NCBI GenBank assembly: GCA_030600555.1 | Contig: JAUVLW010000006.1 | Span: 1 to 46,620 of the forward strand | Direction of reading: 5' to 3' | Source: Candidatus Aenigmatarchaeota archaeon | Lineage (GTDB): Archaea; Aenigmatarchaeota; Aenigmatarchaeia; QMZS01 | DNA length: 46,620 nt | In this document: positions 1 through 46,620 of the stretch, piece after piece | Layout of the letters: every line of letters starts with the position of its first letter | How positions within the stretch are numbered: position 1 is the stretch's first letter | Position numbers and translations under genes: made by a program | The notes under the pieces: model-generated | Databases searched by the model: none | The model's input: only the letters and a program-made list of their open reading frames with translations | Told to the model about the DNA's origin: nothing

Positions 1-2133
1 GAAAAACCCACAGCAGCAAAGAAGATGGCGGATTCAATCCTAAAAGATTACACAATAAAAAAGAGATATTCCGCAACTTATTACGAATCTTCCGATGGCA
101 TAATTATTGCCTCAGCCGCAGGTCATTTATTCACTTTAAAAGACCGGGTGAGAAAAGCATACCCGAACTTTGATTTGGAATGGCAGCCAAGTTATATAAA
201 AAATAAATTCACTTATAATTTTTGTAAACTCCTTGAATATCTTGGAAAGTTCACAGACAAGATGACTATAGCAACAGACCTTGATATTGAGGGAGAGGTT
301 ATTGGATATAATGTTTTTCATTTTCTTTTCAAGAGAGCAAAGGTTTCAAGAATGGAATTTTCCACTTTAACAAAAGATGAATTAAAAAAATCTTTTTCAG
401 ACCGGAAAGAAGGATACAATTACGGACTTACTGAAGCAGGATTAACAAGACATTACCTTGATTTTTTTTATGGGGTAAATATCACAAAAGCCCTGACGAG
501 TTCCATAAAAACAGCGTCCAGTAAATATCATTTAATTTCTTCCGGAAGAGTTCAGGGTCCAACCCTGGCATTGATTGCGGAGAGAGAAAAAGAAATAGAA
601 GATTTCATCCCGGTTCCTTTCTGGCAGATTAATTTTATAACAAGGAAATCAGAAAAGCATAGATTCCCCGAACCTTTGACCTTCAATTATGAAAAAGATA
701 AATTCTGGGAAAAAGATAAAGCAGATAAAATATTTGAGAACTGCAAAGATAAAAACGCGATTGTAAAAAGAACAGATAAAACAAAAAGAAATCTCAATCC
801 ACCAATTCCTTTTAACCTCACCGGACTGCAGATGGAATCTTATAAAGTATTTGGTTTTAACCCGTCCAGAACGCAGGCAATAGCCCAGAAATTGTACCTT
901 CAGGGCGTAATTTCTTATCCTAGAACAAGTTCGCAGAAACTGCCTTCTTCAATTAACTACAAAGAGATTATTGGGAAATTAAGCGAGATGTTTGATGCGG
1001 GGAAAAAATTGATTGGAATTCCTTTAAAACCAAATGAAGGTAATAAGACCGATCCAGCCCATCCATCAATACACCCAACCGGAGATTTACCAAAAAAATT
1101 AAAGGAGGAAGAGGAAAAATTGTATTCCCTAATTGTTCACAGATTCTTTGCAATTTTCGGAAAACCCGCAGAAAGATTATCAATAAAAATAATTGCAAAT
1201 ATCGATGCTTATCTATTCAATTGCATAGGGGTAAAAACAATCAAAAAGAACTGGCTTGAACTTTATCCTTTTGCAAGATTGCAGGAGCTTGAATTACCAG
1301 AGCTTGAAACAGGAACTATATTGATAGTTGATAAATTAAATATTTTTGAAAAGGAGACCCAGCCTCCAAATAGGTACACTCCGGCGAGTCTTGTAAGAGA
1401 ACTTGAAAAAAGAAACCTCGGGACCAAAAGCACAAGAGCGATGATAATCCAGACCTTATACAATAGAAATTATTGCGAGGGACAGCACATAGAAATAACA
1501 AATTTAGGGCGTCATGTTGTTGAAACACTGGAGAAATATGCGCCTGATTTTCTGTCAGAAAAACTCACAGCAAAGTTTGAGAAAGAGATGGAGCTTGTTG
1601 AGCAGGACAAGAAAAAGAAAGATGAAGTTCTGAAAGAAGCGGAGATTTTATTGAGCAAGATTTTCATGGAGTTTAAGAGAAAAGAAAAAGAGATTGGAAA
1701 TTCTCTAACAGGTTCTGTTGAAGAAACAATTGAAGACCAGAATAATTTAGGAGACTGCAAGTGCGGAGGAAATCTGAAATTTATAAAAATGTACAATGGT
1801 TCAAGATTTGTGGGGTGTTCAAATTATCCAAAATGCAAAAATGCGTATCCTTTGCCGAGAAACTGCGGAATTGAAAAAACAGGAAAAATATGCGAGCATT
1901 GCGGAACCCCGATTCTAAAAATAGTTCGAAAAGGAAGAAAAGTTTTTGCCATGTGTCTTGACCCAAAATGCAAGAGCAAAGAAAACTGGGGCAAGAAAAA
2001 AGATAATTCTTCTGAAGCCACTTCAATTTCCAAAGAAGAAAATTCAAAGGAAATAAGTGAATCAAAAGAAAAAACACTAAAGAAAACTCCAGTTAAAAAA
2101 AGAAGTTTGAAGAAAAAAGAGGAAAATAAATAA
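1..2133 (+). CDS. topA: DNA topoisomerase I (type IA), 5' end cut by window edge
   Basis: Frame open from base 1 (EKPTAAKKMADSILKDY...); TOPRIM-like DLDIEGEVIG; active site VISYPRTSSQ; C-terminal zinc fingers (CKCGGNLKF..GCSNYPKC; CEHCGTPILK..CLDPKC). Confidence 0.95.
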   Translation, partial: EKPTAAKKMADSILKDYTIKKRYSATYYESSDGIIIASAAGHLFTLKDRVRKAYPNFDLEWQPSYIKNKFTYNFCKLLEYLGKFTDKMTIATDLDIEGEVIGYNVFHFLFKRAKVSRMEFSTLTKDELKKSFSDRKEGYNYGLTEAGLTRHYLDFFYGVNITKALTSSIKTASSKYHLISSGRVQGPTLALIAEREKEIEDFIPVPFWQINFITRKSEKHRFPEPLTFNYEKDKFWEKDKADKIFENCKDKNAIVKRTDKTKRNLNPPIPFNLTGLQMESYKVFGFNPSRTQAIAQKLYLQGVISYPRTSSQKLPSSINYKEIIGKLSEMFDAGKKLIGIPLKPNEGNKTDPAHPSIHPTGDLPKKLKEEEEKLYSLIVHRFFAIFGKPAERLSIKIIANIDAYLFNCIGVKTIKKNWLELYPFARLQELELPELETGTILIVDKLNIFEKETQPPNRYTPASLVRELEKRNLGTKSTRAMIIQTLYNRNYCEGQHIEITNLGRHVVETLEKYAPDFLSEKLTAKFEKEMELVEQDKKKKDEVLKEAEILLSKIFMEFKRKEKEIGNSLTGSVEETIEDQNNLGDCKCGGNLKFIKMYNGSRFVGCSNYPKCKNAYPLPRNCGIEKTGKICEHCGTPILKIVRKGRKVFAMCLDPKCKSKENWGKKKDNSSEATSISKEENSKEISESKEKTLKKTPVKKRSLKKKEENK

Positions 2134-2655
2134 TTACCAAGGCTTGTCTTTTAGTTTTAACATGAATGCAAATAAATTTGAGGAATAATGCAATAATGGG
2201 GTGATAATTAACAGAAAAATTACCCATGAGAATTCAATAGAAATAATAATTGATACTACCGCAAGAGAAAAAATCAGAAAATCCAATTGATCTAGTATTG
2301 GGGTTGGCGCTCCTCTTTCAAGCCCAAATCTTCTTTTTACAAAAGAGCCTATTAAATCACCAACAATTGCGCCTGAAGATAATAAAATTACTGTGAGCAG
2401 ACTATGCTGGAACTGGAAAACATAAAATTGCCCCATAAATGGTTGCAGGTAAATCTGTAATATTCCCATTAAAGATCCGAATATAATTCCGCTAAAAAAT
2501 CCTTCTAGGGTTTTTCCATCCCCCAGCAGACGATGACCATCAACAAATTTTTTCTTAAAATCTATAGGAATTTTCCCTTTCATTAAAACAGGGAATAAAT
2601 TGGCGCAATAAGCCGGTATAATCAGCCAAAGGCCATTAATTATTATATCCAACAT
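2134..2655 (-). CDS. carS: CDP-archaeol synthase (CarS / DUF46)
   Basis: Membrane protein with DGHRLLGDGKTLEGFFSG, the CarS signature. Confidence 0.88.
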   Translation of the reverse strand: MLDIIINGLWLIIPAYCANLFPVLMKGKIPIDFKKKFVDGHRLLGDGKTLEGFFSGIIFGSLMGILQIYLQPFMGQFYVFQFQHSLLTVILLSSGAIVGDLIGSFVKRRFGLERGAPTPILDQLDFLIFSLAVVSIIISIEFSWVIFLLIITPLLHYSSNLFAFMLKLKDKPW

Positions 2656-2658
2656 AAT

Positions 2659-2805
2659 ATGATGAAGAAAGAATTAAGTATTATATGCGGTAATTGCGGG
2701 AAAACTAATAGAATACCCACAAGACACTTTTATGACTGTTTTGAAGGACCTTTTATATGCAAATTTTGCAATGATATGCTGGATCTGGATGTAGATTGTG
2801 ATTAG
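2659..2805 (+). CDS. Small (48 aa) zinc-ribbon-like protein
   Basis: Below the ORF-track cutoff; translates as MMKKELSIICGNCGKTNRIPTRHFYDCFEGPFICKFCNDMLDLDVDCD with CxxC...CxxC. Confidence 0.6.
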   Translation: MMKKELSIICGNCGKTNRIPTRHFYDCFEGPFICKFCNDMLDLDVDCD

Positions 2806-2853
2806 TAGATTATTTATCTAAATAATTTAAATTTTATAGTATAATTAATTATA

Positions 2854-3207
2854 ATGGTTGGATTTGAAGTAGTATTTGCCATGGCTGGTGGCGGAATATT
2901 AAGTTACACAAGTTCAAAATATCAGATTGAAGAAGATAAGGCATTAGATGCTTATTATAAAAGTGTGGCAGAGTTATATAAAACCGGCATAACTGAAAAG
3001 ATGTTTGAATCTCATAAGACACTAAAAAAAGCAGGATCTAATAGTAGAGCTAAATTATTAGAGGATTTTATGAAGAAAGATGGTGTTAAGTGTTCGGATT
3101 TATTAGATAATTATTATAATATGAGGGCTAAAGTAGAACACTTACGTGTTGATAAACTTCTTTTTGATGATTCTTATAATCCTTATCTAGATAGGAATTT
3201 AACCTAA
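2854..3207 (+). CDS. Hypothetical protein, glycine-rich hydrophobic N-terminus and helical C-terminus
   Basis: 117-aa ORF after an AT-rich promoter-like region; no family recognised. Confidence 0.6.
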   Translation: MVGFEVVFAMAGGGILSYTSSKYQIEEDKALDAYYKSVAELYKTGITEKMFESHKTLKKAGSNSRAKLLEDFMKKDGVKCSDLLDNYYNMRAKVEHLRVDKLLFDDSYNPYLDRNLT

Positions 3208-3229
3208 ATACTTTTGCGATTTAATTATA

Positions 3230-3679
3230 TTAATTAATGAAATGATATTCATCCGCAAGGCAAGGAGACCCATAATAGACCCCATTTTTAGATTTCATTT
3301 TTAGATGAATTAAAGAGCCGCCAATTATTATAGCCAGAAGAGACAATGTAAGGGATAGCATAAACCACATTATTGAAATTTCTCCTAGCATTAAAGCCAT
3401 AAACCCACTCAGGAGAATAAAGCCCCCTGACGCAAATATACTCATTTTAATAAGATTTTTTATTATTGTATTTGAATATTCAATTCCCGTGTTTATTTTT
3501 ACATGCCTTCCGCAGTGAGGGCAGGTTACTGTAATAGATTCGCCGGGTTTTCCTTTATCCGGCACTGAAGCCTCAAAAGCTTTGTATGTGTTTGTTTTAC
3601 TTTTGATAAGAATAATGTCCAAGTTTCGTTCTTTTGTTGAGGTAATACTCTTCTTGCACCCTATTTTTATTATTGTCAT
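3230..3679 (-). CDS. Two-TM protein with CPHCG zinc-ribbon motif, paralogue A
   Basis: 149-aa ORF, strongly similar to 3826..4284 (shared KAFEASVPDKGKPGESITVTCPHCGRHVKINTG). Confidence 0.75.
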   Translation of the reverse strand: MTIIKIGCKKSITSTKERNLDIILIKSKTNTYKAFEASVPDKGKPGESITVTCPHCGRHVKINTGIEYSNTIIKNLIKMSIFASGGFILLSGFMALMLGEISIMWFMLSLTLSLLAIIIGGSLIHLKMKSKNGVYYGSPCLADEYHFIN

Positions 3680-3830
3680 AATATAGCCTTATTTTTGTTA
3701 AATGGAATCGGGGAGATTTTCACTCGCACTCTTTTTGCTTCACAAAAGTAGGAAAGGTTCCTGTGAAGGTAGCATTATACCACTAGACTACGAGCCCATA
3801 ATTTTTAGAATACTAATTTAATTTATTAAT
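3234..3830. repeat. Tandem segmental duplication, unit 1 (gene + decayed tRNA)
   Basis: Starts ttaatgaaatgatattcatcc, ends ..gagcccataatttttagaatactaatttaatttattaat; parallels 3833..4605. Confidence 0.8.
3703..3797 (-). pseudogene. Truncated tRNA-Val copy
   Basis: Minus strand GGGCTCGTAGTCTAGTGGTATAATGCTACCTTCACAGGAACC joined to ..GTGAAAATCTCCCCGATTCCA; lacks the 3' anticodon stem, variable loop and 5' T-stem present in 4308..4572; acceptor mismatched. Confidence 0.85.
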
Positions 3831-4284
3831 AATTGATGAAATGATATTCATCCACAATATTAGGAGCTCCATAATAAACCCCATTTTTAGATCTTATTTT
3901 TAGATGAAGTAGGTAGAAACCGCCACCTATGGCTAAAATAGGTAATATGAATATCATCATAAGCCACATCATTCTAATATCTTCCATAATCAAACCCATA
4001 AAACCTGATAGGAGAATGATAGTCATTGATACAAATACCCCCATTTTAAGAGAATTTTTTATTAGCACATTTGAATATTCAACACCTGTGTTTATTTTTA
4101 CATGCCTTCCGCAGTGAGGACAGGTTACTGTAATAGATTCGCCGGGTTTTCCTTTATCCGGCACTGAAGCCTCAAAAGCTTTGTAGGTATTCGTTGTTGT
4201 TCCGCCTCTGACGAGAATTAGGTCTAAGTTTCGCTCCTTTGTTGAGGTAATACTATTCCTGCACCCTATTTTTATTATTGTCAT
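3826..4284 (-). CDS. Two-TM protein with CPHCG zinc-ribbon motif, paralogue B
   Basis: 152-aa ORF, paralogue of 3230..3679. Confidence 0.75.
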   Translation of the reverse strand: MTIIKIGCRNSITSTKERNLDLILVRGGTTTNTYKAFEASVPDKGKPGESITVTCPHCGRHVKINTGVEYSNVLIKNSLKMGVFVSMTIILLSGFMGLIMEDIRMMWLMMIFILPILAIGGGFYLLHLKIRSKNGVYYGAPNIVDEYHFINY

Positions 4285-4321
4285 AATATGGCTTTATTTT
4301 TGTTAAATGGGCTCGGGGAGA

Positions 4322-4475
4322 TTTTCATTTGCACTCCTTTTTAGGTCTTGGTTTTTTAAATGTTGTTTTTAATCAATACCTCTTTTTGGGGTGCAGACCT
4401 CTTTCTTTTTGCTTCACAAAAAGATGCATCATCCAAAGGATGAATGTTTTAGCCAATTTAGCTGAAAAGGCTGAC
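4322..4475 (-). other. tRNA-Val T-loop intron (~154 nt)
   Basis: Splits the T-loop; GGGAG/CTCCC outer helix, TTCA/TGAA 4-bp central helix, 3-nt bulges ATG and AAT, i.e. BHB-like. Exact boundary ambiguous by 1-2 nt. Confidence 0.75.
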
Positions 4476-4497
4476 ATTGAACTCCCGACCTCTGCCC

Positions 4498-4536
4498 TTT
4501 TCCGAGTCACCTAATTATCTTTCTTTTGGTGGTTCC
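4498..4536 (-). other. tRNA-Val anticodon-loop intron (39 nt, position 37/38)
   Basis: GGAACCACC...GGTGACTCGGAAAA between A37 and G38; internal CACC/GGTG stem; relaxed BHB. Confidence 0.8.
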
Positions 4537-4618
4537 TGTGAAGGCAGCATCATACCACTAGACTACGAGCCCATAATCTTTAGAATACTAATTTAATTTA
4601 TTAATTTAAAAGTATATT

Positions 4619-5248
4619 ATGGACGGAATTAATATGGAGAAATTAGTAAAAACAGGAACTACGACAATAGGTTTAACCTGCAAAGGAGGTATTTTGCTTG
4701 CATCTGAATCAAAGGCATCTATGGGTTACATGGTTGTAAATAAAGATGTTCAGAAAGTATTCAAGATAGATGATAAAATAGGCATAACAATTGCAGGAAT
4801 GGTTAGCGATGCCCAGCAATTAATAAATATATTGAGAGCGGAGATTTCGCTTTACAAACTCCAAACTGGCGAAGAAATAAGCATTAACGCAGTTGCAAAT
4901 TTGTTGTCAAATGTAATGTATTCAAGAAGATTTTATCCTTACTATACTCAGATAATAATCGGAGGCGTTGATTCCACAGGAGCCCACATATATTCTTTTG
5001 ATCCAACAGGTTCATGCATAAAGGAAAATTATGTTTCAACAGGTTCAGGCAGTCCTTTCGTGTATGGTATTCTTGAAAAAGATTACAAAGATAATATGAC
5101 TCTGGAGGAAGGAAAGACTCTTATTAGGAGCGCTATTAGGTGTGCTGCTCAGAGAGACATGGCTTCGGGAGGAGAAAAAATCTGGATTGCTGAAATCACC
5201 GATAAAGGTTTTAAGTTAAATGAAGATAAATTAAGCAAATTGAAATAA
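4619..5248 (+). CDS. psmB: Proteasome beta subunit
   Basis: Short propeptide then G|TTTIGLTCKGGILLASE; GSGSPFVYGILE. Confidence 0.95.
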   Translation: MDGINMEKLVKTGTTTIGLTCKGGILLASESKASMGYMVVNKDVQKVFKIDDKIGITIAGMVSDAQQLINILRAEISLYKLQTGEEISINAVANLLSNVMYSRRFYPYYTQIIIGGVDSTGAHIYSFDPTGSCIKENYVSTGSGSPFVYGILEKDYKDNMTLEEGKTLIRSAIRCAAQRDMASGGEKIWIAEITDKGFKLNEDKLSKLK

Positions 5249-5296
5249 TTATTTTTTTATGTTTTAAATATTTTGAATTATTATTAGTAATTTTAG

Positions 5297-6244
5297 ATGA
5301 TTATGATTGATGAAAAAACAAAGGAGGATTTGTTGAAAAAACACTATAAACTTTTTAATCATTCTGGAGTGCAGATTTGCGAATGGAACAGAAAATCTTT
5401 GAGAGAAACCGGAGTTTGCTACAAGGAAAAATTTTATGGGGTTGACTGCCATAGGTGCATGCAGTTTTCACCAGCAATAATAATATGCAATCTTAATTGT
5501 ATTTTCTGCTGGCGTCCAAATGAAGCCATGATAAAAGAATTCAATTCTAAATTTGATGAACCTGAAGAAATTGTGGAAAACCTGATAAAATTAAGGAAGA
5601 AATTATTATCCGGCTTTGGGGGGAGCGTTGCCGATAAAAAAAAGCTGGAAGAATCTTTTGACCCAAATCATTTTGCGATTTCTTTATCTGGCGAACCTAC
5701 GTTATATCCAAAAATAAATGAGTTAATAGATTATCTGACAGAAAGAGCGAGAACTGTTTTTCTTGTGACAAACGGAACAAGACCGGATGTTTTAGCTAAG
5801 TTAAAACCAAAGAAAAATTTTCAGCTGTACATTTCGTTAAACGCTCCAAATGAAGAGAAGTTCCTGCAGATATGCAGGTCAACAGATAAAGATAATTGGA
5901 ATAAATTTATTGAGAGTCTGAAAATAATGAAAAAATTCAAAGGGCGGAGAGTGCTAAGGTTGACTTTAATCAGAAATTTAAATTTGGATTATAATCTTAT
6001 TGATGATTATTTGAAATTAATTGAACTTGCTTCCCCGGATTTTATTGAGGTAAAATCATTTATGAGTATTGGGAATGCAAAAGAAAGATTGGGGGTTGAG
6101 TTTATGCTTAGTTTTGAGGAGATAAAAGAATTTGCTGAGAAGCTAACTGAACGAAGCAATTATAAGCTAGAAGATTATAAAGAAGATTCAAGAATAGTTC
6201 TCCTGAAAAATAAAGATTCAAAAGTTGTTAATAAATTTGATTAA
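5297..6244 (+). CDS. taw1: S-adenosylmethionine-dependent tRNA 4-demethylwyosine synthase (Taw1/TYW1)
   Basis: HSGVQICEWNRKSLRETGVCYKEKFYG...CNLNCIFCWR radical-SAM CxxxCxxC. Confidence 0.92.
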   Translation: MIMIDEKTKEDLLKKHYKLFNHSGVQICEWNRKSLRETGVCYKEKFYGVDCHRCMQFSPAIIICNLNCIFCWRPNEAMIKEFNSKFDEPEEIVENLIKLRKKLLSGFGGSVADKKKLEESFDPNHFAISLSGEPTLYPKINELIDYLTERARTVFLVTNGTRPDVLAKLKPKKNFQLYISLNAPNEEKFLQICRSTDKDNWNKFIESLKIMKKFKGRRVLRLTLIRNLNLDYNLIDDYLKLIELASPDFIEVKSFMSIGNAKERLGVEFMLSFEEIKEFAEKLTERSNYKLEDYKEDSRIVLLKNKDSKVVNKFD

Positions 6245-6268
6245 TTTTTTCTTGAGGTTGCATAAATA

Positions 6269-6889
6269 TTACTTGGTTGCGGGTTTAACTTTTTTCAAAA
6301 TATATCCATAATAATAAATATTCTGAGTTCCTTTCAGTTGTCTGAACCCAAAAAAATATTTACATTCAATTATTTTAAATCCGGCTTTTTTGAAAACAGG
6401 TTCAATTTCTTTTTTATAATAATTTTTGTATGGCGCTTTTGAATATTTTGGAAATTTTTTTGGAATTGTTATTGCAAAGATGCTTCCGGATTTTAATTTT
6501 TTATTAATTTCTTTAAATAAAGATAAAGGATTTTTTATAAATTCCATAACGCCTGTGAGAACCACCGCATCAAATTCTTTGTCTTTGACTTTCAAGGGTG
6601 TTTCTAAATCCTGACAAATTAATTTTTTAAAAGAAAGTTTCTTTGATTCTTTAATCATTTCAGGTGTAAAGTCAATCCCCGTGACTTCATATTTTTTATT
6701 GAAGAATTCCAAGGAACTCAAACCAGTGCCGCAACCAAGGTCGAGTATTTTTGCGTTTTTTAATTTGAGTTCTTTTATAATTAACAGACTCATCTTTTTA
6801 TAAGCAGTGTATTTTCCGCGATTTTTAACGAGTTTATTATAATTTTTAGATAAATCAGAATATATTTTTTTTATTTCTTTGAGTTCCAT
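6269..6889 (-). CDS. Class I SAM-dependent methyltransferase
   Basis: ILDLGCGTGLSSLEFF...YEVTGIDFTPEMI. Confidence 0.85.
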   Translation of the reverse strand: MELKEIKKIYSDLSKNYNKLVKNRGKYTAYKKMSLLIIKELKLKNAKILDLGCGTGLSSLEFFNKKYEVTGIDFTPEMIKESKKLSFKKLICQDLETPLKVKDKEFDAVVLTGVMEFIKNPLSLFKEINKKLKSGSIFAITIPKKFPKYSKAPYKNYYKKEIEPVFKKAGFKIIECKYFFGFRQLKGTQNIYYYGYILKKVKPATK

Positions 6890-6939
6890 TTATTATTTAC
6901 TAAAGTTTATATTGTATTATTTATTAAATCAAATATTTT

Positions 6940-7521
6940 ATGGAACAAATAGAACAAAATTTTAATAAAATATTGGATAAAAATCCATTCTTAAAATCTG
7001 TTTTATTAGAGCTAAATAAATCAGGAATTAAATATGGTCTTTACGCTGGATCTCATGTTTCAATCTTAACCTCTAATCGAGTGCCTACAGACATTGATTT
7101 TCTTGTTGCTGATGAAGATATGTTGAAGTTGAAAGAGATTTTCCCTTTTGCTTTAACCAAAGATTGCGGGGATGGTTTGTTTCTTTATATTGGAAGGAAT
7201 AATGAAATTGAATTCATGGCGCAGGATAATATAATTATGGCTGGTTTGAACTATGCTTTTCGTTTAACAGACCTTTGTTGGGATAATACTACTTTATTGG
7301 AAGGCAATGATTTTAAACTCAGATTGTGCAATGTGGTTGACACTATTTTACTTAAATCAATTTTACAAAGAGGAAAAGAAAAAGGAAAGCATGATTTAGA
7401 GGATATAGAAGCTTTAATGAGTGTTTGCGAAATAGATAAAAAGTATCTTGAACAAAGACTTCTTGAAATAAAAGGAGATCAAAGAGTTATGGATGTTTTA
7501 AAAAAGTTCAATATTGTATAA
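6940..7521 (+). CDS. Nucleotidyltransferase-fold protein (putative)
   Basis: GLYAGSHVSILTSNRVPTDIDFLV resembles a GS...DxD nucleotidyltransferase motif. Confidence 0.55.
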   Translation: MEQIEQNFNKILDKNPFLKSVLLELNKSGIKYGLYAGSHVSILTSNRVPTDIDFLVADEDMLKLKEIFPFALTKDCGDGLFLYIGRNNEIEFMAQDNIIMAGLNYAFRLTDLCWDNTTLLEGNDFKLRLCNVVDTILLKSILQRGKEKGKHDLEDIEALMSVCEIDKKYLEQRLLEIKGDQRVMDVLKKFNIV

Positions 7522-7552
7522 GTAAGATAACCTTTTTGATTACTTCGTAAAA

Positions 7553-7987
7553 TTAAATATATTTTTTCCAGAACTCAGGATTTTTGTCAATGGCTTCAAG
7601 CAAAACTTGGGTGCAAAATCCCATCTTATTCCGGTCTTTATTTCCAAATGTCTTGACTGGATCTATAAACATAGCTTCTGAGTAATCCTTTTGGTTTGGA
7701 GCTAGGGTCCCTCCAACTATTTTTACAAAATAATCAGTCATTGTCAACAAATAATTTTCTTGTGTGCCTTTTTTAGTGCCGATTATGCATTTGACAATTA
7801 TATCAATTCCGAGTTTTCTTTTCACCGCAGAAATTAATTTTAGTTCAGGATTTTCCATTCGGTCAATATAAGATGATGGAAGGGAAAGTATATTTGGAAA
7901 AGGAAATTTTGTTGGCGCTCTTCTTGCCACGAGAACTAAACCTTTGTTGTTATAAATTATAGCTGAAACTGCGTGCTTTTCTTCCAT
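7553..7987 (-). CDS. Nudix-fold protein with degenerate Nudix box
   Basis: MEEKHAVSAIIYNNKGLVLVARRAP..LSLPSSYID..AVKRKLGIDI; fold-like, catalytic REUxEExGU absent. Confidence 0.6.
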   Translation of the reverse strand: MEEKHAVSAIIYNNKGLVLVARRAPTKFPFPNILSLPSSYIDRMENPELKLISAVKRKLGIDIIVKCIIGTKKGTQENYLLTMTDYFVKIVGGTLAPNQKDYSEAMFIDPVKTFGNKDRNKMGFCTQVLLEAIDKNPEFWKKYI

Positions 7988-8023
7988 AAATATAATTTAT
8001 TTTACAAAAGGTATTTAAAGTTT

Positions 8024-8740
8024 TTAGAGAAACAAAACAAAAACAATCAACCCTAAAATTGCGGAGGAGGTTGTTGCAATTAAATTGGTTGTTTCATTTG
8101 AACATTTTCCTTCTAACTCAAATTTTGCTCCGATATAAGAATCTATGTTGCATCCAATGAACCCAACTAGGGTGGCAAGGATAAATAATTTGAATCCTAG
8201 ATAAACTCCCGGAAGCGAAACAAGCAAACCTCCAATCAAGCCTATAAGAAGACCTAATTTAGACACACCACCTTCTGTTCCGGTTTTAACTTCTTCCAGA
8301 GTTGTAATAAGTCTTGGATTTTTCTTGCTAAGTTGTCCTATTTCAGAAGCAAGAGTGTCTGCGCATGCGCATGAGAGTCCGCATAAAAAAGCGAAGTAAA
8401 TTGCGGGGTGCGGAATCACAAGATAAATAAATGAAAATAGCAGTGAGGGGAAAAGATTACCCATAAGATTTTTGAGTTTCCTCCCTTTTTTGTGAGCAAC
8501 CATTTTGTAGTCTCTTTTGTATTTTGTGGCAAAACTTGTAAGAATATACAATATCAGTAGAGATGCGAACCAGTAAAGAGGAAACAGAAGAATAAAGTAT
8601 AAAGAAAATGAAAAAGTAAATATCGCTGATTTTTTGTCAAGGACTTTTTTTACATACCCAACACCTACGAGAAGAATACAGAGAAAAATAGCTACCAGAT
8701 TGATAAGCGGTATTGAGATGATCATATTTGTTATTTCCAT
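8024..8740 (-). CDS. DUF92 family membrane protein
   Basis: CADTLASEIGQLSKKNPRLITTLEEVKTGTEGGVSKLGLLIGLIGG, typical of DUF92/TMEM19. Confidence 0.85.
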   Translation of the reverse strand: MEITNMIISIPLINLVAIFLCILLVGVGYVKKVLDKKSAIFTFSFSLYFILLFPLYWFASLLILYILTSFATKYKRDYKMVAHKKGRKLKNLMGNLFPSLLFSFIYLVIPHPAIYFAFLCGLSCACADTLASEIGQLSKKNPRLITTLEEVKTGTEGGVSKLGLLIGLIGGLLVSLPGVYLGFKLFILATLVGFIGCNIDSYIGAKFELEGKCSNETTNLIATTSSAILGLIVFVLFL

Positions 8741-10461
8741 GTTTTACCTGTAATCACGCCTGCGATGAAACATAATATAACCGAAATTGTTAGGAATAAA
8801 ATTGCGGTATCATAATTGCATGAAACCGGGGTTAAGAATTCACTTGGTTTTATTTCTTCAGGTTCAAAATCCTGATTTAACAAATGGTTTAAATTTGAAA
8901 GTTTTTCTGCGTAGGTATAATATACCAAAGATGCTGAAGAATCATCTTCCTTTAGGGTTTCAGCATATTCAAAATAACTTTGTCCTATTACTGAATTTGT
9001 TTTGTTTATCGCTGCCAGAGCTCTTCTTCTGTGCAGTTCTATAAGATATTCATCTTCTTTGTATAATACTTCTGAAGCAAGTTCCGCATTTACATAACTT
9101 TTAATTCCGGTTATAATTGATGCATAATATTTTTCTGAGTTGTAATTATCTCTTGCTTTTTCAAGCATGGTGTAAGCATTGCTTAACAAACTATTTGATG
9201 TTGTGAGTGAAATGTAAGTCAATATAGAAGAAGTTTCAGACAGGATTTCATTGGCGGCTTTTTTAGGGTCTCTGCTGATTTCTATGTATTTTGGGAACTG
9301 GTCAGCGTAACTCATCCATGAGATTGCGGTATATAATCTTTGGTCTGCAAAAGAAGCGTAATACATACTTTGGGTATAGTCTTCATTATAATAATCTCTC
9401 CACGCAAGTTCAAGGTTATTATTGGTTTCTGATAATCTTTCTTCAGTTATTGCATAGAGTTCAATGTTGGGTGTGTTGATTTCAAAGATTTGGCTTTCAA
9501 TATTATTAAGGTAATTTTTCAGAAGATTTTTTTTATCTTCACTTTCAAGCAGTTCAGTTAGTTTAATTCCATATTTGTAAGAGATGGATTTTGAGAATGC
9601 CAACGAAGCCGCGGAATAATAATTTTCTTTGTTGTAATTCTCTTCCGCTTTGTCAAGAGATAATTCGCAGAGTTCAGAAACCTGTTTTTCAGAGTCATAA
9701 CCAATCTTTGAATTTTTAAGTTTTATTTCGCATTCACTTTTTAATTCTTTTGCATTCTCAAGAAGTTTGTCCGCAAGTTTTTTCATCACTTGCTGGTATT
9801 CTTTGCTTCTTTCAAATTTAAATTCCGGTGTTTTTATTTCGTAATTTGTAAAATATTTAAATGCTTCCTGCACAGAAGATACCTTTTTTACAGTGAGGTT
9901 CCAGTGGTCGCTTGCATATTTAACTGCATCCACTTGTCCTGAAGTATTTTCTTCAAATATAAAATGCCTTTTAGGTATTAAGAAGGTATCGCCCATCTCA
10001 GAAACAGCTTCGGCTTTTTCAATAATGCCTGAGACCGCTCCTATTGAACCATCAAGATTAATTGTTCCTGTTATCATTACGTTGTTGTTTATTTTTGCAT
10101 CCAATAACGAGGCAAGAGTTGCAATGGTCATTGCAGCCCCTCCGCTTGGTCCCCCAACAATCTGCGCCTCTGATCTTATAGTATAATAGAAATCATATTT
10201 TGAGCAGTCAAGGAATAAAATGTCGCAGGCGACTTTTTTTGCGATTATTGCGGAGGCCTGAGTATCTACTTTTGTGAGAGGCCAGGTATCTACATAAACA
10301 TGCCCATTGCCTTCTTTAATATCCACAGTTACGCTTGCAAGAGCTCCTTTATGTCCATACTCGGTGTCTTCAACAGCGGGAAGGTAAATTGTGGTTTCTT
10401 TTAACGCAAGAGTGGGTGTTATAAGCAGGAATAGAGTTAATAAAAATATTATTTTTCTCAT
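8731..10461 (-). CDS. Secreted/membrane-anchored Lon-like (S16) serine protease without AAA+ domain
   Basis: Signal peptide; VGGPSGGAAMTIATLASLLDAKINNNVMITGTINLDGSIGAVSGIIEKAEAV; helical region; C-terminal TM. Confidence 0.88.
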   Translation of the reverse strand: MRKIIFLLTLFLLITPTLALKETTIYLPAVEDTEYGHKGALASVTVDIKEGNGHVYVDTWPLTKVDTQASAIIAKKVACDILFLDCSKYDFYYTIRSEAQIVGGPSGGAAMTIATLASLLDAKINNNVMITGTINLDGSIGAVSGIIEKAEAVSEMGDTFLIPKRHFIFEENTSGQVDAVKYASDHWNLTVKKVSSVQEAFKYFTNYEIKTPEFKFERSKEYQQVMKKLADKLLENAKELKSECEIKLKNSKIGYDSEKQVSELCELSLDKAEENYNKENYYSAASLAFSKSISYKYGIKLTELLESEDKKNLLKNYLNNIESQIFEINTPNIELYAITEERLSETNNNLELAWRDYYNEDYTQSMYYASFADQRLYTAISWMSYADQFPKYIEISRDPKKAANEILSETSSILTYISLTTSNSLLSNAYTMLEKARDNYNSEKYYASIITGIKSYVNAELASEVLYKEDEYLIELHRRRALAAINKTNSVIGQSYFEYAETLKEDDSSASLVYYTYAEKLSNLNHLLNQDFEPEEIKPSEFLTPVSCNYDTAILFLTISVILCFIAGVITGKTWK

Positions 10462-10949
10462 AATTTATCTCTAAAACAATTAAAATATAATTTTTTGATT
10501 TCTTCCTTTTTTTCCGGGTTTATCTCAAGCACAACAATACCTTCCCCTGGCTGACCATATAAGACAACACCTTTTTCATATTCAAGAACAACAGGGAGAA
10601 CCAGCAGGTCTTCCTCGCCTTTAATTTCAAGGAGGCTGTTGTTGTATTTTAGGGATTCTTTAATTTCTTTAACAGAATTTTCTGAAATTCCCCCCGCTTC
10701 GTTGTCTGATTTGAAAGTGTTTTCAAATAAATCCTGATAATTATAATTGATTTCTTTCCTTTTTATTTTGTAGTCGATAATGGAAAGTTTTGGCTTAAAG
10801 CCCAGTTCAAGCGCTGTTTGAGTCACTTTATCCCCTATTGTTAGGATTTCTTTGTTTTTTATTGCTTCCAGCAGATTGTCTGGGTTAATCAGATTCCCAA
10901 GAGGTTTCTTCAGAATTTCCCTGCATTCTTTTTTTAGGATAAGGTCCAT
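10458..10949 (-). CDS. GTP-dependent dephospho-CoA kinase (DUF359)
   Basis: KPLGNLINPDNLLEAIKNKEILTIGDKVTQTALELGFKPKLSIIDYKIKR. Confidence 0.88.
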   Translation of the reverse strand: MDLILKKECREILKKPLGNLINPDNLLEAIKNKEILTIGDKVTQTALELGFKPKLSIIDYKIKRKEINYNYQDLFENTFKSDNEAGGISENSVKEIKESLKYNNSLLEIKGEEDLLVLPVVLEYEKGVVLYGQPGEGIVVLEINPEKKEEIKKLYFNCFRDKL

Positions 10950-11012
10950 TATAATAGTTGTTTTTGCATGTTAAGAACTGTTGAAATTATTATTCTGAAG
11001 GATAAACATTTT

Positions 11013-14000
11013 TTATTTATTAAATCCAAACCCCAAACTCAAATCTTTGTACTCAATTTCCCCCTTTTTATTTTCAATCCCATAACTAATTTTCTTCGCC
11101 CGAACTTCTTTTTTCAACCTATCCTCAAATTTCCTGATAAATTCTTTATCTTCCAAAAATAAATTAATCTTGTCAAGAACATTTAGTTCTTCTTCCCCTC
11201 TCGCTCTCTGAATCCCTCTCACAAGTTCCCTGAAAAATCTTTCTTCTTTTAATTCTTCATCCTCTGTTAAATCAAGAACAACATAACCTTTTGAAAATGA
11301 AGTCCCTTCCAGGCTTTTCTGTTTTATTATCAAATCATTTTTTTCAATTTCAAATTCTCCAAATTTCATTTTATCTTTTAGTTCTTCGGGTTTTATTTTC
11401 TCAATCAGTTTAACAACTTCATTTGTTTTCCCCCCGAACTTTTTCCCTATCTTCGCAAAGTTTGGTTTTATTTCCACGTTATCCGCTTCTCCAAATTCAA
11501 CATCAAATACATTTGAAAGTGTTTTAATAATTTCTTTTACTTCCTCAACATTTATTTTAGATGAACAAAACACAGTTGTTTTTTTCACTGGCAATCTTAA
11601 TCTTATCCCCTGTTTTTGCCTTTCGCTGTTAATTGCTTCGGAGATTTCTTTTGCGAATTCAAATTGATTTTCAAGACTTTCATTTATTTTTTCTGTTTCC
11701 GGTTCAGGCCATTTGCTTAGATGCACGGACTGATTAAAGAGCGAAGTATATAAGTCTTCTGATAGGAAGGGGGTTATTGGGGCGAGCAGTTTCAAAACTT
11801 TTTCTAAAGTGTAGGTCATCACTTTCCCAACTTCTCCCATATCTCTTCTACCCCTCACTAGTTTAATGTAAATTCTTGAAAAATCATTTACAATAAATTC
11901 AACAATTCTTCTTGTGGCGTAATGAAATCTGAATTCTTCAAAATCTTTTGTGGATTTTGATACAAGAGAATTGACTTTTGAAATGAGCCATTTATCAGGA
12001 AGTTTTTCAGGAACAACTTCTCCGATATTTTCAGTTGAATAGGATTGCACGAAGGTTACAAGATTATACAATGTGTTCAGTTTGTTGTGCAATATTTTTG
12101 CTTCTTCCAGAGAGAATCTTTGGGTCTCCCAGGGAACATTTGTCTGGCAGATATACAATCTTAATAAATCCGCGCCAATTTCTTTATATCCATCTTCAGC
12201 CCACACAACATTTCCAATACTTTTGCTCATTTTTTCACCTTTTTCATCAAGGGTCCATCCATTACAGCAGACGGTTTTATAAGGTACTTTGTCAAATACA
12301 GACATTCCGCATAACATCAGTGAATAAAACCAACCTTTTACCTGGTCCTGACTCTCATCAATTAAATCTACTGGTTCAAGTTCTTCAAATAATTCTTTGT
12401 TTTTGAAAGGATAGCCCAGGGATGCAAAAGGCGCAATTCCTGAGTCAAACCATACATCAAGAATGTCTTTTTCTCTTTCCATTTCCCCGCCGCATTCGCA
12501 TTTTAAGTGAATGTTGTCTACTACAGAAACGGATATATCAAAGTCAGCAGGAACTTTTTCTATTGAGTGTTCCAACATCTCTTCTCTTGAACCAATTACT
12601 TTTGATGAACCGCATTCTTTGCAGATCCATACAGGCAATGGAATACCCCAGAATCTTTGTCTTGTAATTGGCCAGTCTGGAGAATTTTGGATTAAATTAT
12701 AAAATTGTTCTTCAACAAATTCAGGAAGCCATCTTACGGATTTGGTTGCTTTAAGAATCTTTTCTCTTAAGGTATCAATTTTCATAAACCATTGTTTGCT
12801 CTTCCTGAAGATTAAAGGAGTGCTGCATCTCCAGCATACGGGGGAGGAGTGGACTAGGGTTGTGTTGTAAAATAAATTTTCTTTTGATTTAAGGTATTCA
12901 AGAATTTCTTTGTTTGCTTCTTCAATATTTTTATCTTTGAAGATTCCTGTTTCTTCTTCAAGTTTCCCGCAACTGTTTACTGGTGAAGGGCTTGGCAGGT
13001 TATAATGTTCTCCTATTCTATTGTCTTCAGCCCCATGACCTGGAGCAATATGAATTATTCCGGTGCCTGTGGAAATATCAACAAGGTGCCCAAATTCATC
13101 CTGCCCTTCAACTTCTTTTTTCGCCCTGATTTTTCCCGCAACTCTTTTTTTCATTATTGGAATTGAAAGCACTATTGTGTGTGAATCTTCAATTTCTTTT
13201 TGGAGTGGACCTTCAAGCAGAGATTCATATCTTGTTCCTTCCAGTTCTTTGCCTTCAACTTCAGAAAGTATTTTAAATTCTTTGCCGAGTTCTTTAAAAA
13301 GTTCAAGTCTTTTTTTTGCGAGGATTAATGTTTCCCCGTTTATTTCTACTTTGACATATTTTTCTTCAGGGTGAACGCAGAGAGCGACATTTGCTGGGAG
13401 AGTCCATGGGGTTGTGGTCCACACAAGGAAATATTCTTCGCGGTTTTTTATTTTGAATTTTATGTAAATTGAATGGCTGGTTAGGTTTTTGTATTTGTCG
13501 CTGATTTCATAACCGCTTAAAACCGTTTCGCAGTGAGGGCACCAATAGTTTGGTTTTTCGCCCGGAACAAGAAGTCCTTTGTCATGAATTTTTTTTATTG
13601 CCCACCATCCGCTTTCCCTGTAAGAGTTATCAATTGTGAGGTAAGGTGTTAAATATCCTCTCCAGGCTCCAAGTTTTTTATAAAGTTTCATCCATTCTTT
13701 TTCATTTCCGACCGCAAAATTTCTGCACTCGGATATAAATTTATCAATTCCAATTTTTTCAATATCCTTTTTTTCCTTAATGTTGAATTTTTTTTCAACT
13801 TTATTTTCTATTGGCAATCCCCCGCAGTCAAAACCAGGCTGGAACCACACATTAAATCCCTGCATAAATTTAATTTTCCCCCACACATCTTTGTATGTTG
13901 TTGTCTTGACATGTCCGACATGCGCAGAAGCGTTTACATAAGGAGGTCCGTCAAGCAGATAGAATTTCTTACCTTCTTTCTGGTTTACTATTTTTTCAGG

Positions 14001-14063
14001 GGTTTTATCTTCTTCCCATTTTTTCAGAATTCTTTCCTCAACTTCTTTTGGGTTGTATTGCAT
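11013..14063 (-). CDS. ileS: Isoleucyl-tRNA synthetase
   Basis: YLLDGPPYVNASAHVGHVKTTTYKDVWGKIKFMQGFNV; KMSKSIGNVV. Confidence 0.95.
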   Translation of the reverse strand: MQYNPKEVEERILKKWEEDKTPEKIVNQKEGKKFYLLDGPPYVNASAHVGHVKTTTYKDVWGKIKFMQGFNVWFQPGFDCGGLPIENKVEKKFNIKEKKDIEKIGIDKFISECRNFAVGNEKEWMKLYKKLGAWRGYLTPYLTIDNSYRESGWWAIKKIHDKGLLVPGEKPNYWCPHCETVLSGYEISDKYKNLTSHSIYIKFKIKNREEYFLVWTTTPWTLPANVALCVHPEEKYVKVEINGETLILAKKRLELFKELGKEFKILSEVEGKELEGTRYESLLEGPLQKEIEDSHTIVLSIPIMKKRVAGKIRAKKEVEGQDEFGHLVDISTGTGIIHIAPGHGAEDNRIGEHYNLPSPSPVNSCGKLEEETGIFKDKNIEEANKEILEYLKSKENLFYNTTLVHSSPVCWRCSTPLIFRKSKQWFMKIDTLREKILKATKSVRWLPEFVEEQFYNLIQNSPDWPITRQRFWGIPLPVWICKECGSSKVIGSREEMLEHSIEKVPADFDISVSVVDNIHLKCECGGEMEREKDILDVWFDSGIAPFASLGYPFKNKELFEELEPVDLIDESQDQVKGWFYSLMLCGMSVFDKVPYKTVCCNGWTLDEKGEKMSKSIGNVVWAEDGYKEIGADLLRLYICQTNVPWETQRFSLEEAKILHNKLNTLYNLVTFVQSYSTENIGEVVPEKLPDKWLISKVNSLVSKSTKDFEEFRFHYATRRIVEFIVNDFSRIYIKLVRGRRDMGEVGKVMTYTLEKVLKLLAPITPFLSEDLYTSLFNQSVHLSKWPEPETEKINESLENQFEFAKEISEAINSERQKQGIRLRLPVKKTTVFCSSKINVEEVKEIIKTLSNVFDVEFGEADNVEIKPNFAKIGKKFGGKTNEVVKLIEKIKPEELKDKMKFGEFEIEKNDLIIKQKSLEGTSFSKGYVVLDLTEDEELKEERFFRELVRGIQRARGEEELNVLDKINLFLEDKEFIRKFEDRLKKEVRAKKISYGIENKKGEIEYKDLSLGFGFNK

Positions 14064-14114
14064 AAAATTAACTATAAAAATTTAAGTTTTATGGAAAATT
14101 AAAAATAAACGTGA

Positions 14115-14456
14115 TTACAAAGGATTTATTGTTTCGCTTTTGTATTTTATTTCATATCCTTCATTAAGTATTTTTAAGGCTCTTTCTGCTTCTGCCTGCC
14201 AATGTTTATATTCACTGATGTTATTTATTACTTGTATAGCTCTTTTAGGAGTAGTATCAATTTCAAGGTAATTTTTAACTGTTAGGATTGAATTACTGAC
14301 CAACCCAGTATAATTTTTTATATTTTTTCCTATACCTATTTTTGCAGCCTCTGTGATATCTTCTTCAGAGTCTCCATTATCTCTTGCATAACTTACAAAT
14401 GGATGAATAAGTCCATCTTCTATTGCCAATAGTATATTATATTTTTCATCACTCAT
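14115..14456 (-). CDS. Hypothetical protein
   Basis: 113-aa ORF between annotated genes; no family recognised. Confidence 0.55.
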   Translation of the reverse strand: MSDEKYNILLAIEDGLIHPFVSYARDNGDSEEDITEAAKIGIGKNIKNYTGLVSNSILTVKNYLEIDTTPKRAIQVINNISEYKHWQAEAERALKILNEGYEIKYKSETINPL

Positions 14457-14569
14457 ATATAATACCCATAAATTATAAATAGTTCTTCTTTGTAATATTC
14501 AACAATTGTTTTGTTGATTAATTGGTTATATTCTGAAGCTTTCTGCGACAATAATTATTTGAAATAAAT

Positions 14570-16645
14570 TTATTCTCCCGACCAGCCTGCAAGTCTTGCC
14601 ATCATCCACCAGAAAGCCCTCGCTTTCATATTGCAGTTCAAAGGTTTTGAGTGAGCGCAGGAACAAGTAGAGCACATGTCTGAAGAAGGATTAGCTGCAC
14701 ACCATTCATCTGCCCAATTACCCCCATTATAACTACAAGCATCATTTGCATTTTTATCTAAAAAATAACTGCCGTCAGGATTATAACTTTCAATATCCGC
14801 AAAATCAAAAAGAATTTTATTATTTGTTTTGCAGAAGTCGCGAATCTGATTATTTCTTTGATTTAAATTTCCATTTTCTCCGGTTCCCGTAAGGTGACCT
14901 GTCATGTAGATAAAGGTTATATCTGGATAGTCTAGTTCAAGTTGATTCATTAAATCAAGGTAAATTTGCATATTGCTTTCACTTGTGTCTGCTTGACCGC
15001 ACCAAGACCACATCACAAGATTTCGGTTATTGTTTGAGTTTTCGAGCATATCTTTTGTTCTTGATTCCCAGGTTGTCCTGTCTGGATTTCCCAAGTCTCC
15101 TGAAGGCGTTCGGTCATGAAGAGATAAAATATTAATCCCTCCATCAGTGTTAAATGAATATAAACTGGATTTTTCTTTAAGAATATTCATCCCGCTTATT
15201 ATCTGGCTTCCATGCGAGGTGTGACCATAGGATATTCTAAATGTTTCTTTGGCTTTTTCAATCCATGAATTTGGAATGCTGTCAAATTTGTTGATTGTTG
15301 TGTGGTCAGCTATTATTGTTGAAGTGGTGAATCGACAGTACCCATTACAACAAGGATAACCCAAACAATCATAAGTTCCGGAAATTTCAGTGCCAATGCA
15401 GGTTTGACCTGAATCGCAACAAACCCCATTTAAATCACCGCAAGTAGCAGAACAATCAGGACAGGTTATTTCATGTTGCAGATATCTTATAACATAAGCA
15501 TTGCAGTTATTTGCATATTTCATTATATAGGCTTCATAACATTTGCCCACCACAGGCTGATTTTGGGTCATGGTATTGTCAAGCCATAACCATAATTGCT
15601 TTCCGCAATTGTTTTTGTCTCTGATTTCCACCAAATATTCTGTTGAAGCGGTAGAACCTCCCTCCGAACAACCATTATTTGCTGTGCAACCTTTTTGTAT
15701 GATTTTCAGTTTATGATTTCCATCCATCCAAACAAGGTCTTCATGAGTATGACATTTATCGCATTCAGGACAGGTCACTTCATTTTGAAGTCTGCTTGTT
15801 ATTGTATACCCGCAACCACCTGTACGTATCATTACCAAATAACATTTACTAATTTCCAAAGGACTAACGTTAGGACTGACCCAAATCCACAATTGTTTGC
15901 CGCAATTAATTCCTCTTCTAATTTCAATTTTATATTCTGTGCCACAACTGTCGGTGCATCCTTTTTCCAAAACTTTTATCTCATAATCATTATTTTGGGG
16001 TAACCAAGAAGGATCTTCATGGGGGACATGGCACTTTGAATCTTCTCCCCCAATAATTATATCCGCAGTTGCGGATTTTGGAGGTAATGGGCTGAAGCAG
16101 ACCGCAACAATCCCGACAGTTCCGTTTTCTTTTGGTTTGAAAGTGTTTGTATAAGGGTCTGTTTTAATATTGCTCAAATAAGGATAAGTATTATAATCAA
16201 CAGGATTGTTTATTTTATTAATCATCACATACAAGCCATCAGTACAATTAGTTACCGTACAAGTACAGGAATCGCCGATTTTGCAGGTTGCTGGGCACTG
16301 GAGGAATGACTTGGTGATTTCAATTTCCTTTTTTAGAATAATCGGCATTGGGGTGCTAAAACAAAAACCCATTATTTTTATTTTCCCTGTGCCTGTTGGT
16401 GTGAAGCTTACTTTTGCTGGGGGGATTCCTACAATTACAGGAAACTGCAATGGATTTCCTTCGCTATTCAAAACTATCCATAGACCACTGGTACAAACAC
16501 CTCCATCCAACTTTAATTCACAGGAACATTGTTGGTTTATAGAACATTTGGAACAGTCAAGACTGTCCGCGAATGTTGGTGTAATAAAAAATATAATTAA
16601 TAGAAAACTCAAAATTAATATTTTTTGATTAAATTTTTTGTTCAT
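14570..16645 (-). CDS. Secreted Cys-rich modular protein with C-terminal SGNH-hydrolase-like domain
   Basis: Signal peptide; paired N-terminal Cys modules; two ~95-aa HEDxxW..CGKQLW..CP repeats; C-terminal SYGHTSHGSQ...TGHLTG. Confidence 0.75.
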   Translation of the reverse strand: MNKKFNQKILILSFLLIIFFITPTFADSLDCSKCSINQQCSCELKLDGGVCTSGLWIVLNSEGNPLQFPVIVGIPPAKVSFTPTGTGKIKIMGFCFSTPMPIILKKEIEITKSFLQCPATCKIGDSCTCTVTNCTDGLYVMINKINNPVDYNTYPYLSNIKTDPYTNTFKPKENGTVGIVAVCFSPLPPKSATADIIIGGEDSKCHVPHEDPSWLPQNNDYEIKVLEKGCTDSCGTEYKIEIRRGINCGKQLWIWVSPNVSPLEISKCYLVMIRTGGCGYTITSRLQNEVTCPECDKCHTHEDLVWMDGNHKLKIIQKGCTANNGCSEGGSTASTEYLVEIRDKNNCGKQLWLWLDNTMTQNQPVVGKCYEAYIMKYANNCNAYVIRYLQHEITCPDCSATCGDLNGVCCDSGQTCIGTEISGTYDCLGYPCCNGYCRFTTSTIIADHTTINKFDSIPNSWIEKAKETFRISYGHTSHGSQIISGMNILKEKSSLYSFNTDGGINILSLHDRTPSGDLGNPDRTTWESRTKDMLENSNNNRNLVMWSWCGQADTSESNMQIYLDLMNQLELDYPDITFIYMTGHLTGTGENGNLNQRNNQIRDFCKTNNKILFDFADIESYNPDGSYFLDKNANDACSYNGGNWADEWCAANPSSDMCSTCSCAHSKPLNCNMKARAFWWMMARLAGWSGE

Positions 16646-16729
16646 AATTCAATATATTTTTGTATATATATTATTTTCTGAATATTTGGTTTTTATGACG
16701 GGAATTTTATATTAAATTGATGAATATAT

Positions 16730-19114
16730 TTAGATTAAACACTCAACCCCAAATTCCCCTTCTTTAAATTCTATTTTATCCGCCCTGTTTGCTCCTTTTA
16801 AATCATCAACAATTGTTTTTAATTTTTCGATTTCTTCGGAGTTTCCATTAATTTCAATTTTACTAACCTGTTTTCCGAGAGATAGTTTGTTCAAGATTTT
16901 CCATTTACGGACTTCTGAAATTACTTTTTTAAATAGCTCTCCGGTCTCAAGAGATTCTTCGTCTTCAATTGAGATTTCAGGAAAACCAGATATGTGGATA
17001 CTTTCATCTTTCTCAGTTTCTTTGAACAAAGATTCATAAATTTCTTCAGTGGTGTAAGGGATGAACGGTGCGAATAGTTTTATCACACCAAGCAATGTTT
17101 CATACAAAGCGTATTTTGCCCCGGATTTGCTTTTTTCATCTTCGCCATAGATTCTGTATTTTACCATCTCAAGATAAAAGTCGCAGAATTCATGTTTAAA
17201 AAATAATTCTGTAACCCTTCTTGCATCGCTCAGTTCATATTTGTCAAAATGTTTGTGGTAATTTTCAACAACTTTTTTGAATTTAGTTAATATCCATTTA
17301 TCCACAATTGTTAATTCAGGTTCCTCAATTTTTTCAATGTTGGAGCTTATGAATCTTGAAGCATTCCATAATTTGATGAGGATATCCATATTGTGTTTTA
17401 AATCTTCTTCCTTGAAAGGCAAATCCTCGCCGACTTTTGATGTTGTCGCCCATAATCTTACAGCATCTGCTGAATATTTTTCAGCAATTTCCAAAGGGTT
17501 AACAACATTGCCGAGAGACTTGCTCATTTTCTTCCCTTTTGAATCAAGGCCGTGACCTGAAATCATTGCGTCTTTCCATGGCAGTTTTCCAGTATGGAAA
17601 TAAGATTTAACGATTGTGTAAAATATCCAGGTTCTGATAATATCATGGGCATTTGGTCTCAGGCTCATAGGGAATGTTTTTTCAAAGAAATTTTCATCTT
17701 CTTTCCACTTTGTATTTATCAATGGGGATATGGATGAGGTAAACCAGGTATCAAATACATCTTTTTCCAGGATTATATTATTGGAGTTGCATTTAGGGCA
17801 TTTTTCTGGTTTATCTTTTTCCGGGTCCACGGGAAGTTGTTCATCTTCAGGCAAAATAATCTCGCCGCAATCTCCGCAGTACCACACAGGGAAATAGATT
17901 CCATAGTATCTTTGTCTTGAGATACACCAGTCCCATTTAAGGTTTGCGACCCAGTCTTCATAACGCTTCCTGTAAAAATCCGGGTGCCAGTTTAATTCTC
18001 TTCCAAGTTCAATAAATTTTTCTTTGTGGTTCAGGATATCCACAAACCATTGTTTTGTGACAATAAATTCAACTGGGGTTTTACATCTCCAGCACACCCC
18101 AACGTTTTGTTTAAGTTCTTCCTGTTTGTATAAAATATTTTTCTCTTTTAAATCCACAATTATTTTTTCCTTTGCTTTTTTTAGTTCCAGTCCAGCATAT
18201 TGTTTTCCAAGTTCATTTAATTTCCCGTCTTTTGTGATGCATATCTTAAGAGGAAGGTCATAAATTTTCCACCATTCAATATCTGTTTTATCTCCAAAAG
18301 TGCATATCATTACAGCCCCAGTCCCAAATTCAGGATCTACTTTTTCATCGCTTATAATTTTAACGCTCTGACCGAAAATTGGAATGATAGCTTTTTCCCC
18401 AACATAATCTTTGTATTTTTTGTCTTCAGGGTGGACAAGAATTCCAACGCATGCTGGCAGTAATTCTGGTCTTGTTGTGGCTATTTTTATTTCACCCCCA
18501 TTTTCCATTTCAAATTTAAGATAATTGAATTTTGCTGTTCTTCCCATATCTTCAATTTCTGCCTGCGCAAGAGCGGTTTGGTGGAAAGGACACCAGATTG
18601 TTGGTTCTTCTCTCCTATAAATTTTATCTTTTTTATATAGGTCTATAAATGACCTTTGAGCCTGTTTCTGACAGAAAAAATTAATTGTCCGGTAAAGAAG
18701 ATCATAATTCCATGAAAACCCAAGGGAATCAAATATATTTGAATATTCTTTTTCCAGTTCTGTTGCGGTTTCATAGCACATTTCCCTGAATTTGCTTCTT
18801 TCAATTGTGGCTTTTGATACCTTTTTTGTCTCTTCAACATATTTCTCAGTTGGAAGCCCGTTATCATCAAAGCATGCTGGGAAAAGCACTTCAATTCCTT
18901 TCATCCGTTTATACCTCGCCACATACTCGAAATGAGCATAACTCATAACATGCCCTATATGCATCTTTCCTGAAGGAGTAATAGGGGGGACATCAATAGA
19001 GAATATTTCTTTCCCTGAGTTTACATCAAATTTATAAATTTTATTGTTTTTCCACTTTAAATTCCATTTATTTTCAATTTCCTTGAAGTCAGGTTTTTTG
19101 GATAGTTCGCTCAT
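16730..19114 (-). CDS. valS: Valyl-tRNA synthetase
   Basis: IDVPPITPSGKMHIGHVMSYAHFEYVARYKRMKG; KKMSKSLGNVVNP; SRQRYYGI. Confidence 0.95.
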   Translation of the reverse strand: MSELSKKPDFKEIENKWNLKWKNNKIYKFDVNSGKEIFSIDVPPITPSGKMHIGHVMSYAHFEYVARYKRMKGIEVLFPACFDDNGLPTEKYVEETKKVSKATIERSKFREMCYETATELEKEYSNIFDSLGFSWNYDLLYRTINFFCQKQAQRSFIDLYKKDKIYRREEPTIWCPFHQTALAQAEIEDMGRTAKFNYLKFEMENGGEIKIATTRPELLPACVGILVHPEDKKYKDYVGEKAIIPIFGQSVKIISDEKVDPEFGTGAVMICTFGDKTDIEWWKIYDLPLKICITKDGKLNELGKQYAGLELKKAKEKIIVDLKEKNILYKQEELKQNVGVCWRCKTPVEFIVTKQWFVDILNHKEKFIELGRELNWHPDFYRKRYEDWVANLKWDWCISRQRYYGIYFPVWYCGDCGEIILPEDEQLPVDPEKDKPEKCPKCNSNNIILEKDVFDTWFTSSISPLINTKWKEDENFFEKTFPMSLRPNAHDIIRTWIFYTIVKSYFHTGKLPWKDAMISGHGLDSKGKKMSKSLGNVVNPLEIAEKYSADAVRLWATTSKVGEDLPFKEEDLKHNMDILIKLWNASRFISSNIEKIEEPELTIVDKWILTKFKKVVENYHKHFDKYELSDARRVTELFFKHEFCDFYLEMVKYRIYGEDEKSKSGAKYALYETLLGVIKLFAPFIPYTTEEIYESLFKETEKDESIHISGFPEISIEDEESLETGELFKKVISEVRKWKILNKLSLGKQVSKIEINGNSEEIEKLKTIVDDLKGANRADKIEFKEGEFGVECLI

Positions 19115-19186
19115 AATTTACGGGAAATATATTTTTATGTATGCCTGTGCGGTATATGGAGTTATTTAAAACTTTTTAATTATCTT

Positions 19187-19405
19187 ATGGAAGAAAACAG
19201 ACCAATAGACGCATTGAATCAGTCAAGAGGAAAAAGAGTGTTGTTAAAACTAAAAAATGGAATCGAAATTTCCGGGACTTTAAAAGCCCACGATCTGCAT
19301 TTAAACATGTGGCTTACCGAGATTGAATTGAAAAGAGACGCTGAGACAACAAAGTTCAAGAACATGCTTGTTAGAGGAGATACAGTATTATTTGTGGTGC
19401 CTTAG
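19187..19405 (+). CDS. Sm-like (Lsm) RNA-binding protein
   Basis: 72 aa with Sm1 (GKRVLLKLKNGIEISGTLKAHD) and Sm2 (NMLVRGDTVLFV). Confidence 0.93.
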   Translation: MEENRPIDALNQSRGKRVLLKLKNGIEISGTLKAHDLHLNMWLTEIELKRDAETTKFKNMLVRGDTVLFVVP

Positions 19406-19469
19406 TTTAATTTTTGAATGGGTATTGGAGTTAAAAATATTGAGTTGTAATTTTAGTTTTTGATTAATT

Positions 19470-19763
19470 ATGATGTTTGAGAAGAAGATTATAGTTTATA
19501 CTGCAATGTCAAAATATTTATTTTATTTTAGAGAATCTATTTCTAAATTTGTTCTGGAACAGAATTGTGTTCCATTAAATCCATTTCTTTTGTTTAACTA
19601 TTTTCTTCTGGATACTGTTGACCGGGATAAAATCAGGAATGCAAATAATAATCTTGTGGTAATTTCAGATGAACTCTGGGTTTTTGGAAAAATTAGCGAT
19701 GGGGTGCTGGCAGAAATAAAACTTACCAAAGAATTCGGAAAAACAATAAATATTTTAAAATAA
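19470..19763 (+). CDS. Small protein, NNNL..DELWVFG.ISDGVLAEI family; frame may continue by -1 shift to 19846
   Basis: 97-aa ORF ending ..AT T TTA AAA TAA; -1 frame stays open to TGA 19844-19846. Confidence 0.7.
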   Translation: MMFEKKIIVYTAMSKYLFYFRESISKFVLEQNCVPLNPFLLFNYFLLDTVDRDKIRNANNNLVVISDELWVFGKISDGVLAEIKLTKEFGKTINILK

Positions 19764-19890
19764 TTGACAACAAAAATATTAAGGAAATTTCAAAAACCGG
19801 GGTTGAATTTGAAGAAGGACTGGAAAGATATTCAGGCGAAATTTGAATCAAAATTCACTGATAAGAAAATTGAATATTAAATTTAAGAAT

Positions 19891-20226
19891 TTAGTTGGGA
19901 TTATTTCCCCGATTCTTTTTCACTTCTTCAATAAGTCTGTTAATTTTTTGTCTGCTTTTTTCAGTGTTGTTTTTTAGGTTTTCTGCTTCTTTTTCCTTAG
20001 CAGATTCAATTTTCTTTATATCCAATAAAATATACAAAATTGCAATATATATTAAGATATAGGTAAAGTTTATAAAAGTATTTAAGAATTTAATATTTGG
20101 TTCAAATAAAAAAATTAAAGGTGAATAATAAATAAACGCAAGTAAAAGATCCCATAAAATCCATTTTTTCCATTTTCCGTAAGCCAAATAGACAAAAGGT
20201 CCAAAGATTAATGTTAAGATATACAT
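19891..20226 (-). CDS. Small membrane protein, hypothetical
   Basis: Hydrophobic segments plus charged C-terminus. Confidence 0.6.
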   Translation of the reverse strand: MYILTLIFGPFVYLAYGKWKKWILWDLLLAFIYYSPLIFLFEPNIKFLNTFINFTYILIYIAILYILLDIKKIESAKEKEAENLKNNTEKSRQKINRLIEEVKKNRGNNPN

Positions 20227-20291
20227 TTTTGTATTTGTGTTTCATAATAAATATTAATTTTAACTCTAATTGAATTTGATTTTAATAATTT

Positions 20292-21356
20292 ATGAAACTC
20301 AAAACAATCAAAGAAGGAGATATAAAACTCAAAGTCCCTGTTGAAGAAGAGCTGACAAAAAAGATGAGTGTTTTTTATAATCCTGAGATGAAATTTGACA
20401 GAGACCTTTCTGAACTCATAATCTCAGTCCTGAAACCAAAAAAAATCTGCGACTGCCTTGCGGCTTCAGGAGCGAGAGGATTAAGATATAAATCTGTGTT
20501 AAAAGAATCAGAGGTTGTTTTGAATGACCGGAATCCGAACACTGCGGAGGTTATGAAGAAAAACGCAGAACTCAATGAACTAGAGGTCAGGATAGAAAAC
20601 AAAGACGCAAATAAACTGTTGCTGGAAAATTTATTTGATTTCATTGACCTTGACCCATTTGGCTCCCCAATTTACTTTCTTGACTCTGCCGCGAAATCAA
20701 TCAGAAATAAAGGGATTGTTGCTTTGACTGCAACGGACACAGCTCCTCTCTGCGGAACTTCACCCTTAACTTGTTTAAGAAGATATGGGATAAGAAGTTT
20801 GAAAACTGATTTTTACAAAGAGCTTGCTCTAAGGATTTTCATTTCTTCTGCAATGAAAATTTTTTCAAGATACGATATGGCTTTTACCCCAATTTTTTCT
20901 TATTGCCGGAGGCATTATTTTAGGATTTTTGGAAGAGTGACCCGCGGTTGCAAAAAGACAGATTTATTGCTCGAGCAGTTTGATTATATTTCTTATTGTC
21001 AGAAATGCGGTTTTCACAAAACAGGAATGAGTGATAAATGCGATAATTGCGGGAATAAATTAAATCTGATTGGCAAAATATTTACAGGTAATTTTGCTTC
21101 CCCAGAATTCTGCGTAAAACTTGAAAAAGAATCAAATGAAAAATATGCTTATTTGTCGGAGTTTATAAATCAGATAAGAGTTGAGCAGGATTATTTTTTG
21201 TATTATGATATTCACAAAATATGCAAACTAAATCATAAGCAGATAAAAAAGAAAAAGTTTTTACTTGAAAAACTGGATGGATGCAAAACGCATTTTTTGG
21301 ATACAGGAATAAAAACCAACAAAGACTTTAGCGAGATTCTAAAAATCCTTGACTGA
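20292..21356 (+). CDS. trm1: tRNA (guanine26-N2)-dimethyltransferase
   Basis: FYNPEMKFDRDLSELII; AASGARGLRYK; DLDPFGSPIYFLDSAA; CQKCGFH...CDNCG. Confidence 0.94.
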   Translation: MKLKTIKEGDIKLKVPVEEELTKKMSVFYNPEMKFDRDLSELIISVLKPKKICDCLAASGARGLRYKSVLKESEVVLNDRNPNTAEVMKKNAELNELEVRIENKDANKLLLENLFDFIDLDPFGSPIYFLDSAAKSIRNKGIVALTATDTAPLCGTSPLTCLRRYGIRSLKTDFYKELALRIFISSAMKIFSRYDMAFTPIFSYCRRHYFRIFGRVTRGCKKTDLLLEQFDYISYCQKCGFHKTGMSDKCDNCGNKLNLIGKIFTGNFASPEFCVKLEKESNEKYAYLSEFINQIRVEQDYFLYYDIHKICKLNHKQIKKKKFLLEKLDGCKTHFLDTGIKTNKDFSEILKILD

Positions 21357-21528
21357 AATTTCAAATATATTTGACTGAAATTTATGAATTTATCTGGTGG
21401 AGATTCTAAATATACTTGACTGGAATTCTAAAATTATTAGAATTGATTTTTTAGATTGTATAAATGATATTTTTTGAATAATTGACCAAAATCAAAAAGT
21501 TATTATATATAAATAACGATTATAATAA

Positions 21529-22758
21529 ATGGTTAAAGCGAGGAATTTAAAAGACTACCGGAAAATTGTTGGCAAGGCTGTGATGGATGAAATTTATTCA
21601 AAGGCAGAGAAATTTTCAGACAAACATATTGTTTGCATCAGTTCAACTTATCAGGGCGGTGGCGTTGCAGAGCTTTTGAATAATCTTGTATTTTTATTTG
21701 ATGAAATTGGAATTGATTTTGGATGGAGGATTCTGCATGGCTCCCCGGACTTTTTTGGTGTTACCAAAAAGTTTCATAATGCCTTGCAGGGTGAAAATAT
21801 AAATTTATCTGACAGAAAGAAAGAATTATATTGCGAGACAAACAGGCGATTTTCAACTTTTACTCATTTATGCAATCAACATACCCACCATGATTTAGTT
21901 ATAGTTCATGATCCCCAGCCATTGCCTTTAATTAATTTTTATAAAAAGAAACAACCCTGGATATTCAGACTCCACATTGACGTATCTCATCCGAATTTGA
22001 AGGTATGGAATTATTTAAAACCATTTATTGAAAAATATGATAGCTTAGTAATTTCAAAGGAAGAATATAGGAAGAATTTATCAATACCTCAGAATATTAT
22101 TTATCCGGCAATAGATCCTTTGTCGCAAAAAAACAGATTCTTATCTGAGAAAGCCGTTGATAGGATTTTAGGGAAATTTGGAATCCGAGATAATAAACCA
22201 ATTATTTCCCAGGTTTCAAGGTTTGATAAATGGAAAGACCCAATTGGAGTTATTAAGATATTTGAGTATGTGAGGAAAAGAGTAAATTGCCAATTGATTC
22301 TACTGGGTTCTCTTGCTACAGATGACCCTGAAGGACAGGCTTTGTTCAAAAAAGTTGAAAGAAAGGCGGAAAAAAGCAAGTACAAGCGAGATATTAAAGT
22401 GATTCTTGTTGAGAATGAAGCTCTTGTAAATGCCCTTCAAAGAGCATCTTCAGTGGTAATCCAGAAATCAATAAGAGAAGGATTTGGATTAACTGTGTCA
22501 GAGGCTTTATTCAAAGGAACTCCTGTAGTGGCTTCAAAAGTAGGGGGAATTCCTTTACAGGTAATTGATTCAGAAAACGGGTATCTTCATGAACCTAATG
22601 ATATAAAAGGTTTTGGCGAGAGTGTGATAAAATTATTGAAAGATGAGGTATTAAGAACTCAGTTTGGGTCTAAAGGTTATCTGCACGTAAAGGATAATTT
22701 CCTAATTACCAGATTATTGCTTGACTGGCTTAATCTATTTGAGAAATATATTAAGTGA
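21529..22758 (+). CDS. treT: GT4 glycosyltransferase, trehalose glycosyltransferring synthase (TreT)-like
   Basis: STYQGGGVAELLNNLVFLFDEIGIDFGWRILHG; HDPQPLPLI; REGFGLTVSEALFKGTPVVASKVGGIPLQV. Confidence 0.85.
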   Translation: MVKARNLKDYRKIVGKAVMDEIYSKAEKFSDKHIVCISSTYQGGGVAELLNNLVFLFDEIGIDFGWRILHGSPDFFGVTKKFHNALQGENINLSDRKKELYCETNRRFSTFTHLCNQHTHHDLVIVHDPQPLPLINFYKKKQPWIFRLHIDVSHPNLKVWNYLKPFIEKYDSLVISKEEYRKNLSIPQNIIYPAIDPLSQKNRFLSEKAVDRILGKFGIRDNKPIISQVSRFDKWKDPIGVIKIFEYVRKRVNCQLILLGSLATDDPEGQALFKKVERKAEKSKYKRDIKVILVENEALVNALQRASSVVIQKSIREGFGLTVSEALFKGTPVVASKVGGIPLQVIDSENGYLHEPNDIKGFGESVIKLLKDEVLRTQFGSKGYLHVKDNFLITRLLLDWLNLFEKYIK

Positions 22759-22806
22759 TTTCGAAACCAGCTTTAATGATTTGTATAACATAATACAGAT
22801 TAAATA

Positions 22807-23358
22807 ATGAGGGGTGTAAATATTATAATTGGAGAAATTTATTTGATAAGTCTTGTGATTGTTATTATTGCGCTTACCTTTGGTTTTTATCAGACAACTT
22901 TGTATAAAACCGGCGATACTCTGGAGAAAGAAGAGCAAGCAAGATATTGCAATCAGATGTCAAATTTTATGATTTCAGATGTTGTTTCCAAAAATATAAC
23001 GGTTTTGAATACAGGCGGAACTGAATTGAATATAGATAATTTTCTCATATATGTTTCGGGCAATAATATGTTTTATACTTATGCGGGGGATAATATTCTG
23101 GATATCGGGGAAAGTGTCACTTTCGAGTTGGCTATAAAACCCCCGGACACTTCGGAGATAAAAATAATGGGTGACTGTGAGTCAGGGGATATATATGTTA
23201 TTGGTTCAGTTCATTTCTGCGGGGATTTAAACTGCGACCCAAAAGAATGTTCTGAAGGTTGTTTTTTGGATTGCGATGTAGTTTATTGTTGCGGAAATGG
23301 GTATTGCGATTCAGCAATTGGAGAAAATACTAGCAGTTGTCTCGTAGATTGCCCTTAA
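22807..23358 (+). CDS. Pilin-like/secreted protein with C-terminal Cys-rich motif
   Basis: N-terminal TM VNIIIGEIYLISLVIVIIALTFGFYQ; C-terminal CCGNGYCDSAIGENTSSCLVDCP. Confidence 0.6.
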   Translation: MRGVNIIIGEIYLISLVIVIIALTFGFYQTTLYKTGDTLEKEEQARYCNQMSNFMISDVVSKNITVLNTGGTELNIDNFLIYVSGNNMFYTYAGDNILDIGESVTFELAIKPPDTSEIKIMGDCESGDIYVIGSVHFCGDLNCDPKECSEGCFLDCDVVYCCGNGYCDSAIGENTSSCLVDCP

Positions 23359-23370
23359 GTTTATAATTAA

Positions 23371-23736
23371 TTAAATACTATCCAAATATTTATTTCTCGC
23401 TGATTTAATTGTTCCAGTTACCCCGAGTGACATGATGCAGACTTTTTTCCCATAGATTTCAGGTATCAATGCAAGGGAGAGTCTTACAAGTTCAACATCT
23501 TTTGGAAGACATTTCAATACAAATATCTGCTGTTTCGTGTCATATAATTCCTGGAGAAATCTGAAATTTGTTTGTCCAAATCTTAGGCTTCCGAATAAAT
23601 TAATTGTGTTGCTAAAAATAGCTTTAATTAACTCTTCAAATTCTATTTTCTGATCAGAGATAACTTTAAATATGAGGTATCTTTTTTTCTCTCTGCAGGA
23701 AGAGGGCAGGGTTTTAGTTCTATTTTCCATGTTCAA
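23371..23736 (-). CDS. rnp2: Ribonuclease P protein component 2 (Pop5 family)
   Basis: REKKRYLIFKVISD...LFGSLRFGQTNFRFLQELYDTKQQIFVLKC; overlaps rnp3. Confidence 0.85.
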   Translation of the reverse strand: MNMENRTKTLPSSCREKKRYLIFKVISDQKIEFEELIKAIFSNTINLFGSLRFGQTNFRFLQELYDTKQQIFVLKCLPKDVELVRLSLALIPEIYGKKVCIMSLGVTGTIKSARNKYLDSI

Positions 23737-24421
23737 TATAAACAGAGTCCAACGGTTGTTTTAGTTTTTCCCTGTTCTTAAAAATTAATTTCTCAGCCAG
23801 TTCTGAGTTTGCAATTAAGGCATCATACATTTCTGCTCCGAGGCAGAAAGACAGACTCGATAATTCTTTTCCGCTTCTCAGTTCAAATAGTTCAACTGCT
23901 CCGGAGTTTACAATAAATTTTGTTTTTAGTCTGAGGCACAATCTAAGAATCTCTTTCATTCTGTTTAATTCTTTTATCCGTTCCATACCTTTTGACAACA
24001 ATAGTTCTCTGAAATTTAATTCTATAATAGTGTTATGGATTTTTGCTTCTCTGCAACAGATGTGGTCGAGTCCAGAATCATGCCTGCTTTTTTCAGGATG
24101 GCATAAAATATCAACATAATCAGAGGAACATGCCAGCCGGTTTATTTCATAATCTCCTCCGGACACTAAAATCACCTCAACTTTTCTTCTCAATTCTTTT
24201 GCTTTTTTCAGAATGTTATTTTGATCTTCCTGAATGAGAACTCCGGTAATTAAGTCTAGATTGGTTTTTTTCTTAAGTTCCTGAATTTTTGTTAAATATT
24301 TTTCCAGATTTTCATTGGAATTCATCACTAAACATACGCCTGTCAGTCCAAGAGTTTCTGCTCTCTCCAATAAATTCTCAATGTTTGCTGATGCATTTAA
24401 ATCATAAAATTTGTGCTCCAT
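23720..24421 (-). CDS. rnp3: Ribonuclease P protein component 3 (Rpp30 family)
   Basis: MEHKFYDLNASANIENLLERAETLGLTGVCLVMN; DILCHPEK..DSGLDHICCREAKIHNTIIELNF. Confidence 0.85.
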   Translation of the reverse strand: MEHKFYDLNASANIENLLERAETLGLTGVCLVMNSNENLEKYLTKIQELKKKTNLDLITGVLIQEDQNNILKKAKELRRKVEVILVSGGDYEINRLACSSDYVDILCHPEKSRHDSGLDHICCREAKIHNTIIELNFRELLLSKGMERIKELNRMKEILRLCLRLKTKFIVNSGAVELFELRSGKELSSLSFCLGAEMYDALIANSELAEKLIFKNREKLKQPLDSVYIEHGK

Positions 24422-24785
24422 ATTAATAATTGTCTAATAAATTACGCTATTTAATGGAATTAAGTTCACATGAACTTCACAGGAAGTTTTTTTGGGTTTG
24501 TGAACCTGTTTAGAAAGATGTGTGAACTTTAGTATTTCAGTGTTTATAGCAGTATATGCCAAGGATTCGCGTGTACAAGACGTGAAGTTGATGGTTCCAC
24601 GTGAAACAAAGGTGTCCCTCCAAATGCAGTAAATATGAACTTCATTTCCAAGTGAACTTTGAGTTCACGTTCATTTTTGCGTGAACTGAGTTTATCCAAT
24701 TTTTGTTTGCAGATGGTTTGAATGGAACAGTTTCATTTCAATAAATACAAAATAAATTCTTTTATTTTCAGATAATTAAATAAGA
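24422..24785. promoter_or_regulatory. Non-coding region with clustered GTGAAC/GTTCAC repeats and a parS/ORB-like site; candidate origin, centromere or regulatory locus
   Basis: No ORF >=60 aa. Exact GTGAAC at 24500, 24522, 24652, 24681; GTTCAC at 24464, 24663; inverted repeats at 24462-24477, 24495-24506, 24652-24668; GGTTCCACGTGAAACA at 24593-24608. Confidence 0.55.
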
Positions 24786-25247
24786 TTACATCCCAACATC
24801 AAAAGCTTTCCTGAAGATAAGACCTGAAATCACAGATGTAATTATAAATATTCCCAACCACCCAAGTTGATTTCCAACAAAAGGAATAGAAAAAGGAAGG
24901 TTCAAAACAGCGTTGCTAAAGAACATTGGGATTATATAAAAAGCAACAAGAACAACGAGGCTGGATATCATCATAGGTTTCATAGTTTGTCCCATCATTT
25001 TCTTCTGAATTCCAACGCTTTTTGACATTAATTTGTTTAATTTTTCGGTTTTTGGAGCTTCGCCATCTTTGGTGTTTTTCATTTCTTTGCTAACAATTTT
25101 CATTTCTTTATTTGTTTTTTTCATCTCCGCTTTTAGTGCTTTAACTAAATCAACATCCATTAATTTTTTCTGGATTAGTGTTTGAATTAGGCTAACAGAA
25201 ATAGTAATTAGCACAATCATCAGGACTTCCATAACTATATAAAACAT
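24786..25247 (-). CDS. DUF106 / EMC3-YidC-Oxa1-like membrane protein
   Basis: 153 aa: TM, charged helical hairpin, MMGQTMKPMMISS, TMs. Confidence 0.82.
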   Translation of the reverse strand: MFYIVMEVLMIVLITISVSLIQTLIQKKLMDVDLVKALKAEMKKTNKEMKIVSKEMKNTKDGEAPKTEKLNKLMSKSVGIQKKMMGQTMKPMMISSLVVLVAFYIIPMFFSNAVLNLPFSIPFVGNQLGWLGIFIITSVISGLIFRKAFDVGM

Positions 25248-25255
25248 TATATTAG

Positions 25256-26551
25256 ATGGACTTTAGTGGAGCCCTTCTCAAGGTAAGAAATGCAAATAAA
25301 ATATTGCTTGTTTCCCATTATGATTGTGATGGTCTTTGTTCAGCGAAAATTTTGTCTGATGCATTGAAGAAAGAGAACAAGGAAATAAAAATAAAAATTG
25401 CAAAGGAAATCTCTTCTGAGATAATTGAAGAAGTGGAAAAGGAATTTGAAGAAGGCAATTTTGAGTTAATAATATTTTCTGATTTGGGTTCAGGATATTT
25501 AAGTTTGCTTCCAAAAGATAAAGAGATTGTTATCCTTGACCACCATGTTCCTGAGAAAATTGAGATTCCTAAAAATATAATTCAGGTAAATCCCTGTGTT
25601 GAAGGCAAAGAATTATGCGGAGCTGGAGTTTGTTATTTATTTGTTTCTGAACTCGGAAAAAATGATGAACTTATAGATTACGCTGTGGTGGGTTCTATCG
25701 GAGACCACCAGATTGAAATTGATGAGAATAAAAAAGTGATGGATCGGGCTGAAGAATTAGGGAGATTAAAAATCGAGCCTGGTTTAAATATCTTCGGACA
25801 TGTAAATAGACCAATACATGAATCTTTATCGCGGGCAAATTTCTTCCCGTTAAATGGTCATTCCGAAGTTGTCCAATTCTTGTCAGAGTTGGATATAGAG
25901 TTGCACCACAATGGAAAAATAAAAAGTTATTATGACCTTTCAGAAGATGAGAAAAAGAAATTATCTCTTGAAATAATCAAGGAAAGAATAAGCAATAATA
26001 TTGATGAGCCCGCAAATATTTTTTCAAGTATTTATATTCTTACAAACCAGCCGAGAGAATTTATGGATGCTCTTGAGTTTTCAACAATCTTCAATTCATT
26101 TGGAAGACTTGAAAAGTATGAAGAAGTTTTTGAGATGCTGAACGGGAATCTGGAGATACTCACCGATGTGAGGAGGGAATACGGGAGAAAGCTTTCCGGT
26201 TATCTGGCGTGGGCTGAAAGGAATATGAAGAAATTCCCCCAGACTGAAAATATTTTGTTCATAAACGCAAAAGATAAAATAGACGAAAATATGATTGGGA
26301 CAATAGCCTCTATTTTGATAAATGGTTCTATTGATAAAAATGTTGTTGTTGGGCTCGCTTATGCGGAGGATGGGGTAAAACTGTCTACGAGGTCGAAGAT
26401 GCCGGGAATTGATTTGAATGAAATAGTCTCCAGAATCTGCGGGAAACTCGGTGGCGGAGGCGGAGGTCACAAAGAAGCCGCAGGCGGTAAAATTGAGAAA
26501 GGAAAAGAAGATGAGTTTATTGAGTTGTTTGGGAAAGAGATTGATGGATAA
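25256..26551 (+). CDS. DHH-family phosphoesterase, archaeal RecJ/GAN-like nuclease
   Basis: VSHYDCDGLCSAKIL; ILDHHVPE; GSIGDHQ; C-terminal GGGGGGHKEAAGG DHHA1 motif. Confidence 0.92.
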   Translation: MDFSGALLKVRNANKILLVSHYDCDGLCSAKILSDALKKENKEIKIKIAKEISSEIIEEVEKEFEEGNFELIIFSDLGSGYLSLLPKDKEIVILDHHVPEKIEIPKNIIQVNPCVEGKELCGAGVCYLFVSELGKNDELIDYAVVGSIGDHQIEIDENKKVMDRAEELGRLKIEPGLNIFGHVNRPIHESLSRANFFPLNGHSEVVQFLSELDIELHHNGKIKSYYDLSEDEKKKLSLEIIKERISNNIDEPANIFSSIYILTNQPREFMDALEFSTIFNSFGRLEKYEEVFEMLNGNLEILTDVRREYGRKLSGYLAWAERNMKKFPQTENILFINAKDKIDENMIGTIASILINGSIDKNVVVGLAYAEDGVKLSTRSKMPGIDLNEIVSRICGKLGGGGGGHKEAAGGKIEKGKEDEFIELFGKEIDG

Positions 26552-26604
26552 ATTATAATTGTTAAGCCAAATTAATAAGTTGAACTTTGATAAAATACAA
26601 AAAA

Positions 26605-27876
26605 CTAAACTTTCTTTTTCCGCTTCCTTTTTTTCTTCCCCCCGCTTTGTTTAATAATCGCAAAATTAATTGGATTCTTTATTTTTTCGCAGAGAGGAAT
26701 TGGTTGGCAAATTCCAACATCTCTGTAAAAAGACCCATTGCTGCAGTTGGGTGGAAGGATTCTTTTGTTTTGTTTCTTGTGCCAGATTAACTGGCCTCTA
26801 ACATAATTTTCTTTTAATCCGACTTTCTTTCCCCAATCCATAACCATTTTTTCAACTTCAAGCATTGGCCAGTTGCAACTTCTTAAAAAAGTTGTGAGTG
26901 TGAACACGCTTCTTTTCCTCCCATCAGGAATTCCTTCAAGAATTTTTTGGATGCATGGGGGAAAGTTTCCTTCTTCAACCCGGTCTTTATAGGATTCCAT
27001 AAACGTAGGTGCAGAGGATTCTTTTGGTTTTTCTTCTCTTCTTCTTTCAAACCAGTCATAGGCATCAACTATGAGTCTTCTCGCATCAGTTCCTTCAGTA
27101 TTAATTTCTTTGAAAACCACATTTTCCATTTTTGCGTCTTCAATTTTAAATTTTTCCAGTTTATCTGGTTCAATTAGGATGGAAGCAAGACCTGTTTTTT
27201 CGTGGAGTGAATAAGGCATTCTGAACAGATGTCTTGAACTCCAGTCTTTTTCAACTTCCACGTATTTGAAAGGGTTTTTGTCTTCTATTGCTTCACCTTT
27301 TGTCAGTTCTTTTATTGATCCTGCATGTTCCACAAGTTTGTCCCAGAGTTCTTCTTTAATTTGTTCCCTAAGATAATTTGACAGGGTTTTTGGAAGTCCT
27401 GGGTATAATAATCTGATTTCTTTGTCATCAAGGATTTCTTCCGCCGGGAAGTTCTCCCAGAATACGCAGAAATGAAATCCCCGCCTCCCGGAAAATTTCA
27501 GGATATATTTTAAATTGTATTTTTCAATAAAATCTCTTATAAGGCAAGCTGTGATGTTTGCTTCTTCCATACCCAGGCCTGAATCAATATCAATCACCCA
27601 ATCAAAGCCTGTTCTTAATTCGTCGTAGTTTCTTTCATCTATCAGCAAAGGATTCCTCCATCGTTCCACAGAGCCATGAAAAGACACTGCTCCGCGTTCG
27701 GTTAATCTTGCAATATCATTTGGATAAAATATTGTGGTTGGTCTTTTGAAATACATCCCATCAACATTGCGCGCAACAACTTCCCGATTAATCCCGAATT
27801 TGCACATAATTTCCTGCAGTTTTTCATCTGAGTAATATTTTATTGTCTGGGCTCTTTCGGGTTTTTTTAGTTCCAT
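26605..27876 (-). CDS. priS: DNA primase, PriS catalytic domain fused to PriL-CTD-like domain
   Basis: VIDIDSG metal motif; SGRRGFHFCVF; RHLFRMPYSLHEKTG; then FPPCIQKIL....LPPNCSNGSFYRDVGICQPIPLCEKIKNPINFA with four Cys. Confidence 0.88.
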   Translation of the reverse strand: MELKKPERAQTIKYYSDEKLQEIMCKFGINREVVARNVDGMYFKRPTTIFYPNDIARLTERGAVSFHGSVERWRNPLLIDERNYDELRTGFDWVIDIDSGLGMEEANITACLIRDFIEKYNLKYILKFSGRRGFHFCVFWENFPAEEILDDKEIRLLYPGLPKTLSNYLREQIKEELWDKLVEHAGSIKELTKGEAIEDKNPFKYVEVEKDWSSRHLFRMPYSLHEKTGLASILIEPDKLEKFKIEDAKMENVVFKEINTEGTDARRLIVDAYDWFERRREEKPKESSAPTFMESYKDRVEEGNFPPCIQKILEGIPDGRKRSVFTLTTFLRSCNWPMLEVEKMVMDWGKKVGLKENYVRGQLIWHKKQNKRILPPNCSNGSFYRDVGICQPIPLCEKIKNPINFAIIKQSGGKKKRKRKKKV

Positions 27877-27907
27877 AATTCAGAAATAACAGAATAAACT
27901 ATTAATC

Positions 27908-28186
27908 TCAGGTCTGAGGTCTATGGTTCATCATTTGAAGATATTTTTTACCTCCTGAGTATCCTGTTTCATAATCTTGATTAAATGTATGTAATCCAGT
28001 CATCATTTCACGCCTTTTTAGTTTTCTGGTCAAACTATCATAAAATCCAATGAATTCGTTTAGTTTACTGGTTAATTCCGGGTTATAAGCTCCTTTATCA
28101 TTTAGCGCAATTTTTATATCTGAAATTCCTTCTATTTCGCCAAACAAAGTATAAGCAATATTAATATCCAAATTCATTTTAACCAC
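27908..28186 (-). CDS. Hypothetical protein
   Basis: 92-aa ORF in an operon-like minus-strand run. Confidence 0.55.
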   Translation of the reverse strand: MVKMNLDINIAYTLFGEIEGISDIKIALNDKGAYNPELTSKLNEFIGFYDSLTRKLKRREMMTGLHTFNQDYETGYSGGKKYLQMMNHRPQT

Positions 28187-28205
28187 TTATATATGATGTT
28201 TTAAA

Positions 28206-28514
28206 TTATTTTATCTCAATTTGTTCTTTTTTAAATCCCTCTTTTATCAGCAAGTCTTTTAATTTTTCTTTGTGTTCTCCCTGAAGCCAAAGTTCCTTCT
28301 TTTTGATTGTTCCCCCGCATGCAAGGGTTTGTTTGAATTTTTTCAGTAATTGCTTGATTTCAACGTTTTTTGGGTCAATTCCGGAGATTATGCTTATTTT
28401 CTTTCTAAACCGACCTTCTGCTGTATAAATTACAATTTTTTGCTCTTCTATAACTGCTGTATCGCAAACACAAATATCTTTCGGTAAACCGCAAACTGGG
28501 CAGACATCACTCAT
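28206..28514 (-). CDS. Translation initiation factor aIF1 (SUI1)
   Basis: N-terminal CPVCGLPKDICVC; KKISIISGIDPKNVEIKQLLKKFKQTLACGGTIKKKELWLQGEHKEKLKDLL. Confidence 0.93.
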   Translation of the reverse strand: MSDVCPVCGLPKDICVCDTAVIEEQKIVIYTAEGRFRKKISIISGIDPKNVEIKQLLKKFKQTLACGGTIKKKELWLQGEHKEKLKDLLIKEGFKKEQIEIK

Positions 28515-28701
28515 TATTTAATGAAGTTTTTATTCTGGCAACAGTTCTTCTGATTTCTTTTAATCTTCCCGGGTTTTTAACTGTACCGCCAATAGCAACA
28601 CTACTCCTCTCTTTTGCTAGTTCCAACTTAAGTTCTTTTATTTTTTTCAGTTTCTCTTCTGTCTGCATCTTCAGAACTTCATGTTGTCTTAATATTGCCA
28701 T
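28507..28701 (-). CDS. rpl29: Ribosomal protein uL29
   Basis: 64 aa: KIKELKLELAKERSSVAIGGTVKNPGRLKEIRRTVARIKT. Confidence 0.9.
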   Translation of the reverse strand: MAILRQHEVLKMQTEEKLKKIKELKLELAKERSSVAIGGTVKNPGRLKEIRRTVARIKTSLNNE

Positions 28702-28729
28702 AATTAAAGTATATTTGTTTTTAAATATA

Positions 28730-28909
28730 TCATCTTTTACCTTCCTTGGATTTTGGTCTAAATTTGGAATATCCGCAGGTTCTGCACTTTATTTCGCCGG
28801 ATTTTATTTTCTGAGGGTTTGATCTCATCTTGTGCTTGCATTTAAGGCAAACAAACACATTTTTGAACAATCTCTCAAAAGTTGCCCCGGTTACTTTCTT
28901 TCCTCCCAT
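28730..28909 (-). CDS. Ribosomal protein eL40
   Basis: 59 aa, absent from ORF track: MGGKKVTGATFERLFKNVFVCLKCKHKMRSNPQKIKSGEIKCRTCGYSKFRPKSKEGKR. Confidence 0.88.
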   Translation of the reverse strand: MGGKKVTGATFERLFKNVFVCLKCKHKMRSNPQKIKSGEIKCRTCGYSKFRPKSKEGKR

Positions 28910-28916
28910 AAAACCC

Positions 28917-28960
28917 TTTTCTTTTTAAAAAAAGAAAAGGTCTTTACCCAAAAAGAAAAA
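28917..28960 (+). repeat. Short dispersed hairpin-type repeat, copy in eL40 upstream region
   Basis: TTTCTTTTTAAAAAAAGAAAAGGTCTTTACCCAAAAAGA aligns with minus-strand 4384-4430 CATCTTTTTGTGAAGCAAAAAGAAAGAGGTCTGCACCCCAAAAAGAG. Confidence 0.5.
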
Positions 28961-29041
28961 AATTTATATATTTTACCAAATTTCGTGATAATTGAGGTTT
29001 TCACCCAAAAGAAAAATCCATTTATTTATAAAAATATTGGA

Positions 29042-30286
29042 TTATTCTAAAACTACAGGCAATCTCTGCGAAAGACCTCTCAGTAATCTTTTAACTTCTT
29101 CCAAGTCAGTTTCCATCATACCAACTCTTTTTTCCATAGGAGATATTTCAGGCATTCTGACCTGTTCTATTTTAGTCCTTAATTCACCGCGGATTTTTTC
29201 AAAGTCATTTAGGGTTACAAGGTCTTTTAATTTGTCTCTTAGAATTACCAGCATTTCGTTAAATTCTTTATCTATTTTTTTTGGTATCACCTCATTTTCA
29301 ATTTCCTTTAACTTTTGATCCATTTCTGTAAATTTGCTTCCATAGCTGCTGAGTAAATTATCCTGTTCCCTGATTTTTACATTCACTTCATTTTCAAGTC
29401 TGGAATCAAGTTCTTCAAATCTTTTGGTTAACCTATCTTTCAGTTTAATTTTGTATTCTTCAACGCTCGTTTCCAGATTGTTGCTTTTTTCATCCAGTCT
29501 GACCATTTCATTTTTTGTTTTTTCAGACATTTCTTTGTATGTTTTTTCATTTCCTTCAATCCTGTTGTTAATTTCTTCAAATTCTTCAAGGTTCTGGTTA
29601 AATACATTTTCAAGATTCCTTAATTTTTCTATTGACCCCAGAACAACCTTTCTTAATTCTAAATATAATTTTTTATCTTCTTCAAGACCTATACTGAAAA
29701 TTTTCCATTCCTGATAATTTTTATTAAATGCGTTTACATTAGTTTCTATTTTTGGAAGTTTTGAACCCAAGACTTCAACCCTTTTAATCTTTTTGTTTAT
29801 TGAGTTTTCCAGTTCTTTAAAATCAGATTCTTTTTTGGAAATTGTGCCGCTGATTTGTTTGTAAAATTCAGCCATGCGGGTCTTGGTGAATTCAACCATT
29901 TTTTTCTCTGTTGCCAGTGAACTGCCATTCATACTGAGAACTTTTTTATTAAGAATATCTTCAAGATTTTTGGTTTTGGCGAGGAAATCATTGTGCAATA
30001 TATCCATCTCTTTTTCAATATCCACAATTATCTTTTTGTTATCTTTCGCTATTGATTCAAAATCTTCTATTTTATTTTCCACCCTTTTGTTGGTTTTTTT
30101 AACAGAATTTTTAAGGTCATCAGAGTCTTTTTTAATAATGCTTATTTTTTTGTCGGTTTCTTTAATCAATGAATTCTTTTTTTCAAGGGAGTTTAACCTG
30201 CCCTCATACAAACCCAGCAGTTTTTCTATCTGGAAAAAATTTAATTTAAATTTTTCCTGTAATCTCGTAAATTCATCCTTCCCCAT
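29042..30286 (-). CDS. Long coiled-coil protein, hypothetical
   Basis: 414 aa, almost entirely heptad-like charged helix. Confidence 0.75.
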   Translation of the reverse strand: MGKDEFTRLQEKFKLNFFQIEKLLGLYEGRLNSLEKKNSLIKETDKKISIIKKDSDDLKNSVKKTNKRVENKIEDFESIAKDNKKIIVDIEKEMDILHNDFLAKTKNLEDILNKKVLSMNGSSLATEKKMVEFTKTRMAEFYKQISGTISKKESDFKELENSINKKIKRVEVLGSKLPKIETNVNAFNKNYQEWKIFSIGLEEDKKLYLELRKVVLGSIEKLRNLENVFNQNLEEFEEINNRIEGNEKTYKEMSEKTKNEMVRLDEKSNNLETSVEEYKIKLKDRLTKRFEELDSRLENEVNVKIREQDNLLSSYGSKFTEMDQKLKEIENEVIPKKIDKEFNEMLVILRDKLKDLVTLNDFEKIRGELRTKIEQVRMPEISPMEKRVGMMETDLEEVKRLLRGLSQRLPVVLE

Positions 30287-30325
30287 AATATATATAATTA
30301 CTATTTGATTAATTTTAAGTGTTTG

Positions 30326-30532
30326 TTAAATACTGTTTTTCCCTTTGCTTGTAATTACCAGAGTTGTTGGGGATAACAGGTTTGAGGAGCATATAAGCCC
30401 TTTTTCCTTGAGCACGCCAACCATAGCCATTAAAGTGTGTTTTTCAGTTCCTTTAAGTTCATTTACAAGTTCTTCTGTAGAAATTACCTGTTTTTCTGCG
30501 ATGAAATTAAGTATTTTTTCTTCAATTGACAT
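30326..30532 (-). CDS. Winged-helix-like small protein
   Basis: 68 aa: EEKILNFIAEKQVISTEELVNELKGTEKHTLMAMVGVLKEKGLI. Confidence 0.6.
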   Translation of the reverse strand: MSIEEKILNFIAEKQVISTEELVNELKGTEKHTLMAMVGVLKEKGLICSSNLLSPTTLVITSKGKNSI

Positions 30533-30554
30533 AATCTATTATTAATAAATATTT

Positions 30555-30869
30555 ATGAAGACCGAAGAATTCATTGGGTTGATGGCGCTTTTGTGCGCAG
30601 TATTCATTTTCGGAATAATCACTGAGTTGGAGCCAGTTTCCCTGTCAATTTTGCTTATAATCGGAGGACTTGTTTTTCTGGTAATTAATGTGCAGAATAA
30701 TCAGGCAATCTTTGGTTGCATTGTTTTGATATTTACCCTGCTGTTCTATATGTATTATGATTCCGGTATGACCTTACAAATAACTATTTCTGAATATTAC
30801 TTACCTTCAATTGTCGCAATTCTGATATTGATGATTGGATTTGGTGCCGCTTATAAATTGTCAAAGTAA
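30555..30869 (+). CDS. Small multi-TM membrane protein
   Basis: 104 aa with about four hydrophobic segments. Confidence 0.6.
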   Translation: MKTEEFIGLMALLCAVFIFGIITELEPVSLSILLIIGGLVFLVINVQNNQAIFGCIVLIFTLLFYMYYDSGMTLQITISEYYLPSIVAILILMIGFGAAYKLSK

Positions 30870-30911
30870 TAGGTAATTATTTTAGATTTAAGATTCATGC
30901 AATTGGATATT

Positions 30912-31172
30912 TTATCTGAAAGAAATTATCTGAAACCCGAATTTTTCTATCTCTTCTTTAGACCAGTATTTTAAACCTTTGGTTTTTCCAATATAAGTAA
31001 TTTCTTTTTCAATAACTCTTCCAGTATACTTTTTTGTGTCAGGATTCCATTCTTTTAGAACCAGAATATCCCCTTCATTGCATTCCCAGTCTGCAAGACG
31101 CAGTTCATAAGTTTTCTTTCCATCAAGAACTTTCTGAAAGGGTTTAACCCACAGTTTCTTTTCGATTTTCAT
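30912..31172 (-). CDS. ASCH/DUF3850 (PUA-like) domain protein
   Basis: KLWVKPFQKVLDGKKTYELRLADWECNEGDILVLKEWNPDTKKYTGR. Confidence 0.8.
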   Translation of the reverse strand: MKIEKKLWVKPFQKVLDGKKTYELRLADWECNEGDILVLKEWNPDTKKYTGRVIEKEITYIGKTKGLKYWSKEEIEKFGFQIISFR

Positions 31173-31186
31173 AATATAAATTACGG

Positions 31187-31369
31187 TTATATTTTTTCAA
31201 ACCAAATATACCAACCTAAGAACACCAATACAAATATACCCAATAATATTAAGATATCTATTTTTGGAATTAATATGTTATCAATATAAGATCCTAATAG
31301 AATGAAAGGAACAATAAATATAAAGGCTATTGCTTCAAAAATGATTAGTTTTTTAATCTTTTTTTCCAT
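31187..31369 (-). CDS. Small two-TM protein
   Basis: 60-aa hydrophobic ORF. Confidence 0.45.
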   Translation of the reverse strand: MEKKIKKLIIFEAIAFIFIVPFILLGSYIDNILIPKIDILILLGIFVLVFLGWYIWFEKI

Positions 31370-31392
31370 TTTTATATCTCAATAAACAAAAT

Positions 31393-31782
31393 TCACTCCC
31401 TCAAAAACTCCAATCCATCTTTGGTAATAATTCTCCCTTTATTCAAACTATCTGATTTCTTCAAAAGATTTTTCTCTTCAAGTTGCTGCATAATTACCCT
31501 GATTATTTTTCTTGACCCTCTCTTAAATCTGTCTGGTTTGCTTCCTCGGTTCTGAAGACCCCCATATTCTTTTGACAGTTTTTCAGCCCCAATTGGCCCT
31601 TTAAGATAAATTTTTCTCAATATTGATGCGGCTCTTAAATACCACCAGTCTTCTTTCTGAGGTGATTTTTCCCTGTTTATACCGGTTTTCACGTATTTTG
31701 CCCACTCAGGATATTCTACAATCTTCTCGCTGCTAAGTTTTGCAGCTGTTTTTCCCAATTCCGATTCAATCTTACCTAACAT
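31393..31782 (-). CDS. rps19e: Ribosomal protein eS19
   Basis: PEWAKYVKTGINREKSPQKEDWWYLRAASILRKIYLKGPIGAEKLSKEYGG. Confidence 0.94.
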   Translation of the reverse strand: MLGKIESELGKTAAKLSSEKIVEYPEWAKYVKTGINREKSPQKEDWWYLRAASILRKIYLKGPIGAEKLSKEYGGLQNRGSKPDRFKRGSRKIIRVIMQQLEEKNLLKKSDSLNKGRIITKDGLEFLRE

Positions 31783-32071
31783 ATGGATACCTTCTAATAT
31801 AATTACAATTAAAACATTTAATATCTCTTGTTTTTGTGTTCTTGTTCAGACGGACTGTGCAGCTTATTCCGGGGATTAATAACAGATTGCATTTTTTGCA
31901 GAATTTCCTTTTTAGCTCTCTTGGCAGAGTATACTGGTATTTCATCCCGATTTTCCTTGCCAGTCTAATATATCTTCTTGTCCTCTCAGAATTTCCTTTT
32001 CTTAATTCTTCTTCTCCGAGTTTAAACAGGATATTTATCCTTTCCTCAACAATCTCATTTTTGCTTAGCAT
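31772..32071 (-). CDS. rnp4: Ribonuclease P protein component 4 (Rpr2/Rpp21)
   Basis: RTRRYIRLARKIGMKYQYTLPRELKRKFCKKCNLLLIPG..IKCFNC zinc ribbon. Confidence 0.9.
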   Translation of the reverse strand: MLSKNEIVEERINILFKLGEEELRKGNSERTRRYIRLARKIGMKYQYTLPRELKRKFCKKCNLLLIPGISCTVRLNKNTKTRDIKCFNCNYIRRYPYVR

Positions 32072-32091
32072 AATTCAAACACTCAAAAATA

Positions 32092-32670
32092 TTATTCCCT
32101 GAATTTTGACCTTAGATTTCTTTCAAAGTTCTTCCAGGTTTCCTCGTTCCTTCTCATTTTCTCATCAGCAAGAGCTAATAGATAAATAAAATAATCTTTG
32201 TGAACCAGCATCTTCCCATTTTCAATAATTGGAGCGCTTAGTCTCTGGTTTCCATTAAGTTCAAGAATATACCTGTCCGGTTTGAAAACAAAAATTCCGC
32301 TGTGCTTTAATCCTGATTTCATGCCAATTTCCAGCACTTTTTTAGCGCTCTCCAAAGTTTTCCCAACAATATGGATTATGAAGGGTTCCTGTTTCAGCCA
32401 GATTTTGCCGTCCATTCCATTGAGATTTATATTCAGGAATTTATCAATATTAATGTCTCCATGTTCTTTTACAATAAACTCAGTATCTATTTTTCTCTTT
32501 CCAAATTCGTGCAACAATATTGTCCTCCCCGAGCAACTGGATGTTGTATAATATTTCTTCGTTGAGTTGATATAATCAATGAGTGGAATTATAGGTTTGT
32601 CAACTTTCTTTTTTTTCAGGGCATAATCATATTTTTTCATTGCCTTTTCTTTATCAATTCTGAACCCCAT
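32092..32670 (-). CDS. taw3: tRNA wyosine-derivative methyltransferase Taw3/TYW3
   Basis: STKKYYTTSSCSGRTILL; HIVGKTLESAKKVLEIGMKSGLKHSGIF. Confidence 0.9.
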   Translation of the reverse strand: MGFRIDKEKAMKKYDYALKKKKVDKPIIPLIDYINSTKKYYTTSSCSGRTILLHEFGKRKIDTEFIVKEHGDINIDKFLNINLNGMDGKIWLKQEPFIIHIVGKTLESAKKVLEIGMKSGLKHSGIFVFKPDRYILELNGNQRLSAPIIENGKMLVHKDYFIYLLALADEKMRRNEETWKNFERNLRSKFRE

Positions 32671-32673
32671 TAT

Positions 32674-33465
32674 TTATTTAAACCTAAAGTCTATACAATA
32701 GCGCGAAGTGGTCTTTGAGTAACCCCCGCATTCAATGCAATCAAGAATCTCAACATCATAGCTGATTCTTTCAATTGCGTCTTCTTTTGAGTCCGCAAAC
32801 ATATACAAATGAATTATTGTATTCTTCCCGGAAACCTTTTTAGCGACATCAAGAAAAGTTTCCGCGTCTTTTGGAAGAGGCATGATTATCCTATCAAATT
32901 TTTCATCCCACTCGGAGACTATTTTTCTTACATCCCCTTCAAATATTTTAATTTTCTTTTCAACTTTGTTCAGTTTTGCATTTTCCCTAAAATATTTAAC
33001 TCCTTCTGGATTTATTTCAATTCCCCATATATCCACATCCCTGTATTTCGCAATCTGAATTGCGTAAGGTCCAATCCCAGCAAACATCACTAGTATTTTT
33101 TCCCCGTCTTTAATTTGGTTTGTGATTCTTTCTCTTTCATTTCCGAGTCTTGGGGAAAAATATGCATTTTCAATATTGAGTTTGTATCTGCACCCAAATT
33201 CTATATGCAATGTTTCTTTGGTATTTTCGCCCCCGATAACTTTATATTTTCTAACCCGAAATTCATTTTCAACTTTCCCTTCTTTTTTCAGAACTGTTTT
33301 TACTTGTTTTAGTTTTAGGAGTTGTTCTGCAATAACTTTTTCTTTTCCTTCAAGTTCTTCGTTAAGTTTTATAATTGCCAAATCCCCTATCATATCAAAA
33401 CCTGATGGCGCAATCTCAAGTTCTTTTTCATTCAAACTTTCTTTCAGTAAATCCTTTAATCTCAT
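32674..33465 (-). CDS. Trm5/Taw2-family tRNA G37 methyltransferase / wyosine enzyme
   Basis: IENAYFSPRLGNERERI; VMFAGIGPYAIQIAKY; RIIMPLPKDAETFLDVA. Confidence 0.87.
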   Translation of the reverse strand: MRLKDLLKESLNEKELEIAPSGFDMIGDLAIIKLNEELEGKEKVIAEQLLKLKQVKTVLKKEGKVENEFRVRKYKVIGGENTKETLHIEFGCRYKLNIENAYFSPRLGNERERITNQIKDGEKILVMFAGIGPYAIQIAKYRDVDIWGIEINPEGVKYFRENAKLNKVEKKIKIFEGDVRKIVSEWDEKFDRIIMPLPKDAETFLDVAKKVSGKNTIIHLYMFADSKEDAIERISYDVEILDCIECGGYSKTTSRYCIDFRFK

Positions 33466-33490
33466 AATAATATTATTAAAAAATCAAAAA

Positions 33491-33991
33491 TTATTTACAG
33501 ATAACTGAAATTGTTTGTTTTGCGCCCCATTCATGGACTAATTTTAATGCTATAGTGTCTCCAGATTCGCAGGTTCCAGCAGCTGCAGTTATATATCCAT
33601 AACAACTTTCACCAGGACTTAATTTTGATGTGGTGTTGTAACATTCAATACCTGAGATTCCGCCGTCCCAACTGTTAATTATTACAGGAACATTGTTTAA
33701 ATATGCTTTTAAATAAGAGGTATTTGCTGATAAACTAAGCGTATTCATTGAAGAGGCTTTGAATTCAAAATTAATTCTATTTGCCGTAGTGCCATCTTCA
33801 TAAACTGTTGGGATATTGAATGCTTGACCTGCTTTATCCATATTGCTAAGTTGCTCTCCAGTTTTGTCCTGAGTTGTGGTTCCTATACCCATGAACCAAC
33901 TGTAACTGAACGCAACCAAACCCACGGTAATCATTACCATCAATATTGTTGCGATTACAGGGGAAATTCCTTTAAGTTCATTGTTTGTCAT
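33491..33991 (-). CDS. Archaeal type IV pilin-like protein (class III signal)
   Basis: KGISPVIATILMVMITVGLVAFSYSWFMGI. Confidence 0.85.
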   Translation of the reverse strand: MTNNELKGISPVIATILMVMITVGLVAFSYSWFMGIGTTTQDKTGEQLSNMDKAGQAFNIPTVYEDGTTANRINFEFKASSMNTLSLSANTSYLKAYLNNVPVIINSWDGGISGIECYNTTSKLSPGESCYGYITAAAGTCESGDTIALKLVHEWGAKQTISVICK

Positions 33992-34080
33992 AATATAGAC
34001 TAGATATATATAATAAACAAATACTTAGATTATAGTTATTTTATACCAATTAACAAATAAATTTCTTAATATTAACCAAT

Positions 34081-34147
34081 CACATCTTTTGGCTTAAGTT
34101 TTCCTGAAAGAAAAAAGAGGCACTGTTTAAAGGATGAGTGTTTAATT
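34081..34147 (+). repeat. Short dispersed repeat copy, intergenic
   Basis: AAAAAGAGGCACTGTTTAAAGGATGAGTGTTT vs AAAAAGATGCATCATCCAAAGGATGAATGTTT inside the tRNA-Val T-loop intron (+ strand ~4419-4450). Confidence 0.5.
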
Positions 34148-34172
34148 AATCTTATCAATAAGATTCTTAATT

Positions 34173-35000
34173 ATGAAAAAAAGGATTTCTCTCACCATTG
34201 ATTCTGAGTTGTTAAAACACGCGGATAGATACATAGATAATCTGAACTTTGATTCCAGATCTGGTTTCATGGAAGAATGCATCAGAAAATATCTCCAAAA
34301 CTCAAGTGTTGCGGTTATACTTGCGGGAGGAAATCCAGATAAATTAAAGTTGAATAATAAGTTTAAATTTTTGATTCCGGTGAAGCAGGATAAAACTATT
34401 TTGGATCTGCTGTTTGAAAGGCTTTCTGAATTTGGGAAGATTTTTATTGTTGGAAGGAAAGAAGTTATCAATATTTGCTTTGAAATTCTTTCTGAAAAAT
34501 ACCCGGATGTTGATATCGAATATATTGAAGAAAAAGAAGAACTTGGAAACGCAAAAACTCTTGAACTTGTGAGGGATAAAATTCATCAGAATTTTCTTGT
34601 TTTGCCAATAGATCAATATTATGATTTAGATTTTATTGAGTTAATGAAAAGACATAACCTGAATCAAACCATCCTAAGAAGTCTTGTCACCCTTACCGTT
34701 GTTCCAATATCAACCACGAAACAATATGGCAATATCTCGATGATTGGTTCAAGAATTGTCAAGCATGAAGAAAAGAAAACCGGCAAGAAAACTTTGATTT
34801 CAGCTTTTGCTGCTGTATGCGACAAGCACATTTTTGATTTTATTCCAAAAGGAAAAATCCGGTGGGGATTGCAAAAAGAGGTCTATCCAAAATTAATAGA
34901 TAGAAGAGCAATGAGTGGATATATTATCGACACGCCAATTTTTAATATTCATTCTGAAAAAGATATAAAACGATTAAGAAAATATTTAAAAAACAGATAA
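34173..35000 (+). CDS. Ribbon-helix-helix domain fused to NDP-sugar-type nucleotidyltransferase
   Basis: KKRISLTIDSELLKHADRYIDNLNFDSRSGFMEECIRKYL (RHH) then VAVILAGGNPDKL and LPIDQYYD. Confidence 0.82.
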   Translation: MKKRISLTIDSELLKHADRYIDNLNFDSRSGFMEECIRKYLQNSSVAVILAGGNPDKLKLNNKFKFLIPVKQDKTILDLLFERLSEFGKIFIVGRKEVINICFEILSEKYPDVDIEYIEEKEELGNAKTLELVRDKIHQNFLVLPIDQYYDLDFIELMKRHNLNQTILRSLVTLTVVPISTTKQYGNISMIGSRIVKHEEKKTGKKTLISAFAAVCDKHIFDFIPKGKIRWGLQKEVYPKLIDRRAMSGYIIDTPIFNIHSEKDIKRLRKYLKNR

Positions 35001-35074
35001 ATTATTCACTGAAAAAAGATTAATAAAATAAGTAAAGTATTTACTAAAAAATATATTTAAAAAAAATAGATAAA

Positions 35075-35635
35075 TTATTTAGGTTTTATATACACACTTA
35101 CTTTTACGCCTATCGAACCTATTGCTGGTTGGGCTGTTGCTATGCCGCATTTAACATATTTTTCAACAAGAGCTCCTGATTTTTTCATGTAGCCTTTTGC
35201 GAATTTGTCCTTTCTTGTTTTTGAACCTGTGATTAATCCGTCCAGAACTATTTCCGCTCCAAGCACATTATCATGCCTCATTATTTTGTTAAGGTGATAG
35301 TCCGCAAGCCTTCTGTAATGTTTTTTGTTTTCAATACCTCTTGCGATATTGGAAGCTATAGTTTTTGGAACCACTACATCCCGGTCAATTCTTTTTATAT
35401 CCACCTGAGCTTCTATATTGAACCTTTTTTTAATATCAGTGGTTAATCTGCTTATTTTTTCTCCGCCAGGACCTATGATTGCTCCAGGTTGAGTTGTGTG
35501 AATTAAGATTCTGATATTTGTAGGTAAATAATTGACTTCAATGTCCTCAAAATTAATATCTTTTAATTTGTTGGCTAGATAATCATATATTTCTTGCTTA
35601 AGGATTCCGTCATTCACGAATTTCATTTCTTTCAT
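35075..35635 (-). CDS. rps3: Ribosomal protein uS3
   Basis: IHTTQPGAIIGPGGEKISRLTTDIKKRF; VLGAEIVLDGLITGSKTRKDKFAKGYMKKSG. Confidence 0.95.
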   Translation of the reverse strand: MKEMKFVNDGILKQEIYDYLANKLKDINFEDIEVNYLPTNIRILIHTTQPGAIIGPGGEKISRLTTDIKKRFNIEAQVDIKRIDRDVVVPKTIASNIARGIENKKHYRRLADYHLNKIMRHDNVLGAEIVLDGLITGSKTRKDKFAKGYMKKSGALVEKYVKCGIATAQPAIGSIGVKVSVYIKPK

Positions 35636-35687
35636 ATATTCTTTTTTTTTAAAAAGATAAACTACTTATATACTAGTCTAATCTATT

Positions 35688-36950
35688 ATGACCATCAAGA
35701 AAGTTGCTAAAAAGCAGGGAACTGCAGTAAAAAGCAGTAAAAAGCTAATTAAAGCGGTAAAAGTTGCAAAAACCAATAAAAAACCAGCAATTTCCAAAAA
35801 ACAGGCAAAAGCTGTTTCCAAACCTAAAAAGAAGGAACTTTCTGAAAAACAGAAAGAAAAGATAAAAAAGGAAGTTTTTGAGAAGGCAGAAGAATTTAAG
35901 AAACAATGTTTGAAGAAATACAAGGATATAGTAAAGACTATATTTGTTTTTGGTTCTTATCTGAGAAAGGATTTTACTGAAGAAAGCGATTTAGATATTC
36001 TTATTTTGCTAGATGATACAAAAATGAGGGTTACTGATGAATTTAAGGAATCTGTTGCTGATAATCTTTTTAAAACCGCAAAAAAACTGGATTCTAGATT
36101 GCACATACAACCTCCATGGACCATAACTGAATTCTGGGATATGGTCAGAGTTTCACATCCTTTGTTAATGACTGTTCTGAGAGATGGATGGGCTTTATAT
36201 GATCAGGGATTTTTTATTCCAATGAAAAAACTTTTGGAAAGAGGAAAAATTCCCGCAAGTCTGGAATCAATAGAATTATTAATGATTTCCGCGCCAAAGA
36301 AAATTGAGAGGGCAAAGAATGTCAGGTTATATCAGGTTTCTGAGGACTGCTATTACGCAATGCTTAATTCTTCGCAGGCGGTTTTGATGTATCTTGGAAA
36401 ACAGGTTCCTGACCCAAAAGCCACCCCAAAAGCCGTTAAAGAATATTTGGTTGATACAAAAATGCTGCCAAGAGAATATTACAAAATTCTTGAGAAAGTT
36501 ATTAAATTCAGGAAAGATGTTGAGCACAAAAAAGTAAAGGAAATCACAGGAGCTAAGGTTGATGAGTTCCTTGAGAAAGCTGAGGATTATGTGAAGGAAA
36601 TGCGAAAGATATACCAGTCGCTTCAGAACCAGAAGAAAAAAATGCTTATTGATAAAAATTATGAGATTTTGTTGAAATCAACAATCATGGCTCTTAAGAA
36701 AGTGGACAAACTTCCCCCAGACCCAAAAAATCTTCCAAAGGTGATAAGAACAGAGTTGATTGAAAAGCATTATCTTCCAAAGAGTTATCTCGAAGTATTT
36801 GATAAAGTAATCGGAATGAAAAAAATCGCTGAGAAAGAAATCGATAAAATACCTGAGAGGGACGTTGAAGTAACAAGAAGTTATGTAAAGAAATTCGTGG
36901 ATATCCTTGACAGGTTTATAAGAGATGTTGATAACAGGCAGAGGAAATAA
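35688..36950 (+). CDS. MNT-type nucleotidyltransferase fused to HEPN-like domain(s), Lys-rich N-terminal tail
   Basis: H1-like Lys/Ala tail; FVFGSYLRKDFTEESDLDILI; HEPN-like helices with RKDVEH (RX4H) at 36510-36527; second helical repeat lacks it. Confidence 0.72.
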   Translation: MTIKKVAKKQGTAVKSSKKLIKAVKVAKTNKKPAISKKQAKAVSKPKKKELSEKQKEKIKKEVFEKAEEFKKQCLKKYKDIVKTIFVFGSYLRKDFTEESDLDILILLDDTKMRVTDEFKESVADNLFKTAKKLDSRLHIQPPWTITEFWDMVRVSHPLLMTVLRDGWALYDQGFFIPMKKLLERGKIPASLESIELLMISAPKKIERAKNVRLYQVSEDCYYAMLNSSQAVLMYLGKQVPDPKATPKAVKEYLVDTKMLPREYYKILEKVIKFRKDVEHKKVKEITGAKVDEFLEKAEDYVKEMRKIYQSLQNQKKKMLIDKNYEILLKSTIMALKKVDKLPPDPKNLPKVIRTELIEKHYLPKSYLEVFDKVIGMKKIAEKEIDKIPERDVEVTRSYVKKFVDILDRFIRDVDNRQRK

Positions 36951-37047
36951 GTATAGTGATTTGTATAAATTTATTTGATTAAAATGTTTTTCCCAATAAT
37001 TTAAATTATATTCTGGAAAAAATTTAAATGGACCCACTGGGAGTCGA

Positions 37048-37060
37048 TACCGGAAGTATT
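37048..37060 (-). other. 13-nt insertion in tRNA-Ala T-loop
   Basis: T-loop reads T[AATACTTCCGGTA]TCGACT; removal restores TTCGACT; insertion can form ATAC/GTAT hairpin. Confidence 0.75.
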
Positions 37061-37077
37061 ACCCAGCGTCTCTGCCA

Positions 37078-37132
37078 TTTTCAAATTCTCCTTTCTTTTC
37101 CTTGAGGTTTTCTTTTGAGAAAGAAAAGCTCC
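37078..37132 (-). other. tRNA-Ala anticodon-loop intron (55 nt, position 37/38)
   Basis: GGAGCTTTTC...TTTGAAAA between A37 and U38; TTCG/TGAA 4-bp helix (one GU) and 3-nt bulges, BHB-like. Confidence 0.82.
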
Positions 37133-37209
37133 TGCGAAGGCAGCATGTTACCAAATACACTATGGGCCCATAAATTTTATTATTAATTAAATTAATCACT
37201 CAGTTAATT

Positions 37210-37986
37210 ATGGATAATCTTGATTATATAAAGAAGGAGATAGAAAAGACCCAAGTAATTATAATTGCGGGGGGAAGAGCAACGAGAATGGGTAGAATAG
37301 ACAAACCCAAGGCTTTACTTGAACTAAACGGCAAATGTCTTATAGATTACACTTTAGAATTTTTAAAAAATTCAGGATTTAAAAACTTTGTTTTTTTGTT
37401 AGGATACAAACATGATGAAATTGAAGCTTATATTGGGGATGGTTCAAAATATGGAATAAATACAACTTATTCAGTGGAACCTGAAACAATGAAAGGTCGC
37501 GGAAAAGCATTAAAATACGCTTTAATGAACAATAAGATTGACAGGAATAAAAGAGCAATTGTTTGTTACCCTGATGATTTATATCTTGATAGGAACTTGC
37601 CAATAAAATTACTCCTGCATCATTTGCACGGAACTGAAAACAGGGACATTCTTGTAACCGCATTATTTACTTCAGGCACAGAATATCCTTATGGGGTTGG
37701 GAAAATAGATTCGGAGCAATTTGTCACTGAATTTGTTGAAAAACCTTTCATACAAAAATATACAAATACTGCATTTTATGTGATTGAACCCGGAGTTTAT
37801 TCGGAAATAGAAGAGAAAATTGATTTGGATTCTGAAGAAAGTCCTGAATTTGAACAGGCGGTTTTGCCTGATTTGGCAAATAACCGAAAAGTGACCTCAA
37901 TGATTATTCCTTCTTCAGTGTGGGTTCCAATAAACACGAGCAAAGAACATTCAACGGCGGAGAAATTTTTAAATTCAAAGAAATAA
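37210..37986 (+). CDS. NDP-sugar nucleotidyltransferase
   Basis: VIIIAGGRATRMGRIDKPKALLELNGKCLIDYTLEFLKNSG. Confidence 0.88.
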   Translation: MDNLDYIKKEIEKTQVIIIAGGRATRMGRIDKPKALLELNGKCLIDYTLEFLKNSGFKNFVFLLGYKHDEIEAYIGDGSKYGINTTYSVEPETMKGRGKALKYALMNNKIDRNKRAIVCYPDDLYLDRNLPIKLLLHHLHGTENRDILVTALFTSGTEYPYGVGKIDSEQFVTEFVEKPFIQKYTNTAFYVIEPGVYSEIEEKIDLDSEESPEFEQAVLPDLANNRKVTSMIIPSSVWVPINTSKEHSTAEKFLNSKK

Positions 37987-38020
37987 AAACCTCAGATATA
38001 TTCCTTAAAGAAATTAAGTT

Positions 38021-38692
38021 ATGCAAATAAGCAGGTTGTCTTCAGGAACTGAGGTTATTGATGGTTTGTTGAACGGGGGAATAGAACACGGAGCAATAAC
38101 AAATGTGTATGGGCCTCCGGGTTCTGGGAAAACAAATTTAACTTTATTATTTACTCTATCAGGTCTGAAAGAAGGAAAAGTCGGGTATATTGATACAGAG
38201 AATGGTTTTTCAACAGAGAGATTTTTTCAGATGGGCGGAACCGAAGATGGCCTGAAACATATTTTATACCACAACCCCTCTACTTTCAAAGAGCAGATAA
38301 AAGTGGTTCAGAAATTAAAGGATTTGGATTTAAAATTAATTATTGTGGATTCTGTTGTTTCGCTTTACCGTCTTGAAATTAACAAAGAGAATTTCACTGA
38401 GATAAATAAAGCCCTTGCAAAACAACTTGCCTTTCTGTCTTTTTTAGCCAAGGAAAAAGATATCCCTGTTATGATTACAAATCAGGTTTATTCTGTGAAC
38501 TCCGATGAGATAGAATTGTCGGGGAGAGATGTTGTAAAATACTGGAGTAAGTGTTTGATTGAATTGAAAAAAGTTGATGACAACCGCAGACTCGCAATCT
38601 TGAGAAAACACCGGAGTTTGCCTGAAGGAAAAAAAGTGGAGATTGAAATCACTGAGAAAGGAATCGAGAAAGCAAAGTTCAGAATTTTTTAG
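38021..38692 (+). CDS. radB: RadB (archaeal RecA/Rad51 paralogue)
   Basis: LSSGTEVIDGLLNGGIEHGAITNVYGPPGSGKTNLTLLF; VMITNQVY. Confidence 0.93.
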   Translation: MQISRLSSGTEVIDGLLNGGIEHGAITNVYGPPGSGKTNLTLLFTLSGLKEGKVGYIDTENGFSTERFFQMGGTEDGLKHILYHNPSTFKEQIKVVQKLKDLDLKLIIVDSVVSLYRLEINKENFTEINKALAKQLAFLSFLAKEKDIPVMITNQVYSVNSDEIELSGRDVVKYWSKCLIELKKVDDNRRLAILRKHRSLPEGKKVEIEITEKGIEKAKFRIF

Positions 38693-38699
38693 AGGGTTT

Positions 38700-39026
38700 T
38701 TATTTATTAAAACAATAACAATTGCACTGACCTTCACTTCCGCAGTGCATAGAATGGGAACTAAAAATTTTCACAACACAAGGACCCATATTCACAACAT
38801 TAGAATATGGAAATTTTATTTCAGGTTTATTTATTTTAATTGTCCATTCCTCAAATTTATTTTTCTCCATAAAAATAGGCCATTCGCAAACGCCCCCATC
38901 CCAATATTGCATTTTGCAATAATTATTGCAGTTGAAATCATTTTGGTAAGTTCCTGGGGCAAAGAAATAAATAATGCTTATCAGAAGAATGAGAATAACA
39001 CTTAAAATAATAACTTGTTTGTTCAT
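38700..39026 (-). CDS. Small secreted/anchored Cys-rich protein
   Basis: N-terminal TM then multiple Cys (CNNYC, CEW, PCVV, HCG, CNCYC). Confidence 0.6.
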   Translation of the reverse strand: MNKQVIILSVILILLISIIYFFAPGTYQNDFNCNNYCKMQYWDGGVCEWPIFMEKNKFEEWTIKINKPEIKFPYSNVVNMGPCVVKIFSSHSMHCGSEGQCNCYCFNK

Positions 39027-39070
39027 AACATCTCTAAGATAATTTGCTATAAAGATTTATAAAATTAAAA

Positions 39071-39436
39071 TTATCTGTTAAATAAAGCTTTTCTTCCTTC
39101 TACATCAATATATGCGACTTCTTCTCCTTCCTTTAGTTTTTCTCCTGCAGTGGATAAATCAAACATCTCATAAGATTCTAAATCCATTATTTGGGCTGTA
39201 TCTTCCTGAACGCTTACTACCTGCCCTTTCTTTTTCAGAATCATTGGAACTTCAACATTTGAAGATACTGGACCCACATATTCCCTTTTTTTGCCGTCAA
39301 AAACACCTACAGCAATTACAGTTGCCTTAGCTCCGCCGTGTTTACTAGTCTTTCCGCTGGTTTTACTTATTATTTTGCAGGGTTCTCCGTCTATTTTGAT
39401 ATAATTTCCCTCTTTAAGGGTTCTTATTTCTACCAT
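39071..39436 (-). CDS. Translation initiation factor aIF5A
   Basis: EIRTLKEGNYIKIDGEPCKIISKTSGKTSKHGGAKATVIAVGVFDGKKREYVGP; hypusine-site KHGGAK. Confidence 0.95.
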   Translation of the reverse strand: MVEIRTLKEGNYIKIDGEPCKIISKTSGKTSKHGGAKATVIAVGVFDGKKREYVGPVSSNVEVPMILKKKGQVVSVQEDTAQIMDLESYEMFDLSTAGEKLKEGEEVAYIDVEGRKALFNR

Positions 39437-39463
39437 AAAATTATTTTTAAAATATTATATAAT

Positions 39464-40225
39464 CTATATTTTTTTTATCAGCTGCAAATAAATTTCTGTC
39501 TGCGCTTTTAGGTAGAAAACCCGTGATATTGATTTCCCAATCATGCTTATCAAAAGGCAGATAAATAACCAATGGAGATTCAAGCTAATAGCTGTTATGG
39601 GATTTAATGCAAGTTCACCCCCAGAAATTAAGATTGTGAAAATCATATAAATTAAAGGCAGTGAAAACATCAGGCTGAGAATGAATGATAAAACCCCAAG
39701 AGCAAAATAAATTATTATCAAAGACCAACATCTTTTTTTGAGCAAATCAACTGAGTATTCAAGGCTATTGCCAAATCCCACATCTTTTATGATAATATTT
39801 TGGTATACAAAATAGAACGCAAGAATGGATGCGAACATAAAAAGCAACCCAAAATAGGGGATTGAAACCGCGAATATATTTATTGCGAATATGATTACAC
39901 TGACCATGATCAAAGATGGTGTTTTACGGTAAGATTTTAAAAAACTTTTTTTGTATTCTTTCTCTTTGTAACTCTGGTGTATAACCGCTCCTTTGAGTAT
40001 GAGGCTTATAATAAACAATAAAATCCAGACTATAATAATTTCCAAAAACATAACCGAGAACCCATAAATTCCTGATAGAATATTGGACGAATTAAATAGA
40101 TTTGCATTATTGAAAATACTTAGAATAAGAGACAATCCCAATAAATCCATTATGAAAAAAGGAAACCATCTTTTTGGATTGATACAGAATCTTAAACCCT
40201 TTTTTATACCTTTCCCTAAATCCAT
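39464..40225 (-). CDS. Multi-TM membrane protein (DUF4013-like)
   Basis: 253 aa, about six TM segments. Confidence 0.65.
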   Translation of the reverse strand: MDLGKGIKKGLRFCINPKRWFPFFIMDLLGLSLILSIFNNANLFNSSNILSGIYGFSVMFLEIIIVWILLFIISLILKGAVIHQSYKEKEYKKSFLKSYRKTPSLIMVSVIIFAINIFAVSIPYFGLLFMFASILAFYFVYQNIIIKDVGFGNSLEYSVDLLKKRCWSLIIIYFALGVLSFILSLMFSLPLIYMIFTILISGGELALNPITAISLNLHWLFICLLISMIGKSISRVFYLKAQTEIYLQLIKKI

Positions 40226-40255
40226 AATAATATAAAAAAGAAAACTAAAAACAAA

Positions 40256-40543
40256 TTATTTAAATTCAAGTTCAATTCCCTGATATTTGTCTGCTACGAA
40301 GTTATAGATTAATGCAAAAATTCCTCCTCCTATAAAACCCATTATGAAAAACATTATTGGGTATAGGATTATTGCAAATATTCCCAGTACACCTCCTGCA
40401 GAAGCAGATCCCATCATAGAACCGATGAATACTCCGCCTACGGTCATAAAGATTCCCATTACCAAACCGATTACAGCATGCACTAATCCAAGAACTACTG
40501 CGAAACTTAGCACACCAATACTTTTTAATTCCTGTTTTGCCAT
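40256..40543 (-). CDS. Small glycine-rich two-TM membrane protein
   Basis: IGVLSFAVVLGLVHAVIGLVMGIFMTVGGVFIGSMMGSASAGG. Confidence 0.65.
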   Translation of the reverse strand: MAKQELKSIGVLSFAVVLGLVHAVIGLVMGIFMTVGGVFIGSMMGSASAGGVLGIFAIILYPIMFFIMGFIGGGIFALIYNFVADKYQGIELEFK

Positions 40544-40557
40544 AATAAGTATACTAT

Positions 40558-41499
40558 TTATATATTATCAACTCTCCAATTAGATTTTATTTCAATTTCT
40601 CCCAATTTTTTACTTTTGTAATTCACCAAAGCAGTCATCGCAATCATGGTCCCATTATCCCCCGCAAATTCTTTAGGCACAACATCAAATTTTGCTCCGC
40701 GGTCTTTACACATAATTCTCAGCATTTCCTGAAGTCTATTGTTCTGGGCAACCCCTCCAACTAATAACAATTCTTTTTTTTCTGTTGCCGCGATTGCTCT
40801 TTCAGTTATTTCAGTGAGCATTGCAAAACAGACTTCCTGAAAGGAGTAAAATATATTTTCTTTGCTTTCCCCTTTTTCAAGTCTTCGGATTGATTCAGAT
40901 AAAATTCCTGAAAAATTCAGATCCATCCCTTTTACTGAATATGGGAGCATAACAAATTTTCCTTTCCCCGCAATTTTTTCAATCTTGGGACCTGCGGGAA
41001 AACTCAATCCTGCGGTCCGGCCAAGTTTGTCTATTGCATTCCCTATTCCAATATCCTGGGTTTCACCAAGAATTTTATAACCTTTGTTTTCATAAATAAT
41101 CTGGGTGTTGCCTCCGGAAACATACAGGGTAACAGGAGATTTTAATTTAGTCAGGATTTTTCCTATTTCAATATGAGCCTGACAATGATTTACTCCAATC
41201 AAGGGTTTTCCTAATCTCTTTGACAGTTCTTTCGCAAATTTCAGACCATGATACAGGCAGGGAGGCAATCCTGGTCCGGAGGAAAGCCCTATCAGATTTA
41301 TCTCTTTCAGGTTAATTTTGTCTTCTATTTTCTTAAGGAGTCCTGATGCATTTTTTTCATGGAATTGCGAGGCTTCAAGAGGAATTATGCCTTCTTTTGG
41401 AGTATAGTGGGTTCTTTCGTCAGCAAGCACATTAAATTTCTCATCTATCACCCCGATTCCGAATGTATGGGCTGTGCTCTCAATCCCTATAACTTTCAT
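40558..41499 (-). CDS. kae1: tRNA N6-threonylcarbamoyladenosine synthesis protein Kae1
   Basis: VIGIESTAHTFGIGVID; GVNHCQAHIEIG; LYVSGGNTQII; VGGVAQNNRLQEML. Confidence 0.95.
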   Translation of the reverse strand: MKVIGIESTAHTFGIGVIDEKFNVLADERTHYTPKEGIIPLEASQFHEKNASGLLKKIEDKINLKEINLIGLSSGPGLPPCLYHGLKFAKELSKRLGKPLIGVNHCQAHIEIGKILTKLKSPVTLYVSGGNTQIIYENKGYKILGETQDIGIGNAIDKLGRTAGLSFPAGPKIEKIAGKGKFVMLPYSVKGMDLNFSGILSESIRRLEKGESKENIFYSFQEVCFAMLTEITERAIAATEKKELLLVGGVAQNNRLQEMLRIMCKDRGAKFDVVPKEFAGDNGTMIAMTALVNYKSKKLGEIEIKSNWRVDNI

Positions 41500-41509
41500 A
41501 AATAATATA

Positions 41510-42160
41510 ATGAAAGTAATTGCAGTTATCCCCGCTTATAATGAAGGTAAAACAATCGAAGAGGTGGTAAAAAGAACCAGAAAATTTGTGGACGAAATAG
41601 TTGTTATTGATGATGGTTCTAAGGACAACACATGCAAATTAGCAGAAAAAGAAGGGGCCAAAGTTCTGGTGAATAAGCAAAATAAAGGCGTTGGATATTC
41701 AAAGAGAAAAGGAATTAAAAGAGCAATATTTCTTGGAGCTGATATCATCGTCACCTTGGATGCGGATTTGCAGCACTCTCCAGAAGATATTCCAAGGTTT
41801 GTAAAAAAAGTTGAGGAAGGTTATGACTTTGTTTTGGGCTCAAGAAATCTTGAAAAATATCCCTGGATTAAAAAGTTTGGAAATTTTTGCCTGAATAATT
41901 TAACAAATTTTATTTGCGGCACAAAATTGAAAGATACTGAAAGCGGGTACAAGGCTTTCTCCGTGGATGCGGCCAAAAAAATGAATTTAAAAGCAAAATG
42001 TTATCACATTGAAAGCGAGATTGTTTATGAAGTTGGCAAAAATAAATTAAAATATACCACAATTGATATAGATTCTCCGGTTTACAGAAAAGGCGTAACT
42101 GTGTGGGGAGGAATAAAGAATTTTATTTACCTGTTGAAAAAAAAGAAATCTGATTTGTAG
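41510..42160 (+). CDS. GT2 family glycosyltransferase (dolichyl-phosphate sugar synthase-like)
   Basis: MKVIAVIPAYNEGKTIEEVV; IDDGSKDNT; TLDADLQHSPEDIPRFV; DTESGYKAF. Start moved from 41474 to ATG 41510. Confidence 0.88.
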   Translation: MKVIAVIPAYNEGKTIEEVVKRTRKFVDEIVVIDDGSKDNTCKLAEKEGAKVLVNKQNKGVGYSKRKGIKRAIFLGADIIVTLDADLQHSPEDIPRFVKKVEEGYDFVLGSRNLEKYPWIKKFGNFCLNNLTNFICGTKLKDTESGYKAFSVDAAKKMNLKAKCYHIESEIVYEVGKNKLKYTTIDIDSPVYRKGVTVWGGIKNFIYLLKKKKSDL

Positions 42161-42165
42161 ATATT

Positions 42166-44562
42166 TTATTGTATAGAATCTTCCATTAATTTAATCAAAG
42201 GAGAAAATAATTCAATGAATTTACTGAGAATCTCTTTAGTCCAGTTGGAATTTACTTCAGTAATTTTCCCGGTTATTTTATTTGTTGCATTGGAGGGTTG
42301 ATTAATTTTTTTATTTACAAATATATTTTTTGAATTGTTTGAGATTTCTTTTTCTTCTTTTCTCCACAAATAAGTTTCATTGAAAATTACATCGCTGTCT
42401 TTAATTGCAAAAACATAATATTTTCCAAAATCTTTGAATACTCTGTATTTCCTGCCGGTGATTGTGTAAGTTTCAGGACCAACAATTATTAATTTACAGC
42501 CTTCGCAATTTGATAAATTAATTCTTAATTTTTCATCATCCCAGATTTTTAATTCCGGGAATTTATTAACTCCTTCCAGTTCTTCTTCAATCTCATCTTC
42601 AATAATTTCAGAAGTCACCAGAATTGTTTCTGTTAAATCAAATGCTTTACTGTCTATCATTGTTCTAAGCCTAAAAAAATATTCCCCTGGAGTCGCATCT
42701 TTTTTAATTTTGTTTTCTAAATAGATAATTTTTTCTTCCTGTTTCTTTAAGGAGACGCTTTTTTTGTTTGAGGTCCATCCGCCGGTAATGCATTTTTTAC
42801 CGTCATAAGCATAAGAATAAATTTCCAATAATATTTTATCGGCTCCGTTATTTTTCAGTTTCACTGTTGTTGTGAACTCCTGATTTCTGGCTAAAATGTC
42901 GGTTAAATTCAGAATATTTATTTCCAGATTTGATGCTTTTTTTGCGGATTCTTTTTCTGTTGAAGAAGAGCATTTTTTGCAAGTAGGACAGGGTTCGCAT
43001 TCTTCATCCCCAATCACAACAATCATCTTTTCAGCCAAATTATCTTCGTAATTTGCATCATTGCAATAGGTGTTTGTTATTTCCGCTTTTATGATGTAAG
43101 CTGCTGTTCCGCAGTCAAGTTTTGGGGTGTAATCTCTTGAAGACTTCGTATTTGTTTTTATGCTTGTGGTTGTATAGGGTTTCTTTATAAAATTCCCAAA
43201 ATAATCTTCTATCCAGTAAGTTATTTCTATCTGCTTGTTTGAATAATTTCCAGAAGAATCATTTACAAAAATATAATATTTTGATTTTTCTCCTGTGTGC
43301 CAGATTAATGAAGCTGAAATATTGATTGTTAAGTTGCAGGGAATTGTGTTTGAATCAATTACAGTTATATTTTTGCAAACCAAAGAGCTGTTAAAATTGG
43401 TTGTTGCATTAATTATTCTCCCGCAAAGTGTGAAATTTCCTGTTTGATTGGGAGTCCATTCTCCTGTGCCCGCTGTTTTGGAACAACCAACTTCAACTGT
43501 AAAATTATTTTCTTTTGTCAATCCGCCTGTTGAGTTTGTAATGTTGTATTGAACGGTTATATTGTCTTTTCTTTCACAATTCCCTTCAACTTCTTTTTTG
43601 TTTTTAATTATTATTTTAAATAGAGACGTGTATTTTAAATCCAGAAGAATTTCAGTCTCAAGGCAAATCTCTAAAGTTGTATTTTTTTGGATTTGCGGTA
43701 AAACCGAAATTGAATTATTAATAGTTTGTCCATTCAAAGAAGCAAGTATTATATAATTTCCGGAGTGGGTTGGAATCCATTCAAATTGAATTTCTGTAAT
43801 TTTCATTCCTAATATATTTACTGTTATTGAATTATTATAAATGTTGTTTATAGATAGATTAACAGAAATATCTGTTGCATTCTCTTTTCCACGATTTAAT
43901 ATTTTAACAAGAATTATTGTTGTCTTATTGGCATAAATTTTTTCTTCTGTTGAAATTTCCAAGAGTTCCAAAGTGGAATTTTCATAAAAGTTCTGTTTTC
44001 CCGGGCTTGGCGGAAAAGCCAGCCAGTTTGTGGAATTATTAGAACTATTTTGGCTTGAATTAATTCTTTGTAGAGAATTTCCGTCTTTTGCTTCTGACCA
44101 ACCAGCCAAATTATTGTAACTGATAATCTCTGTATAGGTTCCGTTAGTCAGGTTTATGGTTTCTGTAGAGTCGCTTAATCCTCCACACAAAGTTCCAGCA
44201 TCAACATGCAAACCCAAAGAATTATTAGAAATTTCAAAATATTGATAAACTTTTGTTCCACTTCCACCGTCTGTAATAATTGCATATTGTCTTGGTAGAA
44301 GAATTATACCTTCATCTAAATGAAGTCCTTCACCTCCAGAACTTGTATGATTAATATATCCTGACAATAATTCTTTTCCGCAAAGTCCCCAATCACTTAG
44401 ATTAATAGAATCATTTGTTGGATTATAAATTTCTATCCATTCTGAGTAAGAATCCCCTCCTTGTTCAGTTGTAGGATTATACATAATTTCATTAATCACA
44501 ACCTGCCCAAAACAAGGAAATAACAAAAATTGAAATAAAAAGAATAACACAATTTTTTTCAT
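42166..44562 (-). CDS. Secreted protein with lamin-tail domain and CARDB/Ig-like repeats
   Basis: Start trimmed to MKKIVLFFLFQFLLFPCFGQ signal peptide; VVINEIMYNPTTEQGGDSYSEWIEIYNPTNDSINLSDWGL; C-terminal hydrophilic tail. Confidence 0.78.
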   Translation of the reverse strand: MKKIVLFFLFQFLLFPCFGQVVINEIMYNPTTEQGGDSYSEWIEIYNPTNDSINLSDWGLCGKELLSGYINHTSSGGEGLHLDEGIILLPRQYAIITDGGSGTKVYQYFEISNNSLGLHVDAGTLCGGLSDSTETINLTNGTYTEIISYNNLAGWSEAKDGNSLQRINSSQNSSNNSTNWLAFPPSPGKQNFYENSTLELLEISTEEKIYANKTTIILVKILNRGKENATDISVNLSINNIYNNSITVNILGMKITEIQFEWIPTHSGNYIILASLNGQTINNSISVLPQIQKNTTLEICLETEILLDLKYTSLFKIIIKNKKEVEGNCERKDNITVQYNITNSTGGLTKENNFTVEVGCSKTAGTGEWTPNQTGNFTLCGRIINATTNFNSSLVCKNITVIDSNTIPCNLTINISASLIWHTGEKSKYYIFVNDSSGNYSNKQIEITYWIEDYFGNFIKKPYTTTSIKTNTKSSRDYTPKLDCGTAAYIIKAEITNTYCNDANYEDNLAEKMIVVIGDEECEPCPTCKKCSSSTEKESAKKASNLEINILNLTDILARNQEFTTTVKLKNNGADKILLEIYSYAYDGKKCITGGWTSNKKSVSLKKQEEKIIYLENKIKKDATPGEYFFRLRTMIDSKAFDLTETILVTSEIIEDEIEEELEGVNKFPELKIWDDEKLRINLSNCEGCKLIIVGPETYTITGRKYRVFKDFGKYYVFAIKDSDVIFNETYLWRKEEKEISNNSKNIFVNKKINQPSNATNKITGKITEVNSNWTKEILSKFIELFSPLIKLMEDSIQ

Positions 44563-44593
44563 AAAACAACAAGGAAATATATTTTTATTACCC

Positions 44594-45712
44594 TTAGATA
44601 AATTTATGGCACTTAAATTTCTCAAAATATTTTTTGGCGGCAATTGTCCATAACTGAGGGTCGCATCCGCCCTTTTTAGTTTCAGGATTGCTTAAAATAA
44701 ATATTTCCGGGTCAGTGTCCAGTTTTGACACAATTCTTGAACTTACTTTTTCCACATGCCTCAGGTTTTTTATAAGATTTGCAATCTCATACCTTTCCGC
44801 CCAAATCCTGTGTTTAACTGCTCCGCTATTGATTATTGCCTGTTCAAAAGGCCATACGGTTTTTGTGTGATATCCGGATTTTGTTTTATCAGAGAATTTT
44901 GGTTCAAGGGTTCTATATCCTATTTCAGTTTCAATTTTTTTTGAGGATTCAATGATTCCTTCCAGTTGTTTGTTTTTCAGGTCTCCGGGTTCAAGGTAAA
45001 ACAACATGTGCAGAGGGTCTGAGCTTATTGCTTCAATAGGACCTTTTTTGTCAACAGCAATATAAAAATTGTCCGTTGTTGAATTGAATAATTTTTCCAT
45101 TCCAATCTTCATTTTTTCCGCAACCCTGAAATATTTTGAATTTAATATTTTTGCGGCGCATCTCATTCCACACATGTTCTGAACATGAGCCAATGAATAA
45201 CATATTGGATAAGAAGGTTCTCCGTTTTTCCTGTTAATAATTTCAGAATCTTTCCAGTAAGTTGTCTTTGTCGCAAATTTTTTTCCATCGCAGAATTTTG
45301 GATCTTCCATGAACAAATTATCCTGATTGAGGTGGGATAAAATATATCCAATTGCATTTTCTATGCTTTTTTGTTGGAGCTCTGCTAGACTTTCATCTCC
45401 GGTCAAATCAATATAAAATTTATGCCCTATAAGGAACAGGGCTGTTGTGTCACAGGCGCTGAATTTAGTTGACAATTTTCCAATAATCACTTCGGGGTAT
45501 TCGTGAGATATTTTGCCGGGTTCTTCGCCATTATTGGGATTTTTATTCGCTCCTTGTTCATAAGCGCAGAAATTAAGCTGGTTTTCCAGCATCTTGGAAT
45601 TCCGGGAAAGAATTGCGGAGATTATGCCATCTCTTGTAAAATTTCTTGGAAAGCCTGGAAGACCCGCATTATAAAGTGTAAACCCACGGTATTTAGTTTT
45701 GAGCCTATCCAT
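44594..45712 (-). CDS. Glycoside hydrolase, (alpha/alpha)6-barrel type (amylo-alpha-1,6-glucosidase/GH15-like)
   Basis: GLPGFPRNFTRDGIISAIL; DTTALFLIGHKFY; YWKDSEI; KSGYHTKTVWPFEQAIINSGA. Confidence 0.78.
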   Translation of the reverse strand: MDRLKTKYRGFTLYNAGLPGFPRNFTRDGIISAILSRNSKMLENQLNFCAYEQGANKNPNNGEEPGKISHEYPEVIIGKLSTKFSACDTTALFLIGHKFYIDLTGDESLAELQQKSIENAIGYILSHLNQDNLFMEDPKFCDGKKFATKTTYWKDSEIINRKNGEPSYPICYSLAHVQNMCGMRCAAKILNSKYFRVAEKMKIGMEKLFNSTTDNFYIAVDKKGPIEAISSDPLHMLFYLEPGDLKNKQLEGIIESSKKIETEIGYRTLEPKFSDKTKSGYHTKTVWPFEQAIINSGAVKHRIWAERYEIANLIKNLRHVEKVSSRIVSKLDTDPEIFILSNPETKKGGCDPQLWTIAAKKYFEKFKCHKFI

Positions 45713-45778
45713 AATTTAGCTTGATTTAGTTTATATGAATTGAAGGAATAATTTTATTTTTAATTTATAACTTTTATA

Positions 45779-46620
45779 ATGGATAACAAATTAATTTTAT
45801 TATTTTTTGTTTTAGCAATAATTCCAGTTAATGCGGCTGAGGTAACAACTTTTGTAAACCCTGATTGCAGTTATCAATCTCTTGAGAATTTTATTTCAGA
45901 TTCTTCATTTTTATATATAGCGGTTTATGAATTCACGAATCCCTGCATTGCGGAATTGCTTGAGAAAAAAGACAACACTAAAATAATTTTGTTGGTTGAG
46001 AATGTTCCTGTAAGCGGTATGAAACAGGAGGAGAAAGAGATTTTATGCCAATTAAAAGAAAACAATATTCCTGTTTTTCTTTATGACGGAGACGGTTTTC
46101 ATCACGCAAAATATGTAATCAAAGATAATTCTTCTGTTTTAATCACTTCCGAGAATTTTGGGTACACTGGATTTTCCAAAGACCCTTCTTTCGGAAACCG
46201 CGGATGGGGTGCTGTTGTTGAGGATGACAAAATTGCGAATGATTTTCTAAAAACTTTTTTTGAGGATTTAAAAATTTCTGAAGAATTTGTGTGCGAACTT
46301 AAAGAGTATGAACTCACTTGCAATCCTGCGGTTGGCAATTATAATCCCGGAGTTGAATCGGAAAAATTCAGTAATCAGGAAGTTTATTCGATATTTGCCC
46401 CGAACGCAATTGATGATATTTTGGAGTTGATAGACACAGCAGAGGAATCTCTTTATATCCAACAGATGTATATCTATAAACATTGGGGTTCTAAAAAAGA
46501 GGGTTCTGTTGAGGAAACACCGAGCCTTTTTCTTGAAAAAGCGATAAGTAAATCCAGGGAAGGGGTTGATGTCAAAATCCTGCTTGACAGTTATTGGTAT
46601 AATATTGATAAGAAAAATCC
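45779..46620 (+). CDS. Phospholipase D-like domain protein, 3' end outside window
   Basis: ORF missing from track because it runs off the edge: MDNKLILLFFVLAIIPVNAAEVTTFVNP..GFHHAKYVIKDNSSVLITSENFGYTGF; HxK motif and signal peptide. Confidence 0.85.
   Translation, partial: MDNKLILLFFVLAIIPVNAAEVTTFVNPDCSYQSLENFISDSSFLYIAVYEFTNPCIAELLEKKDNTKIILLVENVPVSGMKQEEKEILCQLKENNIPVFLYDGDGFHHAKYVIKDNSSVLITSENFGYTGFSKDPSFGNRGWGAVVEDDKIANDFLKTFFEDLKISEEFVCELKEYELTCNPAVGNYNPGVESEKFSNQEVYSIFAPNAIDDILELIDTAEESLYIQQMYIYKHWGSKKEGSVEETPSLFLEKAISKSREGVDVKILLDSYWYNIDKKN

Follow-up and report, generated by a model that had tools for sequence, protein, structure and literature searches.

A parS-like site in an Aenigmatarchaeota genome is probably a detached Orc1 box and a candidate element of replication control

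The conserved block at positions 24595-24629 of the window (the whole stretch of 46,620 nucleotides analyzed here) is, judging from its sequence, very probably an Orc1/Cdc6 box (ORB). Replication appears to start not at this site but at the ORBs beside orc1, because the asymmetry of third codon positions flips there and not at 24.6 kb. We lean slightly toward regarding the window site as a detached ORB within a composite element of about 180-220 bp, in which half-sites of another type have near-fixed spacing, and we give an even chance to the proposal that the element would act as a control site that is not an origin.

Positions 24593-24608 read GGTTCCACGTGAAACA, a 16-mer that is mostly contained in the ORB core (Table 1) and that agrees with the parS consensus TGTTNCACGTGAAACA at 15 of 16 positions, the first base being the one that differs. 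The earlier note had described this fit with exact letters and coordinates, and its placement of the site in an intergenic region, about 0.65 kb from a RecJ-like gene and in a window devoid of an Orc1/Cdc6 gene, was confirmed. The primase said to lie about 3 kb away was found as a primase-like gene, although its distance is about 2.0-3.3 kb and its primase_S match (26.6 bits) falls slightly under the 26.8 cut-off. This gene is weakly matched by the small as well as the large archaeal primase subunit, each slightly under the Pfam cut-off, and is possibly a fused primase. Elsewhere in the window, two adjacent minus-strand genes encoding 149 and 152 aa (3230-4284) have very similar N-terminal halves and are apparently a tandem duplication. 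The right part of the gap beyond the site is AT-rich, and the EMC3-like right neighbor is exchanged for other genes in several relatives. In a genome-wide count, the copy of GTTYCACGTGAAAC in the window was the only one in the whole genome to which the window belongs (G000; 815 kb; 34 contigs; completeness 82%), also when two mismatches were allowed.

Table 1. Coordinates of the features discussed, in the window unless contig C11 is named.
Feature	Position	Strand	Length	Remarks
Pop5/Rpp14-like gene, after rpp30	23371-23736			Pfam PF01900
rpp30 (RNase P p30), left neighbor	23720-24421	-		Pfam PF01876
Intergenic gap holding the site	24422-24785		364 bp	between rpp30 and the EMC3-like gene
Palindrome GTTCACATGAAC	24464-24475			one base from the palindrome GTTCACGTGAAC of the array on C11, which carries orc1
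TTCAC/GTGAA half-site cluster	24465-24686			starts 24465, 24476, 24500, 24522, 24582, 24601, 24652, 24664, 24681
ORB core TTCCACGTGAAACAAAGG, proposed Orc1/Cdc6 box	24595-24612	+		profile score 23.8
Conserved block, ORB plus TGTCCCTCCAAATGCAG	24595-24629	+	35 bp	kept in relatives
EMC3/TMCO1-like membrane protein gene, right neighbor	24786-25247	-		Pfam PF01956
DHH/RecJ-like gene	start 25256			648 bp from the site; domains DHH and DHHA1
Primase-like gene	26605-27876			about 2.0-3.3 kb from the site
Small winged-helix gene	C11:13168-13464		98 aa	one side of the TTCAC array
ORC-like AAA+ gene	C11:14081-15142			other side of the TTCAC array

The conserved sequence extends rightwards beyond the parS core as AAAGGTGTCCCTNCAAATNCAG, which is no part of the parS consensus. 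The extended block, TTCCACGTGAAACAAAGGTGTCCCTNCAAATNCAG, fits the ORBs found directly upstream of orc1 throughout the class, which take the form TTCCA-NNN-GAAAY-NAAGGGGTG and in many cases stand as a divergent pair; in a genome of another family (G012), one of the four boxes upstream of orc1 is GTTCCACGTGAAACAAAGGGGTGT, with a 17-mer core identical to that of the window site. A weight matrix built from 63 ORB candidates upstream of orc1 in other genomes scored the window site at 23.8 bits; the runner-up in the window reached 9.3, and the maximum over 100 shuffles was 21.0. The genome's own orc1 ORBs scored 28.2, 27.0, and 22.2. These reference ORBs were gathered by a core pattern that the window site fits too, so that it is the flanks, and the margin over the runner-up in the window, that carry independent information. 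With two mismatches allowed, the pattern TCCANRNGAAAYAAAGGKG matched at four places in the genome, three of them at orc1 and the fourth at the window site, which is the only one free of mismatches. Among 85,462 species genomes, the extended pattern YTCCACGTGAAACAAAGGKGT matched in five records only, all from Aenigmatarchaeota/Aenigmarchaeota; four correspond to genomes of the window's family, the fifth to G012. The resemblance to an ORB that the earlier note had seen in the extended site is thus borne out by the profile score, the conserved flank, and the match to boxes upstream of orc1.

ORBs of this kind are generally found close to the initiator gene. When strict ORBs were collected from 158 genomes of the class, 65 of 76 were located on the orc1 contig no more than 6 kb from the gene (42 upstream and 23 downstream of it), and five of the 11 not near orc1 were the site of the window's family. 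The window site shares with the known archaeal boxes (those of Sulfolobus Orc1-1 and A. pernix ORC1) the TTCCA-N3-GAAAC dyad half followed by an A/G tract; its profile is common with that of the ORBs at orc1, and the genome codes for a matching Orc1. It differs from them in being single and away from orc1, in showing no origin signature, and in having half-sites of another type at fixed distances.

Bacterial parS sites lie close to the origin and are usually multiple. The window site shares the core GTTNCACGTGAAAC with the parS of ParABS systems, and the fit to the consensus described above is what speaks for a true parS bound by ParB/Spo0J. However, the ParB_N domain (PF02195) was not found in the genome itself (82% complete) nor in 40 of the 41 genomes searched, the exception being one weak hit under the cut-off, while the same search recovered it in 10 of 14 control genomes. 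No second parS-like site was found in the 815-kb genome, the single one and orc1 are on different contigs, and the flank that is conserved is of the ORB type. The parS half of the earlier reading was rejected on these grounds, and we leave it next to no chance; the site is probably not a centromere of the bacterial type. The likeness to parS arises because the spacer of the ORB is CGT here.

Conservation in relatives follows the ORB and the geometry around it. Chance would not account for the site: the 34-bp extended block is kept in seven genomes of the window's family and is absent from the 149 class genomes outside it. Identity over the 35-bp block is 83-100% in seven relatives and 71% in G002; the remainder of the element retains 51-58% in distant members, and distant flanks no longer align. 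Within 250 bp there are nine TTCAC/GTGAA half-sites (maximum of six in 200 Markov shuffles), a cluster that had escaped the earlier note; the one starting at 24601 falls within the ORB. Half-sites recur at about -120, -75, -14/-24, and +38 from the ORB in nine genomes of the family, not all of the four positions being occupied in every genome and the one at +38 missing in the window; the half-site near -120 to -131, which here is the palindrome at 24464-24475, recurs in relatives. The arrangement GTGAA-N66-74-ORB is present in 8 of the family's 11 genomes and in 6 of 147 others, and the reversed-pattern control gave none.

A conserved non-coding RNA gene could also account for a long conserved block, and the terminator-like hairpin at 24652-24668 would suit it, but this hairpin is a palindromic pair of half-sites and the conserved part matches an ORB. 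A known RNA family or a tRNA at the site was rejected, as no Rfam match reached gathering scores and a Qrr hit was at chance level (E 0.41); we see very little chance for an RNA gene of any kind. In most genomes of the family the element lies directly upstream of rpp30, and one palindrome is close to the rpp30 start, as would befit an rpp30 operator, with Orc1 or some other protein regulating transcription from it. In fact, Orc1-2 of Saccharolobus, a member of the Orc1 family, is a transcription regulator (PMC9738581). In G009, however, the element occupies another intergenic gap, next to an ABC-transporter gene, with its spacing kept, and it is missing upstream of rpp30; the operator was rejected for this reason and we regard it as highly unlikely. 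Given this other gap and the differing right-hand neighbors in relatives, the element is probably kept for itself and not as a promoter of rpp30.

The place where replication starts was approached through the G-versus-C skew at third codon positions, comparing predicted genes of the plus and minus strands on each side of a site. At the orc1 ORBs, the difference flips from -0.27 to +0.32 in G000 and from -0.43 to +0.17 in G006, and the best breakpoints on the respective contigs (C11 and C5) lie at these ORBs or within about 2 kb of them. At the window site, the sign is the same on both sides in G000, with +0.26 (95% interval 0.17-0.37) and +0.21 (0.08-0.31), and no switch was seen at the corresponding site in G006 (-0.23 and -0.13), G010 (+0.32 and +0.10), or G009 (+0.09 and +0.15), the interval of the second value just including zero in both G006 and G010. 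G008, with few genes to the left of orc1, gave no clear skew signal; G031, a single-contig control, gave no usable signal and no switch at orc1, and G002 was readable on one side only. Plain GC skew in the window tracks gene direction and is uninformative. The inflection near 24.5 kb that the earlier note had proposed to check for is therefore absent from the third-position skew in four genomes, which rules against a main origin at the window site. Of its proposal of an origin element, the ORB stands, and the asymmetry places the origin at orc1. An oriC has several ORBs on either side of an AT-rich stretch, next to an initiator gene; here there is one ORB, in a window without orc1. The origin of an integrated plasmid was rejected too, the neighbors being core genes.

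A secondary, weak, or dormant origin, fired by Orc1 under some conditions, would be in keeping with the ORB and with the AT-rich gap to its right, and dormant origins have been described in archaea (PMC4595724). We consider it unlikely, though, since the asymmetry switch is absent in the four genomes, the single ORB is not accompanied by the divergent pair and the AT-rich stretch present at orc1, and no initiator gene stands beside the site.

The earlier note had named no binding protein for the site, and the candidate is now the single Orc1 of the genome (C11:15431-16627), which has three ORBs of its own. It is nearest to PDB 2qby chain A (Sulfolobus Orc1-1), and the ORB-binding proteins in PDB 2qby and 2v1u (A. 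pernix ORC1) are close to it; binding by Orc1 would be the natural reading of the conserved ORB. An ORB-like box, TTCCAAAGGAAATATAGGTATG, at C11:15413-15433 overlaps the orc1 start codon, and likewise in other members of the family, so that Orc1 may regulate its own gene.

The same contig carries a second set of sites. Five copies of the palindrome GTTCACGTGAAC occur at C11:13500-14074, upstream of orc1, as part of a TTCAC array. Along C11 the winged-helix gene precedes this array, and the AAA+ gene, a first ORB, an AT-rich stretch, a second ORB, and finally orc1 come after it. Matches to the winged-helix gene exist in 84 of the 158 genomes of the class, and the weakest of them may be other winged-helix proteins; at the 30 best of these loci, an AAA+ neighbor is present in 21 and TTCAC arrays spaced at 11 bp are common, and in several other families the locus lies about 7-35 kb from orc1. 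AlphaFold models (pLDDT 88 and 87) gave the AAA+ protein an ORC/Cdc6-like fold and the winged-helix protein a general winged-helix fold with MarR/TFE-like matches only. Either protein may bind the half-sites, as their gene neighborhood suggests. The locus at C11:13168-15142, whose array of TTCAC half-sites has TTCACGTGAA palindromes phased at 11 bp, recurs across the class, and the core of its palindrome is that of bacterial parS; a second replicator and a segregation system are candidate identities for it.

The half-site cluster of the window is of this array type, which raises the idea of a centromere-like or chromosome-organizing site bound mainly by the array winged-helix protein, with the ORB secondary. 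TTCAC arrays phased at 11 bp lie near orc1 in many families, and AspA of pNOB8, an archaeal winged-helix protein, binds and spreads at a centromere (PMC5120986). Yet the most conserved part of the element is the ORB and not the half-sites, and the fold search returned only general winged-helix matches for the protein concerned, so that we find this role decidedly unlikely.

In other families, many genomes of the class have a second ORB cluster on the downstream side of orc1, at a distance of 1.1-5.4 kb. Most of these clusters lie 3' of polB, and a TctA-like gene often follows (e.g., L228:1501-1560, L238, and L245). Around these polB-linked ORBs there are 80 TTCAC half-sites against 11.5 expected, the enrichment being 3-fold at the ORBs upstream of orc1, 7-fold at the polB-linked ones, and 11.5-fold at the sites of the window's family. 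This composition, rather than synteny, suggests that the window element corresponds to the polB-linked cluster and has become detached in the window's family; in the family stretches that were examined, no polB turned up close to the element.

For the non-origin control site that we propose, the winged-helix domain of Orc1 would bind the dyad and its AAA+/ISM part the A/G tract, and the half-sites would be occupied by another protein, for which the two products of the genes next to the TTCAC arrays, the small winged-helix protein and the ORC-like AAA+ ATPase, are the candidates. Replication would normally initiate at the orc1 ORBs rather than at the element, which, as the detached second cluster, would control Orc1 by titration, by remodeling, or by resetting it upon fork passage. 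As the locus has no origin signature, control of Orc1 would be its most likely role. Among tested precedents the nearest is oriC2D of Haloarcula hispanica, an ORB-rich region that has no origin activity and restrains oriC2 (PMC3936714). Both are ORB regions outside the active origin, and negative control of initiation is what we propose for the window element as well; at the window site an ORB is present and the asymmetry does not switch. However, oriC2D has 11 ORBs directly beside the initiator gene, downstream of cdc6E (PMC3936714), while the window element has one, lies on another contig than the initiator gene, and carries half-sites, and its control function is a prediction. One box is few for titration, so remodeling or a signal of fork passage, as at crtS, is to be considered. 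The crtS of Vibrio cholerae is a single conserved site that lies apart from the origin and acts on the initiator RctB (PMC5991422). It resembles the window element in logic only, and no relation in sequence is claimed; it is bacterial, with a different initiator and two chromosomes.

Literature searches brought up no study of ORBs, or of how replication is controlled, in Aenigmatarchaeota. The case also shows that a parS-like hit in an archaeon calls for a comparison with ORBs. It is possible, though doubtful for now, that the element represents a new type of archaeal replication-control locus, an Orc1 box held at fixed spacing with the sites of a second origin-linked system, which would tie Orc1 activity to the winged-helix, AAA+, and phased-TTCAC system or to fork passage. 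If our proposal of a non-origin control site is right, an initiator box is kept outside the origin, independently of its neighbor genes and in fixed register with sites of a second kind, and a DNA fragment of about 200 bp together with two or three named proteins would be at hand for studying how an archaeon with a small genome limits initiation.

Follow-up and report, generated by a model that had tools for sequence, protein, structure and literature searches.

The question raised by this locus is whether a short insertion in the T-loop of a tRNA gene stays in the mature molecule or is removed from it as an intron. The window, a stretch of 46,620 nucleotides from a Candidatus Aenigmatarchaeota archaeon (source genome of 815 kb, 82% complete, called G000 here), contains a complete tRNA-Ala(CGC) gene on its minus strand, running from 37169 to 37029. 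A previous interpretation made from the letters alone (the sequence-only reading) had the coordinates and the sequence right, and our parse of the gene bears out the complete cloverleaf, the G3:U70 pair, the 55-nt intron at 37/38 and the 13-nt T-loop insertion that it described. Exon 1 (positions 1-37, GGGCCC...TTCGCA) occupies 37133-37169, the canonical 55-nt intron at site 37/38 occupies 37078-37132, exon 2 (positions 38-54) 37061-37077, the putative T-loop intron, 13 nt at site 54/55, 37048-37060, and exon 3 (positions 55-73, TCGACT CCCAG TGGGTCC A) 37029-37047, all on the minus strand. The acceptor stem is GGGCCCA/TGGGTCC, which includes G3:U70, with A as discriminator; the D-arm reads GTGT-ATTTGGTA-ACAT, the anticodon stem CTGCC/GGCAG, with the 55 nt inserted between TTCGCA and T of its loop, and the T-stem CTGGG/CCCAG, with a T-loop of T, the insert AATACTTCCGGTA directly 3' of T54, and TCGACT. 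The 55-nt intron forms a bulge-helix-bulge (BHB) in which TTCG (32-35) pairs with TGAA and the bulges are CA^G and AA^T; in G001/G006, CGAA/CGGA maintain this pairing. Introns homologous to the 55-nt one sit in Glu(CTC), Leu(CAA), Arg(TCG) and Ala(GGC). The 13-nt insert is very probably a 54/55 intron of a functional, single-copy tRNA-Ala(CGC), which would be removed by way of a helix between positions 49-52 and its own CCGG, by EndA and RtcB.

Neither ARAGORN nor Rfam detected the gene at default settings. With an intron-tolerant parser it scored 26.4, versus a maximum of 22.5 in three shuffled versions of the 46.6-kb window (140 kb), and it has orthologs in same-genus genomes, with whole-gene identities of 96, 81 and 73%; we therefore regard the gene as real. 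Decay into a pseudogene, or an error of assembly, is an extremely unlikely account of it: the window does hold one decayed tRNA copy (Val, 3703-3797), but here the stems and G3:U70 are intact, the insert is conserved in eight separately assembled genomes, its pairing described below is maintained despite divergent sequences, and this is the sole Ala(CGC) gene, no second one having been found among the 23 tRNAs recovered from the genome.

In all same-genus orthologs that were parsed, those of seven relatives (G001-G006 and G008), 11-14 nt are present at the same T-loop site. Directly after T54, G004 carries the same 13 nt as G000, G001 and G006 carry the 13-nt inserts AATAATTCCGGTA and AATAATTCTGGTA, G002 and G003 the 11-nt insert AATTTCTGGAA, and G005 and G008 the 14-nt insert AATCTTTTCCAGAG. 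The ortholog of G010, from a sister genus of the same family (L099), has an insert-free T-arm, CTGGG TTCAATT CCCAG. Since lengths and sequences differ between orthologs and the T-loop of G010 is intact, the insert appears to have arisen within the genus (the alternative being loss outside it); by this comparison its length and sequence can vary freely, and an ortholog can do without it. According to the sequence-only reading, insert-free relatives together with an intact Ala(CGC) copy elsewhere would have pointed to a pseudogene or assembly error; the sister genus indeed lacks the insert, as is expected of a gained intron, but every parsed same-genus ortholog has it and no other copy was found. 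The Ala(CGC) genes of G002/G003 and G005/G008 (L026, L032) have no anticodon intron and carry a D-loop insertion of 14-16 nt instead.

The same comparison bears on the other half of the choice that the sequence-only reading had left, a minimal atypical intron or a retained expansion of the T-arm. If the 13 nt (AAUACUUCCGGUA between T54 and T55) stayed in the mature tRNA, the T-loop would be enlarged and carry a hairpin. The insert is short, a cloverleaf whose T-stem is closed has the lower folding energy, and an AUAC/GUAU mini-hairpin can form in the source genome. This ATAC/GTAT hairpin, already pointed out from the sequence, is complete in G000 and G004 but was not kept in G001, G006, G002 or G005, and was rejected as a functional element; the pairing that is conserved is that of 49-52 with the intron. 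When the T-loop is folded for docking with the D-loop, T54 and T55 are neighbours, and a retained insert would split them apart. Further, G010 does without the insert, 34-164 nt are inserted at the same T-loop position of other tRNAs, and the inserts follow a splice-like pairing rule. On these sequence comparisons the intron reading is strongly favoured, and retention appears very improbable.

In standard archaeal BHB introns, the helix joins the 3' portion of the intron to a run of four 5'-exon bases ending two nucleotides before the cut. Inserts of the 53/54 and 54/55 class were read with the T-loop consensus as guide; members at 54/55 are Phe, Met, two Gly, Asp, Ala(CGC) and the Ala(TGC) of G009, and members at 53/54 are Ile(TAT), Arg, Gly, Asp and Lys in relatives. 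Over 12 insertions in different tRNA genes, exon positions 49-52 (54/55) or 48-51 (53/54) form 44 of 48 possible pairs with intron positions -6 to -3, a count in which 5 of the 12 are mildly biased because 53/54 registers were picked with pairing in view, and which leaves out G009 Glu and G007 Thr (2 of 4 pairs each), whose parse is doubtful. Shifted registers gave 12-24 of 48 over the same insertions, and 44 was never reached when intron ends were swapped between tRNAs or the inserts were composition-shuffled (20,000 trials each, p<=5e-5). As a yardstick, the anticodon introns of the same genomes, which are of a recognised kind, obey the rule too and have NN^N cuts; 30 of 53 form the complete set of four pairs. 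The predicted cuts of the class are GT^N (or NG^T) and NA^T (AG^T in G005/G008), NN^N as in BHB introns. In Ala(CGC), CTGG of the exon does not change between species, whereas its partner in the intron is CCGG, CTGG or CCAG, and the two always pair; the D-loop mini-introns of G002, G003, G005 and G008 follow the same rule (AGTG with CACT or TACT). The proposed splicing mechanism is, on the basis of the comparative pairing, well supported.

The Ala(CGC) T-loop intron is laid out as A-ATACTT-CCGG-TA, with CTGG paired to CCGG and predicted cuts at GT^A and TA^T, the 5' site sitting in a loop. Excision there would restore the T-loop TTCGACT, and with it the near-universal T54-T55-C56-R57-A58. A strict BHB (hBHBh') has helices on both sides and two bulges of 3 nt, and this intron is not one: it has a 6-nt loop, no inner helix, and an outer helix (GAGACG with CGACTC) that is only possible; the sequence-only reading was right on this point. 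No general outer helix was found in the 54/55 class. A BHB of reverse geometry, with the 5' part of the intron paired to the 3' exon, was tried by eye and did not fit. The 4-bp central helix, the predicted bulge cuts and the EndA and RtcB genes, all features of the BHB family, are present, and since the inner helix is lacking, the intron is best read as a relaxed bulge-helix-loop type.

From the sequence, its conservation, the pairing rule, the pattern of presence and absence and the occurrence of one EndA gene plus RtcB, we infer the cleavage, the order of events and the enzyme. In the precursor, the 5' T-stem strand CUGG (49-52) would pair with CCGG of the intron in place of the 3' T-stem strand. 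The resulting helix of 4 bp would present two sites for cutting to the splicing endonuclease EndA, GU^A within a loop and UA^U within a bulge of 3 nt, and RtcB would ligate the exons into the standard T-arm CUGGG-UUCGACU-CCCAG, with GGGT joined to TCGACTCCC (in DNA letters). The closed-T-stem cloverleaf has a folding energy of -28.9 kcal/mol (minimum free energy -30.8) versus -24.1 kcal/mol for the splice-competent form, and this advantage of about 5 kcal/mol means that the latter has to be promoted, by folding during transcription or by the enzyme: the intron strand, transcribed ahead of the 3' T-stem strand, may pair first, or the enzyme may stabilise the splice-competent form. The unfavourable energy, together with the fixed site, the absent outer helix and the tRNA-Asp member of the class, which forms just 2 of 4 pairs, would also suit an intron recognised otherwise, through distance measured from the tRNA body, as eukaryotic TSEN does, or through another helix, the 49-52 pairing being incidental. 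Given the 44 of 48 pairs and the sharp register peak, we consider such recognition very doubtful.

The putative T-loop intron of tRNA-Ala(CGC) is one of many. Because the Rfam tRNA model gave 19 matches genome-wide, mostly weak, a genus-specific covariance model and a hand-written intron-tolerant parser were used, and the resulting list is incomplete; ARAGORN with introns allowed and relaxed score settings returned only noise. T-loop inserts of 13-154 nt were found in 22 of the 23 tRNAs recovered from the source genome, the exception being Arg(CCT). Detection bias is not the cause, as an insert-free tRNA would be the easiest to find. The survey of the genome and its relatives that the sequence-only reading had proposed thus upholds its suggestion of a lineage trait, the Ala(CGC) insert being present in seven same-genus relatives, with presence or absence of T-loop inserts differing among relatives for Ile, Phe, Gly(GCC), Val(TAC) and Glu. 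Inserts at 59/60 account for 16 of the 22, and in this class TTCR of the T-loop (54-57) pairs with YGAA or similar in the intron; across all genomes, 34 of 47 cases form every one of the four pairs. The strands covary, TTCA occurring mostly with TGAA and TTCG with CGAA; the commonest 3' bulge is AAT. These introns show the pattern of central helix and bulges, and inner helices could be seen by eye in several. In total, the 23 genes hold 39 putative introns, including eight insertions in anticodon loops and nine large ones in D-loops; the latter (e.g., L019, L073, L068) lengthen the loop to 40-108 nt. The anticodon introns of Ala(CGC) and Glu(CTC) match T-loop introns of Leu(CAA), Leu(AAG) and Arg(TCG) at 77-98%, and homology across positions and tRNAs indicates that introns have moved between positions. 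Outside the family, none of 15 sampled tRNAs of G014 and G030 had an insert, a biased comparison since these were the best-scoring matches. In the single-contig genome G031, from a different family of the class, 59/60-type T-loop introns were seen in 4 of 8 sampled tRNAs.

A single EndA gene is detectable in the source genome (L020, 928-1800), in seven of eight same-genus relatives, in G009 and in G010, and none was found in the eighth relative. An RtcB gene is present in the source genome. The EndA of the source genome has 290 aa, about 180 of them forming the core; it is a catalytic subunit of the alpha type, closest by sequence to those of Methanocaldococcus jannaschii and Nanoarchaeum equitans (alpha). 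Neither a second subunit nor a fused three-unit protein was detected in the source genome (82% complete) or the same-genus relatives; a second subunit may be very divergent or unsequenced. The N-terminal core aligns to M. jannaschii without insertion, and none is evident at the place expected for a CSL or ASL, a place worked out from the residue numbering of PMC12397907 and PMC6379350; this apparent lack counts against the intron reading. The catalytic Tyr-His loop is 6 aa longer than in M. jannaschii (KLKRGP) and has the same spacing as in N. equitans alpha. As this long loop is common to all twenty EndAs of the Aenigmatarchaeota class that were aligned, it does not by itself explain the genus; an origin together with the T-loop introns was rejected, the loop also being found in G014 and G030, whose few sampled tRNAs had intact T-loops. 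A Lys-rich N-terminal tail has more than 100 residues in G000, G001, G004, G006 and G007 and 20-56 in G002, G003 and G005; longer tails loosely track a higher T-loop intron load, in few genomes.

Broad-specificity EndAs are (alpha-beta)2 enzymes with a CSL or epsilon2 enzymes with an ASL, and these loops have been linked to cleavage of relaxed motifs. Introns at noncanonical sites are reported to be efficiently removed only by these two types, and the N. equitans EndA is a broad-specificity enzyme (PMC6379350). It is conceivable, though we lean slightly against it, that in this genus nearly all tRNAs lose their relaxed T-loop introns, even those of 11-14 nt, to an alpha-type EndA of one subunit that has neither CSL nor ASL and achieves broad specificity by another device, which would be the Lys-rich Tyr-His loop, the Lys-rich N-terminal tail or both. 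One such enzyme handling dozens of relaxed introns would break the rule that reserves them for (alpha-beta)2 and epsilon2 EndAs.

Noncanonical archaeal tRNA introns are a known kind, to which this case belongs. In Thermoproteales they lie at 53/54, 56/57, 59/60 and elsewhere, measure 11-129 nt and occur several to a gene (PMC4090602, PMC4033280), and their transposition is documented on the account given in these papers, with Fujishima et al. 2010 as cited there. The introns described here share with them BHB or relaxed sites, multiple introns per tRNA, the sites 53/54 and 59/60, lengths from 11 nt and similar introns at different positions of different tRNAs. The lineage, the T-loop intron in 22 of 23 tRNAs and the alpha-type EndA, versus (alpha-beta)2 in crenarchaea, are different, and 54/55 is absent from the positions listed for Thermoproteales, a list ending in 'etc.' (PMC4090602, PMC4033280). 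ARMAN (Micrarchaeota), in which an epsilon2 EndA cuts relaxed tRNA introns (PMC12397907), are likewise ultra-small archaea with bulge-helix-loop introns at varied positions and a lengthened EndA Tyr-His loop, whereas here there is one alpha-type EndA, with no fused three-unit protein and no evident ASL. T-arm mini-introns, of 3-24 nt, are known from the Guillardia theta nucleomorph, where removal was demonstrated by RT-PCR; that system is eukaryotic, and its splicing route is unexplained according to the same source (PMC4090602). In a literature search with most subscription journals outside its reach, no account of T-loop introns turned up for Aenigmarchaeota/Aenigmatarchaeota or DPANN. New, on the sequence comparisons made here, are the lineage, the extreme T-loop load, site 54/55 and a single detectable alpha-type EndA without evident CSL or ASL.

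If our reading is right, the 39 putative introns in the 23 recoverable tRNA genes of the source genome come to about 1.7 per gene; the highest load among complete genomes assessed was 71 in 46, about 1.5 per gene (PMC8450103). Default ARAGORN and Rfam would miss nearly all of its tRNAs, and estimates of MAG completeness or codon reading based on tRNA counts would be wrong. Gain, loss and movement of introns could be read from close relatives, in which species differ in tRNA, intron and site, and the EndA would depart, in a testable way, from the accepted association of intron type with EndA type.

The statement that both tRNAs of the window have T-loop insertions also holds, with an addition. 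The tRNA-Val(CAC) at 4309-4572 (minus strand) has a 39-nt intron at 37/38 and 154 nt at 59/60, a different class (BHB), and a third tRNA, a decayed duplicate of it, lies at 3703-3797 on the same strand without the 3' half of the anticodon arm and the 5' half of the T-arm. Paralogous ORFs (3230-3679 and 3826-4284) adjoin the two copies, one each, and the pairs of Val(CAC) and ORF are, as their arrangement suggests, a tandem duplication in which one tRNA copy lacks its middle. The protein encoded at 37210-37986 has 91-93% identity to loci in several Candidatus Aenigmatarchaeota MAGs, one of them from a Guaymas-named sample.
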